The translations under genes were made by a program, and so were the position numbers. The notes under the pieces are model-generated. The model made no database searches and was not told where the DNA came from. It worked only from the letters and a program-made list of their open reading frames with translations. Shown one piece after another: positions 1-64,000 of a stretch of 64,000 nt of DNA (its first letter is position 1; every line of letters starts with the position of its first letter). This DNA is from an uncultured Fodinibius sp. (lineage in GTDB: Bacteria; Bacteroidota; Rhodothermia; Balneolales; Balneolaceae): NCBI GenBank assembly GCA_913057775.1, contig CAJXOG010000005.1:62001-126000 (forward strand). Reading direction: 5' to 3'.

Positions 1-1254
1 TATAACTTTCTTAAAGATCGGGAAGGGGTTCAGGCTATCGAAATTGCGGGCTCGCTCCGTCGATCAAATGAGACTATCGGTGATGTAGACATATTAATTG
101 GCGCGGATGAAAAATATATCACGGATATATTTGATGCTTTTGTGGATCACAAATTAGTCGTTGAAGTGCTGGGGCGCGGCGAAACCAAGAGCTCCATCAG
201 AACTGAAAACGGGCGCCAGGTTGACCTGCGCATCGTTAAACCCGAGCAGTTTCCCGCTGCATTGATGTATTTTACCGGCAGCAAAGAACATAATGTTGTA
301 CTGCGTCAACGCGCCCGGGAACGGGGGCTTTCACTTAACGAATACGGACTGTTCCAGCTTGATGACGATGGCAACACCGACTTCAACAAGCCTATCGATT
401 ACAGCTCAGAAACAGATATTTACGAGCAGCTGGACCTACATTTTGTTCCACCAGAGCTACGCGAAGATCACGGGGAGATCGAGTTTTTTGAATCTCATGA
501 ATCCATGAATTTAGTGACCGATGATGATATTCGCGGGGTACTTCATGCCCACAGTACGTACAGCGACGGCAAGTTTTCTATAAGAGAGATGGCCGAGGCC
601 TGCATTAAACGCGGCTATGAATATCTTGGAATGAGCGACCACTCACAAACCGCTGCTTATGCCGGTGGATTAACGGTTGATGATATCAAACAACAGTGGG
701 AGGAGATTGATCAGCTCAATAAAGAGTTCGCCGATAACGAGATCAACTTCAAGATATTTAAAGGTATCGAGTCGGATATCCTGAGTGACGGAAGCCTGGA
801 TTATGAGGATGATATTCTTGACGGATTCGATTTTGTAATCGCCAGTGTACATAATGGATTGGACATGTCGCGCGATAAGATGATGACTCGTTTTCGTAAT
901 GCCATCAAAAATCCATATACCGATATTGTTGGACACCCTACCGGGCGACTTTTACTGCAACGCGATGGCAGCGATCTGGATATGAATGAGCTTATCGAGT
1001 TGGCCGCCAAACATAATACCGCAATTGAAATTAATGCTAATCCCCGCCGCCTGGATTTGGACTGGCGGCATGGTAACAAAGCCAAAGAAGTGGTTTTAAT
1101 GTCTGCTATCAATCCTGATGCACATAGTAAAAAAGGCATCGATGATATTAGCTATGGCGTGCGTACTGCTCGTAAAGCCAAGTTTGAAAAGCATCGTATC
1201 CTAAACACCAAAAGGGCTGATGAACTCATGGAGTGGTTCCAAAGCCACCGCTAA
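1..1254 (+). CDS. polX: PolX-type DNA polymerase/3'-5' exonuclease (5' end outside window)
   Basis: The reading frame is open from base 1, so the N-terminus is missing; 417 residues remain of a family that is usually about 570. The visible start contains the nucleotidyltransferase signature AGSLRR followed by GDVDIL, the metal-binding part of the DNA polymerase beta palm. The second half is a PHP phosphoesterase domain with its metal-binding motifs in order: [31 protein letters not shown] and NPDAHS. Bacterial PolX enzymes fill gaps in base-excision repair and use the PHP domain as a 3'-5' exonuclease. The Met codon at 142 is internal and is not the start. The gene converges on the LacI-family gene, with two bases between the stop codons. 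Confidence 0.95.
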
Positions 1255-1256
1255 GA

Positions 1257-2270
1257 TTATGGGTGCTTCTCCGTCGAGCCACGCTTAACTAAAATAGGAT
1301 CAGAAACCTGTTGAACAACAGGGCTATCGGCTGAACCAATCAATTTGGTCATCTGCTTTATTGCATTAACTCCAATGGTATACATCTTTTGATCGATCGT
1401 TGTCAGATCAAGATATTTACTTAACTTAATATTATCGTATCCCATTACAGCCACATCTTCTGGCACCTTAATACCCAGCCGTGACAATGCATACATCGCT
1501 CCAATGGCCAGGGTATCATTCAGACAAAAGATAGCCTCTGGAAATGTTCCCTGTTTGTCAAATTTTTGGATAGCTTCAAAACCAGACTCTTCCGAAAATC
1601 CAGCATGCTTGCTTATTGATCCCCGGACAAAATACTCGTCTTTTACCTCTATACCCTGTTCACTAAGGTAATCCTGAAATCCTCCCGTGCGCTCATTCGT
1701 CATAGCTGATTTTTCAGCTGCAGAAATAATACCGATAGACTCATACCCCTGATTCACCAGATGTTCGGCCGCCATATAACCACCTTGATAATCATCAACC
1801 TGGAAATAACTATGCTCTGGATGGGTCGAATTTATTAATACTGTTTGTACTTCGGTTGCCTGTAACTGTTTGTGAATGCGTTCGGGAATATCAATTGAAA
1901 TAATAATCAACGCATCGGCTATACCTCGTCCGAAAAACTCTTTCAGTCCTTGTTGAGGGGTATCAGAACCGGTATTGTAAATCATCATATCCAAATCAGT
2001 ACGGCCAATTTCATCCTTAATCCCTTTGAGCACCTCGTTAAAATAGGGCGTCGTAAACGAGGGAACCACAACACCCAGAAGCTCAGTTTTGCTGCTGGCC
2101 AGCTTTCGGGCCGTTAGCCGTGGAGCGTAATTCATCTCACGCATTGCTTTTAAAATACGCTTCTTTGTTTTATCCGAAACGCGGGGCGAATCATTAAGCA
2201 CCCGAGAAACAGTAGCCGTACTTACGCCAACTTTTTTGGCAATTTCGTAAATGGTAGGTTTCTTAGCCAT
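1257..2270 (-). CDS. LacI-family transcriptional regulator
   Basis: 337 residues, normal for the family. The N-terminus starts with a LacI helix-turn-helix: PTIYEIAKKVGVSTATVSRVLN, followed by the hinge-helix region ending NYAPR. The rest is a periplasmic-binding-like sugar-sensing domain (LGVVVPSFTTPYFNEVLKGI and DVAVMGYDNIKLS). The start at 2270 places the HTH at the usual distance from the N-terminus; an in-frame ATG at 2381 would add 37 residues unlike LacI proteins. No sugar-utilisation genes lie next to it, so the target is unknown; the divergent neighbour is a small secreted CHRD protein. Family is sure, effector unknown. Confidence 0.93.
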   Translation of the reverse strand: MAKKPTIYEIAKKVGVSTATVSRVLNDSPRVSDKTKKRILKAMREMNYAPRLTARKLASSKTELLGVVVPSFTTPYFNEVLKGIKDEIGRTDLDMMIYNTGSDTPQQGLKEFFGRGIADALIIISIDIPERIHKQLQATEVQTVLINSTHPEHSYFQVDDYQGGYMAAEHLVNQGYESIGIISAAEKSAMTNERTGGFQDYLSEQGIEVKDEYFVRGSISKHAGFSEESGFEAIQKFDKQGTFPEAIFCLNDTLAIGAMYALSRLGIKVPEDVAVMGYDNIKLSKYLDLTTIDQKMYTIGVNAIKQMTKLIGSADSPVVQQVSDPILVKRGSTEKHP

Positions 2271-2427
2271 GGTATAAACAATGTTCTCACTTAAAAAAAT
2301 CCGTTCCTTTTTTATCTTATAGCACAAACGGAGAATATATATTATTGATGAACTATTTAAACTACAAAATAAAACAGGCATATTTCGAGTTAATTACATA
2401 AACACACCACTGTATAGCCCTGAAATT

Positions 2428-2883
2428 ATGAAACGATTATCTATTTATATATTTACGCTACTGCTAGGGATATTGTTGTTGAATAGTACAACAGATGTTA
2501 AAGCACAACAATCCCAAAAGATTATTTTAGCGGGCTATAAGCATAAACCTCCCGTTTCTACCACCGGATCGGGCATGGCTACTGTTACGCTACATGGCGA
2601 CACCTTAACTGTAAAAGGGAAATTTGAAGATTTAAGTGCTAACTATTCCGGTGCTTATCTGATGGTGAGTATTCGAGGTCAGGGCGGCAACCAGCTATAT
2701 CGTTTAAAAGCAGAACTGAACGAAGAAAAAACCGGGGGTAAACTAATTGCCAAAGAAAATCGATTTGTGCTTTCACCCGCGCAAAAAGCATTGTTGAAAA
2801 AGGGAGACTTCTATATAAACATTAGTTCATTTGAAAACCAAAAGGGTGAACTACGGGGCAATATCGGGCCTTTGGGAAAATAA
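2428..2883 (+). CDS. secreted CHRD-domain protein
   Basis: 151 residues. Residues 1 to about 26 form a signal peptide (basic MKR, a leucine-rich core, then a likely cleavage after VKA). The mature part resembles a CHRD domain: an ATVTL strand near residue 50 and a C-terminal GDFYINISSFENQKGELRGNI-type stretch, the usual closing segment of this fold. CHRD domains were named from chordin; in bacteria they are exported proteins of mostly unknown role. The gene is divergent from the LacI-family regulator with about 157 bases between start codons, so control by that regulator is possible but unproven. Confidence 0.8.
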   Translation: MKRLSIYIFTLLLGILLLNSTTDVKAQQSQKIILAGYKHKPPVSTTGSGMATVTLHGDTLTVKGKFEDLSANYSGAYLMVSIRGQGGNQLYRLKAELNEEKTGGKLIAKENRFVLSPAQKALLKKGDFYINISSFENQKGELRGNIGPLGK

Positions 2884-2989
2884 TTATATTTAACCACACT
2901 CTTTCTATAACATGGAATGATTTTTTTTAGAAAACGGGTTATACATCTCGACATTAGAACCAAATATTAAACATTAACATCTTTGTTTT

Positions 2990-3751
2990 ATGAAAATTGT
3001 TCTTTCCCCGGCTAAATCACTGGATTACGAAAGCAAGCTGCCAACTGATAAAGCCACGCAACCACGATTTTTAGATGAAGCAGAAAACCTAAATAATGAG
3101 CTGGCTCAAAAATCTAAAGACGAGCTGAAAGACCTCATGGATATCAGCCAAAACCTAGCTGATCTGAATTATGAGCGATATCAAAAGTTCTCCACTCCTT
3201 TTAACAAAGATAACGCCCGTCCCTGCATTTATGCATTTGATGGCTCAGCCTTTAAAGAGTTAGACGCCTACTCTATAGATGAGTCGCATATTGATACCCT
3301 TCAAGATAGCCTGCGTATTCTTTCTGGAATGTATGGAATCCTCCGACCACTGGACCTGATGCAGCCCTATCGGCTGGAAATGGGCACCAAACTACAAATT
3401 AATGGTCATGAGCGATTATATGATTTTTGGGGCGATAGCCTTACCGAAGCCCTGAATGATGAGCTTGAGGATGATGAGCTATTCGTCAACCTTGCAAGTA
3501 AGGAATATTTCAAAGCACTTCAGCCAGATAAGTTGAAAGTGGATGTCATCAAACCAAAGTTCAAAGATTTCAAAAACGGGAATTTAAAAACAATCGGCTT
3601 TTACGCTAAGAAGAACCGTGGAACCATGGCACGTTATCTTATCGAAAATGAAGTTGATAGTTACGAAGGCTTGCTTGGCTTTAACGGCAATGATTACAGC
3701 TACAGCGAGGAACACACTAAAGATAAAACTGTGCCGGTATTTGTACGATAG
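2990..3751 (+). CDS. yaaA: YaaA-family peroxide stress protein
   Basis: 253 residues, typical for the YaaA/DUF328 family. It opens with the family signature MKIVLSPAKSLD and keeps the conserved blocks FDGSAFKELDAYS, LRILSGMYGILRPLDLMQPYRLEMG and FWGD. In E. coli YaaA limits free iron and DNA damage during peroxide stress, and the protein has a DNA-binding fold; that role is carried over from the family. The ATG at 2990 gives the expected N-terminus. A strong bidirectional terminator follows, separating it from the convergent sensor kinase. Confidence 0.93.
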   Translation: MKIVLSPAKSLDYESKLPTDKATQPRFLDEAENLNNELAQKSKDELKDLMDISQNLADLNYERYQKFSTPFNKDNARPCIYAFDGSAFKELDAYSIDESHIDTLQDSLRILSGMYGILRPLDLMQPYRLEMGTKLQINGHERLYDFWGDSLTEALNDELEDDELFVNLASKEYFKALQPDKLKVDVIKPKFKDFKNGNLKTIGFYAKKNRGTMARYLIENEVDSYEGLLGFNGNDYSYSEEHTKDKTVPVFVR

Positions 3752-3774
3752 ATAGTAATTACCTAAAAACAAAT

Positions 3775-3799
3775 AAGGACACGTAGCGACGTGTCCTTT
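3775..3799. terminator. bidirectional intrinsic terminator
   Basis: A perfect 10-bp stem, AAGGACACGT and ACGTGTCCTT, closes the four-base loop AGCG between the convergent yaaA and sensor-kinase genes. A-rich sequence lies on the left and T-rich on the right, so it can work for both strands. Confidence 0.85.
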
Positions 3800-3835
3800 A
3801 ATATCATCAAATCTCCTCTTCTTAATCTTTAAAAA

Positions 3836-5944
3836 TCATCCCTTAGGCAGGCTCACATAAAAAGTTGAGCCTTCTCCTTCGGTACTCTCCAAGTGTATGG
3901 TTCCATCTTGTTTTTCTACAAATTCCTTACACAGTTGCAGTCCAAGCCCACTGCCATTTTCATTATTGGTTCCGGATCGTGAATGCCCCTGAAACGAGAA
4001 AATATCATCCTGTTTATCTTTGGGAATACCTATACCGGTATCTTTAACTTTAAAGACCACTTTCTGACTCTTCTCTTCGGCCGATACCTTAACCGTGTCT
4101 CCCTCGTGCGAAAACTTGATTGCATTGTTTACCAAGTTGCGAATAATTAACTTAAGTAAATTAACGTCAGCTTCGACCCTTAGCTTCGGATCTACCTCAT
4201 TTAGCAAGGTCAGCGATTTGTGATCGGCCTGAAATGAGCAATTCTCTAATATTTCTTCAACTACATCAGAAGCCGATACACTCTCAACATCTATTTCCAA
4301 ACCGCTCATCTGACTATTTGCCCAATTTAACAGATTATCCATCATATTAATATTTTGCTGGACAGTTACCTCTAAATTAGAAGCAATTTCCCTGATTTCT
4401 TTCATCTCAAGATCCTCATCTCTCAAGAAGTAAAAAATTCCCTGCATCGAAGTCAGCGGGGAACGCAGATCATGAGCTATAATCGCCATCATCTTATTTT
4501 TGACCTTATTGAGCTCTTCAAGCTCTCTATTAATTCGTTGCCGCTCTCTGTTGGATCGATACAACACAACGATAGAAATCAATATCACAATAATGACAAG
4601 CACAGACATCCCAATAAGCCAGTTCTGTGTGGTGATACGCTCCTCTTGCTGTTCCTGTCGCTCCTGTAAAAGTTGATTTATTTTCTGCTGCTGCCGCAAC
4701 CCCAGTTCCGTTTCGGCCAAGGCTAATTGCTCGTCCTGCTGAGCTTCAGTCAAACTGTCTGAAACTTGTTTAGATAACTCATGATACTTGAGAGCTTGTT
4801 CAAAATTACCCTCTTTCTTATATGCTTCGTGTAATTTTTCCGAAACGGTTATGCGAAATGGAGGCGAACTCACCTTCTGGGCGATCTCAAAACTATCATT
4901 ATAAAAACCAATTGAAGCGGAAAAGTTTCCACGCGCAAGAGCTACATCCCCAAGACCAATAAAATTATGAAAGAGACCGGCAGGAACCCCTCCTTCTCGG
5001 GAATAATCCAATGATTCTCGAAAATGTTCTTCTGCTTCTTCAAGTTCCGAAACCTCTAAATGTAACCGTCCCATATTATACAACAGCTGAATGGGAGGAC
5101 TATCCGGCCGAATCTTTTCGTGTAACTCCCATGTTTCACGATACAAATTCCGAGCTGTCTCAAAATTACCAAGATCACGCTCTGTGCTGGCCAAGTTATG
5201 TTTAGCCCGCAATAAGGTGTTATAAAACCCCTGCTCTTCACTCACAGTAATTGACTCATTAAGATACGTCTGTGCATCTTTATAATTTGACTGCTCATAA
5301 TAAAGATTGCCTAAATTATTTAACGCCGTGGCCAAAAAACTACTATCGCCGACAGTCTCAGCAAATGTAATCCCTTCCTGATATAATGATATAGCCTTAC
5401 CAAGATTACCTAAATTTTCATAAATAGACGCTTTATTCGTATTTATTGCTGCAAAAATATCCGGACTTTCTAACGAATCAATGAGCGATAACCCCTGATT
5501 ATAAGTATTCATCGCTTCCGGATATTTCGATTGATAACGATAAGCCGTAGCCAATAGATTTAAAACCTGGGTTTGGATCTTTTTATCCGAAGAACGTTCG
5601 GCGGCGCGTTCAAGCACTACTTGTGCCGAATCGTAACTGCCTGTTTGCAGATAGTATTCACCAAGATCTATTCCAACCTTTTGTAATAATAGCGGATTCC
5701 TCACCGAATCAGCAACACGCTGAGCTTCACCTAAAATATCACGCAGTCTGCGAATTTCTCCCCGGCTCTTGGCTTCATCAGCTGCTTCCAGATATGAATA
5801 AACTAATGCACTGTCAGATTCAGGGTTTTCTATTTTAACATTTTTTTGCTGATAATCCTGTGCTAAAATATGAGATCCTGGCCACAGAGCTACCAGCATT
5901 AATAAAATTATAGAAAAGCTGAAACGTCTTAATCGCTCGACCAT
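3836..5944 (-). CDS. TPR-repeat sensor histidine kinase
   Basis: 702 residues. A signal peptide or anchor is followed by about 370 residues of tetratricopeptide repeats (for example ALNNLGNLYYEQSNYKDAQTYL), a glutamine-rich coiled coil, one membrane helix near residues 437-460 (LIGMSVLVIIVILISIVVLY), and a kinase core. The H-box IIAHDLRSPLTSMQ puts the phospho-accepting His near residue 490. The N-box NNAIKFSH, G1 box DTGIGIP and G2 box GSGLGL are intact, so the ATPase domain should be active. The TPRs are predicted to be periplasmic, a common layout in Bacteroidota. No receiver domain and no adjacent response regulator are seen, so partner and signal are unknown. Confidence 0.93.
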   Translation of the reverse strand: MVERLRRFSFSIILLMLVALWPGSHILAQDYQQKNVKIENPESDSALVYSYLEAADEAKSRGEIRRLRDILGEAQRVADSVRNPLLLQKVGIDLGEYYLQTGSYDSAQVVLERAAERSSDKKIQTQVLNLLATAYRYQSKYPEAMNTYNQGLSLIDSLESPDIFAAINTNKASIYENLGNLGKAISLYQEGITFAETVGDSSFLATALNNLGNLYYEQSNYKDAQTYLNESITVSEEQGFYNTLLRAKHNLASTERDLGNFETARNLYRETWELHEKIRPDSPPIQLLYNMGRLHLEVSELEEAEEHFRESLDYSREGGVPAGLFHNFIGLGDVALARGNFSASIGFYNDSFEIAQKVSSPPFRITVSEKLHEAYKKEGNFEQALKYHELSKQVSDSLTEAQQDEQLALAETELGLRQQQKINQLLQERQEQQEERITTQNWLIGMSVLVIIVILISIVVLYRSNRERQRINRELEELNKVKNKMMAIIAHDLRSPLTSMQGIFYFLRDEDLEMKEIREIASNLEVTVQQNINMMDNLLNWANSQMSGLEIDVESVSASDVVEEILENCSFQADHKSLTLLNEVDPKLRVEADVNLLKLIIRNLVNNAIKFSHEGDTVKVSAEEKSQKVVFKVKDTGIGIPKDKQDDIFSFQGHSRSGTNNENGSGLGLQLCKEFVEKQDGTIHLESTEGEGSTFYVSLPKG

Positions 5945-6054
5945 TCAATTTTTTTATTTCAAACTATTTATTCAATGGTAGCACTTCTTTTTAAAAGAGA
6001 CAATTCTTGTCTTAATTGATTAGAAACCAAAAATATATTGTAGTATAATTACCG

Positions 6055-7026
6055 TTAACTACCCGCCTTAGCAGTCTTGCCCAGTGGAATCTTATCTACC
6101 GCATCAAGCGCAGGAGTAGGATCTCCCATAATATAGAAATGGATTCCCGGTGCGCCGCCCTCTAACAGTTCGGTGCACTGTTGAGCCGCCCACTCTACGC
6201 CAATTTCTCTCGCATTATCAGGATCGGCTTGCACCTCATCTGATAAGGCTTCCGGTATATTCAGATGGAAAAATTTAGGCAGGAAATTAAGATGGCGTTC
6301 GCGTGTTAAAACCTTCAAACCCGGTACAATCGGACATTCAATACCCGCAGCCCGACATTTTTCAACAAACTGAAAATAGGCATCATTGTTAAAAAACATC
6401 TGCGTAACGATGTAATCCCCGCCAGCATTAACTTTTTCTTTCAGTCGTGCAATATCAAAATCAAGATTGGGTGCTTCAAAATGTTTTTCGGGATACCCTG
6501 CCACCCCCACACAAAAATTCGTCTCGTGGGCATTTACGATATCCTCAAGGTATTCTCCCCGGTTCATATCTTTAACCTGTTTTACCAGATCAATGGCATA
6601 CTTATTATAGGTGCCATTTTTAATGCGGGGAGTAGAATCATCGGTCGAATCTCCACGGATAGCCAGCACATTATCAATTCCAAGAAAATTAAGTTCAATC
6701 AAGGCATCTTCCGTTTCCTCCTTCGTAAATCCTTCGCAAATTAAATGCGGAACCGGATCAACATCATATTTATGCTTGATTGCCGCACAAAGTCCGATTG
6801 TGCCGGGACGCTTTCGCTTGATATGCCGCTTAATGGTTCCATCCGATAGCTCCTCGTAATATGATTCCGCTGCGTGATAGGTCACATCAATAAAAGGCGG
6901 ATTATACTTCATCACCTTGTCCAGCGATTCAAAAACCTTATCCACGGATCCTCCTCTCTTCGGAGGAATAATCTCAAATGAGATTAATGGTTCCGTTGCT
7001 CTACTATAATGTTCAATTACTTTCAT
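6055..7026 (-). CDS. metF: methylenetetrahydrofolate reductase
   Basis: 323 residues, a complete TIM-barrel flavoprotein of the MetF family. It reduces 5,10-methylene-THF to 5-methyl-THF, the methyl donor used by methionine synthase. Visible family motifs are the catalytic-Glu strand SFEIIPPKRGG near the N-terminus, FLGIDNVLAIRGDSTD (the RGD flavin-site block), and GVAGYPEKH followed by QMFFNNDAYFQF. The gene is divergent from metH, so the two consecutive enzymes of the methyl branch share one 167-bp control region. The ATG at 7026 gives a normal N-terminus. Confidence 0.97.
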   Translation of the reverse strand: MKVIEHYSRATEPLISFEIIPPKRGGSVDKVFESLDKVMKYNPPFIDVTYHAAESYYEELSDGTIKRHIKRKRPGTIGLCAAIKHKYDVDPVPHLICEGFTKEETEDALIELNFLGIDNVLAIRGDSTDDSTPRIKNGTYNKYAIDLVKQVKDMNRGEYLEDIVNAHETNFCVGVAGYPEKHFEAPNLDFDIARLKEKVNAGGDYIVTQMFFNNDAYFQFVEKCRAAGIECPIVPGLKVLTRERHLNFLPKFFHLNIPEALSDEVQADPDNAREIGVEWAAQQCTELLEGGAPGIHFYIMGDPTPALDAVDKIPLGKTAKAGS

Positions 7027-7044
7027 TTACTATACTTTTCTTTG

Positions 7045-7052
7045 TACCTTTG
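7045..7052 (+). promoter_or_regulatory. candidate -7 promoter box for metH
   Basis: TACCTTTG fits the Bacteroidota -7 consensus TAnnTTTG. A TTTC about 20 bases upstream (7021-7024) is a one-mismatch candidate for the -33 TTTG. Transcription would then begin near 7058, exactly where the first arm of the leader stem begins. The assignment is inferred from sequence alone. Confidence 0.45.
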
Positions 7053-7057
7053 GGATC

Positions 7058-7148
7058 CAAAAACTTTTCTTCAAGTTACGCGATTTTCGTAGAGAAAATC
7101 TAACAGTGTTTAAGGTAATCACTTCGTAGCTTAGTTGAAAAGTTTTTG
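7058..7148 (+). promoter_or_regulatory. structured metH leader, riboswitch-like three-way junction
   Basis: A perfect 12-bp pairing (CAAAAACTTTTC at 7058-7069 with GAAAAGTTTTTG at 7137-7148) encloses a second 8-bp stem with one GU pair (AAGTTACG at 7073-7080 with CGTAGCTT at 7125-7132). Inside are a 7-bp hairpin, GATTTTC-GTAGA-GAAAATC (7082-7100), and a weak 4-bp hairpin (AGTG 7105-7108 with CACT 7120-7123). Together these make a closed three-way junction ending 45 bases before the metH start. It does not show the core motifs of SAM-I, THF or cobalamin riboswitches that I know. The divergent metF could also use it, since inverted repeats fold on both strands. Confidence 0.5.
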
Positions 7149-7193
7149 TGCAACCACAAGCACCTTATAACTTATTACCTGAAAACTATTTAC

Positions 7194-10100
7194 ATGAAAT
7201 TTGATCAAATTACCGATCTGCTAAAAGATCGCATCTTGATTCTGGATGGCGCCATGGGCACCATGATTCAGAATCACAACCTTTCTGAAGACGACTATCG
7301 CGGCGAACGTTTCAAAGATTTTGACGAGGCTGATCTCAAAGGGAACAATGACCTTTTGAGCCTTACCCAGCCCGATATCATTAAAGATATTCACCGCCAG
7401 TTCCTTTCTGCCGGATCTGATATCATTGAAACGAACACCTTTAACAGTACTTCCATTTCGCAGGCTGACTATCACATGGAAGACCTGGCTTACGAGCTCA
7501 ATGTGGCCGCCGCTCAAAATGCCCGAGAAGTCGCCGATGAGTTTACGGATAAAAATCCTGATAAGCCCCGCTTCGTGGCCGGTGCCATTGGTCCCACGAA
7601 TAAAACACTATCACTTTCACCGGATGTGGAAGACCCCGGATACCGTGCTATCACTTTTGATGAACTTAAAGAAGCGTATGCCGAACAAATTCGGGGATTG
7701 GTTGACGGCGGAGCAGATATCCTGCTTGTGGAAACCATTTTTGATACGCTCAACGCCAAAGCCGCTATTTATGCTATCCATAAATATGTGGAAGAAACGA
7801 GCAACGAAATTCCCGTCATGATTTCTGGGACTATTGTTGATCAGAGCGGGCGTACGCTCTCGGGTCAAACGACCGAAGCATTCTGGATTTCTGTATCTCA
7901 TACAAAAAACTTACTGAGTGTAGGACTGAACTGTTCGTTAGGATCCAAGGAAATGCGTCCCTACATCGAGGAATTAGCCAATATTTCGGATTGTCACACG
8001 AGTCTCTACCCTAATGCAGGGCTGCCTGACGAAATGGGTGATTACAACGAGACGCCTGAGTTTATGGCTGATCAGCTTCGTGACTATGCCGAATCGAATT
8101 TTGTGAATCTCGTAGGCGGCTGCTGTGGAACAACTCCCGAACATATTGAAGCTATTGCAGAAGCTGCCAAAGAATGCGAACCCCGCCAAATTCCCGACCA
8201 AAAACCGTATTTGCGTCTCAGTGGACTTGAGCCGCTGGTGGTTCGACCCGATACTAATTTTGTAAATATCGGCGAACGCACTAACGTAATGGGATCACGG
8301 AAATTCAAGCGGCTCATCAAAAATGAAGAGTACGAAGAAGCCCTCTCAGTTGCACGTCAACAGGTAGAAAATGGCGCCCAGATCATTGACATCAACATGG
8401 ATGAGGGCATGCTCGAATCTAAAGAGGTGATGGTGGACTTTCTACAGCTCATTGCCGCCGAACCGGATATTTCGCGTGTACCCATCATGATCGATTCCTC
8501 CAAATGGTCGGTCCTCAAAGCGGGCCTGAAAGCCGCCCAGGGAAAATGTGTCGTGAACTCTATTTCACTTAAAGAAGGGGAAGAAGAGTTCAAGGAACAC
8601 GCACAAGAAATCCTCAATTTTGGGGGTGCTGTTGTTGTCATGGGTTTCGATGAAAAGGGGCAGGCCGACAGCTACGAGCGACGTATCGAAATTGCCGAGC
8701 GAGCCTACAACATCCTTACCGAGGAGGTTGGCTTTGAACCTCAGGATATTATCTTGGATCCCAATATCTTGACGGTAGCCACCGGCATCGAGGAGCACAA
8801 TAATTATGGCGTTGACTTTATCAAAGCTACCGAATGGATTAAAGAGAACCTTCCACTTGCAAAAGTAAGTGGCGGTCTCAGCAATATTTCTTTCTCTTTC
8901 CGTGGCAATAATAAAGTCCGTGAGGCCATGCATTCGGTGTTTCTATATCATGCTATCCAAGCGGGACTCGATATGGCCATCGTCAATGCCGGTCAGCTTG
9001 AAATCTATGAAGAGATTCCCGAGAAACTGCGCGAACTTGTCGAGGATGTTATCCTAAATCGACGGGATGACGCCACTGAACGATTGGTAGATTATGCTGA
9101 AAATATCAAGGATGATAAGACCGAAACAAAGCAGAAAACACAGGAATGGCGTACCAAATCCGTCGAAAAACGGATAGAGCACGCACTGGTAAAGGGCATT
9201 GTTGATCATATTGTAGATGATGTGGAGGAAGCTCGACAAAAATATGAACAGCCTATTCATGTAATTGAGGGTCCGATGATGTCCGGAATGGATGTAGTCG
9301 GAGATCTTTTTGGGTCGGGTAAGATGTTTCTCCCGCAGGTGGTAAAAAGCGCCCGGGTTATGAAAAAAGGCGTGGCCCATCTCATTCCCTATATCGAGGA
9401 AGAAAAAGAGAAGAATCAAAACAGCGAGCCCAAAGCCAAAGTATTGCTGGCAACTGTTAAAGGTGATGTCCACGACATCGGCAAAAATATCGTTTCGGTG
9501 GTATTGCGCTGTAATAATTTTGACGTGATCGATCTCGGCGTGATGGTCCCGGCTGATAAAATCCTGGAAGAGGCCCGTAAAAATAATGTAGATATTATTG
9601 GGTTGAGCGGTCTCATTACGCCCTCATTGGATGAAATGGTGCATGTAGCCAAGGAATTGAAGCGTGAAAACTTCAAGCAACCATTAATGATTGGGGGAGC
9701 TACAACCTCCAGAACACATACTGCGGTTAAAATTGAGCCAAATTACGATCAACCTGTAGTACACGTATTGGATGCTTCACGATCCGTTTCGGTCACGGGT
9801 AATCTGGTATCCAAAACACTGCATGATGAATTCGTTAAGAAAATTAAAAATGACTACGTGAAGCTACGCGAGCGTCATGAGGGACGTTCCAGCCGAAAGA
9901 CCTATTTGCCGATTGAAGAAGCCCGTGACAATGCCACACAGATCGATTGGGAATCATCCGAGATTATAAAACCGAATCACCTGGGTACCCAAGAATTTGA
10001 TAATTATCCATTGCAGGAAATCCGGAAATATATTGACTGGGGACCATTTTTTATTGCCTGGCAGATGAAGGGTAAGTTTCCGGATATTCTGGAAGATGAA

Positions 10101-10889
10101 AAGTACGGCGAAGAGGCACGAAAATTATATAATGATGCCAACGAACTGCTGGATAAAATTATTGATCAAAAACTACTGAAGGCCCGTGCAGTTTTAGGAT
10201 TGTATCCGGCCAACTCGGTAGGCGATGATGTGGAACTGTATACCGATGACAATCGCGAAGAAGTGCTCAAGACTTTTCATATGCTGCGTCAGCAAGCCAA
10301 GAAACGAGAGGGCCAGCCAAACAAGGCACTTTCTGATTTTGTGGCACCCAAGGAATCGGGCATCAAGGATTACATGGGCGGCTTTGCGGTAACCTGCGGC
10401 ATTGGTGCTCCCGAGCTGGTCAAGCAGTTCGAAGATAATCACGATGATTACAACGCTATTCTTACCAAAGCACTGGCCGACCGGCTGGCAGAGGCTTTTA
10501 CCGAGCTACTGCACGAAAAAGTTCGCAAAAAAATATGGGGATATGCGCCGAATGAAAGCTATAGCAATGAATCGCTGATCCGCGAGCAATATGATGGTAT
10601 TCGTCCCGCTCCGGGCTATCCGGCCCAACCCGATCATACCGAAAAGCGTATTCTGTTTGATCTGCTAAATGTAGAAGATACCACGGGCATCACCCTAACG
10701 GAATCGTTTGCCATGCATCCGGCCGCGTCGGTTAGCGGGTTATATTTTGCTCATCCAGAATCGGATTACTTTAACGTGGGCGATTTTGAAAAAGATCAAA
10801 TTAAAGATTATGCCAAACGTAAAGATATGAGCGTCAAAGAAGTTGAGCGTTGGTTGGGCCCCAACTTAAATTACGATCCCGGCGAATAA
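7194..10889 (+). CDS. metH: cobalamin-dependent methionine synthase
   Basis: 1231 residues, a full-length four-module enzyme that transfers the methyl group of 5-methyl-THF through cob(I)alamin to homocysteine. In order: the homocysteine-binding barrel ([11 protein letters not shown]; zinc cysteines in VGLNCSLG and [11 protein letters not shown]), the pterin-binding barrel ([16 protein letters not shown]), the cobalamin cap and B12 domain ([10 protein letters not shown] near residue 757, with the cobalt-ligating His), and the SAM-dependent reactivation domain ending in the [14 protein letters not shown] and SGLYFAHP blocks. The ATG at 7194 is preferred to an upstream in-frame TTG at 7146, which would lie partly in the leader stem. 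It stands alone and is divergent from metF. Confidence 0.98.
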
Positions 10890-10914
10890 AATCCAGATAA
10901 CGCTTATTAGCTAT

Positions 10915-10936
10915 TCACATTATCATGTGATTTATC
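10915..10936 (+). terminator. weak terminator-like hairpin after metH
   Basis: TCACAT-TATC-ATGTGA forms a 6-bp stem followed by TTTATCTG about 25 bases after the metH stop. The T-run is short, so termination would be weak. Confidence 0.3.
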
Positions 10937-10997
10937 TGTAGTATTCATTTAGATAGCTTAGTTCAAAGTTGGCTTTAACCATAGTTACTAACTTTGA

Positions 10998-11762
10998 ATG
11001 CTTATGAAAACATTACTGCCATTTTTGTTAGGAATCACACTTCTCATTCAAGCCTGTTCACCGGAACCAGTCTACCGGTTACAAGCACAGGCTAATGATG
11101 AAACTACCTTTTATTACCAAGGCAAGGAATACATCCATTTGTCTCAAGATAGTATTGACGTAATTGTCAGTTATTTTGAACATACTTCCTCGATGTTTGC
11201 GGTAGATGTTGAAATTATTAACAACTCCAATAAGATTATCAGGGTAAGTCCAGACTCCTTTTCTTATAAATCGTATACGGGATTAGATCCTAAAAATCCT
11301 AAAGAATTACGCAAGATTTCAAAGGCTCAAAATCCCGAAGAAAAAATCTTAAATCTGGACATGGCACTATCAAAACAGAAGGCGCGGCAGCAAGGTGATG
11401 AATTTCTATTTCTCGCGATGCAAGGACTTAATCTTGCACAAGGCATTACAGCCGATACCAAAAAGGAACAGGAAAAAGCCGGAGAAGCGATGACGGAAAC
11501 TGCTATTCATCAGGAAGTAGATCGCGCTAATTACCGCACTAATCGCTCCGGCTTAAAGGGGAGCCGTAAGTTTTGGCAGGTCGAAGCACTACGAATTACC
11601 GATCTATGGCCCGGTGAATCCATTCGCGGATTGATTTATTTTGACACTGATGAAAAAGCTTGGATGTATCAAATACTGATGGATCTAACCGACCAGCAGT
11701 TTGATGTATGGTTTAGCCAGAAGAAACACTTTCCTCAGCACAGTATTGATCAAATGGATTAA
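10998..11762 (+). CDS. uncharacterised lipoprotein
   Basis: 254 residues. A hydrophobic N-terminus ends in LLIQAC, a good lipobox, so the mature protein should begin at that Cys and be lipid-anchored. After it come a beta-rich stretch with YYQGKEYIHLSQDSIDVIVSYF and a VDVEIINNSNKIIRVSPDSFSY segment that resembles an immunoglobulin-like extracytoplasmic domain, then an acidic/basic helical part and WPGESIRGLIYFDTDE, a motif seen in several secreted proteins of unknown role. I do not recognise a family. Start at 10998 or at the second Met two codons later. A small inverted repeat overlaps the start codon. Confidence 0.75.
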   Translation: MLMKTLLPFLLGITLLIQACSPEPVYRLQAQANDETTFYYQGKEYIHLSQDSIDVIVSYFEHTSSMFAVDVEIINNSNKIIRVSPDSFSYKSYTGLDPKNPKELRKISKAQNPEEKILNLDMALSKQKARQQGDEFLFLAMQGLNLAQGITADTKKEQEKAGEAMTETAIHQEVDRANYRTNRSGLKGSRKFWQVEALRITDLWPGESIRGLIYFDTDEKAWMYQILMDLTDQQFDVWFSQKKHFPQHSIDQMD

Positions 11763-11823
11763 TGCTACCGAGGATATCAATTTAGGAAAACTCAGCAGGC
11801 TTTAAGAGGATCATGACTCAATC

Positions 11824-13362
11824 TTATATTAACTTTCGAAGCCTGTAAGAAATATTCCCAACCATAACTACAATAGCGCTGCCGACCACCGTATAGAGCG
11901 GCCAGGCAATCACCAACGGTTCACCGGGCAGTATCGCATGAATGGGACCCTCTACCATAAAAAGCAACGAAACCAATCCTACAAAAAAGCCAATCATCGC
12001 ATCGGTTTTCTCGGGCGCTGTAAAAAATCGTCCCAGTAAAAATGCTCCAAGCAATCCCCCATAGGTATACGATGCAATTCCGAGACCAAGCTCTACAACG
12101 GCGGGACGTTCTCCCTCTTGTAGCTGTAGAAAAGCAAAGAAGAACGCAGAGCCTGTTAAAATAACTGCCCATATCACCGTGATGACCCGCGATATTTTCA
12201 GATCTTCGGCTTGGGTATTGTCCTTTCCAAAATAAGGCTTATACAGATCCAACGTTGTTGAGGAAGCCAGTGAGTTGAGTGATGAACTGAGACTACTCAT
12301 TGCTGCTGCAAACAGTGAAGCAATAATTAATCCGGACAACCCAACCGGCAACTGCTCTACAATAAACTTCGCAAATATTTCATCGGTCGTTGCCAACCCT
12401 AATTCCTGGGCAGACTGTGCATCATAGAAAGCATACAACAACAGGCCGATGAATAAAAATAATCCGAACTGAAGGGCTACGACAACTCCACTCCAAACTA
12501 AGGCACGCTGACTGTTATCTACATTTCTTGTGGTAAGGAGGCGCTGAACAATAAGCTGATCGGTACCGTGAGAGGCTACTGAAAATATCGCACCGCCAAT
12601 CAATGCTGTAAAAAAGGTATAGGGTTGGGCAATAAAATCAGAGAACGGTTGGCCAAATCCGAAATCGAGAATTTGTAACTTCCCCGCATCTGCAGCAATC
12701 GATATCGCACCGCTCAGACCGTTCGGCAAATCAACAACGATAATTCCTATGGCCAGTACTGCACCACCGATATACACGCCCATCTGCATTACATCCATCC
12801 AAACAACGGCCTTTATTCCCCCAATAAGCGTATAAATAAGCGTGATAATAGATATTGCAGCAATGGCCAACAGGTACACTTCGAGATCAGTCCATCCGGT
12901 AAGCGCACCCCCAAGGCGAAGAATAATCGCAAGAGGAATAGCCGTAGCGAAAAGGCGGACGCCATCAGCCAGCAGACGGGTGATCATAAACGTGGTGCTG
13001 GTAGCATTGCGCATTGAGGGCCCGAACCGCTGCTCCAAAAACTGATAAGCCGTAGTTTGTTTTCCCTTAAAATAGGCAGGAAGCAAGAATTTACTGACTA
13101 AAATTCGTCCCACTATATAACCCAGCGTTATTTGTAGAAAGGTGAGGTTCCCCCCATAGGCTACCGCGGGAATGCTAATAAAAGTAAGGGTGCTCGTTTC
13201 GGTTGCCACCACGGAAAACATAACCGCCCACCACGGCAACCCCTCTCCTCCCATAAAATAATCGGATGTCGAGGACTGACGACCTGCAGCGTAGATTCCC
13301 AGCCCGGCTACCCCAACGAGATATACTACAATGACGATATAATCTATTACGGAAAATTCCAC
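11824..13362 (-). CDS. sodium:solute symporter (SSS family)
   Basis: 512 residues with about 13 hydrophobic segments, typical of SSS transporters. The N-terminus has the family pattern (YIVIVVYLVGVAGLGIYAAGRQSSTSDYFMGG), followed by SVVATETSTLTFISIPA, the region that lines the substrate and sodium site, and later AAAMSSLSSSLNSLASSTTLDLY, the conserved second sodium site. The start codon is GTG. It is divergent from anmK across 232 bases. Because AnmK phosphorylates anhydro-MurNAc, a role in recovering cell-wall or amino sugars is plausible, but the substrate cannot be read from the sequence. Confidence 0.92.
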   Translation of the reverse strand: MEFSVIDYIVIVVYLVGVAGLGIYAAGRQSSTSDYFMGGEGLPWWAVMFSVVATETSTLTFISIPAVAYGGNLTFLQITLGYIVGRILVSKFLLPAYFKGKQTTAYQFLEQRFGPSMRNATSTTFMITRLLADGVRLFATAIPLAIILRLGGALTGWTDLEVYLLAIAAISIITLIYTLIGGIKAVVWMDVMQMGVYIGGAVLAIGIIVVDLPNGLSGAISIAADAGKLQILDFGFGQPFSDFIAQPYTFFTALIGGAIFSVASHGTDQLIVQRLLTTRNVDNSQRALVWSGVVVALQFGLFLFIGLLLYAFYDAQSAQELGLATTDEIFAKFIVEQLPVGLSGLIIASLFAAAMSSLSSSLNSLASSTTLDLYKPYFGKDNTQAEDLKISRVITVIWAVILTGSAFFFAFLQLQEGERPAVVELGLGIASYTYGGLLGAFLLGRFFTAPEKTDAMIGFFVGLVSLLFMVEGPIHAILPGEPLVIAWPLYTVVGSAIVVMVGNISYRLRKLI

Positions 13363-13594
13363 CTTAGCGTTCTGTTATTCATGTTTACGCAGATTCTTTT
13401 CAAAGTCGACATTATAGTGATTTATTTTTAGGATTACAGAATGTATCAAAACATCACGCAGAATTTTCCTTGCGATTATTTGTATTAAAACTATTCCGTA
13501 ATTACTGTATTGAACAGATTTTTCATTGCTATCAATATTCAAATACCGTTGATTATAACATCTTCTTGATTTCTCAAATCCAACAACTTTGTTC

Positions 13595-14788
13595 ATGAAT
13601 CCCACTATAAAAAAGCTTCATAACATTGCACAAAAACCGAGTAGAACCATCATCGGTTTGATGTCGGGGACTTCACTTGACGGACTTGATATTGCTCTGT
13701 GTGAAATTTACGGCAGTGGCAAAACAACGAATATTGAGCTAAAGAACTTCAAAACTATTTTCTATGATCCCAACTTGAAAAAACGTCTTAAGGGTATTAC
13801 TTCTGTCCCACAAGCTTCAATGGAAGAAGTCTGTCTACTGCACAGCCGCCTTGGTAATTTTCACGGAGAGCTAATTCTTGAGATACTTAAAAAGTGGGGA
13901 ATTGACCAATCACAGATTGACTGTATTGCCAGTCACGGACAAACCATTTATCATGCTCCCAAAAGACAGCATAATCAACCCGATATACCTAACGCCACGC
14001 TTCAGATTGGAGATGGGGATCACATTGCTCATAAAACAGGCATTCTTACCGTCAGCGACTTCCGTCAAAAACATACGGCAGCCGGTGGTGAAGGAGCCCC
14101 CATGGCTGCTTTTGTTGATCGAATGCTCTTTACGGATAACAGGAAAGAGCGCATTCTTTTAAATATCGGAGGTATTGCCAACTTTACATACCTGCCGCCT
14201 CATACATCCGATAAAAAACCGATTACTACGGATACCGGTCCCGGCAATACCCTCATTGATAACGCTGTACAAAAATATTTTGACGATGATTTCGATAAAG
14301 ACGGTCATATTGCAAAACAGGGCAATGTACATGCAACAGCACTTCAAGCACTAAAATCTGATTCCTATTTCGAGAGCTCCCTCCCTAAAACTACCGGTCC
14401 TGAATTTTTTAATATGAATTGGGTTGACAATCGGCTATCTAAAGCGGGAGTCCATAATCTCTCCTCAGAAGATTTAGTTGCTACACTTACCCGACTAACG
14501 GCAGAAACTATTGCGGAAACTATAAACAATATTTCGGATGATGATTCGAACACCTCACTTTATGTAAGCGGTGGCGGATTTCACAACCCCGTACTCATGG
14601 AATGGCTTCGTGAGTTATTACCTGACTTTGCTATTGGCTCTTTTGCAGAGATCGGCTTTAATCCCGATGCCAAAGAAGCAGTCCTTTTTGCTGTATTAGC
14701 TAACGAAATGCTTGCCGGAGAAGGATTTTTGATGGATGCCGATGGCGATAAAAAGATCAATTTCGGTAAAATCTCTTTTCCAGATTAA
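13595..14788 (+). CDS. anmK: anhydro-N-acetylmuramic acid kinase
   Basis: 397 residues. AnmK opens the 1,6-anhydro ring of anhydro-MurNAc and phosphorylates it to MurNAc-6-P during peptidoglycan recycling. Conserved blocks are IIGLMSGTSLDGLDIAL near the N-terminus, SHGQTIYH, QIGDGDHIA, GGEGAPM, ILLNIGGIANFTYL and TTDTGPGNTLID, and YVSGGGFHNP near the C-terminus. The ATG at 13595 is preferred to an in-frame TTG two codons upstream. No murQ is visible in the window. The stop is one base from the convergent rdgB stop. Confidence 0.96.
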   Translation: MNPTIKKLHNIAQKPSRTIIGLMSGTSLDGLDIALCEIYGSGKTTNIELKNFKTIFYDPNLKKRLKGITSVPQASMEEVCLLHSRLGNFHGELILEILKKWGIDQSQIDCIASHGQTIYHAPKRQHNQPDIPNATLQIGDGDHIAHKTGILTVSDFRQKHTAAGGEGAPMAAFVDRMLFTDNRKERILLNIGGIANFTYLPPHTSDKKPITTDTGPGNTLIDNAVQKYFDDDFDKDGHIAKQGNVHATALQALKSDSYFESSLPKTTGPEFFNMNWVDNRLSKAGVHNLSSEDLVATLTRLTAETIAETINNISDDDSNTSLYVSGGGFHNPVLMEWLRELLPDFAIGSFAEIGFNPDAKEAVLFAVLANEMLAGEGFLMDADGDKKINFGKISFPD

Positions 14789-14789
14789 A

Positions 14790-15392
14790 CTATTTCTGCT
14801 TTTTATTTTCAATCCAATCATAAAATTTCTGAATCGCTTTTCCCCGATGACTGATTTTATTTTTTATCGTGGGTTCTAATTCAGCAAAGGTTTCTGTATA
14901 AGCTGCGGGTAAAAATACCGGGTCGTATCCAAATCCACCGGAACCACGTTCTTCAGAAATAATCACCCCACGGCAAACACCCTCGAAAGTATAACTGTCG
15001 CCATCAGTTACAAAGGCCGCGACCGTTCGAAATTGCGCCCCACGCCGTTCCATCGGTATATCCGCGAGTTCATCCAACAGCTTGTCCACATTATCCTGAT
15101 AGCTTGCATTTTCTCCGGCGTAGCGCGCCGAGAACACACCCGGACGACCGTTCAAAGCATCCACTTCCAGCCCTGTATCATCAGATAATGCAGGAAGTCC
15201 TGTCTGATTGTGCACATATCGGGCCTTTTTCAGAGCATTCCCTTCCAACGTATCGGCGTCTTCCTCTACTTCTTCGAGCTCAGGAAAATCATAGGTTGAT
15301 TTCAGCTCAATGCCCAGTGGTGCCAATGTAGCTCGAAGCTCCTCAATTTTGTGCTCATTTCGTGAAGCTAAAACAATGCTTTCAATATCCAT
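14790..15392 (-). CDS. rdgB: XTP/dITP pyrophosphatase (HAM1/RdgB family)
   Basis: 200 residues, full length. It hydrolyses non-canonical purine triphosphates (ITP, dITP, XTP) to the monophosphate and so keeps them out of DNA and RNA. Family motifs are ASRNEHKIEEL at the N-terminus, LSDDTGLEVDALNGRPGVFSARYAG in the middle, and GSGGFGYDPVFLP and ISHRGKA near the end. It lies five bases after the PfkB kinase stop on the same strand, and the two purine-related genes are probably cotranscribed. Confidence 0.97.
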   Translation of the reverse strand: MDIESIVLASRNEHKIEELRATLAPLGIELKSTYDFPELEEVEEDADTLEGNALKKARYVHNQTGLPALSDDTGLEVDALNGRPGVFSARYAGENASYQDNVDKLLDELADIPMERRGAQFRTVAAFVTDGDSYTFEGVCRGVIISEERGSGGFGYDPVFLPAAYTETFAELEPTIKNKISHRGKAIQKFYDWIENKKQK

Positions 15393-15397
15393 CTTAA

Positions 15398-16402
15398 TTA
15401 CTCAGCACCTTTTGCCTCATTCAAAATTTCCTGCATTTGATGCCATTTCAATCGAGGACCAAATTGGGATACTACTTTTGATCCAGCCAGGCTGGCCAGC
15501 TTTCCGGCCCCTGCGAATCCCATGCCATTTGTGATACCATACAAAAATGCCCCTGCATACATATCTCCAGCACCATTGGTATCAACTGCTTTTACATCAT
15601 AGGGTTCGATATCAATGAAGGTGTCACCATCATAGATCATAGCACCATTGGCTCCCTGCGTTATTACAAACCGCTTGGCTTCTTTTTTAAGCTCTTCACG
15701 TGCTTCCATCAAATCATCTTTTCCTGTATAAATTTTGGCTTCCTTCTCATTACAGAACAGCAAATCTACTGAGGCGCCGATAATTTCATCAAATCGGCTC
15801 TGAAATCCCTCTACAATTGACGGATCAGAAAGTGTAAGAGCCGTTTTTACATCGTTCTGCTGGGCGATTTTCTTTGTTTTCTTCATGGTCTCAAAACCAT
15901 TCTCCGACGTAACTAAATATCCCTCGATATACACATACTCAGAATCACGAATGGCAAGCTCATCAATTTCTCTAGTTGACAGATTTTGGGTAATTCCCAA
16001 ATAGGTATTCATCGTTCGCTCGGCATCAGCAGTCACCATTACCAGACATTTACCGGTAATACCGTCTTCTCGGTCTTGACGATCAAAGTTGGTGTCAATC
16101 CCCGCCTCTTTCATATCTTCGAGGTATAAATCTCCAAAAGGATCATTGGCTACTTTACACGAATAAAAGGCTTTACCGCCAAGTTGGCTTACTGCAAAAA
16201 CGGTATTTGCTGCCGATCCTCCAGGTTTCTCAACAGTCTCATCACGATTAATATCACTAATAAGTTGTGACTGCGTTTCTTCGTCTACCAATGTCATCAC
16301 ACCCTTTTCGACATCGTGTTTATCCAGAAAATCATCACCGATTTCAAACTCCATATCCACCAGCGCATTGCCAATACCGTAAACGTTGTACTTCTTTTTC
16401 AT
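15398..16402 (-). CDS. PfkB-family kinase, probably adenosine kinase
   Basis: 334 residues. The N-terminus YGIGNALVDMEFEI and the central sequence ending PGGSAANTVFAVSQLGG are the substrate-binding signatures of ribokinase-like kinases. The C-terminal VDTNGAGDMYAGAFLYG has the anion hole and the catalytic Asp of the second PfkB signature. Overall it resembles the bacterial adenosine kinase-like group rather than fructokinases. Adenosine salvage would fit its operon partner rdgB. Ribokinase-type activity on another nucleoside or sugar cannot be excluded. Confidence 0.85.
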   Translation of the reverse strand: MKKKYNVYGIGNALVDMEFEIGDDFLDKHDVEKGVMTLVDEETQSQLISDINRDETVEKPGGSAANTVFAVSQLGGKAFYSCKVANDPFGDLYLEDMKEAGIDTNFDRQDREDGITGKCLVMVTADAERTMNTYLGITQNLSTREIDELAIRDSEYVYIEGYLVTSENGFETMKKTKKIAQQNDVKTALTLSDPSIVEGFQSRFDEIIGASVDLLFCNEKEAKIYTGKDDLMEAREELKKEAKRFVITQGANGAMIYDGDTFIDIEPYDVKAVDTNGAGDMYAGAFLYGITNGMGFAGAGKLASLAGSKVVSQFGPRLKWHQMQEILNEAKGAE

Positions 16403-16495
16403 AGAGGATTCTAATTGTTCAAGCTAAAATTATGTCCTATCAAATAATGTGCGGAAAATACGAACTCTAAAGGGTTCAATAAAGTTCGGATCCAT

Positions 16496-16534
16496 AAATA
16501 AAAAAGGCACCTGCCTAATTAAAGACAGATGCCT
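16496..16534 (-). terminator. intrinsic terminator of the subtilase gene
   Basis: AGGCACCTG (16505-16513) pairs with CAGATGCCT (16526-16534) with one mismatch. On the minus strand the hairpin is followed by a run of six T. It lies 25 bases after the protease stop codon. Confidence 0.8.
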
Positions 16535-16558
16535 AAAATGTTAAGCGATTAGCTATCC

Positions 16559-17797
16559 TTATTGAGACACAATAGGATCAGGATCTCCATCAGGATCGTT
16601 TGAAGCAGATCCGTTACTTGTTGGATTACCTCCTGTAACCAATAGTACTCCCGCTGCGTGCGGACTTGCCATTGATGTACCACTGATTGTATTTGTGCCT
16701 CCATCATTCCAAGTAGAAAGAATATCTACACCCGGTGCGGCATATTCAACCGGCGGATCGGTTGGTCCAGACCAGTTGGAAAATGAAGCAAATACATCAC
16801 TTTCATCCGTAGCAGAAATAGTCCAAACGTTGTTATACTCAACACGGGCCGGTGAATAATTGTTGGCATCAGAACCATCATTACCAGCGGCGACAGCAAA
16901 ATATACGCCCTGATCAGCTGCATTACGTACGGCGTCATCAACAGCATCAGAAGTTCCACCGCCGAGACTCATATTTGCAACATCACCCGCTGATGCATTT
17001 TGAGCAACATAATCAATACCTTCAATAACAACAGAGTAAGAACCACTTCCACGGCTATCTAATACTTTCACGCCTACGACTGAAGCACCGGCAGCAACAC
17101 CTACAACGCCTATATCATTATCCAATGCAGCAATAGTTCCAGCAACATGCGTACCGTGTCCATTACCATCATCGGCACTTTTAGAATCCTTACCGTTGGT
17201 AATAAACGTAGTGCTACGAGTTTCATCTACATTCAAGTCGGGATGATCCAAATCAACACCTGAATCAATAACCCATGCTGTTCCGCTGCTAGCTGTGGCA
17301 CCGCCTACGCGGTCAATACCCCAAGGGGTTACCTGATTACTTCCGCCACCATCACCGCCGTCGTCTTCATCTTTACAACCCGGCCATGGTGAACACGATC
17401 CCGGAGGTGCCAAGGTAAACATCTGATCTTTTTCGATATAGTCGATACGGTCATCATTTCTAAGATCAGCTAACTGGCTTTCCGACAATGAAGCTGCAAA
17501 TCCCTGCAGTGCTACATTATACTTGCTAAGAAGGGACTCTTGCTCAATGTTATTATCCGAAAGAACCTGATTCCGCAGCTTTTTGGTTCTTTCAATATTA
17601 CCGGCAAGAGCTTTGCCTTGTGTATCTTCATCCTTGAAGACCACAATATATTGACCATCGATAGGTTGTGTGGTTTCAGATTCTAGTTCTTCTTGTTGAT
17701 CGGCCTGATCGACATTAGTGGTTGGCTGATCACATGCAGTGATCCCAAAAACAACTAATGCTACAACCAAGGTTGCTCTAAATAATGCATTTTGCAT
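16559..17797 (-). CDS. lipoprotein subtilisin-like serine protease (S8)
   Basis: 412 residues. The N-terminus ends VVFGITACD, a lipobox, so the protein is predicted to be lipid-anchored. Residues about 45-125 are an inhibitor I9 propeptide (GQYIVVFKDED through DRIDYIEKDQMF). The catalytic triad is complete: Asp in AWVIDSGVDLDHPDL (near 178), His in GNGHGTHVAGT (near 215) and Ser in SGTSMASPHAAG (near 373). The domain is of proteinase K type. A Gly/Asp-rich linker with CSPWPGCKDEDDGGDGGG joins propeptide and protease. Only about 40 residues follow the catalytic Ser, ending in an Asp-rich DPDGDPDPI tail, shorter than in proteinase K. Confidence 0.95.
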   Translation of the reverse strand: MQNALFRATLVVALVVFGITACDQPTTNVDQADQQEELESETTQPIDGQYIVVFKDEDTQGKALAGNIERTKKLRNQVLSDNNIEQESLLSKYNVALQGFAASLSESQLADLRNDDRIDYIEKDQMFTLAPPGSCSPWPGCKDEDDGGDGGGSNQVTPWGIDRVGGATASSGTAWVIDSGVDLDHPDLNVDETRSTTFITNGKDSKSADDGNGHGTHVAGTIAALDNDIGVVGVAAGASVVGVKVLDSRGSGSYSVVIEGIDYVAQNASAGDVANMSLGGGTSDAVDDAVRNAADQGVYFAVAAGNDGSDANNYSPARVEYNNVWTISATDESDVFASFSNWSGPTDPPVEYAAPGVDILSTWNDGGTNTISGTSMASPHAAGVLLVTGGNPTSNGSASNDPDGDPDPIVSQ

Positions 17798-18172
17798 AAT
17801 TTATCCCTGATTTTATTTGAAATTAGATTTGCCACTTTGGCGAATATGAAAGAGCAGGATTAAATGTTTTGATCTATTGCCCTAAAGAAATTAAGTAACC
17901 AAAACTTCCCACTATAGTTATCAAAGATTGTAAATCACCCCATTTGTTACGGATAAAATAAATAATGAATGTTAAGATATTTTAATGTGGCCAGAAATGA
18001 TTGCTGAAGGAATTTTTTAAAGAATCGATCAAGTATTTTTCCCCATAACATCAATCAATGTTGTACCTTATTTTATCTTTATTGCACTTGTTTATTTTGC
18101 ACCTTTAAGTTTCCTTAACAGAAAGCATTATTTCATGAGGCTGCTATTAATTTTCAACACTTTTGTGCTACA
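17798..18172. other. 375-bp intergenic region between divergent genes
   Basis: The region separates the divergent subtilase and Nudix genes. It is AT-rich and presumably holds both promoters. I see no convincing TAnnTTTG box, no long inverted repeat and no tRNA. A short open frame from 18134 encodes only 16 residues and is not supported. Confidence 0.5.
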
Positions 18173-18811
18173 ATGCACCAGCTAATTCTCTTTTTAGAAG
18201 ACCGCTTGTCCAAAGATTTACCCGGCCGAAAAGCCCAGATTAAGATGGCCCCGGAACCGGTTGATGGTGGAAAAATTCGAGAGATGGAGCCTTTGCCAGA
18301 GTCTAATAAAAGCAGTGTTTTGATTTTGCTTTTCCCTAACGAGGATGATGAGATGGAACTGGTATTAACGCTGCGAAGCCATGATATTGATCACGGTGGA
18401 CAAATTAGCTTTCCGGGTGGACGTGCCGAAAAGGGCGAATCTCTGAATCAAACAGCCCTCCGCGAAGCGAAAGAGGAAATCGGGGTGTCACCTGACACAG
18501 TAACAGTTATTGGAAAGCTCAGTGAACTATATGTAAGTCACTCTAATAATCTTGTTACACCGGTTCTTGGTTTTACGAATGAAAGGCCCGATTTCAACAT
18601 AAATCCCGCTGAAGTAGAAGAAGTTTTTGCAATAGAATTGCATTCACTGCTGCATAAGAAAAATATCACTGTTGAAAATTGGGACCTCCAATCGTACACC
18701 TACCGGGTTCCTTATTGGGATGTTCACCAGGTGCCTTTATGGGGCGCGACTGCAATGATGCTCAACGAATTCCTCGATCTATACCGAGAATTTATAAATC
18801 AAAAAAGGTAA
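18173..18811 (+). CDS. CoA pyrophosphatase-like Nudix hydrolase
   Basis: 212 residues. It carries the Nudix box GRAEKGESLNQTALREAKEEIGV preceded by HGGQISFPGG and LVLTLRSHDIDHGG, the arrangement of the NudL/YeaB group that cleaves coenzyme A to 3',5'-ADP and phosphopantetheine. The metal-binding REAKEE core is intact. ATG 18173 gives a normal length. The copper ATPase follows 16 bases after the stop on the same strand, so they may be cotranscribed, though no functional link is evident. Confidence 0.9.
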   Translation: MHQLILFLEDRLSKDLPGRKAQIKMAPEPVDGGKIREMEPLPESNKSSVLILLFPNEDDEMELVLTLRSHDIDHGGQISFPGGRAEKGESLNQTALREAKEEIGVSPDTVTVIGKLSELYVSHSNNLVTPVLGFTNERPDFNINPAEVEEVFAIELHSLLHKKNITVENWDLQSYTYRVPYWDVHQVPLWGATAMMLNEFLDLYREFINQKR

Positions 18812-18827
18812 TTTCTTTCGCTCGATA

Positions 18828-21194
18828 ATGAAGGTTGAACACTGTACGCTTTGCGAACTCGAAACCCCGGATCCGCCCGTTAAAGATTCTGACGTAGATG
18901 GCGTGTTTTGCTGCTCTGGATGCCTGCATGTATATAAACTGCTGCAAAATATGGAGGGTGAACAAGCCGACCAGCTTCGCCGGCAAACCATCCAAAAAAG
19001 ACGCAATGAGCAGGAGCAAGATTCGCTACCCGAAGATTACGAAGAAGCATTTTATAAAGTAGGTGGCATGCACTGCTCAACCTGCGAATCGTTTGTAGAA
19101 ACATTGGCAGATCGACAGGATGGTATTTATAAAAGCGAAGCCAGCTATGCTTCTGAAATGATAAAGGTTTACTATGATCCAAAATCAATAAAACCCGAAA
19201 GCCTTCCGGAAAAATTGAGCAAGATGGGCTACAAGGTTAAACCTGTAGAATCATCAGAAAGAGAGGAACAGCTCAATGAAGTGGCCCGCATTATTATCGG
19301 AGGTTTTTTTGGAATTATTGGACTAATGCTGTATTTGCTATTTCTCTATCCCAGCTATTTGGGTGGCGATGGTCTCGTACCATTGACCGATACCGAAAAA
19401 CTGTTTTTCGTTTCTAACATTTTTGTGATGACCACCTTTGTTTTGGGATATACCGGCTTCCCCATTTTACGCGGGGCATGGGTTTCTCTCTCTGTGCTTA
19501 AACCGAATATGGATTTACTCATTACTATAGCAGCCGTCAGTGCCTATTTGTATAGTGTTGGGGCATTACTTACTGGATCATCAGAAGTCTACTTTGATGT
19601 AACCATGGCCATTATTCTGGTCGTATCAATCGGGAATTATTATGAGAAAAAAATCAAGGCAGGAAAGAAAGATCTGCTGGCAAAACTTACTCAAAAACGT
19701 ATTCATCATGCACGCTTGCTCCAAAATGGTGAGACCAACGAGATAGCTGTTGATAACCTAAAGCCGGGAGATCGCGTTTTGGTTAAAGCCGGTGAACACA
19801 TCCCCATTGATGGCACTGTTATAGATGGTCAGGGCGTGGTCAATGAGGCCCTGATGACAGGAGAGTCTATACCCGTTTCGAAAGATGTGGGAGATTCTGT
19901 ACTCAGTGGTACTATTCTTACACAAAACGCCCTCACCATAGAAATAGGTGATACGGTTGAAAGTACCATTGATAACCTAATGCGGATGATGTGGAATATT
20001 CAGTCAGCCCGCCCCGGCCAACAACGGCTGGCTGATCGTATTGCCGCCTGGTTTGTTCCTGCTGTTATCCTTCTGGGGATCATCACCTTTGGCTACCACA
20101 TGATAAGCGGTGCCACCGCTACAGAATCAATGCTTTCATCCCTGGCTGTCCTAATTGTCTCCTGCCCCTGTGCATTAGGACTGGCTACTCCCCTTGCCAT
20201 TGCTTCGGGCATTCGAAGCGGACTGGAACACGAGATTATTTTTAAAACGGCGGCCGTATTCGAAGAACAAATGGATGCCGCTACTGTTGCATTTGATAAA
20301 ACCGGTACGTTAACAACGGGCACTATGCAACTTCTTGATGATGGAGATAATCAACAAGCACTACGTTACGCAGCACAGTTAGAACAATATGCGTCCCATC
20401 CCATTGCTGACCCTATTGCTGCACATACAACAAACCAAAATGGCGTAGATGATTTTAACTCTTATTCTACGGGAATTTCTGGACAAATAGATGGGAAAGA
20501 TATTTTTGTTGGCCAGCCAGAATGGATTAGCAACCAACTACAAATTACTAAAACCCAGTGGGCTAAAATTAACTCTAGTAGAAATGAGGGAAATATCCCC
20601 GTTGCAGTGGGATGGAGTGGACAGGTAGAAAGTATACTCGTTGTAGGTGATCAGATACGGGATGAAGCTCCGAAAATTGTAACTGACCTACAATCAGAAG
20701 GAAAAAAAGTGGCTATCATCACTGGTGATAGCAAGCAGGCAGGCGATGCCATACAGAAAAAGCTCAATCCTGATTTCCTTTTTACTGAAGCGCGTCCTAA
20801 CTCAAAATCCAATATCATTGAAGAGCTAAGAAAATTCGGGCGTATTGCAATGATCGGGGATGGAAGTAATGACGCCCCGGCTCTTGCTCAAGCCGATCTT
20901 GGCATTGCTTTTGGAAACTTAACGGCCATAGCCGCTGATTCTGCTCATATCGTTATTCCGCGAGAACAATTGGCTCTGATTCCTGCTGCCTTTAAGGCCA
21001 TAAAACAAACCAAGAATCGAATCCGTCAGAATTTAGGATGGGCGTTTTTATATAATATCATTACCATCCCTTTGGCTATTGCAGGAACAATCAACCCCCT
21101 ATTTGCCGCCGTAGCCATGGCTACAAGCAGCCTCTTGGTGGTAGGTAACTCATCTCGAGATATGAAGCTTATGAGTGAAAAGTTTTATTCTTGA
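18828..21194 (+). CDS. CcoI/FixI-like copper P1B-type ATPase
   Basis: 788 residues. The N-terminus has a cysteine-rich metal domain (CTLC, then FCCSGCLHVY, residues 6-36) found in the CcoI/FixI/CtpA-type ATPases that supply copper to haem-copper oxidases. A heavy-metal-associated domain with GGMHCSTC follows near residue 80, then about eight membrane helices. The copper-translocating SCPCALGLATPLA, phosphorylation site DKTGTLT and hinge GDGSNDAPALAQAD are intact. The ba3 oxidase genes lie next to it on the opposite strand, which supports oxidase assembly over bulk copper resistance. Its 3' end overlaps the convergent 186-residue gene by 10 bases. Confidence 0.93.
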   Translation: MKVEHCTLCELETPDPPVKDSDVDGVFCCSGCLHVYKLLQNMEGEQADQLRRQTIQKRRNEQEQDSLPEDYEEAFYKVGGMHCSTCESFVETLADRQDGIYKSEASYASEMIKVYYDPKSIKPESLPEKLSKMGYKVKPVESSEREEQLNEVARIIIGGFFGIIGLMLYLLFLYPSYLGGDGLVPLTDTEKLFFVSNIFVMTTFVLGYTGFPILRGAWVSLSVLKPNMDLLITIAAVSAYLYSVGALLTGSSEVYFDVTMAIILVVSIGNYYEKKIKAGKKDLLAKLTQKRIHHARLLQNGETNEIAVDNLKPGDRVLVKAGEHIPIDGTVIDGQGVVNEALMTGESIPVSKDVGDSVLSGTILTQNALTIEIGDTVESTIDNLMRMMWNIQSARPGQQRLADRIAAWFVPAVILLGIITFGYHMISGATATESMLSSLAVLIVSCPCALGLATPLAIASGIRSGLEHEIIFKTAAVFEEQMDAATVAFDKTGTLTTGTMQLLDDGDNQQALRYAAQLEQYASHPIADPIAAHTTNQNGVDDFNSYSTGISGQIDGKDIFVGQPEWISNQLQITKTQWAKINSSRNEGNIPVAVGWSGQVESILVVGDQIRDEAPKIVTDLQSEGKKVAIITGDSKQAGDAIQKKLNPDFLFTEARPNSKSNIIEELRKFGRIAMIGDGSNDAPALAQADLGIAFGNLTAIAADSAHIVIPREQLALIPAAFKAIKQTKNRIRQNLGWAFLYNIITIPLAIAGTINPLFAAVAMATSSLLVVGNSSRDMKLMSEKFYS

Positions 21195-21745
21195 TTGTAC
21201 CGAACCGGTATCTTTTCCAAAGGTACTTCTTGGCTTATCTGATATGTAGAATCTGCTGCTGCTCCTTGATACATGCTTATAAACAGCTTCGTGGGAATAT
21301 CGCCATTGGGCAAAATCCATTCGCCATATGCTTGAGCCGGTACCAACTGCTGAAATTTCCAAATATTGCTGTCATTACTCATTAAAACCTTATCACTCTG
21401 CAATATCAGGCTGTCAACTTGGATTTGCAGCTTATCCTGACTTATGCTGTCTACTGATGTCAAACCCAATACAAACCGCCACTCCTGTGTACTCACCTTC
21501 ACACGAAGCTGATCAATAAGAACCGCTGTCTCCTGATCAGCAAAAAGAGTGTCTCCCTCACCAAATCCCCGCACATCTGCCACATTGGAATCCTGACCAT
21601 TTACATCCTCCTCATCTTCAAAAATCTGAACATTAATCAAGTTGAAAAGGGTCATCAACTCCACCAATACAGGAATGCCAATTCCCACAATTACTAAAAT
21701 TTTTACCAACCGTTTTGTGGAACTATTCGATTGTTCTTCATTCAT
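21185..21745 (-). CDS. membrane-anchored protein of unknown function
   Basis: 186 residues. One N-terminal membrane helix (LVKILVIVGIGIPVLVELMTLFNLI, about residues 13-37) is followed by an acidic linker and a probable extracytoplasmic domain with few aromatic residues and no cysteine. No family is recognised. It lies between the copper ATPase and the ba3 oxidase but is separated from the oxidase by a terminator, so it has its own promoter. Location alone suggests, but does not show, a link to the respiratory block. Confidence 0.75.
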   Translation of the reverse strand: MNEEQSNSSTKRLVKILVIVGIGIPVLVELMTLFNLINVQIFEDEEDVNGQDSNVADVRGFGEGDTLFADQETAVLIDQLRVKVSTQEWRFVLGLTSVDSISQDKLQIQVDSLILQSDKVLMSNDSNIWKFQQLVPAQAYGEWILPNGDIPTKLFISMYQGAAADSTYQISQEVPLEKIPVRYNQE

Positions 21746-21784
21746 TACTTTCTGTTAAACCATTTAATCATTAATGACACTTCG

Positions 21785-21830
21785 TTAAAAACAAAAAGCC
21801 CTTGTCCGTTTAAAACAGTAACAGACAAGG
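21785..21830 (-). terminator. intrinsic terminator of the ba3 oxidase operon
   Basis: CCTTGTC (21800-21806) and GACAAGG (21824-21830) form a stem; on the minus strand it is followed by GCTTTTTGTTTTT. It is 30 bases after the subunit I stop. Confidence 0.85.
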
Positions 21831-21860
21831 ACTCTCTTTCATCTAACAAATTTCAGGTTA

Positions 21861-23537
21861 TCAAGAGGGTCTTGGTAGTGCTCCGGGTGAGAAGATACCG
21901 TCGGCCACCATTTCCCAAAGTGGGAACGCATAAGCCAGAACTACAAGTACAAGTGCCAGCGTAAACCAGAGCTTCATGTTATCCAGTATAGCCGGTGTAT
22001 GTTCAACACCTGACAATGGTTCGGGAATATGATCATCAACAGGTTTGTCGGATTTTTCCCCGGCAAGCCACGAGGCTACCACGACCCAAAGAAAGAGTAT
22101 CAGTGAAATAGTAAGTATGGTTCCACCAATAGCAATCTGCCATTTCATTTCGGCCATCGTTCCAAAAATAGGTTCAAAATCAAAACCCATGTATTCGGGT
22201 TCTGCCGTACGACGGGGTACGCCGGCAAGTCCAGCCCGGTGCATCGCGTTCGACATCAATGTCATCCCCAAGAACCATGCATATGGCTGTATCAAGGCAA
22301 GCGTTTTATGCTTGAGTTTTCTACCGGTAAGCTGTGGTAGCAGCCAGTATGTTATAGCCATAAAAGTTAAAGCTACCGCTGTTCCCACAGTCAGGTGAAA
22401 GTGCCCAGGCACCCATATCGTATTGTGAATTAACAAATTAATATTCATCGACGCGTTAATCATCCCGCTAAAACCACCGGCGGCAAACATTATTCCTGCA
22501 AAAGCACAACCTACAAAAGCGGGGCTGTCCCATGGTAACTTTCCAATCCATTTTAGATACCCTTTCCCTCCACGCTGGCGTGCTCCATGTTCCATACTTG
22601 CCACAACCGTAAATAGCGTGATCAAACTAGGGAGCAATAGCAGCAGCGTTGTTGCCATAGCGTAGAATTTAAACCCAACGGAAATGCCTGCATCCGCATA
22701 TTGGTGGTGGTATCCTACCGGAGTCGAAAGCAGTAAGAAGATGACAAAGACAATTCGGGTCATTGAATCACTGAACAAGCGTCCGCCAGAAAGCTTCGGC
22801 AAAATAGCATACCATACGTAGTAAGCTGGCAACAACCAAAAATACACAACAGCATGACCAAAGAACCAAAATAGTGTTCTCGGCAATAGGGGTTCAATTT
22901 CCGTAACCCACCCAAGCGACCAGGGAATTAACAGCCCCACAACCTCGAGCGCCAAGCCGATGGTACATACGTACCACATCAGCATGGTAAACAGAGTCAT
23001 AAAAGTGAGGATAGGAATCCGTTCATTGGGATTATCTGCGCGCCATTTTCGGTACGACCAGAACCAGTCTGCACCAGCCATCCATGAGCCTATCAATACA
23101 AGTGCCAAGCCAATATAAAACATGGGATGAGCCTGTAAAGGCGGATAAAAAGTATAGAGCACAGCAGCTCGGATCGAACTATCCGGAACGAGCCCTCCCA
23201 GAATGGCCACGGTTGCCATTACCAATCCAATAGTCATCAGCCAAAACCATGACCAGGTAAACGTCAAATTTTCGGGTTCACGATCGAGGCTTCTCGTTAC
23301 GCCCCAAACAAATAGGCCGGCAATAAAAAAGGTCGTAAATATTAATGCCAGCAGTACGCCATGTCCTGTTAATAGCGTATAATATTCCCCGGAGTTAATA
23401 AATCCGCGAAATACATTGGTGCGATGGAGGGCTTGAACGAATCCAAACAGCCCCCCGATAGCGAGCGCTATAAAAGCAACAATGAAATTAGCCTTGGCAA
23501 CTTTTGCAGCTTTCGGATACTTGTGTAAGAATGTCAT
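21861..23537 (-). CDS. cbaA: ba3-type cytochrome c oxidase subunit I
   Basis: 558 residues, 12-13 membrane helices. It is the catalytic haem-copper subunit that reduces O2 to water and pumps protons. Conserved parts are HGVLLALIFTTFF (haem b ligand helix), FFGHAVVYFWLLPAYYVWY (CuB His and the His-Tyr pair), YHHQYAD (two CuB His), and VPGHFHLTVGTAVALTF (haem ligands). These fit the B-family (ba3) oxidases rather than the A-family. The start overlaps the subunit II stop by four bases (ATGA), so the two are translationally coupled. No subunit III gene is present, as expected for ba3 enzymes. Confidence 0.96.
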   Translation of the reverse strand: MTFLHKYPKAAKVAKANFIVAFIALAIGGLFGFVQALHRTNVFRGFINSGEYYTLLTGHGVLLALIFTTFFIAGLFVWGVTRSLDREPENLTFTWSWFWLMTIGLVMATVAILGGLVPDSSIRAAVLYTFYPPLQAHPMFYIGLALVLIGSWMAGADWFWSYRKWRADNPNERIPILTFMTLFTMLMWYVCTIGLALEVVGLLIPWSLGWVTEIEPLLPRTLFWFFGHAVVYFWLLPAYYVWYAILPKLSGGRLFSDSMTRIVFVIFLLLSTPVGYHHQYADAGISVGFKFYAMATTLLLLLPSLITLFTVVASMEHGARQRGGKGYLKWIGKLPWDSPAFVGCAFAGIMFAAGGFSGMINASMNINLLIHNTIWVPGHFHLTVGTAVALTFMAITYWLLPQLTGRKLKHKTLALIQPYAWFLGMTLMSNAMHRAGLAGVPRRTAEPEYMGFDFEPIFGTMAEMKWQIAIGGTILTISLILFLWVVVASWLAGEKSDKPVDDHIPEPLSGVEHTPAILDNMKLWFTLALVLVVLAYAFPLWEMVADGIFSPGALPRPS

Positions 23538-24052
23538 TCTACCAGATTACTTATATCAAACTCAGATTTAGGTACTACTTTAATTTTACCCTCCATCACA
23601 TGGTGGGCCGGTCCGCAATATTCATTACAGACAATACCATACTCTCGTACTTCAGGAAAGATAGTCGTAAACTTTGCTACCTGTCCCGGAATAGCCATGG
23701 TATTTAAATTGGTCCCCGCTACATCAAAACCGTGCAATACATCAGGACTTGTTACATAAAACGTAACCCTGGTATCTACCGGTACTTCTATAGGTTGTGC
23801 AGTACCCGGATTAAAAGCAAACTGAATGGTCTGCACGTAAACTTCGTATTCAGTCTGCCCGTTTCGAGTAACTTCCCGAACCCCAGGATTACCAAAAGGC
23901 GTATCTTCCAGGTTTTGGGGGTCAATGGTTGCATGATCTCCAATTACCTTTAAATCCATCGCTACAAAACCATACACTACGGTAGCGATAAAGAAGGCAA
24001 TCAGTACAAAGGATAACTTTATCCAGAACTGTTCGAACTTATGTATATGCAT
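23534..24052 (-). CDS. cbaB: cytochrome c oxidase subunit II (CuA)
   Basis: 172 residues with one N-terminal membrane helix (LSFVLIAFFIATVVYGFVAM) and an exported cupredoxin domain. The CuA ligands are in place: His in DVLHGFDVAGT, then Cys, Glu and Cys in CNEYCGPAHH and the Met in VMEGKI. It takes electrons from cytochrome c and passes them to subunit I. It sits between the IIa and I genes. Confidence 0.96.
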   Translation of the reverse strand: MHIHKFEQFWIKLSFVLIAFFIATVVYGFVAMDLKVIGDHATIDPQNLEDTPFGNPGVREVTRNGQTEYEVYVQTIQFAFNPGTAQPIEVPVDTRVTFYVTSPDVLHGFDVAGTNLNTMAIPGQVAKFTTIFPEVREYGIVCNEYCGPAHHVMEGKIKVVPKSEFDISNLVE

Positions 24053-24068
24053 ATTGTTGGTTTGTTAA

Positions 24069-24284
24069 CTAATCTATGATGGAAGGAGCATTTCCGGCAA
24101 ATTCCACGAAATACATGAAAACCCACATCAAAGCTACAATAGCAAAGTAGATTAACGTAAGGGTTAATGTACCATAAGGTTGGAATTCATCGATTGTTAT
24201 TTCGCGCTCAATATCCGGATCCCGCTCTTCCCAATTCTTTGCAGAATCAGCGTTATCGTTTGATTGGTTTAAATCTTCGGTCAT
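24069..24284 (-). CDS. cytochrome c oxidase subunit IIa-like small protein
   Basis: 71 residues from the Met at 24284 (an in-frame Met at 24320 would add 12 residues). An acidic N-terminus is followed by one C-terminal membrane helix, GTLTLTLIYFAIVALMWVFM, which matches the single-helix subunit IIa of ba3 oxidases, where it replaces the first helix of subunit II. It is the first gene of the oxidase operon, 16 bases before subunit II. Identification rests on the helix pattern and on gene order. Confidence 0.8.
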   Translation of the reverse strand: MTEDLNQSNDNADSAKNWEERDPDIEREITIDEFQPYGTLTLTLIYFAIVALMWVFMYFVEFAGNAPSIID

Positions 24285-24384
24285 AACAGTAGGCTTTATT
24301 ATGAGTTTAACATGCCTCAATGTTTTGAGACAATTAAGTACTAAATAGCCATAAGATCAACCTCTTTTATTATTTAGATTGATT

Positions 24385-25488
24385 TCATTCCTGAGTTATC
24401 ATCTCCGATGCCCCGCGTCCAACTTCCATCCCAATAGCAATACCCATACCGCTAAGACCTGCGGCGACAAATCGACTCTGATCAAGCTGTTTTACAATAG
24501 GTGTTTTCGTTGATGAGAACCCCATAATCCCCGACCACTCGTAGTCGACCTTCCAATGGTTCCCAAGCTTTAGTATTTGTGAGACAAATTTTTTGAGATG
24601 ATTTTTAATCATTTCATTGGTTCCAAATTGATCGGTCTGCTCCCCATCTTTATCTAAATTCCGAGCACCGCCAATTAGCAAGCAATTACCCACATTTCGG
24701 AAATATATATAACCTCTATCGTGATGGAATATGCCCTTCCACGGCAAATTCTCCTGTTCATCTGTTACCATCACAAATCCGCGCGCCGGATTGATCTCAA
24801 TATCAGGGAGCAACCTTCGAACAAATCCATTAGCGGCAAACAATATATTATCAGATTGGACTTCCGGTCCATTTGTGATTCGAACAATCCCACCCTTAGT
24901 CACATCCTCCACCTTGCTATTCCACTTGATATCCACCCCTACAGAACTCACCTTCTTTGCCAGCGTTTCCATCATTTTACCCGGATGCAATGCTCCTTCC
25001 AACCTATTTCGAATTACCGGATATCCTTCCAGTTCCTCGATAGAATATACTTCTTTCTCATCGACCAGCTCTTTCATCCAACCATTAAACCGATGAATTT
25101 CGGAAACTACTTCTTCGAACTCCTCCTGCGATCTAAAAAACTCAAACCCACCACAATGATCATAGCCAATTGCTTCTTCACCCAGCGTTTCTTTCAACAG
25201 CTTAAGTCCTTCATAACGTCGTTTAATACGCCTTTTGATATTGTTCTCAGATTCCTTTTCCATATCTGCCAGATGTTCGCCAATCGACCCAATACAAGCA
25301 AAACCGGCATTGCGCGTACTGGCCCCCTGTGGCAAAAACCCCCGTTCAAGTACCGCTACTCTGGCTGATGGATTTTCCTGCTTATAAAACAGGGCTGAAG
25401 ATAATCCTACTATACCGGCACCAACAACGACAAGATCATAAGCCTTTAAAAATGAATCTTTTTCCCAGAACGATGATGAATAACTCAT
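24385..25488 (-). CDS. FAD-dependent amine/amino-acid oxidoreductase (DAO family)
   Basis: 367 residues. The N-terminal dinucleotide-binding motif is DLVVVGAGIVGLSSALFY with VAVLERG at the end of the second strand. STRNAGFACIGS fits the DAO/DadA group that oxidises secondary or alpha-amino acids. The C-terminal GIMGFSSTKTPIVKQL and AAGLSGMGIAIGMEVG complete the FAD site. The Met at 25488 is preferred to one at 25542, which would overlap the upstream amidohydrolase gene. Substrate not determined. It is probably cotranscribed with the M20 amidohydrolase, 31 bases upstream. Confidence 0.88.
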   Translation of the reverse strand: MSYSSSFWEKDSFLKAYDLVVVGAGIVGLSSALFYKQENPSARVAVLERGFLPQGASTRNAGFACIGSIGEHLADMEKESENNIKRRIKRRYEGLKLLKETLGEEAIGYDHCGGFEFFRSQEEFEEVVSEIHRFNGWMKELVDEKEVYSIEELEGYPVIRNRLEGALHPGKMMETLAKKVSSVGVDIKWNSKVEDVTKGGIVRITNGPEVQSDNILFAANGFVRRLLPDIEINPARGFVMVTDEQENLPWKGIFHHDRGYIYFRNVGNCLLIGGARNLDKDGEQTDQFGTNEMIKNHLKKFVSQILKLGNHWKVDYEWSGIMGFSSTKTPIVKQLDQSRFVAAGLSGMGIAIGMEVGRGASEMITQE

Positions 25489-25519
25489 ACTTAAAAAATA
25501 TTTATTTAAATGCAGGTCA

Positions 25520-26716
25520 TTAGCTTTTTGGAATCGGCTCAAAAACTACCGACGCCATCAAAGCGGCCCCCGTTAAAAAACAATCTTCATCAATATTATA
25601 TTTGGGATGATGCCAGCTGTAAGTTGAATCTGTCTTTTTACCTCCACTTCCCAAAAAGAAAAAAGCGCCAGGAAACTCTTGCTGATAAAAGGCAAAATCT
25701 TCACCGGCCATAATAGGATCATCCAATAGATGTACTTGTTCTTCCCCTAAGATATTTTGGGCTACATGAACCAAGTTATCTGTCGCCCAATCAGTATTCG
25801 TAACTGCAGGATATCCGTAATCAAAGTCAAAAGTGTACTTCCCGCCGGACGCTTCCGTCACACCTTTGACAATAGCCTCAATACGATTCTTAATCATGTC
25901 GGCCGTTTCCTGGGCAAAGGTTCTCACCGTGCCGAGTAATTCAACTTTTTCAGGAATAATATTATGAGCTGATCCTCCCCGAATCTTCCCCACGGTCACG
26001 ACTGCTGGTTCGGTGGGATTCACGTTTCGGCTAACAATCGTTTGCAGCTGATTTACAATCTGTGAAGCCATCACAATGGGATCTACCGCCTGATGTGGAG
26101 AAGCTGCATGACCGCCCTTGCCAATAACTTCAATCTTGAACTCATCGGGACGTGCCATCAACGGCCCCTCTCTTACGGCAATTTGCCCGGGTTCCAACTC
26201 AGGATAGGAATGCAATCCGTAAATGACATCTACGCCCTTCTCCTGCAGGTATCCCGTTTCACAGAGAAGCCGTCCCCCGCCCGGCAACTTTTCTTCACCC
26301 GGTTGAAATACAAGCAATACCGTGCCCTCTATTTCATCCCTCAAATCCGCAAGAATATGGGCTGCGCCCAGTAAATTCGCGGTGTGAGCATCATGTCCAC
26401 AACAGTGCGCAACACCTTCATTTTCTGATAAAAACTCTTCTTTATGATCTCCCTCCTCGGCAATGGGTAACGCATCAATATCAGCACGCAGAGCCACAAC
26501 TCTTGAGGATGGCTTTCCTCCTTCAATAATCCCTATACAACCTGTTTCAAGCGGGCGATCTACCGGAATATTCAGCTTATCAAGCTGATTGATAATAAAT
26601 TTAGTCGTTTCATGCTCTTGATAACTCAGCTCCGGGTGGCGATGCAGGTGGCGACGAATATCCACCATTTTGCTATGATATACTTTTGCCTTCTCTTTAA
26701 ATTTAGTTACTTCCAT
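25520..26716 (-). CDS. M20-family amidohydrolase (HipO type)
   Basis: 398 residues. Metal-dependent amidohydrolases of this group cleave N-acyl amino acids or similar amides. The di-metal site is visible: HCCGHDAHTANLLGAA (Cys and His ligands), FQPGEEKLPGG (catalytic Glu pair), YGLHSYPELEPGQ, the dimerisation-domain GKGGHAASPHQAVDPI and C-terminal DPIMAGEDFAFY. The usual HACGHD motif is HCCGHD here, a conservative change. With the FAD oxidoreductase it may form an amino-acid amide or N-acyl amino-acid pathway, but the link is positional only. Confidence 0.93.
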   Translation of the reverse strand: MEVTKFKEKAKVYHSKMVDIRRHLHRHPELSYQEHETTKFIINQLDKLNIPVDRPLETGCIGIIEGGKPSSRVVALRADIDALPIAEEGDHKEEFLSENEGVAHCCGHDAHTANLLGAAHILADLRDEIEGTVLLVFQPGEEKLPGGGRLLCETGYLQEKGVDVIYGLHSYPELEPGQIAVREGPLMARPDEFKIEVIGKGGHAASPHQAVDPIVMASQIVNQLQTIVSRNVNPTEPAVVTVGKIRGGSAHNIIPEKVELLGTVRTFAQETADMIKNRIEAIVKGVTEASGGKYTFDFDYGYPAVTNTDWATDNLVHVAQNILGEEQVHLLDDPIMAGEDFAFYQQEFPGAFFFLGSGGKKTDSTYSWHHPKYNIDEDCFLTGAALMASVVFEPIPKS

Positions 26717-26861
26717 ACGTCCTTTTTTAATTGGAATGGATTGTTTCTGAAAATAGAAATTTTATTGAAGTCTTGAGGATATTTCTGCAACAATATCAAC
26801 GTAGTATTCGTAAGCTTTTTAAGTTAAACAATGCATCATCCAATTACTTAACCAGAAAACC

Positions 26862-28169
26862 ATGATTAAGCGTAATATTTCCTGGGAAATTGTATTAGCC
26901 GGTGTCACCTTTATCGGCATTGCTATTTATCTACTTTCTAACATTTCTTCTCCTGATGCTTCTTCAAAAACTTCCGTTTCGCAATCGGAAAGAAATATTC
27001 GGTCGGCTCCAACATCCCCTTCGATGCCGAGCTCTATTGTAATCGATCTTCAAAACTTGGAATCGCTTAAAAACCTTGAGGAGCTTCGCAACATCGACAA
27101 TCTGGAAAACCTCAAACAACTTGAATTCGAAATCAAGAATCTCGACAAATTTATACAGCAGCATGCGCAAAAAGATTTCCATAAGGAAAGCTTAGAAGTT
27201 GAACTGCAACAACTCGAGCAGGAGCTTCAAAAGATTAACCAAAATGATTTCAACGTCAAGCTTCAAGACCAAAAGTTATATATTAACCGAAAATACGATG
27301 TAGAGGAATCGCAATGGACAGAAGTGAGCTCTGGCGTTTTTGTCTATCAATACTCGTTTACTGTCGACGATTTAGAATCAATGGATTTCTCAGTCGATTT
27401 TGGCAATCTCAACGTCATCGGCAATGGTTCATCAAGCAGTAAAATAACGCTTCGCGCAACCGGTGATATTGATGATCCTGCGGTCATCGCTCAAGGATTA
27501 AATATCCAAAAAAACATCAACACTACTAACGCCAAATTTGAGGTAAACTCTGCCAACGGAAATTCTATTTCCGAAAAAATAAATCTGGAAGCGACGTTGT
27601 CAGTCCCCAAAAATATTGCCCTCCTGGCTAAAACAGCTGGAGGACATGTTACCGCAAGTCAATTAAAAAATTCCCAACAACTAAGTACTTCGGGAGGCCA
27701 CATTACCCTCTCAGATATTGAAGGAACCACCAATGCTAAAACAGGCGGAGGACATATTACAGCCAATCGAGTTTTTGGTGATATAAAGATGAGCACAGGC
27801 GGTGGGCATATCAAAATGCAAGACACCGGTGGTAATCTGGAGGTCAAAACCGGAGGCGGACATATTAATATACAGAATGGAGAAGGCAGTATTTCTGCCA
27901 AAACTTCCGGTGGCAATATATCTTCTACTATTACATCAGCTCAAGATCAGTTACGCTTCTCTACTTCTGCCGGCAATGTTTCGCTTTCGTTGCCAATGGA
28001 TATTGCTGCTGACCTCGATATATCCGGTACGTCGGCAAGTTTAGATGATGGATTCAATTTTAATGGCACAAAAAATCAAGGAAGTATCACCGGAACACTA
28101 AATGGTGGAGGACTGCCAATCGTTATAAATTGCGGATATGGAAATGTTAATATCAGTACTAATGATTGA
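26862..28169 (+). CDS. membrane-anchored DUF4097-like beta-repeat protein
   Basis: 435 residues. An N-terminal membrane helix (IVLAGVTFIGIAIYLLSNI) is followed by a leucine/glutamine-rich coiled coil (about residues 60-130) and a C-terminal beta domain. The latter has at least five repeats with the core TGGGHI or SGGHI spaced about 18-22 residues apart, as in DUF4097/DUF4098 beta-solenoid proteins. The function of this family is unknown. The stop codon overlaps the mnmD start codon (TGATG), so the two are translationally coupled. Confidence 0.8.
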   Translation: MIKRNISWEIVLAGVTFIGIAIYLLSNISSPDASSKTSVSQSERNIRSAPTSPSMPSSIVIDLQNLESLKNLEELRNIDNLENLKQLEFEIKNLDKFIQQHAQKDFHKESLEVELQQLEQELQKINQNDFNVKLQDQKLYINRKYDVEESQWTEVSSGVFVYQYSFTVDDLESMDFSVDFGNLNVIGNGSSSSKITLRATGDIDDPAVIAQGLNIQKNINTTNAKFEVNSANGNSISEKINLEATLSVPKNIALLAKTAGGHVTASQLKNSQQLSTSGGHITLSDIEGTTNAKTGGGHITANRVFGDIKMSTGGGHIKMQDTGGNLEVKTGGGHINIQNGEGSISAKTSGGNISSTITSAQDQLRFSTSAGNVSLSLPMDIAADLDISGTSASLDDGFNFNGTKNQGSITGTLNGGGLPIVINCGYGNVNISTND

Positions 28170-28948
28170 TGACTGACCCACAGGAACAGCAATCAAAAGT
28201 TGTAGCCACCGGCGACGGCTCTCATACGATTTATTCTTCTCAATTTGATCAACATTATCATAATCCCAACGGAGCTGTAGCAGAAAGCAAGCACGTTTTT
28301 TTTGAGCAGTCTCGATTGTTGGATGATATTAGAAATTCCAATCCCATCACCATTTTGGAGGTTGGTTTTGGTACCGGGCTCAACCTTCTTCTACTGATGG
28401 ATTACGTGTTGGATATGGACTCAAATTCCACTATCAATTTTTATTCTATCGAAGGATTCCCAATCAGTAGCCAAACTTCAGAAAACTTAAATTACTTTCA
28501 ACATCTTAGTCACTCAAATCTGGCTAATCACCTCCCCGCTATTTTTGATAACTTATCTGACGGGATGAATAAGTTTCAGCTCAACTCCCAAGTTACCCTT
28601 CATTTATTCAATGGAATGTTCGAGAGTTTTAATCCGGACGACTTACGAGCTGATTACATTTTCCACGATGCTTTTTCGCCGGATGTCAACCCCGAACTGT
28701 GGACCGCAGATACGTTTAAAAAATTAGCTGATTTTAGTACCAAGGATGCACTACTGACGACGTACTGCGCGGCCTCAAAAGCCCAGGGAGCAATGGCGTG
28801 GGCCGGATGGAAGGTCGCTAAAACTCAAGGGGCTCTGGGCAAACGAGAGATGATTATAGCTTCTCTAAGTGAGGAACCGCTGGCAGACTTCAACCGTATC
28901 AACGAAGAACACTACGCCCACCGCTATGAAGAAAGAGACTTTGATTAA
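28169..28948 (+). CDS. mnmD: MnmD-type tRNA U34 methyltransferase
   Basis: 259 residues. It has a SAM-binding motif, ILEVGFGTGLNLLLL, and the typical HDAFSPDVNPELWT, LTTYCAASKAQGAMAWAGW and GALGKREMIIA blocks of the MnmC methyltransferase domain. This enzyme methylates the 5-aminomethyl group of 2-thiouridine-34 in tRNA. The FAD-dependent domain of the bifunctional E. coli MnmC is absent, so this is the stand-alone MnmD form. The ATG at 28169 overlaps the previous stop; a TTG three bases upstream is less likely. Confidence 0.93.
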   Translation: MTDPQEQQSKVVATGDGSHTIYSSQFDQHYHNPNGAVAESKHVFFEQSRLLDDIRNSNPITILEVGFGTGLNLLLLMDYVLDMDSNSTINFYSIEGFPISSQTSENLNYFQHLSHSNLANHLPAIFDNLSDGMNKFQLNSQVTLHLFNGMFESFNPDDLRADYIFHDAFSPDVNPELWTADTFKKLADFSTKDALLTTYCAASKAQGAMAWAGWKVAKTQGALGKREMIIASLSEEPLADFNRINEEHYAHRYEERDFD

Positions 28949-29001
28949 CGTCATCTAAAAATTGAAAGGCAACTGTTGTTACTCCAACATTCGAGCAAAA
29001 A

Positions 29002-30984
29002 CTACTGGCCTTTTTCTTGGTTCTGAAAGCGCCGGAGTAGTCGACCCAAAAATTTATCAGCATAAACCTTGTTAATATGATCCATATCAGCAAGCAGCAC
29101 CAGTCGCTCTTTGCTTCGAGAAAAAGCCACATTCAATAACCGTGGCACTGCCAATCCATTTTTATCTTCATCAAACGGACGTACAGAATAATGCCGGCGA
29201 CGTCCATACTGCTGTTCTCCACTCATCACCGTATCAAAAATGATCACATCCTTTTCTCGTCCCTGGAAAGTGTGTATAGTCCCCACTTCAATCATCCCAA
29301 AATCATTGTCATACAGCTCATTTCGAATATCATACACCGTACTTCGAAACGGCACAATAATACCAATCTCATCCACCGGTACCTGATTTTTAAGCACCAA
29401 CCGTTTTACCATTTTAATTAAAATATGGCAGTGCACTTCATTAACCGGACTGAACCCACGGCCTTCGTCCTTTTGGGTAAGCACCGGCCCATATTTTTGA
29501 CTGTCAATCACGTTAACTGTGGGCGCACTACTCTCCTGCGGCGTAATGGCCAGATCTAAATTCTCATCTGCTTCTGCTGTTTTCAAACGCCCCTCATAAA
29601 AAACTGTACTCAGCACCTCCGCGAGGTCTTCATTCAATCGATACTGCGAATCATAAAATGTTGTAAGCGGGCGATTTTTATCATGCCATTCAAATAGATC
29701 TTCAGTAGTATCTGCTCCCGACACAAATGTAAAAATATCTTCTTCCAAGAATTTACGGGCATGGGTATCATCTGTCAACGCAATAGGAGGCAACTGCATG
29801 GGATCACCCACTACTACAATATGCGACTTCGCCTTGGCAGCAAGCACCATTAAATAGGGCAAATTAGCCATCGAAGCCTCATCAATAACCACCGCATCAA
29901 ACGTTTGTCCGTCGAAAAGATCTGACGTACAGACCTTTGCCAACGTTGTGGACACCAGCTGTTTTTTTTCTAACTCAACCCGCTCATTAACGGTTACCAA
30001 ACGATCAATTTTTTCTTCCAAGGCAGCTTCACCACCATGTTCATCCACCCGTTCCCCCAACATGTTAATACGTTCATCCAACTCTTGGGGCACATTTTCA
30101 CCGTGCTCCATTAAGTTATCAATCTCTTTTTGCAGCTTCTGATATTCGCCCAGCAAATTATCCAAATTTCCGGCTTTTTCTTTGCCCTCCTGCTTTTTTT
30201 GCTCTACATGTTGATCAAAAAGCACATTGGCAAGGCGATCACTGTCCAAAGCCATCTCTCCAAATCGCGTAACCTTTTCTTCAAGGTGTTCCTTTTCTAC
30301 TGAAGTTAAAGCCTGCAATGCACTTAGCAGTCCCACATCCACTGCCCGATTGGTATTGGCTGCAAATAGCACGCGCTTCTCCTTAATCAGATAGTTGGCA
30401 ATCATAAATCCAAGCGTAGAAGTCTTGCCCGTACCCGGCGGACCCCACACGTAAAGCACCTTATTTTGAAGCGATTTTATAAGTGATTCATGCTGTGATG
30501 CGTTTCTCCGACTGTCGTCCAGTACCCGTGTATTTTCATCATCACTATGATGTTTCTTGAGATCGGGATAAAACAGTCGCCCCATTCGTTTCCGAGCTTG
30601 TTTACTATTTGAATCGAGCAGCTTTTCCAATTCCATCCGCAGCCGACGCAATACAAAATCGTTTTCCCATTCCAACTCCACTTTGGACAAGGTAGATCCA
30701 AAATTATGCGGAAAGTGCAACACTACCTTTTCATCCTCTACCGTTACCGGATACAGCTCCAGCTCATCCTCGTGATCCTCCATTTCACCCTTTATAACCT
30801 CCGCAAAACGAATGGATGTATTGCGCGAATCAAACTCGTAGTAAAAGGTATTGGGCGGATGATCTTCGCGCCGCTTGCCATCAAACAGTACATCCCGAGC
30901 CGGTTTTTCGCGTACGGTATCAATTTCTGAGGACACGGCCTCAATCGCACGATTTAATAGCTTTTTTATATTCTTGTCAGACAA
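29002..30984 (-). CDS. superfamily 1 DNA/RNA helicase (DNA2/Upf1-like)
   Basis: 660 residues. The ATP site is clear: Walker A VWGPPGTGKTSTLGF, Walker B AVVIDEASMANLPYL, VVVGDPMQLPPI (motif III), the C-terminal IGIIVPFRSTVYDIRN and VGTIHTFQGREKDVIIFD (motif V) and LNVAFSRSKERLVLLAD (motif VI). This order is that of the Upf1-like SF1 helicases. A basic and coiled-coil insert lies between motifs I and II. No nuclease domain is visible. The first codon is TTG; no closer ATG exists in frame. It converges with mnmD and follows the GntR gene by 92 bases. Substrate unknown. Confidence 0.92.
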   Translation of the reverse strand: MSDKNIKKLLNRAIEAVSSEIDTVREKPARDVLFDGKRREDHPPNTFYYEFDSRNTSIRFAEVIKGEMEDHEDELELYPVTVEDEKVVLHFPHNFGSTLSKVELEWENDFVLRRLRMELEKLLDSNSKQARKRMGRLFYPDLKKHHSDDENTRVLDDSRRNASQHESLIKSLQNKVLYVWGPPGTGKTSTLGFMIANYLIKEKRVLFAANTNRAVDVGLLSALQALTSVEKEHLEEKVTRFGEMALDSDRLANVLFDQHVEQKKQEGKEKAGNLDNLLGEYQKLQKEIDNLMEHGENVPQELDERINMLGERVDEHGGEAALEEKIDRLVTVNERVELEKKQLVSTTLAKVCTSDLFDGQTFDAVVIDEASMANLPYLMVLAAKAKSHIVVVGDPMQLPPIALTDDTHARKFLEEDIFTFVSGADTTEDLFEWHDKNRPLTTFYDSQYRLNEDLAEVLSTVFYEGRLKTAEADENLDLAITPQESSAPTVNVIDSQKYGPVLTQKDEGRGFSPVNEVHCHILIKMVKRLVLKNQVPVDEIGIIVPFRSTVYDIRNELYDNDFGMIEVGTIHTFQGREKDVIIFDTVMSGEQQYGRRRHYSVRPFDEDKNGLAVPRLLNVAFSRSKERLVLLADMDHINKVYADKFLGRLLRRFQNQEKGQ

Positions 30985-31076
30985 TTGGTTACTCTAATTA
31001 CTTTAAATTGATGATAGGGTAAAAAATTTCAAACGCTTCTAAAATTCCTACTTTTTAATTTATAATTCTCAATTCA

Positions 31077-31970
31077 CTATTGATCCCAAAGCTCAGCCCG
31101 GATGGTATCGGCACTTTGCTCCGAAATACTATATCGCAACATAATACGGCGGCGCTCCGGAATCTTTTTTTCTACCAATTTGGCACTTTCGGAAGTGTAT
31201 AAGATCAAATCGGTTTCGCGGACAAAAAGGGGTAATGATTCTCCGTAAGTAGCTCCTGCCACAAAAGATCCTCCAAAATTAATACTCACTTTCAGTTCAT
31301 CAATAATTTTGGGAATCGACTGGTCATCAGCCGTCACTAAACCAATGGTGTCAATGGCCGCCCGATCAACAATAGATAACAGTGTATCGGGATTGATGCT
31401 GTACACAATGGGCAGCAGACGACCCTGTTCGGCAAATTCACGGAACTTATTCACCAGTTGAACCGGAACAAAAAGGGCATCAAATTTAACCGTTTCGTTA
31501 TACTGATTAACATTTAAAATTTGACTGCGGACGCCCACCTCTTTTTTAATCGCATCGGCCAGCATGCGTCCCAACTCGTTTGTTTCGCCGATGCTGGCAC
31601 AGGTTTCAATGCGATCGGGCCAATCCATAAAGCTAAGCTGCTCCTGAAACAGCTCATCAATTTCTGATTCGTCCAGTCCATAGCCAATTAACTCTTCCAA
31701 TAGCTTGCGCATCTTATCGGCGCCAATTTCCAGACGGTCTGCTTTGTCGAGATTTGTATTCTGCCGCTCTACAATAAATCCCTTGCCACGCTCACCGCGG
31801 ATAAGCCCTTCATCCGCTAAAATATGATACGCCTTACGTACCGTGTGGAAACTGGATTCAAGCTGCTGTCCCAGTTCACGGGTAGACGGCAGTGTTTCTC
31901 CCACCTGAAACTGCTTGGTGGCAATCATCAACCTAATACGGTCAGCTATATATTTTGCAGAGGTTTTCAA
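31077..31970 (-). CDS. GntR-family transcriptional regulator
   Basis: 297 residues. The N-terminal winged helix is typical: YIADRIRLMIATKQFQVGETLPSTRELGQQL then HTVRKAYHILADEGLIRGERGKGFIVE. The remaining 220 residues form a domain I do not recognise with certainty; it lacks the aminotransferase fold of MocR and the usual UTRA features. The start is a TTG codon (31970) since no ATG is available in frame. A terminator and about 130 bases separate it from the TonB receptor. Target unknown. Confidence 0.88.
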   Translation of the reverse strand: MKTSAKYIADRIRLMIATKQFQVGETLPSTRELGQQLESSFHTVRKAYHILADEGLIRGERGKGFIVERQNTNLDKADRLEIGADKMRKLLEELIGYGLDESEIDELFQEQLSFMDWPDRIETCASIGETNELGRMLADAIKKEVGVRSQILNVNQYNETVKFDALFVPVQLVNKFREFAEQGRLLPIVYSINPDTLLSIVDRAAIDTIGLVTADDQSIPKIIDELKVSINFGGSFVAGATYGESLPLFVRETDLILYTSESAKLVEKKIPERRRIMLRYSISEQSADTIRAELWDQ

Positions 31971-32042
31971 TGGATGCGAATAGTGTTAACAATTAACGCA
32001 CAAAAGATAGTTGTTTCACTGCTCTTTCTCATAGATGAATTC

Positions 32043-32082
32043 AAAATAAAAAAGCCCACTCCGTTTACCGGAGCGGGCTTTT
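32043..32082 (-). terminator. intrinsic terminator after the TonB receptor gene
   Basis: AAAAGCCC (32050-32057) pairs with GGGCTTTT (32075-32082), extended by CTCCG/CGGAG across one mismatch, with a five-base loop. The minus strand then runs TTTTTTATTTTG. Confidence 0.9.
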
Positions 32083-32102
32083 CATCAAGACTAAAGAAGC
32101 TA

Positions 32103-34574
32103 CTATAAACGCAGCCCCTCAAAGTTATACTTAAGTGATACCCAAACTGTACGTCCCATGGGTGGGGTTCCCAACTGGTCTACCTTTTCGGTGTCGAACA
32201 CATTATTCACGCTAGCCTGTAATGCGAGACCCGTATCCATGATATCAAAACCGAGTGAAAGGTCGAGTTCAAATTTGGAAGGCAACTCTTCCTTATCGCT
32301 TATATCTCCGTTATCATCGAGCAACACATTCGTATTCCAATATCCTGACAAGAATTGGTAACTGTCTTGCCAGCGACCATTGATCTTAACAAATGGATTT
32401 CGAATAGCGTCATTATCAAAGAGCTGCTTGGCTGTAAATCCACCCTTAATCTTCAACGGCGGCGTATTCAACGGCAACTGTGCATCGGTGGTTTCATTGG
32501 TAAAATCAACCAACTTAATGGTTGACAGATTAGCATTCATGCTGTATCGATCGTTGAAATAATAGTTTAATCCAAGATCAAAACCCTGCACTTCTGCTTC
32601 ACCAAAGTTGATATAGGTTTGCAAGGCCGTTAAAGCACTTCCTTCAACCTGTACCTGTTGACCATTACGATATGCGATGGTATTAACTCCATCAGCAACA
32701 ACATCTGTGCCGATGAAATTCTGATACCAAGAATAATATCCTACTACATCCACAAAAAGTTTCTCTCCAAAAGCTCCTTTATAGCCTAATTCCATGGAGT
32801 TTACTTCTTCCGGTGAAGTAGGATCAATGGTATTTACGACATTGCCTGAAGGATCTTCAATCGTATATCCTTCGGTATTACCACCAATTAAAAACGAATA
32901 TCCCGGTGCAAAAAGATCAGGAACCGGAATATAGGCATGACTTTGCAGGATAGTAGGCGTCGTAAATGCTCTGTTATACGTCGCACGGATGTTGTGTCCC
33001 GGCACGGCCGTATAAACAACCGATCCCTTTGGACTAAACTGCGTATCATAATCAGTATTGGCATCCACCCGTGCCGCTGCTACCAACTGCAATTTATCAG
33101 GCACGACATCGTAATCAAGCTGGGCATATCCGCCAAAAAGCTCCCGGCTGATATCCTGCCCTTGCCCGTCTTCAAGATAGGTTCCCTGAGACTCCGGTAA
33201 GTAGTTACGGTAGTTTACTCCGGCTACTAAATTCAAATCACCGAATTGGTCGTTATACTGTAATTCAGAGTCATAAATTTCTGTATCATCGATAAAGGCA
33301 ACACTTTCACGGATACTTTCAATATCAATCTGATCCAGCGACATACCGGAATTTACCATCGCTTGCACGGCAGGTACTACCTGGTTTAATTGATAGCTAC
33401 CTGCTTTATTACCGGTACGTGTAACTTGTGCAAACCAATTGGCATGACTTACTTGGAATGTCTGATAATCGACCTGCCAATCCTCAATGCGATTACGTCC
33501 GTTTCCGGTTAGTGAAAATTGGTCGGTAGAAGACCATCCATAAGTACCACTTACTTTCCAATCACCTAATTTGTAGTAAAGTGATCCGTTAATCTTGGTC
33601 GCCCCTACATCATAATCCTCAACCACATCGGTTTCAAACACCGTATTTGCAGCAGTCGGCTTTGTTCCAGCCGCCTGATAAAAATGCAGGCTATCTTCGC
33701 GCTGAGGTTTAAAGTCTACGGCTTTCATATACTGTCCGGTAACTTTATAACCAAAATTCTCATTTACTGTCCCCGCTATACGATAGTTAATATCACGAAG
33801 CGACTGATTACCCGCTCGCGCCTCCACTGTTACGCCAGACTGATCCCAAGGATCTTTGGTCGTAACATTGACTACACCTGAACCTGAGTTGGGTCCATAC
33901 AGCGCAGCGGCAGGTCCTAACACTACCTCTATACTTTTCAAATCAATCTTGCTTGACGGCAAAAAGTTACCTTGCGGCAATCCTGTACCACCGAGTGTTG
34001 CTAACCGACCATCAATTAAAAACAGCATGCGTGTATTAAAGCTGCTGTTAAATCCACGGGCCGAAATTAGCTGCGTATTCATACCGGCATTGGTATAATT
34101 AACACCTTTCAAGTTCGAAAGCGTAGACATAAACGTCGATCCGCCCGAAGTTTCTATATCCTCCAGCGAAACCCGCTCAATCGTTGTTGGTGATTCAAGC
34201 AGTTTCTCCGGTCTACGTGATCCGGAAACTACCACCTCGTTGCCACGCCAAACCGTTTGCTCCAAACCGATATCCAGCGTTAAAGTTTCTCCGGCCTCGA
34301 CCGTCAGCTGATCGCTCTCGAATGTGGCATAACCTAAGTAGGTTGCTTTTACTGTATATGTACCCGGCTCAATCTCCGTTATTTCATAGACACCAGCCTC
34401 ATTCGTGGCTGCTCCTTTTGTTGTACCCATCAGAGCAACATTTACACCCGGCATTACCTCACCAGATTCCTGGTCTGTTACCGTACCCTCTATAGTCCCT
34501 GTATTTTGCGCCGTCGCTCCCATCGCCGAGAACAACAGAAAGCAAAACACTGCTATTGTTGATTGTATTTTCAT
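32103..34574 (-). CDS. TonB-dependent outer-membrane receptor
   Basis: 823 residues. Signal peptide 1-22 (ending ATAQ), a carboxypeptidase-like regulatory domain at about 26-110 (GTIEGTVTDQESGEVMPGV), a plug domain at about 112-240 (VVVSGSRRPEKLLESPTTIERV then ARGFNSSFNTRMLFLIDGR, and GPNSGSGVVNVTTK), and a beta-barrel of about 580 residues. It imports a ligand with TonB energy. No SusD partner is next to it, so it is not a standard glycan system. A 16-bp inverted repeat (34657-34672) upstream resembles two others near the GbsR/MarR gene cluster, suggesting shared control with the hydrolase and CoA-ligase genes. Confidence 0.95.
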   Translation of the reverse strand: MKIQSTIAVFCFLLFSAMGATAQNTGTIEGTVTDQESGEVMPGVNVALMGTTKGAATNEAGVYEITEIEPGTYTVKATYLGYATFESDQLTVEAGETLTLDIGLEQTVWRGNEVVVSGSRRPEKLLESPTTIERVSLEDIETSGGSTFMSTLSNLKGVNYTNAGMNTQLISARGFNSSFNTRMLFLIDGRLATLGGTGLPQGNFLPSSKIDLKSIEVVLGPAAALYGPNSGSGVVNVTTKDPWDQSGVTVEARAGNQSLRDINYRIAGTVNENFGYKVTGQYMKAVDFKPQREDSLHFYQAAGTKPTAANTVFETDVVEDYDVGATKINGSLYYKLGDWKVSGTYGWSSTDQFSLTGNGRNRIEDWQVDYQTFQVSHANWFAQVTRTGNKAGSYQLNQVVPAVQAMVNSGMSLDQIDIESIRESVAFIDDTEIYDSELQYNDQFGDLNLVAGVNYRNYLPESQGTYLEDGQGQDISRELFGGYAQLDYDVVPDKLQLVAAARVDANTDYDTQFSPKGSVVYTAVPGHNIRATYNRAFTTPTILQSHAYIPVPDLFAPGYSFLIGGNTEGYTIEDPSGNVVNTIDPTSPEEVNSMELGYKGAFGEKLFVDVVGYYSWYQNFIGTDVVADGVNTIAYRNGQQVQVEGSALTALQTYINFGEAEVQGFDLGLNYYFNDRYSMNANLSTIKLVDFTNETTDAQLPLNTPPLKIKGGFTAKQLFDNDAIRNPFVKINGRWQDSYQFLSGYWNTNVLLDDNGDISDKEELPSKFELDLSLGFDIMDTGLALQASVNNVFDTEKVDQLGTPPMGRTVWVSLKYNFEGLRL

Positions 34575-34656
34575 ATGTATTCCCCTTTTTGTTGGGATTT
34601 ATTATTAAGTATTAAGATTGAACATCCGTCTACTTTGGTTTTATGGTTATCAAAGT

Positions 34657-34672
34657 TTTTAAAATTTTCAAA
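34657..34672. promoter_or_regulatory. candidate operator 1, before the TonB receptor
   Basis: TTTTAAA-AT-TTTCAAA differs by one base from the palindrome TTTGAAAnnTTTCAAA. It lies 83 bases upstream of the receptor start codon. Similar sites are at 41611 and 42178. Confidence 0.45.
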
Positions 34673-34687
34673 TACTATTGACAAAAA

Positions 34688-35764
34688 TTATTGCTTTACG
34701 GTTTTTTGAACATGATCCGATAGTGCCTTTTTGGTTATCTCTGGCTTTTCAATAAAAGGAGTGTGACCGCAATCACTTATTTTCTCACGATAAACTTTAC
34801 CTCCCCTCAACTGATATTCAGCGAGGCTGTATTTAATTTGTGACTCCATCGGCTGTGGAGGATATTTTTCTTCACCCGGCCAGCCTTTACGCAAATTCAT
34901 TTTACCTTGGTATCCGGGATCCGAAAAAGATTTATCCGAAATAATATTATCATCCTTACCATGTATCCATAACAGTGGTGGCTTCGGTTCTGCATTTAAA
35001 AAATCATGCAACAATGATTGATTGTACATCGGTGAAAGAGCATTAACCGGACCATACTTGCCCGGAGCAACGCCCGGCCAATATTTCGATTTCTCGTAAT
35101 CACCGGGATAATGCTTATCTCCTGTATGAATTTGAAGCATCGCCGTGAGAATATCCTCTTCACGATCTGCTTTAAATCCTTCTTTCCAAAAAAGTCGATT
35201 CATCATATTTCTGGGCGAATACAGCGGATGATCCTTTGAACGATCTTCTGCAATTAAACGGTCAGAAAATGCCGTGACAACAATACCTCCTCCCGATCCC
35301 GAATAATCAGGATTATTGGCTTTGCCCTGCTCACCGTGAATGCCACCAAATCCCATCGGTGGACCGGGAGAAATAAGTGTCACCGTTAGAATATCTGCTG
35401 CATGGCGTGCAATGAGTCCCCAGCAAACAAATCCGCCCAACGAATGACCTACAAGATGAAACGGGGGTAGATCTAACGTTTTTATTAGTGCAGTTATATC
35501 ATCCAACCAATCTTTGATACCTCGGGTTGCACCAATAACTTTTTTTTCGGTGTCGCCAAATCCACGCATATCAGGTGCGAGACAATAAAAATCGTCTGTG
35601 AATTGTAGCATAAACTCCTCCCATATCGTGGAAGTACATGTATTACCATGCAAAAATAACATCGGTGTATTCTGCTTACTACCTGCCGCAAGCAAATGCA
35701 TACGCAAACGGTCGGTCTCCACAAACTGCGACGATATTCCGGGAAGATGATTAATATTATTCAT
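34688..35764 (-). CDS. alpha/beta hydrolase, cytoplasmic
   Basis: 358 residues from the Met at 35764; the frame is open further upstream but that part overlaps the acyl-CoA ligase gene. The catalytic set is visible: oxyanion strand FLHGNTCTSTIWEEF, nucleophile elbow HLVGHSLGGF, acid in WIHGKDDNIIS and His in SDCGHTPFIEKP. No signal peptide. It overlaps the ligase stop by eight bases and is the last gene of its operon. The partner enzymes suggest hydrolysis of an ester or thioester, but the substrate is unknown. Confidence 0.9.
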   Translation of the reverse strand: MNNINHLPGISSQFVETDRLRMHLLAAGSKQNTPMLFLHGNTCTSTIWEEFMLQFTDDFYCLAPDMRGFGDTEKKVIGATRGIKDWLDDITALIKTLDLPPFHLVGHSLGGFVCWGLIARHAADILTVTLISPGPPMGFGGIHGEQGKANNPDYSGSGGGIVVTAFSDRLIAEDRSKDHPLYSPRNMMNRLFWKEGFKADREEDILTAMLQIHTGDKHYPGDYEKSKYWPGVAPGKYGPVNALSPMYNQSLLHDFLNAEPKPPLLWIHGKDDNIISDKSFSDPGYQGKMNLRKGWPGEEKYPPQPMESQIKYSLAEYQLRGGKVYREKISDCGHTPFIEKPEITKKALSDHVQKTVKQ

Positions 35765-37247
35765 GCGACAGCTCCTTAAATTCTTCTTCGAGATCACGCT
35801 TCTGGATTTTATTTGAATCTCCAATCGGCAGCGAATCCCTGAAAAATATATGTTTCGGTGTCTGATATCCCGCCAAGTACTCCCGGCAATAGGTTTGCAA
35901 CTCATCCTTGGTTAAAGATGCATTATCCTTGAGGACCACAAATGCGCATCCTGTTTCCCCCCACTGCTCATCAGGGACACCAATAACGGCCACTTGCTCA
36001 ACGGCGTCATGCTCGTAAATAACTTTTTCGACCTGTACCGGATATACATTTTCACCCCCACTGATGTACATCTCTTTCTTGCGGCCTACCATATAATAGT
36101 AGCCGTCATCATCACACCGAAAAAGGTCGCCCGTATGCACCCAGCCGTCATCAATAGCTTCATCGGTGGCTTCCGGATTTTTCCAGTAACCGGCAAAAAC
36201 ATGTGGACCTTTCATCAGCAGTTCGCCCACTTCTCCCTGTGGGACTTCCTCGTTATTATCATCCACAATTTTAACGCCAATATGAAAGTTCGGAAACCCT
36301 ACCGACCCTTTTTTTCGAATGGCATCTTCGGCGGGCAGTGAATAACAATTGGGCCCCGCCTCTGTCAATCCATATCCCTGTCGAATAGGAATACCTTTTT
36401 CTTTGTAGCGGTTGATAATTGGGATGGGACACGATTCGCCCCCACATATCGCAAACCGAACACTACTCACATCCACCTTATCAAAATTAGATTCCTCCAT
36501 CATCATACGAAGCATCGTTGGAATCCCGAAAAGAATCGTAATCCCCTCCTTTTCAATAAGCTCATTACATTCGGCGGCATCAAACTCAGGCTGTAGCACC
36601 AGCTTTCCGCCATGATGAATAAGCGGCATCAACAGTACATGCCAGCCGCCAGTGTGATAAAAAGGCGTATTCACAAAAGCACAATCCTGTCCGGTAAGCT
36701 CAAGGCTAATCTCGGTATTAATGGAATTCCAGTGAATCTGCCGCCATGAGATCATCGCTCCTTTTGATTTGCCCGTAGTACCAGAGGTATAGAGAATCAT
36801 GGCAATGTCTTTGGCATCAGCCTCATATAGTTCAGGATCAGGTTGGGAACGATCCAAAACCTGTGTAATCAAATCAAACGAAATAGCTTCGACAGCATCC
36901 CCTTGCACAAAAGAAAACTCATCAGAATAAACAACCAGATGAGGATCTGCATCCTCCAAAAGTTCAGTCAGCCCGCCTTTTGGCAATCGATAATTCAATG
37001 GCACCATTATGATTCCAACCTTGGCACAGGCAAAAAACAAAATTACATATTCGACATTATTTTTTGACACAACCGCCAGCCGGTCTCCAGCTTTCAACCC
37101 GCACTCCTGCTGCAGGTAACCCGCCAGGCGATCCGCTTTCTGATTTAGCTCCTGATACGTATAGCGATCTCCTGTTTTCGTATCAATCACCGCTTCTTTC
37201 TGCGGCGCATATCGTTCTCGTTTTTTAAGCCAGTTATTATAATTCAT
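35757..37247 (-). CDS. AMP-dependent acyl-CoA synthetase/ligase
   Basis: 496 residues of the ANL superfamily. Signatures: P-loop-like YTSGTTGKSKGAMISW, the GYGLTEAG motif, WVHTGDLFRCDDDGYYYMVGR and KKEMYISGGENVYP, and the C-terminal NKIQKRDL with the catalytic Lys. It activates a carboxylic acid to acyl-AMP and then acyl-CoA. Length and motifs fit medium- or short-chain and aromatic acid ligases. It is three bases after the symporter stop and overlaps the next hydrolase gene, so it is tightly coupled. The acid is not known; one possibility is a product of the secreted hydrolase at 40633. Confidence 0.93.
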   Translation of the reverse strand: MNYNNWLKKRERYAPQKEAVIDTKTGDRYTYQELNQKADRLAGYLQQECGLKAGDRLAVVSKNNVEYVILFFACAKVGIIMVPLNYRLPKGGLTELLEDADPHLVVYSDEFSFVQGDAVEAISFDLITQVLDRSQPDPELYEADAKDIAMILYTSGTTGKSKGAMISWRQIHWNSINTEISLELTGQDCAFVNTPFYHTGGWHVLLMPLIHHGGKLVLQPEFDAAECNELIEKEGITILFGIPTMLRMMMEESNFDKVDVSSVRFAICGGESCPIPIINRYKEKGIPIRQGYGLTEAGPNCYSLPAEDAIRKKGSVGFPNFHIGVKIVDDNNEEVPQGEVGELLMKGPHVFAGYWKNPEATDEAIDDGWVHTGDLFRCDDDGYYYMVGRKKEMYISGGENVYPVQVEKVIYEHDAVEQVAVIGVPDEQWGETGCAFVVLKDNASLTKDELQTYCREYLAGYQTPKHIFFRDSLPIGDSNKIQKRDLEEEFKELSHE

Positions 37248-37250
37248 AAT

Positions 37251-38801
37251 CTACACCGAAGCTGTTGCTTTCTCTTTATCACTTCGAAGTTTGATGCCCT
37301 TATTTTTTATCGCATAAATGGCAAATCCAACCATTACGGCACTTGTAATAGCCAAGGCCGCTGCCACAGCCGGATTTTCCCCATCGGCCTCAGAAAATGG
37401 TACGCGAATCTGTCCGTAGTACACCGTAAAATGAACGGCAACAGCTACAAGAGAAGCCCAAATAGGCGCTGCTTTGGGAACGTTCTTAAAAAACATCCCC
37501 ATCAAAATAGGGACAAATGCTGCTGAGAAGTAAGCATAAACTCCGTTTTGGGCAAAAATACCCACGCTTAATTTGGGATTTACCAGCTGCTGCCATGATA
37601 ATATCACCGTAACAATCCCCATCGCCACGATTACAAAACGATTGTACACCAGCTTGGCGGGTAGACCAAAAATATCATTTTTAAAAATACCTTTTCCGGC
37701 CAGAGGCTCGATAATATCATTGGTAATGGAGGTGGAAAGTGACTGAATAAGACTTTCGAGCGTGGAGACACCGGCTGAAATCAATCCCAACACAATAATA
37801 AGAGCAATAGCTACCGTAAACTCTTTAACTACGTAAGCTGATACAATACCATCCATGGCAAGGGCTTCGCCATCTATCGTTAAATCAGGAAAACTAATAC
37901 GGGCATACAAACCCGCAATCACCACAAGGAAAAACAAAAACTGAGTAACAATACCCACTACCAAATAGCGATTCACATCCTCTTCCCGATCCAGGAGTAG
38001 CGATTTTGTCAAAATATGTGGCTGACAAACGATGGCAATTCCCACAATAAATGGCGCTATAAAAATCTCGAAATAATCCCGAAACAGAAAGCTACTGTCG
38101 TTGGTCAGCTGGGTGAGCTTGGGATCAATCGCATTTAGCTTATCGATGAAACCGGTTACACCATTACTAAAATGATCATACCCTGACCCGAGCAACATAA
38201 TAGCCACAATGACCATAAGTATGGCCTGAATGGTATTGGTATAGACCATGGAGTTTGCCCCCCCGTACATCATGTATCCAAAAATAAAAATAACGATCCC
38301 CAACAGAACGTAAAATTCTCTAATGTTAAGGGTACTTGCCAATACTTTTGTGAGACCTACACAAATAAGTACGATAAAAGTAATGAGCAACAGCGAAAGG
38401 AATCCGAAAAGAATTCCAAAACGCCGACTATCATACATTTTTCGAATCCAATCAGCCATGCTCAGAGCTTTGACGTTAGTTCCAAAATTCCGAAATCCCT
38501 TAGTAAAAAGAATGAGCGAACCCAGTGTTGCCAAAGGAAGCGCCAGACCCATAGCAATAACACCACTAAACCCATATAACGATACAAAGCCGGGATTTAT
38601 GATAAACGTTGCCGCACTGGTGATGGAGGCTGCCAGTGAAAGTCCCACCGCAGTAGGCGAAAACAGCACGCTTCCCAAAGCATAATCATCCATCTCTTTT
38701 GTTTGGCCTGCACCCCGGATTACAAAATAGAGGATCACTCCTGCATAACAGAGAATAAGTATCCAACCTGCCGTTGCCATTGATGATGACGCTAATTCCA
38801 T
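37251..38801 (-). CDS. sodium:solute symporter (SSS family) in the acyl cluster
   Basis: 516 residues, about 13 membrane helices. Typical elements are the N-terminal ILILCYAGVILYFVIRGAG and the ALGSVLFSPTAVGLSLAASITSAATFI stretch with the sodium-site helix, and ISAGVSTLESLIQSLSTSITND in the middle. It resembles acetate/proline-type SSS symporters more than sugar transporters. Its place between the KASIII-like gene and the acyl-CoA ligase suggests import of the acid that the ligase activates. A 95-bp gap and a small hairpin separate it from the KASIII-like gene. Confidence 0.92.
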   Translation of the reverse strand: MELASSSMATAGWILILCYAGVILYFVIRGAGQTKEMDDYALGSVLFSPTAVGLSLAASITSAATFIINPGFVSLYGFSGVIAMGLALPLATLGSLILFTKGFRNFGTNVKALSMADWIRKMYDSRRFGILFGFLSLLLITFIVLICVGLTKVLASTLNIREFYVLLGIVIFIFGYMMYGGANSMVYTNTIQAILMVIVAIMLLGSGYDHFSNGVTGFIDKLNAIDPKLTQLTNDSSFLFRDYFEIFIAPFIVGIAIVCQPHILTKSLLLDREEDVNRYLVVGIVTQFLFFLVVIAGLYARISFPDLTIDGEALAMDGIVSAYVVKEFTVAIALIIVLGLISAGVSTLESLIQSLSTSITNDIIEPLAGKGIFKNDIFGLPAKLVYNRFVIVAMGIVTVILSWQQLVNPKLSVGIFAQNGVYAYFSAAFVPILMGMFFKNVPKAAPIWASLVAVAVHFTVYYGQIRVPFSEADGENPAVAAALAITSAVMVGFAIYAIKNKGIKLRSDKEKATASV

Positions 38802-38857
38802 CTGATTTGGTTTTTACTTGTCATAGTTTGACTTACCATTAAATGCGTGGTGACTTC

Positions 38858-38876
38858 ATAACCTCTTAAAGGTTAT
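38858..38876. other. hairpin in the gap between KASIII-like and symporter genes
   Basis: ATAACCT-CTTAA-AGGTTAT is a perfect 7-bp stem 20 bases after the KASIII-like stop. No T-run follows on either strand, so it may be an mRNA processing or stability element instead of a terminator. Confidence 0.4.
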
Positions 38877-38896
38877 ATCCACTATTTTCTAACTTA

Positions 38897-39886
38897 TCAC
38901 CATCTATAGGCACAAGCTCCAAAATGGAGCCCGCCCCCTGATCCCACAAATACTAAAATATCACCTTTTGAAACTGAATCATTTCGAAGCGCCTTATCGA
39001 ACACCATCGGTATTGCCGCCGAACCGGTATATCCGTATTTATCCATAATAGTCGGTGCTATATTACGCTCCAGCGAGAGATTATCCATCGTTTCCCAAAT
39101 CTGATTAATGTTAATCTGAGTCATATATGCACCGGCAATATCATCGGTACTAAATTCTCCTTTTTCGGCTACGGTGCGAATCATATCAGTCCACACCTCT
39201 GGATTAATTTCTTTGGGAAACTTCTCAACAAACTGGAGACACTGAACTCCACCCTGCGATTCACTTCGCGCTGCGGGAGCAGCTGCTCCACCTCCATAAA
39301 TGCCCATATGTTTATAATACTCTGGCTTGGTCCGTAAATCGGAAGCCAAAAATCCCTCCTCCTTATTTTCGGCAGGTTCTAAAATTACTGCTCCGGCTCC
39401 GTCGGCAAAAAGTGTAACGGTTTTTTTGTCATTTAGATCTAAAAATCGGCTCATGCCGTAGGCACCAATCACCATCACCTTTTTATACACCGGATCGGTA
39501 ACCATCATGCTGTTAGCTAAGGTCAACGCTGTTGGAAATCCGGCACAAGCAGTATTCGTATCCAGCGAGGTGGCATTGGTCAATCCCATCTTTTGCTGTA
39601 CCACAGATGCGGTTGAGGGCGAAATAAAATCGGGGGTATCAGTTGCAATAATCAATAGATCAATATCCTTATCTTTAAGCCCCGCCATTTCCATGGCTGC
39701 TTGTCCTGCTTCTACACACAAGTCACTTGTGGACTGATCTTCTTCCATCCATCGACGCTCACGGATCGTCAGGTTTTCGCGCAGCCAGGTATCCACATCT
39801 TCACCCAGCTGCTTATTGAACCACTCATTTTTGATAACCCGATCGGGGGCGTATGAACCACTTGCTATAATTCTGGAATGTCCCAT
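38897..39886 (-). CDS. KASIII-like (FabH-family) protein lacking His and Asn of the triad
   Basis: 329 residues, a thiolase-fold protein of the FabH type. The nucleophile Cys is present in DTNTACAGF (Cys114), as is the C-terminal FVGSGGGLHFGA. The position of the active-site His, normally in PHQAN, reads MTQIN, and the Asn, normally in YGNTSAAS, is Tyr in YGYTGSAAIP (near 286). Decarboxylating condensation needs both, so a transacylase role or another chemistry is more likely, as in other KASIII-like acyltransferases. The start ATG overlaps the stop of the SDR gene (TGATG), so the pair is translationally coupled. Confidence 0.85.
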   Translation of the reverse strand: MGHSRIIASGSYAPDRVIKNEWFNKQLGEDVDTWLRENLTIRERRWMEEDQSTSDLCVEAGQAAMEMAGLKDKDIDLLIIATDTPDFISPSTASVVQQKMGLTNATSLDTNTACAGFPTALTLANSMMVTDPVYKKVMVIGAYGMSRFLDLNDKKTVTLFADGAGAVILEPAENKEEGFLASDLRTKPEYYKHMGIYGGGAAAPAARSESQGGVQCLQFVEKFPKEINPEVWTDMIRTVAEKGEFSTDDIAGAYMTQININQIWETMDNLSLERNIAPTIMDKYGYTGSAAIPMVFDKALRNDSVSKGDILVFVGSGGGLHFGACAYRW

Positions 39887-40629
39887 CAAAATACGAGCCC
39901 CCCATCCACTTGAAGTACCGTTCCGGTAATAAACGCTGCCTGCTCGGAAGCCAGAAAGACATACGCCGAAGCAATGTCTTCCGGTTTACCGAGGCGCCCC
40001 AAGGGCGTCTGCCCCTTCAATTTCTCTAATACCTTATCAGGAACAGTATCTACCATGGGCGTTTCAATAAATCCGGGTGCCACTGCATTTACACGCACTC
40101 CTTTTCGCCCAAGCTCTCTGGCCCATGTCTTGGTAAGGCCGATCACACCAGACTTTGTAGCCACGTAATTACTTTGCCCAAAATTACCATACACACCAAC
40201 AACTGAACTGGCATTGAGGATAACGCCCGACTCCTGTTCCCGCATTACTTCAGCAGCCGTCTTTCCACAGTAAAAAACCCCATTCAAATTTACATCAACG
40301 ACCTGTTTCCATTCCTCAGGACTCATTTTCTTGAGCGTAGCATCACGCGTTATACCGGCATTATTGACCAATATATCCAATTGACCCCATCTATCCTGAA
40401 GAGCGTTCATTGTATCTTTAACCGCATCAAAGTCGGTTACATCCACTTTTTCGAAGTGAACTTTATGCCCCTCATCAGACCATTTCTTTACCAGCTTATC
40501 ACCGGCTGATTTATCCATATCCCACAATTCAACATTGGCACCACGATCCAAAAATTGCTGTGCTGTCTCGCGACCAATGCCACCGGCACCGCCCGTAATC
40601 AGTACAACCTTACCTGTAAAATCTGCCAT
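39886..40629 (-). CDS. FabG/PhaB-like short-chain dehydrogenase
   Basis: 247 residues, classical SDR. Cofactor site LITGGAGGIGRE, NNAG at the fourth strand, catalytic Ser in LNASSVVG, YVATKSG with Tyr and Lys, and GFIETPMVD. The sequence is closest in pattern to 3-oxoacyl-ACP or acetoacetyl-CoA reductases. Three bases after the secreted hydrolase stop, and its own stop overlaps the KASIII-like start. This would be an oxidoreductase step on a CoA- or ACP-bound or free keto acid; the carrier is unknown. Confidence 0.92.
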   Translation of the reverse strand: MADFTGKVVLITGGAGGIGRETAQQFLDRGANVELWDMDKSAGDKLVKKWSDEGHKVHFEKVDVTDFDAVKDTMNALQDRWGQLDILVNNAGITRDATLKKMSPEEWKQVVDVNLNGVFYCGKTAAEVMREQESGVILNASSVVGVYGNFGQSNYVATKSGVIGLTKTWARELGRKGVRVNAVAPGFIETPMVDTVPDKVLEKLKGQTPLGRLGKPEDIASAYVFLASEQAAFITGTVLQVDGGLVF

Positions 40630-40632
40630 AGT

Positions 40633-41589
40633 CTATTTATCGTTTAAAAAATTTAGGATCTCCTTATTTACCATATCTGACTGTTCAAAATGCACAAAAT
40701 GCCCGGCCCGATCGATCATCTCTAGCTGGCTATTAGGTAATTGTTTATGTCCCCGCTCAGCAACTTTTTGTGTAGTCAAATCACCGTGGAGCTGTCGGTT
40801 AGGGATCAACATATCCTGTTGACCATAAATAATGAGTGCATGCTTATTAATATCTGATAACTCCTCAAATACAGGTCCATCTAACATTGCCTGCACCGAT
40901 TCGGCATAGGCACGTGCATAACCATCAAAGTTTTCAGCTTCACGAATGGCTACCCGATCTTCAATCATAAACTGGGCCTCCTGTGGAAAATTGAAAAACG
41001 TAGCTTTAAATGTCTGTCGAATGAGTGAATCAGGCGTAGCTTTAATAGATTGCGGCGTTACGAAATTGCTCATCATTGTCCCCTCCTGATCTGTAAAGAT
41101 CTCAAATCCGGCTGGCGCCAATAATACGAGTTTGCTAATTTTATCTGGGTAGTTTAGCGCAGCCCGCAACGCAATTTGGCTACCCATGGAGTGCCCGACC
41201 CAAGTAGCTTTGTTAATACCTAATGAATCCTGCAGGTCAGCTACTGTTTTAGCAAAAAACGGGATTGAATAAGAATTCACATCTTTGGATGACTTGCCAA
41301 ATCCGGGCAAGTCCAATGCAATAACTCGATATTTTTCAGCCAGCACCGGAATCGTTTGTTTCCATGCGGGGATATAGCTCCCCAATCCATGAATTAGGAT
41401 AATCGCTTCTCCTTCACCCTCATCAACATATGCAACCTCTTGCCCCTCTTCTAACTGTTGATACTGGACAGAATACGGGTAATCCAGATCTGAAAATTGA
41501 GTGATTTGGGCCAGGGTACTGCTTAAAGAAAAGCCTAAAAACAGGAACAACCCTAAAAAAAGTGCCGCTATTTGTTTTTTACAGTCCAT
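40633..41589 (-). CDS. secreted alpha/beta hydrolase
   Basis: 318 residues. The N-terminal leucine-rich segment ending SSTLAQ is a signal peptide. Catalytic elements: oxyanion LIHGLGSYIPAWK, nucleophile WVGHSMGSQIA, acid in YGQQDMLIPN and His in DRAGHFVHFEQ. It is probably a periplasmic or outer-membrane-associated esterase acting before uptake. First gene of the operon; a 16-bp inverted repeat lies 21 bases before its start codon, a good place for an operator. Confidence 0.92.
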   Translation of the reverse strand: MDCKKQIAALFLGLFLFLGFSLSSTLAQITQFSDLDYPYSVQYQQLEEGQEVAYVDEGEGEAIILIHGLGSYIPAWKQTIPVLAEKYRVIALDLPGFGKSSKDVNSYSIPFFAKTVADLQDSLGINKATWVGHSMGSQIALRAALNYPDKISKLVLLAPAGFEIFTDQEGTMMSNFVTPQSIKATPDSLIRQTFKATFFNFPQEAQFMIEDRVAIREAENFDGYARAYAESVQAMLDGPVFEELSDINKHALIIYGQQDMLIPNRQLHGDLTTQKVAERGHKQLPNSQLEMIDRAGHFVHFEQSDMVNKEILNFLNDK

Positions 41590-41610
41590 AGAAAATTAAT
41601 TTATTAAATA

Positions 41611-41626
41611 TTTGAAAAGTTCCAAA
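41611..41626. promoter_or_regulatory. candidate operator 2, before the hydrolase operon
   Basis: TTTGAAA-AG-TTCCAAA is a 7-2-7 inverted repeat with one mismatch, centred in the 56-bp gap between the regulator and hydrolase genes. Confidence 0.5.
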
Positions 41627-41645
41627 TGCTAATTAAGAAAAAATT

Positions 41646-42131
41646 TTATTCCGTTAGCTCCTTGTGTTTTTCTTCCCACGCTTCAACAAACTTTTTGTTG
41701 TACTCATCCATCAACTCGTAAAAAGATTTCATTAGCTTCATCTGCTGTTTAATAAACGCAGCATCTTCAGAATCCATTGATTGAGCCATAGAAAGATACT
41801 TTTCAGCAATCTCGATATTATCCTGCATCTTGTTTATCTGATTGGCATAGGCCTTGCCAAAAATATCATCCGCTGCCTGATAGTAATCTTTACGGTCGCC
41901 TGGAATCCAAACCTTCTCAATCAGCCCACGCTCCTTGAGGCGACGGCAAATCTGTGAAATGGGTCCCTTACTCATTTCCAGCTTTTCAACAATATCGTCC
42001 AGCGATTGTGGATCTTTGGATATAATGAGAAGCCCCACAATACGGCCCATAAGTGGGTTCAAGCCGAAATTGCTATATCCCTCGGCAAAGTCAGCTACAA
42101 TTTGTTGGGTTAAATCTATATTCTTTTCCAT
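41646..42131 (-). CDS. GbsR/MarR-type transcriptional regulator
   Basis: 161 residues. A winged helix (PLMGRIVGLLIISKDPQSLDDIVEKLEMSKGPISQICRRLKERGLI then EKVWIPGDRKDYY) is preceded by the short GbsR-type N-terminal helix, and followed by a helical C-terminal part. This is the GbsR subgroup of MarR-like regulators. It is the first gene of the minus-strand cluster, 56 bases before the secreted hydrolase. Candidate operators overlap its own promoter and those of the hydrolase operon and the TonB receptor, so it likely controls itself and the cluster. Confidence 0.9.
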   Translation of the reverse strand: MEKNIDLTQQIVADFAEGYSNFGLNPLMGRIVGLLIISKDPQSLDDIVEKLEMSKGPISQICRRLKERGLIEKVWIPGDRKDYYQAADDIFGKAYANQINKMQDNIEIAEKYLSMAQSMDSEDAAFIKQQMKLMKSFYELMDEYNKKFVEAWEEKHKELTE

Positions 42132-42177
42132 AAATTTTATAAGTGATTACTGCTATGCAAAAACTGCAATACTATAA

Positions 42178-42193
42178 TTTGAAACTTTTGAAA
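42178..42193. promoter_or_regulatory. candidate operator 3, before the GbsR/MarR-type gene
   Basis: TTTGAAA-CT-TTTGAAA matches the same 7-2-7 pattern with one mismatch per palindrome. A second, 17-bp version (TTTGAAA-TTT-TTGCAAA) overlaps it at 42187-42203. It lies about 47 bases upstream of the regulator start. Confidence 0.45.
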
Positions 42194-42303
42194 TTTTTGC
42201 AAATACAATAAGTCTTATTTTACGATCATGCACTTATATCATCTTATCGGGTAGTTGCGATTCATTTTTTTCTTTCTAACATTGTGCAAAATAAATTGTT
42301 GGG

Positions 42304-44514
42304 GTGCCAAGGAAAAGGTACACAAATTCAAAATTCAGTAATGAGGGGATTACTATCAAATTAAATAAAAACATCACCTTATCACTGCTAGCGCTTATCT
42401 TCTTTCTGATAGGTCTTTTTAGCATCTATACGGGGATATTTAATGGTATAGACCGAATGATCCTCGATTATAAGTTCCGATATTTTCAGCAGGAAGATCC
42501 AAATGAAAAGATTGTACTAGTATCCATTGATGAAAAAAGCCTTTCCTATTTTAATAGTAATGGCATGTACTGGCCTTGGCCCAGAGAATTTTATCAGATT
42601 GTAACGGATTATTTCCATCAATCTGGAGCCGAACTAATTGTGTACGATATTCTTTTTGATACCCCGGATTTCGATCGCAGGAATCTATCGGGGACGATGA
42701 GCGACCAGCGCTTTTTACAGTCGCTACAGCAAAGCAACAATGCCATTCTTGCGTTCAAATCAACTAAGTATGAGGATTCCACTGGTAAGCTCTCCATAAA
42801 CAACGATTCTTTAATTAAACATTACAACATAAAAAACGACCCTCCCTATCAAGAGCCTCATCTTATAACATCGAAGCCCCTCGATGAATTTGCCAATGCG
42901 GCGACCGGGCTCGGTAACACAGTTATGAGTCCCGATGAAGATGGACTCATCCGATCGGTTCATCTTTTTGACAGTTTAGCCCACAAGGGATTTGTGCCTA
43001 CGATTTCGATGGCAGCCTATCTGGAGCTAAAACCAGATTCCGTTTCGCTTGCATGGACCCCAGACGGACTTCGCGTTGGGGATCAGAACATCCCTCTGCA
43101 AGACAATGGTGATTACCTGATCAATTGGTACGAAAAAGGAGGGGTTCGGGATGGTACATTCCCTTATTATTCCTTTCAAGCTATTGTAAAAAGTGCAACC
43201 AGTAAAATGCGCAATCAAGATGCCGAGGTATCGATACCTCCATCAGCACTTAAAGATAAGATTATTATTGTTGGCGCTTCTGCAGCCGGATTGGGAGATA
43301 TTAAAAGTACGCCCATGAGTTCGCTGGAGGCATTCCCCGGCATGGAAATTCAAGCTACACTCCTAAACAATTTAATAGGTAACAACTTTATTACCCAGCC
43401 ATCCACATGGATAGCAATATTAATTCTTTTGCTTATTTCCATGGGTATCCCCTTTACTATTGCGAACTCTCGTCCCAGTAAAGGTGCCGCTGCTATTGTA
43501 GGAATTTTACTTATGCTTATTGCAGCAGGATTAGCACTTTTTATTTACGAGCGCATCTGGTTTTCTACGGGCCTCTACCTGATTTTGACAACGGTTGCAT
43601 ACAGTGGTTCAGCAGCTTATAAATACTTTGCCGAGGAGAAACAGAAAAAAGAGATCCGGTCGGCCTTTGGTCAATATGTACAACCTGAATTTGTAGAACA
43701 ACTTATTGCCCAACCCGATTTACTAAAATTAGGTGGACAGAAAAAACGGTTGACCGTTCTATTTTCTGACATTGCAGGATTTACATCTATTTCAGAGAAA
43801 AAAGAGCCGGAGGAACTAGTCTCTTTTCTAAATGAATATCTCGGGGCTATGACTGACATTATCTTTGAGCACTCTGGTACCGTAGACAAATATATTGGTG
43901 ATGCTGTAATGGCATTTTGGGGGGCTCCTATCGATCAAGATAATCATGCAGAACTAGCATGCCGGAGCACGCTTAAAATGATGCAAAAGGTCAAAGAATT
44001 AGCACCGCAGGATACCAACATCCATTCGCGATTTGGTATCGCTACCGGCGATATGATTGTAGGGAATATTGGTTCCTTCAATCGATTTAATTATACAGTA
44101 TTGGGAGACACCGTTAACTTGGCAGCTCGCCTCGAGGCGGCTAACAAACAATTTGGAAGCAGTACTATGATTGCTGAACAGACTTACCAAGAAGTCAAAG
44201 ATATTTTCTATGCCCGTCAACTTGACTTCCTGGTTGTAAAGGGTAAAACAAAACCGGTGCGTGTGTATGAACTGATGGGAGAACAATCAGATCCCAGTAC
44301 CGGGAAACTCGAAAAAATCATTTCAATTTATCAAAAAGGGTTAGATCTTTACCTTAATAGAGAATGGGATAAAGCTATCAAGCAATTTCAGGAGGTCTTG
44401 TCCTTAAAACCAGAAGATGGACCATCTGCTACCTATATCGAGAGATGTAAAAAATTCAAAGAAGAACCGCCACCAAAAGATTGGGACGGAGTTTTTCACC
44501 TAAAAACAAAATAG
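42304..44514 (+). CDS. CHASE2-domain adenylate/guanylate cyclase with TPR tail
   Basis: 736 residues. N-terminal membrane helix (SLLALIFFLIGLFSIYTGIF), a periplasmic CHASE2 sensor (about 45-340), three membrane helices (about 355-440), a class III cyclase domain and a C-terminal TPR-like repeat. The two metal-binding Asp sit in LFSDIAGFTS and GDAVMAFWG, the base-recognising Lys and Asp in TVDKYIGD and VLGDTVN, and Asn and Arg in VNLAARLE, so it should be active and prefer ATP. The start is GTG by default; no in-frame ATG lies before the CHASE2 domain. Eight bases to the M48 gene, so they are a likely operon. Confidence 0.9.
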   Translation: MPRKRYTNSKFSNEGITIKLNKNITLSLLALIFFLIGLFSIYTGIFNGIDRMILDYKFRYFQQEDPNEKIVLVSIDEKSLSYFNSNGMYWPWPREFYQIVTDYFHQSGAELIVYDILFDTPDFDRRNLSGTMSDQRFLQSLQQSNNAILAFKSTKYEDSTGKLSINNDSLIKHYNIKNDPPYQEPHLITSKPLDEFANAATGLGNTVMSPDEDGLIRSVHLFDSLAHKGFVPTISMAAYLELKPDSVSLAWTPDGLRVGDQNIPLQDNGDYLINWYEKGGVRDGTFPYYSFQAIVKSATSKMRNQDAEVSIPPSALKDKIIIVGASAAGLGDIKSTPMSSLEAFPGMEIQATLLNNLIGNNFITQPSTWIAILILLLISMGIPFTIANSRPSKGAAAIVGILLMLIAAGLALFIYERIWFSTGLYLILTTVAYSGSAAYKYFAEEKQKKEIRSAFGQYVQPEFVEQLIAQPDLLKLGGQKKRLTVLFSDIAGFTSISEKKEPEELVSFLNEYLGAMTDIIFEHSGTVDKYIGDAVMAFWGAPIDQDNHAELACRSTLKMMQKVKELAPQDTNIHSRFGIATGDMIVGNIGSFNRFNYTVLGDTVNLAARLEAANKQFGSSTMIAEQTYQEVKDIFYARQLDFLVVKGKTKPVRVYELMGEQSDPSTGKLEKIISIYQKGLDLYLNREWDKAIKQFQEVLSLKPEDGPSATYIERCKKFKEEPPPKDWDGVFHLKTK

Positions 44515-44522
44515 GGGAAATT

Positions 44523-45836
44523 ATGGCACGTAAATACATATTTTTTTTACTGCTTATACTATTCATAACAGGAGTTGCAGCTTTCGTCGAAGAGGGTGAA
44601 ACCCTTACTGTCAAAAATACGGTCGATATGCGAAACGGGCCGGGATCTTATTATGAACTTATCCTTCGGATTAATTCCGGAGCAGAAGTTTTTGAAATTG
44701 ATAAAGAACAACAATGGTTAAAGGTCAAAGCTGAAGAAAAAGAAGGTTGGATTCCACAACGTGCGGCCTATGTAGAAAAAGATAAAAAACAGACTTCGGC
44801 CGATCAGGATGAGGTTACACCTGAGGCAGAAGCAGCTTTTAAAGAACTTGAGGATAAACAAGATAGTACGAAACAAGATCCATATGCGTCACCCGCTCAG
44901 GTTGCTGCAGCGGTCAAAGGCTTTGCTACAGACTTCACATCAAGTAAAACCGGCAAAAATGAATATGTCATTCTCAATGACTTTAACAAGTTTTTTGAAC
45001 CTGCAGAGTACCGTGAGTTTCGAAACTTCAGGCTCCAACACTGGAGCTGGCAAAAAGCGCAGGATCGATTTGAAATAGATCCCGATGAGGTACCTGAATT
45101 AAACCCAATACAAGAAAAAGCGGGATGGGGAATTGCTAACGTTATTGCCCAACAAGGATTGGTTGAAAACAAAGAATTACAGCAGTACCTAACGCATATT
45201 GCCTTAGTCCTGGCAGAAAATTCTCATCGTTACGAAACACCGGCGCGAGTTTATATTCTCGAGACCAACGAAATAACAGGATATGCTTCCCCCAATGGAA
45301 TCATATTTGTTTCGGAAGGAGCGTTAAAGCTAATTCAGAGTGAAACAGAATTTGCCTTCTTTATTGCCCACGAATTAGCCCACATTGTACATAATCACGG
45401 GATTAAGGAGAGCGAACGAAGGAAAACAAAAATTAAAGCAGACGAACGCTTTGAAGAACTCGAACAAGAGATTGGAGATCGTGGGGATAAATATGAGCAA
45501 ACGGAAGATAATCTGAGCCAGCTTGCCAACGAAATGTATGAATATACTGTCAAAGACCGGCTTGAAGAATACGAATTTTCAGCAGACTACTGGGGTATTA
45601 TCTATATGTATCGCGCGGGATATAATCCGGTGGGTGCACTTAATCTCCTAAAACGAATTCGTAGCAACCAAGGAGACTTTGAAGACAGAATTGGTCATGC
45701 CAAATGGGAAGGCACTTCATTACGCGACCGAATTATCAGAATTAATAGTCAAACAGATAACTTCAACCTGCCCCAAAACTTTGGTCATGATTATCAATCC
45801 GCTTTTCAACAAAAGGTAGGTACGCTGGATGATTAA
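44523..45836 (+). CDS. SH3-domain M48-family metalloprotease
   Basis: 437 residues from the ATG at 44523, which has an AGGGGAAA ribosome-binding site just before it; a Met at 44481 lies inside the cyclase gene. N-terminal signal or anchor, then a bacterial SH3 domain (TVKNTVDMRNGPGSYYELILR and KAEEKEGWIPQR), a linker, and a zinc peptidase with FFIAHELAHIVHNHG and the Glu ligand in YEFSADYWG. This is the M48 layout of periplasmic Loi/YcaL-type proteases. Coupled to the upstream cyclase; the function of the pair is unknown. Confidence 0.9.
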   Translation: MARKYIFFLLLILFITGVAAFVEEGETLTVKNTVDMRNGPGSYYELILRINSGAEVFEIDKEQQWLKVKAEEKEGWIPQRAAYVEKDKKQTSADQDEVTPEAEAAFKELEDKQDSTKQDPYASPAQVAAAVKGFATDFTSSKTGKNEYVILNDFNKFFEPAEYREFRNFRLQHWSWQKAQDRFEIDPDEVPELNPIQEKAGWGIANVIAQQGLVENKELQQYLTHIALVLAENSHRYETPARVYILETNEITGYASPNGIIFVSEGALKLIQSETEFAFFIAHELAHIVHNHGIKESERRKTKIKADERFEELEQEIGDRGDKYEQTEDNLSQLANEMYEYTVKDRLEEYEFSADYWGIIYMYRAGYNPVGALNLLKRIRSNQGDFEDRIGHAKWEGTSLRDRIIRINSQTDNFNLPQNFGHDYQSAFQQKVGTLDD

Positions 45837-45901
45837 CCTTTATCAAAATTTAAGTAAGCCGGCGAATTATCGTTTGTCAAATGGCCATACTTTTTGGGTA
45901 C

Positions 45902-48586
45902 CTAACTTCGCTTTTCAACCAGCTTTTTGAGTTCCGAAACCAACATCAGTGATTCGATAGGTGTCATTCGGTTCGGATCACAAGCTTCAAGTTTATCAAT
46001 AAGCTGTTCGGTATTAGGATCAAGCTGAGCCTGAAACAGCGACGGCTGTGTAATCTGATCCTGTTTCTCCATCTCTTTGGCAGCTTTCTTGACGGCAGCC
46101 TTCTTTTTCTTAGCCCCCTCTTCAAGCGTACCGTTACTGTCAGTCAGATCTAAGCTGTGACTTTCAAGATTCGACAAAATTTCTTTGGCCCGCTCAATTA
46201 CAATGGAGGGCAAGCCCGCCATATCAGCTACCTGAATACCATAGCTGTGATCAGCCCCACCACGCACCAACTTGCGCAGAAAAATTACCTTATCGTCATG
46301 CTCTTTTACTGACACATTATAATTTACAATGTGCTCGTACATATTTTCGAGCTCATTCAACTCGTGATAGTGTGTGGCAAAAAGTGTTTTGGCAGCCACC
46401 GAGGGCTGGTTATGCAGATACTCGGCCAGTGCCCAAGCGATACTCAGTCCGTCAAAGGTACTGGTACCTCGACCTACCTCATCCAACAAAATCAATGAAT
46501 TTCGGGTAGCATTATTTAAAATATTTGCAGCCTCATTCATCTCAACGAGGAACGTACTTTCCCCCGCCGCCAGGTTATCTGATGCTCCCACGCGGGTAAA
46601 TATTTTATCCACCAAACCAATATGCGCTTCCTCGGCGGGAACAAAGCATCCGATTTGAGCCAAGAGCACAATCAACCCAGTCTGACGTAAAATAATACTC
46701 TTCCCCGCCATATTGGGACCAGTGATAATCAGGATCTGCTCATCCTCATTTTCTATATGGATATCGTTGGGAATAAAGGGATCTCCCGGTGGAAGCGTTT
46801 TCTCCACTACCGGGTGACGTCCCTTTGTAATATCAATTTTTTGATCGTCGGCTATAGCCGGTTTGCAGTAATTATTGTGATAGGCGACCTCGGCAAAACT
46901 CTGCAAGCAATCCAGCTCGGCAATTGCCCGGGCCACTTGCTGGACATCCTCGGCATGCTCTGCTATTTCTAAACGCAATTCTTCAAAAAGGTCATATTCC
47001 AGACTCTTGCTCTGCTCTTCGGATGATAAAATACGTTCCTCAACCTCCTTGAGATCAGGTGTAATATACCGCTCCGAATTCACCAGCGTCTGCTTTCGAA
47101 TAAAATGCTCGGGTACTTTATCGGCATGAGTATTCGTCACCTCAATGTAATATCCATACACTTTGTTATAGCCGATTTTCAGCGAATCAATTCCCGTTTC
47201 CTGAGCCAGCTCATTTTTTATATCGGCAATATAGTCCTTGCCATTACGAGCAATATTACGAAGCTCATCCAGCTCTTCATGATAACCATCCTTAAAAATA
47301 TCCCCGTCACGTAAGCTGGTAGGCGGATCTTCGACAATGGCTTCTTCGATCTTTTCCTGAACCTCAATGAGCAACTTCATGCGCTCCAAAATATCGTTAA
47401 GCAGATACTCATCAAGGTGATTAAACTGAGATTTTATGATGGGAGTCTGCGCCAGGGAGTCTTTCAGTTTTACCAAATCACGGGGATTTGCACGCCCTAC
47501 GCAAATGCGCGAAATAAGGCGCTCAAGATCACCTACCTTTTCAAGCTCTTCGCGCACTTTTTCTCGGACATCGTGATTTACATTCAGGGATTCTACTGCG
47601 TTCAAACGAGCGCGTATGGGCTTCATCCGTTTTAACGGTCGCATAATCCATTTCCGAAGCATTCGCCCACCCATGGCTGTAGCGGTATCATCCAAAATAG
47701 AGATAAGCGTGCCCTCACTGTTACCCCCTTCCTGAATCGTCGTGGTAAGCTCAAGGTTTCGCTTTGTAGAACCGTCCAGCGACATAAAGTCGTTGCTCTC
47801 AAACTTCTGGATCTGCTTGATATGTCCCAGCGAGGCTTTCTGCGTTTCCTGGATGTAATGCATCAGCGCACCGGCCGCCACATGGGCTACCTCCAACTTT
47901 TCGACACCAAATCCTTTGAGTGAATGCGTTTCAAAATGATCCGTCAGCAAATTATATCCATAATCGCCCTCATATACCCACTCTTCAATAAACGTCATGT
48001 TATAGTCGATCAGGTATTCGGGCACATTATTCTTTAGATTCTGGGGCAACAGCAACTCAGCCGGAGCAATAGACTGCATCAGATCATCAAGCCGATCTTT
48101 GGGGACCTCACTTACCGAGAATTCTCCCGTTGATACATCGGCAAAAGCGGCTCCTGCTGTTTGGCCATCCCAATACACCGCTGCGGCATAATTATTACGC
48201 TTGTGTTCCAGTAGTTTTTCCGACATCGTAACACCGGGCGTCGTAATCTCGGTCACCTCTCGGTTCACAATCTTACGTCCTGCTTCCTTAGCCTCGGATG
48301 GATTTTCTACCTGTTCGCAAACCGCCACCCGGTATCCTTTCTTTACCAATTTGGGCAGATACGTATCAAGCGCATGATGAGGGAATCCCGCCATGGGAGT
48401 CTGGTCACCCCCATTATTTCGTTTAGTAAGCGTAATGCCTAATTCTTTACTGACGAGTTCCGCATCATCAGCAAAGCACTCGTAAAAATCACCCACTCTA
48501 AAAAGCAATATAGCCCCTTCATGTTCTTCCTTAATATGATGATACTGACGCATCAGTGGCGTTAGCGATTTGGACTTGGTACTCAT
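45902..48586 (-). CDS. mutS: DNA mismatch repair protein MutS
   Basis: 894 residues, full length. N-terminal mismatch-recognition LLFRVGDFYECFADDA with the Phe-X-Glu motif, connector, levers and clamp, then the ATPase: Walker A ITGPNMAGKSIILRQ, Walker B ILLDEVGRGTSTFDG and ATHYHELNEL. C-terminal dimerisation part with GVNEAM-like SLF tail present. It finds base-base mismatches and small loops and recruits MutL; no mutL is in the window. Single gene, convergent with the M48 protease and divergent from yihY. Confidence 0.98.
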   Translation of the reverse strand: MSTKSKSLTPLMRQYHHIKEEHEGAILLFRVGDFYECFADDAELVSKELGITLTKRNNGGDQTPMAGFPHHALDTYLPKLVKKGYRVAVCEQVENPSEAKEAGRKIVNREVTEITTPGVTMSEKLLEHKRNNYAAAVYWDGQTAGAAFADVSTGEFSVSEVPKDRLDDLMQSIAPAELLLPQNLKNNVPEYLIDYNMTFIEEWVYEGDYGYNLLTDHFETHSLKGFGVEKLEVAHVAAGALMHYIQETQKASLGHIKQIQKFESNDFMSLDGSTKRNLELTTTIQEGGNSEGTLISILDDTATAMGGRMLRKWIMRPLKRMKPIRARLNAVESLNVNHDVREKVREELEKVGDLERLISRICVGRANPRDLVKLKDSLAQTPIIKSQFNHLDEYLLNDILERMKLLIEVQEKIEEAIVEDPPTSLRDGDIFKDGYHEELDELRNIARNGKDYIADIKNELAQETGIDSLKIGYNKVYGYYIEVTNTHADKVPEHFIRKQTLVNSERYITPDLKEVEERILSSEEQSKSLEYDLFEELRLEIAEHAEDVQQVARAIAELDCLQSFAEVAYHNNYCKPAIADDQKIDITKGRHPVVEKTLPPGDPFIPNDIHIENEDEQILIITGPNMAGKSIILRQTGLIVLLAQIGCFVPAEEAHIGLVDKIFTRVGASDNLAAGESTFLVEMNEAANILNNATRNSLILLDEVGRGTSTFDGLSIAWALAEYLHNQPSVAAKTLFATHYHELNELENMYEHIVNYNVSVKEHDDKVIFLRKLVRGGADHSYGIQVADMAGLPSIVIERAKEILSNLESHSLDLTDSNGTLEEGAKKKKAAVKKAAKEMEKQDQITQPSLFQAQLDPNTEQLIDKLEACDPNRMTPIESLMLVSELKKLVEKRS

Positions 48587-48715
48587 CTACAAGCGGTATT
48601 TTTGTGCTTAGAATTTAATTTTGTAAAGTATATTAACTTTTGATCAAATTAGGGTAGCAAAACAAAAGCGAAGAGTGTAACTTTCGCAATCTTATTAATT
48701 AGTATTCACTGATCA

Positions 48716-49621
48716 GTGCAGAAGTATAAGGATTTCTGGCGGCTCATCGTAAAATTGGCAAAAAAGAAAGATGTGTTTTTTAACGCCTCTGCCATCACCT
48801 TTAATATATTTATTTGTGCTATTCCATTTATACTTCTGATGATTTCGATCATCGGTTACATTCTCTCCTACGAAAAAGCTTTTGCAGAAATTTTACGCTA
48901 TGGCCGCGAACTATTTCCAAGTTTCACCTACGAATCGCGCAGCGGTGATGTTTTCCGAGGGGCCGTAACGCTTGAAACACTCCTCGAACCGCTTATCGGA
49001 GCGCGACGTATCTTCGGTATTATTGGTACTATTATCTTGGTCTTCTTCTCCCAAGGCTTTTTTCATACCTTAAAACATGTCGTTTTTGATATCTTTGAGA
49101 TTGAAGACCGGCGTCATCCCATCCTCGAAATGGTCTATAACTTTTTCACATTTGGATTAGTGGGTGGGGCCTTCTTGTTTTTCAGTCTTATAATTTCACT
49201 GGTATCCCTTGTATCGATTGATAAATTTGCGCTCCCCTATACCGATATCGTATTTGAACTTAGCTGGGTATATGAGTTTCTAAATCTGCTGATTCCTGTT
49301 CTATTTACGCTTATACTGTTTTATATCATATTTCGATATATCAGCGAAAAACGGATGAAACCACAAGTAGCTTTTCTGGCAACAGTAGTATATACGGCTC
49401 TCTTTGAAGTTGCAAAGACGGGCGTAGGTATCTATCTGGATTACGCCTTAAGCTCCTATCGCTATTTTTATCAGGGCTATACTATTCTTGTTATTATTGG
49501 CGTTTGGGCCTTCTACTCAGCGGCCCTTTTTGTTATTACCACTATTATAGCGAAATCATATCAAGAAGTATTTATGGGGGATACGAGTAGCCAGGAAAAT
49601 CCATATACGACGATCTCCTAA
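48716..49621 (+). CDS. YihY/BrkB-family membrane protein
   Basis: 301 residues with six membrane helices. Family signatures are AITFNIFICAIPFILLMISIIGYIL near the N-terminus, a central FSQGFFHTLKHVVFDIF and a C-terminal YRYFYQGYTILVIIGVWAFYSAALFVI. The family was once annotated as RNase BN or serum-resistance protein BrkB; its function is not established. The start is GTG; the next in-frame Met would remove the first helix. It is followed after two bases by the glycosylase gene. Confidence 0.92.
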   Translation: MQKYKDFWRLIVKLAKKKDVFFNASAITFNIFICAIPFILLMISIIGYILSYEKAFAEILRYGRELFPSFTYESRSGDVFRGAVTLETLLEPLIGARRIFGIIGTIILVFFSQGFFHTLKHVVFDIFEIEDRRHPILEMVYNFFTFGLVGGAFLFFSLIISLVSLVSIDKFALPYTDIVFELSWVYEFLNLLIPVLFTLILFYIIFRYISEKRMKPQVAFLATVVYTALFEVAKTGVGIYLDYALSSYRYFYQGYTILVIIGVWAFYSAALFVITTIIAKSYQEVFMGDTSSQENPYTTIS

Positions 49622-49623
49622 GG

Positions 49624-50232
49624 ATGAGCAACCCAAAGCTTTCGCCATCATTTTACCAGCGGCAGGATGTGACATCAATAGCTCAAGAACTTATCGGCAA
49701 GGTGTTGTGCACCCAAATTGATAATGATCCCCTAACCAGCGGCATTATTACCGAAACGGAAGCCTACTGCGGTCGAGGGGATAAAGCATGTCATGCCAAT
49801 AATGACACCCGAACGGACCGAACCGAAACCATGTATCAAGCCGGTGGTATTTCCTATATCTACCTTTGCTACGGCATCCATCACCTGTTTAATGTGGTTA
49901 CAAATGTGGAAGATAAAGCTGATGCTATTCTTATTCGTGCCATAGAACCACTGGATGGTAAAAATAAGATGTTGCAGCGTCGCGGTAAGCAAGACGTTAA
50001 TCCTTCACTAACAGCGGGTCCCGGGCGCCTGACCCAAGCACTTGGTATCACAACCAGTTTTGATGGAACGGCATTAACTGATAATAGTATCTGGATAGAA
50101 GATTGGGAGATAGGTTTTTCCGCACCCTCTCTTGTAGCAACTGAACGCGTTGGAGTGGATTACGCCGGAGAAGATGCAAAGCTTCCTTGGCGTTTTTATC
50201 CCCAAGAAAGTAAATGGGTGAGCCAAAAATAG
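49624..50232 (+). CDS. 3-methyladenine DNA glycosylase (Mpg/AAG family)
   Basis: 202 residues, full length. Alkyladenine glycosylases of this family excise 3-methyladenine, hypoxanthine and etheno-adenine. Conserved blocks: GIITETEAYCGRGDKACHA near residue 40, the Tyr- and Gly-rich AGGISYIYLCYGIHHLFNVVTN that lines the base pocket, and TAGPGRLTQALGI. The catalytic Glu is in TETEAY. ATG 49624 is two bases after the upstream stop, so it is cotranscribed. Confidence 0.95.
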   Translation: MSNPKLSPSFYQRQDVTSIAQELIGKVLCTQIDNDPLTSGIITETEAYCGRGDKACHANNDTRTDRTETMYQAGGISYIYLCYGIHHLFNVVTNVEDKADAILIRAIEPLDGKNKMLQRRGKQDVNPSLTAGPGRLTQALGITTSFDGTALTDNSIWIEDWEIGFSAPSLVATERVGVDYAGEDAKLPWRFYPQESKWVSQK

Positions 50233-50264
50233 AAAAGCCTGCCTCGCTATGCGAAACAGGCTTT
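50225..50264 (-). terminator. intrinsic terminator between convergent genes
   Basis: AAAGCCTG (50234-50241) and CAGGCTTT (50257-50264) enclose an inner TCGC/GCGA pairing. On the minus strand TTTTCTATTTTT follows, so it chiefly ends the DUF4168 gene. Confidence 0.8.
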
Positions 50265-50289
50265 AAAAAGGATACTATCAAAAAGAATG

Positions 50290-50778
50290 CTAGTTCTGAT
50301 CGCTTTGCTGCTGCTGTTCTTGTGTTATTTGTCGATAGCGTTTAACGACCTCAGGATTTGATTGTAATGCTTTTACAATAGCTTGAAATCGCTGTGGCTG
50401 GAGTCCATTTTTCTCCATTGCATTCATAATTTCTTTTTGCTGAACCTTCATCAATTTCGGCTGGACTTCATCAATTGTTTTCTGCTCTTGGTCCGTAACG
50501 TCTGCAGAATCAGATTGAGGATTTCTTTGCTTCATCATAATCTCTTGAAATCGCTCGGGGTCCATCTCCTTGTCATCTAACAACGAGACAATCTCTGCGT
50601 CAATTTTTTCATTTACATCGCTGGTAACAGCGGCAAATTTTTTCAGCTCTTCATCACTGATACTGTCTGCCTGTGTTTGCTGCATCTTCTGTTGCATGGG
50701 ATTGCCTTGCGCAAAAACCGAACCGGCCATTAATAGAAAAACAAGTACAAAAGCCGCGGATTGTTTAAAAAACTTCAT
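50290..50778 (-). CDS. secreted DUF4168-domain protein
   Basis: 162 residues. Signal peptide 1-23 ending SVFAQ. The mature protein is rich in Gln, Met, Lys and Glu and helical, with two copies of a repeat near MDPERFQEIMMK and GLQPQRFQAIVKAL, matching DUF4168. No function is established for the family. It is the gene after CopB on the same strand, but 200 bases away, so probably separate. Confidence 0.85.
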   Translation of the reverse strand: MKFFKQSAAFVLVFLLMAGSVFAQGNPMQQKMQQTQADSISDEELKKFAAVTSDVNEKIDAEIVSLLDDKEMDPERFQEIMMKQRNPQSDSADVTDQEQKTIDEVQPKLMKVQQKEIMNAMEKNGLQPQRFQAIVKALQSNPEVVKRYRQITQEQQQQSDQN

Positions 50779-50851
50779 AGAATTTATTGAATGATTTAAA
50801 ATTAAATAGATCTTGCTTTGAGTTAAGTCCTCTTAAAATAGAGATTATTTG

Positions 50852-50914
50852 TTCCGAAATAAAATAACTACCCAGCTCGTACATAACTGAATATATTTTA
50901 CTTCAGTTTCGGAA
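50852..50914. other. inverted repeat in the gap after the copper operon
   Basis: TTCCGAAA (50852-50859) and TTTCGGAA (50907-50914) are perfect 8-bp arms 47 bases apart, enclosing a smaller CTGAA/TTCAG pairing. On the minus strand it lies after the CopB stop and before DUF4168. No T-run follows, so terminator action is doubtful. Confidence 0.4.
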
Positions 50915-50978
50915 TTTAGAGTAGTCAACGCATGCTTTCGAACGATATTCTATTTTAACCGTATTTTTACATTTAGAG

Positions 50979-52991
50979 TTATTCAACTGATAAAAACCTG
51001 GCATTTATAGCCACAATAACAGTACTTAACGACATCAGTACCGCTCCAACAGCCGGACTCAGAACGATGCCATAACTCACCAACACCCCCGCTGCTAATG
51101 GAATTGCAAACGCGTTGTACCCTGTAGCCCAAAACAAATTCTGTATCATTTTCCGGTAGGTCGATTTAGCCAGCTGAATCACAGCTGCTACGTCATTAGG
51201 ATCACTGTCAGTAAGAATAATATCGGCCGTTTCTACTGCTACATCCGAGCCCGCGCCGATAGCAATGCCCACGTCGGCCTGGGCCAGGGCTGGTGCATCA
51301 TTAACCCCATCGCCGGTCATCGCTACTTTTAGCCCCCGTTGCTGCACCTGTATTATTTTATCGGCCTTTTCCTCAGGCAGTACCTCGGCAAAAAACTCTT
51401 CGAGTCCCAGCTTGTTTGCTACAAACGCAGCAGTCTGTTTATTATCACCGGTAAGCATCATGCATCGGACTCCCATATCGTTCAGCTTTTGGATTGCTTC
51501 GTACGCACTTTCTCGTATCTGATCGCCGAGTGCAATGGCTCCCGTTAACTCATCATCCACAATAACAAACACCACTGTTTTTCCTTCTTCGGAAAGTTTC
51601 TCGTACTTATCGCGCGGCAACTGCATATTTTGCTCCTCTACATAGCCGGGGCTTACAACAAATACCTGCTTTCCATTTACTTTTCCTTTAATGCCTTTTC
51701 CCGTAATCGAATCAAAAATTTCGATATCATACGTTTCATTCACGGCTTCTAAAATCCCTTCTGCCAGTGGATGCTCTGAGTTTTGTTCCACAGATGCCGC
51801 CAGTTTTAAAAGCTCTTCTTCATTATAAGAATCGCTAAACGTCAGCACATCTGTCACTCCGAACTCTCCTTTGGTCAGTGTTCCCGTTTTGTCGAACACA
51901 AGCGCATCGATACTGCGGGATTGCTCAAATGCCGCGCGGTTTCGAATCAAAAACCCATTTTGGGCAGCCAGCGATGTTGAAACTGCTACAACTAAAGGCA
52001 CCGCTAATCCCAAGGCATGCGGACATGTAATTACCATTACAGTAACGGTACGCTCGAGGGCAAAAATAAAACTTTCCGATGAAAAGTATGTCCACCCGAA
52101 AAAGGTGAGTGCTCCAGCTCCCAACGCTATCAAGGTAAGCCAAAATGCTGCACGATTCGCCAGATCCTGGGTGCGTGACTTACTTTCCTGCGCCTGTCTT
52201 ACCAACTCGATGACCTGCGAGAGAAAAGAATCATCACCTGTTTTCTCCACTTTAATGGTAAGCGATCCCTGACCATTCACCGATCCTCCGATTACTTCAT
52301 CGCCCTTTTCTTTTGACACCGGCTTGGATTCCCCCGTCATCAGCGACTCATTAACAGACGAACTCCCCTCTACTACCTGGCCATCGGCCGGTACCTTTTC
52401 ACCTGGCTTTATCAACACCTGATCACCAACCTCCAATTCTTCCAAAGGGATATCTTCAGTTTCTCCTTCATCAGTAATTCGATGAGCCTCCCCCGGCATC
52501 AGCTTTGCCAACTCTTCGAGCGCGCGTGAAGCACTCATTACCGAGCGCATTTCTATCCAGTGGCCCACCAGCATGATATCAACCAGTGTAGCCAGCTCCC
52601 AGAAAAAGACTTCGCCCTCAACGCCAAATACCACCACCGAGCTATAGACATACGCCACGGTAATGGCCAGGCCAATGAGTGTCATCATACCGGGCTCTTT
52701 TTCGCCCAACTCATCATATAATCCCCTAAGGAAAGGCCATCCGCCGTAGAAAAACACAAACGACGACAGCACAAATGAGATATACAGATCGCCCTCAAAT
52801 TGTAGGCTATCCCCAAGGCCCAGAAAACCCTGGATCATATGAGAAAGTACCAAAATGGGAATGGTAACGATCAACGAAATCCAAAAACGCCGCTTAAAAT
52901 CTTCGGCCATCTGTTTATGGTGATCGTGATGGTCGTGCCTGTCCTGAGATTTTCCGGAATTGTCTTGATGATGTTCATGATCGTCTCCCAT
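50979..52991 (-). CDS. CopB-type copper/silver P1B-3 ATPase
   Basis: 670 residues. A His-rich N-terminus (HEHH, RHDHHDHHKQ) takes the place of a CxxC metal domain. The translocation motif is TCPHALGLAVPL, the CPH signature of the P1B-3 group that exports Cu+/Cu2+ or Ag+. DKTGTLT, TGES and GDGVNDAPALAQAD are intact. Last gene of the metal operon, 18 bases after CusB. It would move metal from cytoplasm to periplasm, where CusCBA expels it. The name copB is used by motif, not by orthology. Confidence 0.92.
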   Translation of the reverse strand: MGDDHEHHQDNSGKSQDRHDHHDHHKQMAEDFKRRFWISLIVTIPILVLSHMIQGFLGLGDSLQFEGDLYISFVLSSFVFFYGGWPFLRGLYDELGEKEPGMMTLIGLAITVAYVYSSVVVFGVEGEVFFWELATLVDIMLVGHWIEMRSVMSASRALEELAKLMPGEAHRITDEGETEDIPLEELEVGDQVLIKPGEKVPADGQVVEGSSSVNESLMTGESKPVSKEKGDEVIGGSVNGQGSLTIKVEKTGDDSFLSQVIELVRQAQESKSRTQDLANRAAFWLTLIALGAGALTFFGWTYFSSESFIFALERTVTVMVITCPHALGLAVPLVVAVSTSLAAQNGFLIRNRAAFEQSRSIDALVFDKTGTLTKGEFGVTDVLTFSDSYNEEELLKLAASVEQNSEHPLAEGILEAVNETYDIEIFDSITGKGIKGKVNGKQVFVVSPGYVEEQNMQLPRDKYEKLSEEGKTVVFVIVDDELTGAIALGDQIRESAYEAIQKLNDMGVRCMMLTGDNKQTAAFVANKLGLEEFFAEVLPEEKADKIIQVQQRGLKVAMTGDGVNDAPALAQADVGIAIGAGSDVAVETADIILTDSDPNDVAAVIQLAKSTYRKMIQNLFWATGYNAFAIPLAAGVLVSYGIVLSPAVGAVLMSLSTVIVAINARFLSVE

Positions 52992-53009
52992 AATCTTATC
53001 CGTATACTT

Positions 53010-54851
53010 TTATTTACTTTTTAATATTGCCTTTTCAGTATTACCACAGCCCGGCATTTCCTGTCCCATATAGGGATTCGATATTGCTTTTTCATCATCC
53101 AACCAATATGCACCCTCTTGGTTTTGAGCCATGGGACAATATTGCCAATATAAATCTTCTCCATCAAATCCCTGATTCTCCACGGCCTTCCCAAGTTGAT
53201 TCGATATTTCTGCAAATGACGCTCTGAGTTTATCAATGGTCCTTGCTTCAGAGGCATCTTCTACCGCTTTAACCATTGCAGCGTGGTGCTTTTGATGCAT
53301 GGCCGAATGCTCTGGATGTTCATTCATCTCCTTGCTTTCTGTCACTTCTTTTTTAAAAACTTCGAGATAATTCTTGGCCTCCCTAAAACGATCATTTGTT
53401 AAGGCCTCTTTCATTACAAGGTAGTTATCAATGAGTTTAGACAGATGTTCGGAGTGCTGGTGATCGCTGGTATCTGTTGTTGTTTGCTGGTGACTCTGGT
53501 TATCCATCTCGGACGATTCGCCGCTTCCATTCATCCCCTCCATCGATCCGTGATTATGTCCCGCCGGTTTTGTACCATCGGGATTCCTATTCATCATACT
53601 AGCTTTTCCTGCCAGTTGCGCAGCACTGTCAATTTTGAAATTGCCGTTGGTAACCACCTCTTCTCCGGCTTCTACTCCGGATTTTACTACATACTGATCT
53701 CCAACCCGAGGCCCGAGAACAATCTCACGAAATTCAAATACAGGCTGACCATTCACCCTCTTATGTACATACACCACCGATCGTTCGCCGGTCCAAAGTA
53801 CCGCTGATTTTGGAATGAGTGTTTGCTCTTTGCCACCCGAAATTTCTGATGAGATGACACCTTCTGTGAACATCTGTGGCTTCAATCGTCTATCAGGATT
53901 GGGAGCCTCAGCCCGCACAGTAGCTGTTCGCGACTGCGGATCCAAAGTTGGATCGATATAGGTGATCTCGGCTTCAAATGTTTCCCCTGGATAGGCTTCA
54001 ACCGTAAACGTAATCTCATCACCTTCTGCTAATCCGGCCAGTTCACTTTCATAAGCCTCAAAAGTCACCCAAACTTTTGAAAGATTCGCAATTTCATACA
54101 TTACTGTCCCCTCCATCACGTGATCCTGCTCCGAGATATTCCGTTTTAGCACATACCCCTCGGCAGGTGATACAATATCGAGCTCATTTATAACCTCTCC
54201 GCTACTCTCAATTTTTTGAATCTCTTCCTCGGGCAGCTCCCACAGTTCCAGCTTTCGTCGCGTAGACTGATACAGAGCAGGATTACTTTCCTTATGCTTT
54301 TGCGTTTCAAGCAGTTCTCGCTGGGCGGACAAAAGTTGCGGAGAATAAATAGAAGCCAAGGGTTCTCCTTTTTGAATACGAGCTCCGGTGTAGTCTACAT
54401 AAAGCTGAGTAATACGACCGGGAAAATGCGCCGTCACATTTGAAACACGCCGCTCGTCGACTGCAATTTTACCAGGCATGCGAACCTTTTTAACTGCCAG
54501 ATCTTTAACGACTTCTGTCGTCTGTACCTCCGCCAGTCGGGCTGCGGCTTCGGTCATTTTTAACTCGTAATTACTTACTCCGGCATTACTCTCGGAACCT
54601 TCCTGATTAGCCGGAATAAGCTCCATCCCACAAATGGGACAATTGCCAGGTTCTGATTGTCTTACGCTGGGATGCATACTGCAAGTATACACCACTTCGC
54701 CCTGCTCGTTGGTATGAACTTCTTCAACGTGCTCATCCATGCTTTGCTGCTGATCGGCTGATGATCCTCCAAAAAACAGCCACCCTAACAGGAGTCCGAC
54801 AACTAATATTCCTGCTGATTTTCCGACTTGTCTTATATTAAGTGATTCCAT
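53010..54851 (-). CDS. cusB: CusB-like periplasmic adaptor with metal-binding ends
   Basis: 613 residues. Signal anchor (GILVVGLLLGWLFFGG), then a heavy-metal-binding YTCSMHPSVRQ...CPICGMEL domain (about 55-80), the HlyD-type adaptor fold with KVRMPGKIAVDERRV and SPAEGYVLKRNISEQDHV, a His-rich linker (SDHQHSEHL), and a C-terminal DUF3347-like domain (LIDNYLVMKEAL, DLYWQYCPMAQNQEG) of the kind that binds copper. It links CusA to CusC and is likely to bind metal at both ends. Third structural gene of the operon. Confidence 0.92.
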   Translation of the reverse strand: MESLNIRQVGKSAGILVVGLLLGWLFFGGSSADQQQSMDEHVEEVHTNEQGEVVYTCSMHPSVRQSEPGNCPICGMELIPANQEGSESNAGVSNYELKMTEAAARLAEVQTTEVVKDLAVKKVRMPGKIAVDERRVSNVTAHFPGRITQLYVDYTGARIQKGEPLASIYSPQLLSAQRELLETQKHKESNPALYQSTRRKLELWELPEEEIQKIESSGEVINELDIVSPAEGYVLKRNISEQDHVMEGTVMYEIANLSKVWVTFEAYESELAGLAEGDEITFTVEAYPGETFEAEITYIDPTLDPQSRTATVRAEAPNPDRRLKPQMFTEGVISSEISGGKEQTLIPKSAVLWTGERSVVYVHKRVNGQPVFEFREIVLGPRVGDQYVVKSGVEAGEEVVTNGNFKIDSAAQLAGKASMMNRNPDGTKPAGHNHGSMEGMNGSGESSEMDNQSHQQTTTDTSDHQHSEHLSKLIDNYLVMKEALTNDRFREAKNYLEVFKKEVTESKEMNEHPEHSAMHQKHHAAMVKAVEDASEARTIDKLRASFAEISNQLGKAVENQGFDGEDLYWQYCPMAQNQEGAYWLDDEKAISNPYMGQEMPGCGNTEKAILKSK

Positions 54852-54919
54852 GATTTCAAATTTTAGTATTGAATAATAAGTCTTGCCTTGTGAGTAACAT
54901 TGAGAGACATTTTATCTCA

Positions 54920-56290
54920 CTATTCCAATTCAATGTCTTTCGGATTCGTATTATGCTTGCCATACAGATACTCGACACGTGCAACCGCCGTATTCAGATC
55001 CACCAGCGCCTGCTGCTGTGCGAGTTCATAATCCAACAGTTTTCGTTGGAGCCGCAACAACTCCTCAAAATCCGTTGCAGATGTTGAATACTGCTCGGTC
55101 ATAATATCGATAGCCTGCTGGGTACGCTGAATCTGAATATCCTTATAGAGATTCAAGCGGCGCTGGCCGTCACGGTAATCCCGCATTGCTTTGTTGAGCT
55201 TCGTCAACAGTCGATTTTCGGTGGCCTGTTGACGATTCTGTACCGAACGCAATTGAATTTGGGCTTGCTTTTCCTTTGCCCTGTACTTCTTTCGATACAA
55301 GGGAATCTGAACACCCACACGAGCAAGAATAGCATCCTGTCCGTTATCAGTGAGTGCCATATTTCGTTCGCCGGTTATCATATAATCGACGCCAAAACCA
55401 AATTTCGGCATGCCTTCTTTTTGTGCGGCTTTAACAGAACTCCGCGCCGACGACGCTTCGAAATCGATTTTCGACAACTTCGGATTTTGTCGCATTGCCG
55501 CATGCTCCAATTCGCTCTTCGACATCTTGAGGTACTTTTCTTGTAAACTGTCCGGAGTTACAACCTTTGAATCGCCCTGCCGATTGAGCAGTTCATTAAA
55601 TTCCTGTAGAACAACCTGTCGATTGTCTTTTTGCAACTCCAGCCTCGACTTTAGATCCTCTTTCTCAATCTGGACCCGCAATACATCAGCTTGCCCAACC
55701 TGGTTGGTTTCATATTTCTGGATAGCCAACGATTCAAAAATTTCAAGGAGTTCAATATTCTCCTCCAGTATTCGGATAGCCTGTTCAATCTGATAAAGAT
55801 CGTACCAACTTTTCTGCACATCATAGAACAACTTATTTCGAACATCCTGGAATGCTTCAAATTTAGCCTTTGCTTGCTGAGTTGCCGCATTGCCTCGAGC
55901 ATTAAGCGTACCAAACCATGGAAACATTTGTGTGATCCCAAAACGAGCCTGCTGAGGACCAACTCGGGTCTCAATAGGATTGATAAAATACCCGAATGAT
56001 AATTCAGGATCGGGAAGCGTGCTCACTTGGGGTGACTGTTGCAACGCCGACAAATATTGGCGGTATTCTGCCTTAAGTCCCGGATTGTTTTGAGCAGCCT
56101 CTTGTAGGTACTGCCCAATCGGGGTAGCTTCGGCTTCTAACTGGTTATACTGGCCCCATGACAATGAGACCCAACTCATCAAAAAAGTTAAGCATAACAA
56201 AAGTCCCCGATTCAGCACTGCTCTATCGATCCATGCTGAATCGCCCCTCTTGAGAGGGGAATTTAGTTTTTTCCTGGTTAGAAATTTCAT
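54920..56290 (-). CDS. cusC: CusC-like TolC-family outer-membrane protein
   Basis: 456 residues. The TolC pattern is clear: repeated helical hairpins with NNPGLKAEYRQYLSALQQSPQVS and FGYFINPIETRVGP, QMFPWFGTLNARGNAA. It forms the outer-membrane exit of the CusCBA efflux system. The signal sequence (GLLLCLTFLMSWVSLSWG) begins only near residue 31; it is preceded by an unusual stretch, residues 10-32, encoded by nested inverted repeats, see the separate repeat entry. The start at 56290 is 13 bases after the CusA stop; a GTG near residue 24 is an alternative that would give a normal signal peptide. Confidence 0.9.
   Translation of the reverse strand: MKFLTRKKLNSPLKRGDSAWIDRAVLNRGLLLCLTFLMSWVSLSWGQYNQLEAEATPIGQYLQEAAQNNPGLKAEYRQYLSALQQSPQVSTLPDPELSFGYFINPIETRVGPQQARFGITQMFPWFGTLNARGNAATQQAKAKFEAFQDVRNKLFYDVQKSWYDLYQIEQAIRILEENIELLEIFESLAIQKYETNQVGQADVLRVQIEKEDLKSRLELQKDNRQVVLQEFNELLNRQGDSKVVTPDSLQEKYLKMSKSELEHAAMRQNPKLSKIDFEASSARSSVKAAQKEGMPKFGFGVDYMITGERNMALTDNGQDAILARVGVQIPLYRKKYRAKEKQAQIQLRSVQNRQQATENRLLTKLNKAMRDYRDGQRRLNLYKDIQIQRTQQAIDIMTEQYSTSATDFEELLRLQRKLLDYELAQQQALVDLNTAVARVEYLYGKHNTNPKDIELE
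56201..56266. repeat. in-frame palindromic repeat inside the cusC 5' end
   Basis: Two nested inverted repeats lie side by side: CGATTCAGCA (56208-56217) with TGCTGAATCG (56234-56243), and CCCCTCT-TG-AGAGGGG (56244-56259). Together about 60-66 bases, a multiple of three, and translated as SPLKRGD plus flanks. It resembles interspersed REP-like elements that insert in frame. No second copy was seen in this window. Confidence 0.5.
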
Positions 56291-56303
56291 GATTCTGAAT
56301 CTC

Positions 56304-59300
56304 TTAAGAGTTATCATTTAAAACCTCACTTCTTTCTGCCTGATGTTTCAGCTTCCACTCTTGCCACATGGCATAGAGTACTGGTACCACAAAGAGTGTG
56401 ATAATTTGCAAGAACATCCCACCCACACTGGGGATTGCCATCGGCACCATGATATCGGCGCCTCGTCCTGTAGAGGTAAGTACGGGAATCAGTGCCAATA
56501 TGGTTGTAGCTGTGGTCATCATTGTGGGACGAATACGTCGGCCGGCTGCCTCTTCCACGGCAGATTTTATCTCCTGTAATGTTCCGGGATTATCTCGATC
56601 AAAAACCTGATCCAGATAAGTAGCCATGACCACTCCTCCTTCAGCGGCAATTCCAAAGAGAGCAATAAAACCAACCCACACAGCAATACTCAGGTTTACG
56701 GTACCCATCTGGAACAGTTCACGTATATTGGTCCCAAACATGTTGAAATCCATAAACCAGCCCTGACCATATAACCAAACAAGAATAAATCCGCCGGCCC
56801 AAGCCACAAAAATGCTGCTAAAAATCATCATGGAGGTCGGCACCGACTTAAACTGGAAGTAGATAATCAGGAAAATAAGCAGCAGGGCGATGGGTAGAAT
56901 AATTGCCAGCCGCTTGGAAGCCCGTACCTGGTTTTCGTAATTGCCGGCAAACTCGTAGCTGATTCCCGGAGGTACGGTTAGATTTCCAGCGTCGATCTGC
57001 TCATTAAGATAACTTTGCGCATTCTCAACGGCATCGACCTCCGCTACCGAATCAATACTGTCAAAAATAACATAACCCACTAAAAAGGTATCCTCGCTTT
57101 TAATTGCCTGAGGACCCTGCCGATAGCGAATTTCGGCCAGCTGTCCCAGCGGTACCTGCGATCCTATATTCGTAGGCACCAGCATTCGCTTGATCTTCTC
57201 CGGATCGTCGCGCTGCTCCCTCGCATACCGCACCCGCACCGGATATCGTTCTCGTCCTTCTACAGTATTCGTTAGCTGAATGCCGCCCAGGGCCACTTCC
57301 AGATAATGCTGCACATCCCGCATCGACAATCCATAAAGCGCTATCTTTTCTCTTTTGACATCAATCTCAAGATAGGGCTTGCCCACTATTCGATCCGCAA
57401 AAACCGATGACGGCTTGATGCCCGGAACTTGCTTAAGCTGCTCCTCCAGACGTAGTCCAAAGTCTTCGATAGTCTGCAGATCCTGCCCCTTCACCTTAAT
57501 CCCCATCGGTGCCCGCATCCCCGACTGCAACATAATTTGCCGCGTCTGTATAGGCTGCAGTTTGGGCGCCGAAGTCGTACCCGGAATGTCAGCAGCTTTA
57601 ACGATTTCATCCCAAATATCATCGGGCGACTCAATGTGATCACGCCACTGCCGGTAATACTGACCATCGGAATCAGGAATAAGTTCTTCATTTTCATTTC
57701 GGACGAAATTACCTTCGGAATTTGTACGGAATCGCATGCGATGCCCGTCTTCGTCGGTTTTATACTCCGTTTTGTAGGTAATAATATTCTCAAACATGGA
57801 GATCGGAGCCGGATCCAAGGCTGATTCGGTGCGCCCCATCTTGCCTACAACAGTTTTTACCTCGGGAATGGAAGAAACGCGCATATCCAACTTCTGCATC
57901 ACATCTTTGGCCTCTTCAATGCCGGCATGGGGCATCGTGGTCGGCATCAACAGAAAAGAACCTTCGTCCAAAGGCGGCATAAACTCTTCGCCTAGTCCTG
58001 GGAAGGTAGCTTCGGCCGCCTGCCAAGCTGACGTTTCTTCGATATTGAGACCAACGGTGTTGAAACCACTGGAAACAAAACCGAATACCCCGGAGAATCC
58101 CAGCCATATAACCATGGCTAACACGATCAATGATGTCGGGATCGATAGAAAAAGTTTTTTATTGGTCAGACACCAATCCAAAATAGGGCGATAATAATAG
58201 ATTACCAGCCAGAAACTACCCATGATAACGGTAAGCAACAGTGCCACTGTGATAAAGTTTCCGGCAAAAGAAACGGCCGGCCCCAACGGCAGCCATTCGC
58301 TAGTTAGCAGCCACGCTATCCCTACTACAATCAGAGTCATATTCAACGTAGGCAACCAAAGTTGGTACCTTTTATCATTAACGAATAGTGACGCACCATT
58401 AATCAATCCAAATCCCAACAGTACTATACCAGCCCATGCCATTATACTAGTTGCAACAAACACTCCGCCCACAATTAGCAACCCATTCCACGCTATACGC
58501 ATAGAACGTTTTTTTATTTTGATGGAGAAAAACCAGTGTGCGAACGGGGGAATAAGCGTAATCACAATAATGATCGCTGCTACAAGTGCAAACGTTTTGG
58601 TAAAGGCCAATGGTCGAAATAGTTTTCCTTCGGCAGCCACCATCGTAAAGACTGGGAGAAAACTGACGATCGTCATAGTGATTGCCGTAATAATAGCATG
58701 GGCAACCTCACTGGTAGCCCGATATATGACCTCGAGCAGCGACTCATCTGGGTCAGCCCGATCCATATGCTGCAACATATTCTCCGAAAGCACAATCCCC
58801 ATATCCACAATGGTACCGATGGCAATAGCGATTCCCGACAGAGATACAATATTAGCATCCACTCCAGCCAGCTTCATGGCAATAAAGGTCATCAGCACAG
58901 CCACGGGAAGCATCGCCGAAATAAGAATTGATGTCCGCAGGTTGAGCACCATCACCACAATCACAATAATGGTGATCAATACCTCCAGAGAAAGCGCTTC
59001 TTCAAGGGTACCGAGCGTTTCCTGAATAAGTGTACTACGATCATAAAAAGGGACAATTGAAACTTTTGATTCCGTGCCGTCATCCAGAGTTTTAGAGGGG
59101 AGGCCCGGCTCAATTTCCTTGATCTTGGCTTTCACATTTTCGATCACCTGCATGGGATTGGCACCTTCGCGGGCAGTAACGACGGCTCCCACAACCTCGG
59201 CCCCACCCTTGTCCAGCGCACCGCGCCGCAGCGAGGGTCCCCGACTGACATTCGCAATTTCGCTAATACGCACAGGCGTATTGTCGACCACTTTAACCAC

Positions 59301-60092
59301 TGCCTGCTCGAGGTCTTCTATATTTTCGATATATCCGAGCCCCCGCACCAGGTATTCCACATTATTCATCTCGATCGTTCGCGCTCCGACCTCAGCGTTG
59401 CTTTCCTTCACGGCCTTGAATACCTCCGACATAGCAATACCATACTCTTGCATCTTCTCGGGATCTACGTCCACCTGATATTCGCTGACATATCCGCCAA
59501 TAGGAGCCACTTCCGCAACGCCTTCAACCGCAGACAACCCATATCCGACATAAAAATCCTGGATGCTCCGTAACTCTTGAAGATCCCATCCACCGGTAGC
59601 ATTGCCCTCACTATCTCGTCCTTCAAGTGTGTACCAGAAAATCTGGCCCAACCCGGTAGCATCAGGTCCCAGCGACGGTTGTACACCCTGCGGAAGCGTC
59701 CCCGATGGTAATGAATTCAGTTTTTCGAGGATACGTGATCGGCTCCAGTAGAAGTCAATATCTTCTTCAAAAATCACATAGATGCTTGATGTCCCCATCA
59801 TTGAACTGCTACGAACCGTCTTTACACCGGGCACGGTAAGCAGTTGTGTAGTGAGCGGATAGGTTATCTGATCTTCCACATCCTGTGGCGATCGTCCTGG
59901 CCAAGAGGTATAGACTATTTGCTGATTCTGTCCCAAGTTTGGGATAGCATCTACAGCAACAGGATCTTGCGGGAGCAAGTCGATATCCCAGCCGAAGGGC
60001 GCGGTGGCCATTCCCCAAGCTGTGAAACCGAGAAGTAGTAAAACAGCTATAAGCTTATTTTCGAGAAAAAAACGTATGATTTTATCGAGCAT
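56304..60092 (-). CDS. cusA: CusA-type heavy-metal RND efflux pump
   Basis: 1262 residues, longer than E. coli CusA (about 1050). It drives Cu+/Ag+ out using protons. Typical elements are the N-terminal helix and FGWDIDLLPQDPVAVDAIPN, the TM regions with GIAIAIGTIVDMGIVLSENMLQHM, the Met-rich QSGMRAPMGIKVKG and the C-terminal RPTMMTTATTILALIPVL. The extra length is mainly an inserted membrane stretch (about residues 520-640) before the second porter domain, a feature also seen in Bacteroidota relatives. Second gene of the metal operon. Confidence 0.95.
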   Translation of the reverse strand: MLDKIIRFFLENKLIAVLLLLGFTAWGMATAPFGWDIDLLPQDPVAVDAIPNLGQNQQIVYTSWPGRSPQDVEDQITYPLTTQLLTVPGVKTVRSSSMMGTSSIYVIFEEDIDFYWSRSRILEKLNSLPSGTLPQGVQPSLGPDATGLGQIFWYTLEGRDSEGNATGGWDLQELRSIQDFYVGYGLSAVEGVAEVAPIGGYVSEYQVDVDPEKMQEYGIAMSEVFKAVKESNAEVGARTIEMNNVEYLVRGLGYIENIEDLEQAVVKVVDNTPVRISEIANVSRGPSLRRGALDKGGAEVVGAVVTAREGANPMQVIENVKAKIKEIEPGLPSKTLDDGTESKVSIVPFYDRSTLIQETLGTLEEALSLEVLITIIVIVVMVLNLRTSILISAMLPVAVLMTFIAMKLAGVDANIVSLSGIAIAIGTIVDMGIVLSENMLQHMDRADPDESLLEVIYRATSEVAHAIITAITMTIVSFLPVFTMVAAEGKLFRPLAFTKTFALVAAIIIVITLIPPFAHWFFSIKIKKRSMRIAWNGLLIVGGVFVATSIMAWAGIVLLGFGLINGASLFVNDKRYQLWLPTLNMTLIVVGIAWLLTSEWLPLGPAVSFAGNFITVALLLTVIMGSFWLVIYYYRPILDWCLTNKKLFLSIPTSLIVLAMVIWLGFSGVFGFVSSGFNTVGLNIEETSAWQAAEATFPGLGEEFMPPLDEGSFLLMPTTMPHAGIEEAKDVMQKLDMRVSSIPEVKTVVGKMGRTESALDPAPISMFENIITYKTEYKTDEDGHRMRFRTNSEGNFVRNENEELIPDSDGQYYRQWRDHIESPDDIWDEIVKAADIPGTTSAPKLQPIQTRQIMLQSGMRAPMGIKVKGQDLQTIEDFGLRLEEQLKQVPGIKPSSVFADRIVGKPYLEIDVKREKIALYGLSMRDVQHYLEVALGGIQLTNTVEGRERYPVRVRYAREQRDDPEKIKRMLVPTNIGSQVPLGQLAEIRYRQGPQAIKSEDTFLVGYVIFDSIDSVAEVDAVENAQSYLNEQIDAGNLTVPPGISYEFAGNYENQVRASKRLAIILPIALLLIFLIIYFQFKSVPTSMMIFSSIFVAWAGGFILVWLYGQGWFMDFNMFGTNIRELFQMGTVNLSIAVWVGFIALFGIAAEGGVVMATYLDQVFDRDNPGTLQEIKSAVEEAAGRRIRPTMMTTATTILALIPVLTSTGRGADIMVPMAIPSVGGMFLQIITLFVVPVLYAMWQEWKLKHQAERSEVLNDNS

Positions 60093-60144
60093 GATTCATG
60101 CTGAATTAGCAATTAATTGTTCTTTGATGAGATAAAAGGGATAT

Positions 60145-60190
60145 GCAATACGTAACACGAGGAGAATTAGAAAATGGCAGTACGTATTGC
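60145..60190. promoter_or_regulatory. inverted repeat before cusA
   Basis: GCAATACGTA (60145-60154) and TACGTATTGC (60181-60190) are perfect 10-bp arms with a 26-base loop, in the 148-bp gap between the Cys/His-rich gene and cusA. It could be an attenuator, an mRNA processing site or an operator; on the minus strand a CCCTTTTAT run follows. Confidence 0.5.
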
Positions 60191-60240
60191 GTAATATTAA
60201 AGCCTTATATAAAACTCAGGCTAATAAGAAAGGAGAATCG

Positions 60241-60654
60241 CTAATTCAGAAAAACGCTATTCAGCAAAAAGATAGGGGGTGCGTATTGTTGTTGAACAGA
60301 TTGATCCTTAAAAATTTCAGAATCTTCGTCATCCGACAATGGAATGTTAAACTCATCAATCAAATCTGCAGCAAGAACAATTTTTGTATGCTGCAATACA
60401 GCCGGGATATCAGACTGTTCACTGTCTACCGCCTGCTCACAAAAAGACAGTACCATACAATCATCAGCATTATCTGTCTCTGGATGATTAGCCATCTCAG
60501 ACTGGTCACAACAATCATGCATAGTATTAGCATGATCATTTGTATCACAATGCAAGTTCATCGCCGCTGCTCCTGCAGGTAACAGTATGTTCCCCAAAAG
60601 CAGCAAAAGCGTAAAAACTGCTGCTATACGATATGTCTTTTTAAGTATTGTCAA
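60241..60654 (-). CDS. small exported Cys/His-rich protein of the copper operon
   Basis: 137 residues. The start is a TTG codon. Signal peptide: TYRIAAVFTLLLLLGNILLPAGAAA. The mature part is acidic and has clustered Cys and His (HCDTNDHANTMHDCCDQ then DDCMVLSFCEQ), which suggests metal binding, probably copper. No family is recognised. It heads the metal operon, 148 bases before cusA. It could sense or chelate periplasmic metal. An antisense frame in the same place is not supported. Confidence 0.75.
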   Translation of the reverse strand: MTILKKTYRIAAVFTLLLLLGNILLPAGAAAMNLHCDTNDHANTMHDCCDQSEMANHPETDNADDCMVLSFCEQAVDSEQSDIPAVLQHTKIVLAADLIDEFNIPLSDDEDSEIFKDQSVQQQYAPPIFLLNSVFLN

Positions 60655-60823
60655 CCGATATATATGTTTTAAAACTTAATTAATATAGGAAATTTTTTGT
60701 CAATCGTTCAATACGCAATAAAATCTATATTTTATGCATTCGGATAAAATAACCTTTTTAGAGTTTAAGAAATTCCTTTTACTTATTTGAGTTACCGGTA
60801 CTTCATTCTAGAAAATATTATCC

Positions 60824-61768
60824 ATGCGTATAGTTTCTCTACTACCCAGCACTACCGAAATCGTCACAGCACTCGGCAAAAAAGACGATCTTGTAGGTCG
60901 CTCTCATGAGTGTAATTATCCGGATGAAATTAATAACCTCCCCACTTTTACCGAGCCCAAATTTAATCCCGATGGCACTAGCTACGAAATCGATCAGCGG
61001 GTGAAAGCACTTTTGCAGGAAGGACTCTCAATATACCGTGTGGATGAAGAACAGCTGAAAACCTTGAACCCGGATATTATCCTAACGCAAGATCACTGCA
61101 AGGTGTGCGCGGCATCGTTTGATGAAGTACAAGAAGCAGTACAATCAACACTTGGAGCAAATATCGAAGTTGTTTCGGTATCTCCCACCGATTTGTCGAG
61201 CTGGGTGCAGTCAATTCGAACAATAGCAGAAGCCATTGATGCCGAAGAAGCTGCCGAGGAACTTACCCAACGCATGAAATCAGAACTGCAAGAGATCCAG
61301 AATAAAACTATAGAGCTTACCCCGCCAAATGTACTTTCTATCGAATGGATGGATCCGCTGATGACAGCCGGAAATTGGATTCCCGAGCTGGTACAAATTG
61401 CAGGCGGTATTCCGGTTGGATCTGAATCGGGCGCTCATTCTCCGGAAATATCATGGCAGAAAATACAACGGCTAAATCCCAATATTATCACGGTTATTCC
61501 CTGCGGGTATTCTGTTAGCCAGACCCTTTCGGAAATTTCAACACTTACTTCACGCAATGGATGGAGTCAACTCAACGCTGTACAAAATAAGCAGGTATAT
61601 ATTGCTGACGGTGACCACTATTTCAATCGACCCGGTCCTCGTCTGGTTGATTCAGCTCGTATCCTGGCCGAAATTATCCATCCGTCGCTATTCCGAAAAG
61701 AAGAGCATCCCGAGTGGATTAACATGGCCACCCATCAATTCCAGCAAAAGGTAACCTCATCTTTATGA
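60824..61768 (+). CDS. BtuF-like cobalamin-binding protein without signal peptide
   Basis: 314 residues, periplasmic-binding fold of the BtuF type. The N-terminus MRIVSLLPSTTEIVTALG has no signal peptide, unlike transport proteins; the first 15 residues form the first strand of the fold. DHCKVCAAS and SIEWMDPLMTAGNWIPELVQIAGG are family blocks. Related proteins of this kind occur without ABC genes. Its stop overlaps the SDR start (ATGA), so they are coupled. A role with cobalamin (needed by MetH) is possible; ligand not proven. Confidence 0.85.
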   Translation: MRIVSLLPSTTEIVTALGKKDDLVGRSHECNYPDEINNLPTFTEPKFNPDGTSYEIDQRVKALLQEGLSIYRVDEEQLKTLNPDIILTQDHCKVCAASFDEVQEAVQSTLGANIEVVSVSPTDLSSWVQSIRTIAEAIDAEEAAEELTQRMKSELQEIQNKTIELTPPNVLSIEWMDPLMTAGNWIPELVQIAGGIPVGSESGAHSPEISWQKIQRLNPNIITVIPCGYSVSQTLSEISTLTSRNGWSQLNAVQNKQVYIADGDHYFNRPGPRLVDSARILAEIIHPSLFRKEEHPEWINMATHQFQQKVTSSL

Positions 61769-62490
61769 AAAAGAAAATAGCTATTATTGGCGCCACTTCG
61801 GGTATTGGTCGGGCATTAACAGTGGAAATGCATAAACGAGGATTCATCGTGGGCGCCACGGGTCGACGAATCGAACGACTACAGGAATTGGAACAACAAC
61901 TCCAAACTCATATCCATACACAATTTATGGATGTTGTGGAGTTGGATGATGCCATTGATCAACTCGACCAGCTTAAAAAGGATATGGGCGGACTGGATAT
62001 TATCGTGGTCAATGCCGGGGTTTCAAACTATCAAAAAGAATCGGTAGGACGGCAAGCTGATCTACACGTAATCAATGTTAACGTCCGTGGTTTTGCAAAC
62101 CTGGCAAGCTATAGTTTCAATCTGTTTGAGGAGCAGGGGCACGGGCAGATCGTGGGAATCTCATCAGTAGCCGGGCTTTTTGGCTGGGGATTGAACATCC
62201 CTTATAACGCCTCCAAATCATTCATGAATACCTACCTGCAGGGATATCGACAAAAGGCTAATCACTCGGATGCCGATATTTCCGTATCCACCATTATGCC
62301 GGGCTTTGTAGAGTCGGAAATGACCGAGGGGAAAAGGGATCTGTTCTGGGTTCAAGAAACAGAAAAAGCAGCCAAACAAATTGCCGATGCTATTGAACGT
62401 AAAAAGCATGAAGCCTACATCACCAAACGATGGCGATTGGTGGGATGGTTTGTAAAACTTATCCCCAACTGGATGTGGAACCGGATGTAA
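61765..62490 (+). CDS. short-chain dehydrogenase/reductase
   Basis: 241 residues. Cofactor site AIIGATSGIGRALTVEM, NAGVSNY, catalytic ISSVAGLFG and YNASKSF (Tyr-X3-Lys), and GFVESEMTEG. It resembles the YqjQ/DltE-type SDRs that act on lipids or unknown carbonyls. The start overlaps the BtuF-like stop by four bases. Substrate unknown. Confidence 0.92.
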   Translation: MKKKIAIIGATSGIGRALTVEMHKRGFIVGATGRRIERLQELEQQLQTHIHTQFMDVVELDDAIDQLDQLKKDMGGLDIIVVNAGVSNYQKESVGRQADLHVINVNVRGFANLASYSFNLFEEQGHGQIVGISSVAGLFGWGLNIPYNASKSFMNTYLQGYRQKANHSDADISVSTIMPGFVESEMTEGKRDLFWVQETEKAAKQIADAIERKKHEAYITKRWRLVGWFVKLIPNWMWNRM

Positions 62491-62521
62491 TTCTAACCTT
62501 TAAATTTACTGTTTAAAAAAA

Positions 62522-62989
62522 GTGTCTAACTTAAGCGCCGGGATTCTGCTCTTCAACCGCAAACCTAGTTTAGAAATACTTTTAGCTCATCCGGGTGGAC
62601 CTTACTGGTGGGATAAAGATGAGGGGGCGTGGTCAATCCCAAAGGGAGAAGTTGATGAAGATGAAGACCTGCTGGATGCCGCCAAACGCGAATTCCAGGA
62701 AGAACTCGGATTCGTCCCTGAAGGAGAATTCATTAAGCTGGATTCGGTCAAACAGAAAGGCGGTAAAACCGTTTATTGCTGGGCCGTGGAATACCAAATT
62801 CCCGATGATTTTATTTTTGCTCCCAATGAGTTCGAAATAGAGTGGCCGCCAAACTCGGGAAAAACTGAACTATTCCCCGAGATCGATCGCATTGAATACT
62901 TTGGTGCTTTTGAAGCACGGAAGAAAATCAACCCGGCCCAACGTGAGTTTATCAGCCGCCTTATTGGTTACTTCAGTCAAAACCAATAA
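62522..62989 (+). CDS. Nudix hydrolase
   Basis: 155 residues. Nudix box GEVDEDEDLLDAAKREFQEELGF, preceded by GAWSIPKG, intact. The N-terminus SAGILLFNRKPSLEILLAHPGGPYWWDKDEG is typical of diadenosine polyphosphate- or NTP-cleaving members with relaxed specificity. The start is GTG. 31 bases after the SDR stop, so probably the last gene of this small operon; it converges with the serine hydrolase. Confidence 0.9.
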   Translation: MSNLSAGILLFNRKPSLEILLAHPGGPYWWDKDEGAWSIPKGEVDEDEDLLDAAKREFQEELGFVPEGEFIKLDSVKQKGGKTVYCWAVEYQIPDDFIFAPNEFEIEWPPNSGKTELFPEIDRIEYFGAFEARKKINPAQREFISRLIGYFSQNQ

Positions 62990-63006
62990 TTGGCTTACTG
63001 TTTAAA

Positions 63007-64000
63007 TTAATACGCCCAAAGCCGAAGTCCCATCCAATCCCAGTAGATAAAAAACAGGGTGAATCCTATTAGGGTGACTGCAATAATGGAAAAATAAATT
63101 TTCATAGCAGGATGAATCTCTTTTTGCCAACTGCGCAAGCTTGTCCATAGGGCACCAACCGAACTTATCCCAAAAAGATAGGTAGATACGGTAATTGCCA
63201 TGGCTTCCACAGTGCGTTCACCGATGGTTAACAGCTCAAGCTGAGAGGCCCCTAAAACTAACAAGCCGATGCTACACAATGCGGCAAACGGCCACCAGAA
63301 AAGCGACTGATATGAAAAGGGAGTATGCTTTGAGCTGTACTTACGATAACCTTCAAATGGTATCCAGAACAAGCTGAACAGCAATAAGGTTGCTAACATC
63401 CCCAAGCCGCCGAAAAATGCTCCGCGATAAACGTACTTTTTCCAACTTCCTGTTTTGACATAGAAAGTACCATCATGCTGCATTACTTGTCCATACTCTT
63501 CTGTATTCATGAAAAAGGCAGAGGACATTGTTTTATCTTCCCTGCGAAATTCATGTTTAGACACAGATAACAAGGACTTGGGAGACTCCATAAATCCTTT
63601 GGTATGCAAGGTGTCATCTAATACTTCAACTGTTAATCCATCTAATAGTACATGTAGCGGCATAAACAGTTGATTGCGTGGACTGCAATAGGCATAATAC
63701 CCCTCGTATTGGTCCAGATGTTCACCGGATACGTCAACAATGGAATGTGGTTTAGGCTTTTTGACATTCTGCAGTAAAAATTTTGTAATCGCTTCTCGGA
63801 TATCTCCAAAACCATTAGAGCTATTCAACAGCAGTACGTAGCCTAACTCATATTCCGGGAAGTACATATACTGAGCCACAAACCCATCAATTCCCCCGGC
63901 ATGATTTAGATTGGGATAACCAGCCATCTCAGAATGGGTAATTCCCAGCCCATAGCCTTTGGTAAATCCGTGTTTAGCAGCAAGTGTTGTCTCTGTATTT
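63007..64000 (-). CDS. membrane-attached beta-lactamase-family serine hydrolase (N-terminus outside window)
   Basis: The frame is open to base 64000, so the protein is cut; about 330 C-terminal residues remain. They include the end of a class C/serine beta-lactamase-type domain: FTKGYGLGITHSEM and HAGGIDGFVAQY, where HAGG is the third motif (KTG-like), then a region up to about residue 170 and four membrane helices (GLGMLATLLLFSLFWIPF, PFAALCSIGLLVLGA, MAITVSTYLFGISSVG, YFSIIAVTLIGFTLFFIYW). The SxxK and YxN motifs would lie beyond the window. Penicillin-binding-protein-like esterase or peptidase; substrate unknown. Confidence 0.85.
   Translation of the reverse strand, partial: NTETTLAAKHGFTKGYGLGITHSEMAGYPNLNHAGGIDGFVAQYMYFPEYELGYVLLLNSSNGFGDIREAITKFLLQNVKKPKPHSIVDVSGEHLDQYEGYYAYCSPRNQLFMPLHVLLDGLTVEVLDDTLHTKGFMESPKSLLSVSKHEFRREDKTMSSAFFMNTEEYGQVMQHDGTFYVKTGSWKKYVYRGAFFGGLGMLATLLLFSLFWIPFEGYRKYSSKHTPFSYQSLFWWPFAALCSIGLLVLGASQLELLTIGERTVEAMAITVSTYLFGISSVGALWTSLRSWQKEIHPAMKIYFSIIAVTLIGFTLFFIYWDWMGLRLWAY

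Follow-up and report, generated by a model that had tools for sequence, protein, structure and literature searches.

A conserved structured RNA in the metH leader of Fodinibius and two neighbouring genera, a candidate riboswitch-like class

The methionine synthase gene metH of Fodinibius and of two neighbouring genera appears to be preceded by a regulatory RNA, a proposal that comparison of the homologous sequences supports well. The element is described from a window of 64,000 nucleotides of an uncultured Fodinibius sp. (assembly GCA_913057775.1, contig CAJXOG010000005.1), in which position 1 is the first letter of the stretch. It is best described as a conserved structured RNA in the metH 5' leader, transcription of the leader being suggested by a promoter box just ahead of it. 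The reading favoured here, with modest confidence, is that of a riboswitch-like leader that controls translation and belongs to a new and narrow class, in which a pseudoknot lies over the metH start region. Belief and doubt are evenly balanced on the proposition that the leader forms a new riboswitch class of these three genera, with a methionine-cycle or corrinoid ligand and a junction-loop pseudoknot, that replaces SAM-I at metH. An earlier note, made from the letters of the window, had proposed a regulatory RNA before metH, and this proposal is strengthened by conservation among relatives, compensatory changes in one helix and the lack of any Rfam match.

Architecture of the leader

The leader element occupies the gap between metF on the minus strand and metH on the plus strand (7027-7193), with ATG 7194 as the metH start codon (Table 1). 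The region 7045-7200 has a folding energy of -33.5 kcal/mol, compared with -22.9 +/- 3.3 kcal/mol in 200 dinucleotide shuffles (z -3.2), one of which folds at least as well. Its centroid fold holds the 12-bp stem at 7058, the 8-bp inner stem and the 7-bp hairpin of the earlier note (P1, P2 and P3), together with a weak 4-bp hairpin. P1 is long and A-T rich; it comprises 12 bp in the centroid and 11 bp in the minimum-energy fold, which gives G7148 to the next hairpin. The closed three-way junction that had been drawn from these parts stands only in part. Its stems are present, but its weak third arm is not common to all relatives, and the drawing misses the hairpin P4 as well as a probable pseudoknot.

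The promoter element that had been placed before the stem is retained, with TACCTTTG in the window and TTGTANCTT in all 14 homologues, 4-6 nt ahead of P1. The box TACCTTTG is presumably a -7 box of the Bacteroidota type, the consensus of which is TAnnTTTG.

The start of metF and the -7 box of metH are separated by only 18 bases. Because of this spacing, the promoter of metF is probably located within the leader of metH on the opposite strand, in which case the metF transcript would be antisense to the leader RNA. No clear promoter box for metF is seen by eye within 7027-7193.

Table 1. Features of the metF-metH region in window coordinates
Feature	Position	Strand	Basis and remarks
metF, methylenetetrahydrofolate reductase, divergent neighbour	6055..7026	-	Pfam PF02219 (MTHFR) over cut-off; NCBIfam TIGR00676 just under cut-off
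-7 promoter box TACCTTTG, putative	7045..7052	+	5 nt before P1
P1 5' strand, pairs with 7137-7148	7058..7069	+	fold, alignment
P2 5' strand, pairs with 7125-7132	7073..7080	+	alignment, tree-based null
P3, variable hairpin, 7082-7088/7094-7100	7082..7100	+	alignment, tree-based null
Weak 4-bp hairpin, 7105-7108/7120-7123, loop bears pseudoknot arm 1	7105..7123	+	centroid fold
Probable pseudoknot arm 1, AGGTAAT, within near-invariant AAGGTAATCAC	7113..7119	+	complementarity
P2 3' strand	7125..7132	+	alignment, tree-based null
P1 3' strand	7137..7148	+	fold, alignment
P4 hairpin, GTGC-AACCACAA-GCAC, G7148 common to P1	7148..7163	+	conserved in alignment
Probable pseudoknot arm 2, ATTACCT	7174..7180	+	complementarity to arm 1
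metH, cobalamin-dependent methionine synthase, presumed regulated gene	7194..10889	+	Pfam, NCBIfam TIGR02082 and NF007024, over cut-off

Distribution among relatives

Conservation beyond the source genome, on which the earlier note had made its reading depend, extends to 14 genomes of three genera with the leader upstream of metH, including all 12 genomes examined of Fodinibius/Aliifodinibius, a genus delimited from named records. A DNA search of 58 relatives recovers the leader in 12/12 genus genomes and in a second genus of the family at E 2.5e-7 or better, rows weaker than this being chance-sized. The covariance model R1, consisting of 13 sequences, added a third genus (genome G021). With 14 sequences, the model R2 matches 14 of the 244 genomes of the class at E 0.05, with one match in each and none in the rest of the 244. 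The next gene downstream is metH at all 14 loci (the 13 and L044).

A sample of 394 genomes of the phylum gives nine R2 matches, all within the same 14; scans of more than 40 genomes were run with stricter filters, which weak relatives may escape. Sixty metH upstream regions from 59 genomes of the order, drawn from 94 metH places that lack the element, contain no convincing match (best E 1.4 with R1 and 7.5 with R2); in L047 and L070, tblastn failed to locate the metH start. An exact-pattern scan of a collection of 84,980 species revealed nine stretches, five of which belong to Fodinibius/Aliifodinibius; divergent relatives would escape such a scan, as the pattern requires exact conserved letters. 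The other four stretches (L108 from Chryseolinea, L109, L111 and L112) lack a model match at E 10 or below and are regarded as chance hits. R1 also matches the minus strand of L037 (E 0.0046), which is read as the palindromic P1 taken backwards and is kept out of the alignment by a stricter threshold. Similar weak matches to the opposite strand occur elsewhere, at E 0.05 to 2.

Conservation and covariation of the helices

The evidence base for the structure consists of 14 sequences from three genera at one gene. Two alignments were used: A2, a plain MAFFT alignment of 13 sequences that omits L044, and A4, which contains all 14 (and not the minus-strand match in L037) and whose counts lean towards structure because it is fitted to the covariance model. 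In A2, 91.4% of the 479 cells of the proposed pairs are standard, a share that falls to 35.6-51.3% after displacement of the partner by 1-3 columns. Two-sided changes are present at six pairs, four in P2, two in P1 and none in P3. Unaided, RNAalifold predicts P1 and P2 with six pairs that show two-sided changes, and it does not predict P3 or P4. A per-pair covariation test in the manner of R-scape, underpowered for this set, detects 0/38 pairs in A2 and 2/31 in A4 at E 0.05.

A helix-level test, devised after the per-pair test had been run, compares the observed pairing with a tree-based null in which the changes of each column are moved independently (own script). P2 is the best supported helix, owing to its six inner pairs. 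These are paired in 74/78 cells of A2, a level that the null reaches in 7/6000 trials, and in 80/84 cells of A4 (0/6000). Five of the six vary between relatives, while the two outer pairs of P2 are not kept in every relative. The 11 inner pairs of P1 are paired in 131/141 cells of A2, with the null reaching this level in 47/2000 trials on A2 and in 7/6000 on A4. P3 is paired in 68/81 cells (7/6000), with one-sided changes only. Support for P1 and P3 thus appears weaker than for P2, and the compensatory changes that the earlier note proposed to look for are found in P2 and, in two-sided form, are missing from P3.

The outer three pairs of P4 are paired in 38/39 cells and hardly vary. Here the null reaches the observed pairing in 1202/2000 trials, as it does in 1240/2000 for the pseudoknot and 1245/2000 for the weak hairpin. 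The test is uninformative for these three, as they hardly vary, and the case for P4 and the pseudoknot consists of invariance and complementarity. The weak hairpin is paired in 47/52 cells and shows no covariation. While it belongs to the centroid fold, as had been proposed, both its outer and its inner pair are lost in L012 and L013, and by eye it is shifted in L044.

The P4 loop is itself exchanged in two relatives, L010 and L011 (genomes G011 and G008). There, by eye, a longer stem-loop of other sequence and similar shape takes its place, GGGT...ACCC in one and GAGCC...GGCTC in the other.

The strand on which the element acts bears on the view that its inverted repeats form a DNA operator shared by metF and metH rather than an RNA. 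The location between two divergent genes suits an operator, as does the metF promoter that presumably overlaps the leader. Over P1-P4 in A4, however, the metH strand gives 33 G-U cells against 8 A-C cells and is therefore probably the functional one. The two arms of P1 lie 67 bases apart and those of P2 44 bases apart, and with such distances and with inner P2 pairs that vary between relatives, a DNA site is hardly allowed. The operator view is accordingly given very little credence.

Conservation is not confined to the paired stems. In total, 39 positions are invariant in 14/14 sequences, with 11 in P1-P3, 6 in P4 and 22 elsewhere, the last mostly in the junction loop, in the ACCT 3' of P4 and in ATTACC. 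P4 and the two pseudoknot arms are among the most conserved parts of the element. A stable 5' structure that merely protects the mRNA or holds translation at a constant low level, in response to no signal, would account for a long, A-T rich P1 at the expected 5' end of the transcript. It would not account for the 28 of the 39 invariant positions that lie outside P1-P3, and P2 varies freely while its pairing holds. Such a passive role is considered improbable.

A probable pseudoknot before the start codon

The conserved loop and the bases ahead of the start codon are complementary to each other. AGGTAAT and ATTACCT form standard pairs in 88/91 cells (13 sequences). Shuffling of the conserved columns seldom yields a comparable helix: one of five pairs kept by 14/14 sequences is matched in 4/5000 shuffles, one of six pairs kept by 13/14 in 1/5000, one of six pairs kept by 12/14 in 15/5000 and one of seven pairs kept by 11/14 in 25/5000. 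Covariation cannot prove the pairing, as the arms are nearly invariant. A pseudoknot that links the junction loop to the region before the start codon is nevertheless probable.

In L012, L013 and L044, the outer A-U pair is lost and a C-G pair is gained on the other side, so that GGTAATC/GATTACC retains 7 bp. L012 and L013 also have an A in place of the G with which this C would pair in the weak hairpin, a pattern that may indicate that the knot prevails over that hairpin.

The distance from the end of ATTACC to the metH start codon is 14 nt in the window and 5-17 nt in 13/14 genomes. The exception is L008 of genome G007 (L039 in A4), in which 192 nt intervene. L008 is changed at two of the 41 positions invariant in the other 13 sequences, one in a knot arm and one in P4. 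These changes are suggestive only, as more distant members of the set also vary at positions otherwise invariant (3/42 in L041, 2/41 in L042, 1/40 in L043 and 9/48 in L044). The long gap was also considered as a repeated element, and this was rejected; 186 of its bases occur once in G007 and are absent from G000, G002 and G009.

A second segment, GYACCU adjoining P4, can also pair with arm 1. Its duplex energies range from -5.2 to -8.7 kcal/mol, compared with -6.6 to -10.1 kcal/mol for the far arm, and it is the stronger partner in 5/14 sequences (L036-L040). One may speculate that this segment is the other half of a switch, or the far pairing could be one of more than one. A leader peptide, in which the metH frame would reach into the leader from a TTG (7146), was rejected, as the spacing to the ATG differs among relatives by non-multiples of three.

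Other riboswitches and metH leaders in relatives

The position taken by the new RNA is occupied by a known riboswitch elsewhere in the family. Twenty-two genomes of the family carry a SAM-I riboswitch on the metH strand, 48-140 nt upstream of the metH match, and an Rfam scan of 39 distinct metH upstream regions (40 entries, with L049 given twice) finds SAM-I in 11. In the 22 SAM-I genomes the metH frame is short (336-381 aa), as would be expected of a split gene. The 14 genomes that carry the new RNA do not overlap with these 22, and all have a single SAM-I riboswitch at another place; the copy in the genome of the window precedes genes for O-acetylhomoserine sulfhydrylase and MetX.

The presence of SAM-I at the same place in relatives favours a metabolite switch, and this bears on a rival in which a protein is the effector. 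In that account, the leader is a cis-regulatory RNA whose pseudoknot is stabilised by MetH, by another enzyme of the methionine cycle or by an RNA-binding repressor, and the RNA binds no metabolite. A narrow distribution at a single gene is as compatible with autoregulatory leaders as with rare riboswitches, so the one match per genome before metH in 14/244 genomes is in keeping with it, and the conserved unpaired bases could be read by a protein. A simple protein site usually needs fewer than 39 invariant positions, however, and the 22 relatives with SAM-I at metH also argue against a protein effector. Some weight is left to this account, although it seems unlikely.

Cobalamin riboswitches (RF00174) are present in 12/12 genus genomes, and in G003 one precedes metE. 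The C-terminal domain of MetE (PF01717) is detected in 7/12 genus genomes and was not found in the other five, among them the genome of the window, G002 and G010; the new RNA occurs in both groups. The cobalamin riboswitches at L115 and L116 (G002 and G010) precede a gene that best resembles a ribonucleotide reductase beta chain, with scores below the curated cut-offs.

These data bear on the idea that the leader senses B12 (methylcobalamin) and switches metH on in the presence of the cofactor, as a mirror of the metE-off cobalamin riboswitches of the genus. The requirement of MetH for B12 speaks for it, together with the presence of cobalamin riboswitches in 12/12 genus genomes and the copy before metE in G003. 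Against it, the leader lacks an RF00174 match in genomes that have RF00174 elsewhere, and the RNA is kept in the five genomes in which PF01717 was not found, that of the window included. A B12 sensor is rated as distinctly unlikely. In the genomes with the new RNA, riboswitches of the ordinary SAM-I and cobalamin classes are thus used by other genes, and metH carries a leader of its own. As both riboswitches occur elsewhere in the same genomes, there is no prior need for a second sensor of SAM or B12.

A different conserved leader is seen about 100 bases before metH in L045 and L046 (G125 and G124), from the same order and another family. Its sequence, GAGCCAATTCACC...GGTGCGC...TTTGGCA.GATTGGCATG, has an outer pairing of GCCAAT with ATTGGC and looks structured. 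It has no Rfam match up to E 0.5 and is possibly another undescribed metH leader RNA.

Proposed mechanism and significance

Control of translation is the simplest mode of action for the favoured riboswitch-like leader, because a conserved loop is complementary to the stretch before the start codon and no terminator is evident by eye. The metH mRNA would probably start about five bases after the -7 box, and roughly its first 125 bases would constitute the element. P1, P2 and P3 are predicted to form a long arm, with a junction loop that bears AAGGUAAUCAC, followed by P4. AUUACCU would then pair back to AGGUAAU, and the resulting pseudoknot would end 5-17 bases upstream of the start codon. With the knot closed, the region of ribosome entry would be covered and no MetH made; with the knot open, MetH would be produced. 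The knot may be stabilised by a small molecule of the methionine or one-carbon cycle, for which SAM and SAH are first guesses.

If this description is true, the leader adds a compact new RNA fold that senses a metabolite or a protein. The family also offers a natural comparison, with metH placed after SAM-I in 22 genomes, after the new RNA in 14 and after neither in the other genomes examined. The origin and replacement of riboswitch classes thereby becomes a testable question.

Comparison with known RNA classes

The metH leader is outside every Rfam class tested. No family, including RF00162 and RF00174, reaches its gathering score anywhere in the window, consistent with the statement of the earlier note that no SAM, THF or cobalamin motif could be recognised. 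A search of the 311 bases at 6950-7260 with Rfam 15 up to E 10 gives eight matches, all under the cut-off. The three on the metH strand are to SNORD20, mir-1329 and PhotoRC-I, none of them a SAM, SAH or THF class, and a SAM_V match (E 9, far under the cut-off) lies on the strand opposite metH. No description of the element was found in the literature searched, whose coverage omits most subscription papers, preprints and supplements, and no paper in it joins Fodinibius or Aliifodinibius with a riboswitch.

Among the known systems, the SAM-I riboswitch (S box, RF00162) resembles the new leader in place, as it precedes metH, a methionine-cycle gene, in 22 genomes of the family. SAM-I is a four-way junction with its own core letters, and its model has no match to the metH leader up to E 10. 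SAH riboswitches are located upstream of genes of the methionine cycle in other phyla, metH among them; the metH leader differs from them in having no match up to E 10. The cobalamin riboswitch (RF00174) is found in the same genomes, with the copy before metE in G003 as the nearest likeness, but does not match at the metH leader. The pfl RNA is reported to be located sometimes upstream of one-carbon genes, with metH as an example (PMC2864571). The metH leader again differs, with no match to it up to E 10.

If the knot forms as proposed, the likeness in outline would be to the SAM-II riboswitches, including SAM-II with long loops (RF01726), and to SAM-V (RF01826), which are pseudoknots that control translation. 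Switches of the SAM-II type control translation through the pairing of a hairpin loop with a 3' tail beside the start codon. PMC6061858 describes SAM-V as a pseudoknot type of translation control by the start codon. The SAM-II and SAM-V models have no plus-strand match in 6950-7260 up to E 10. In contrast to these folds, the metH leader adds the helices P2, P3 and P4 and carries other conserved letters.
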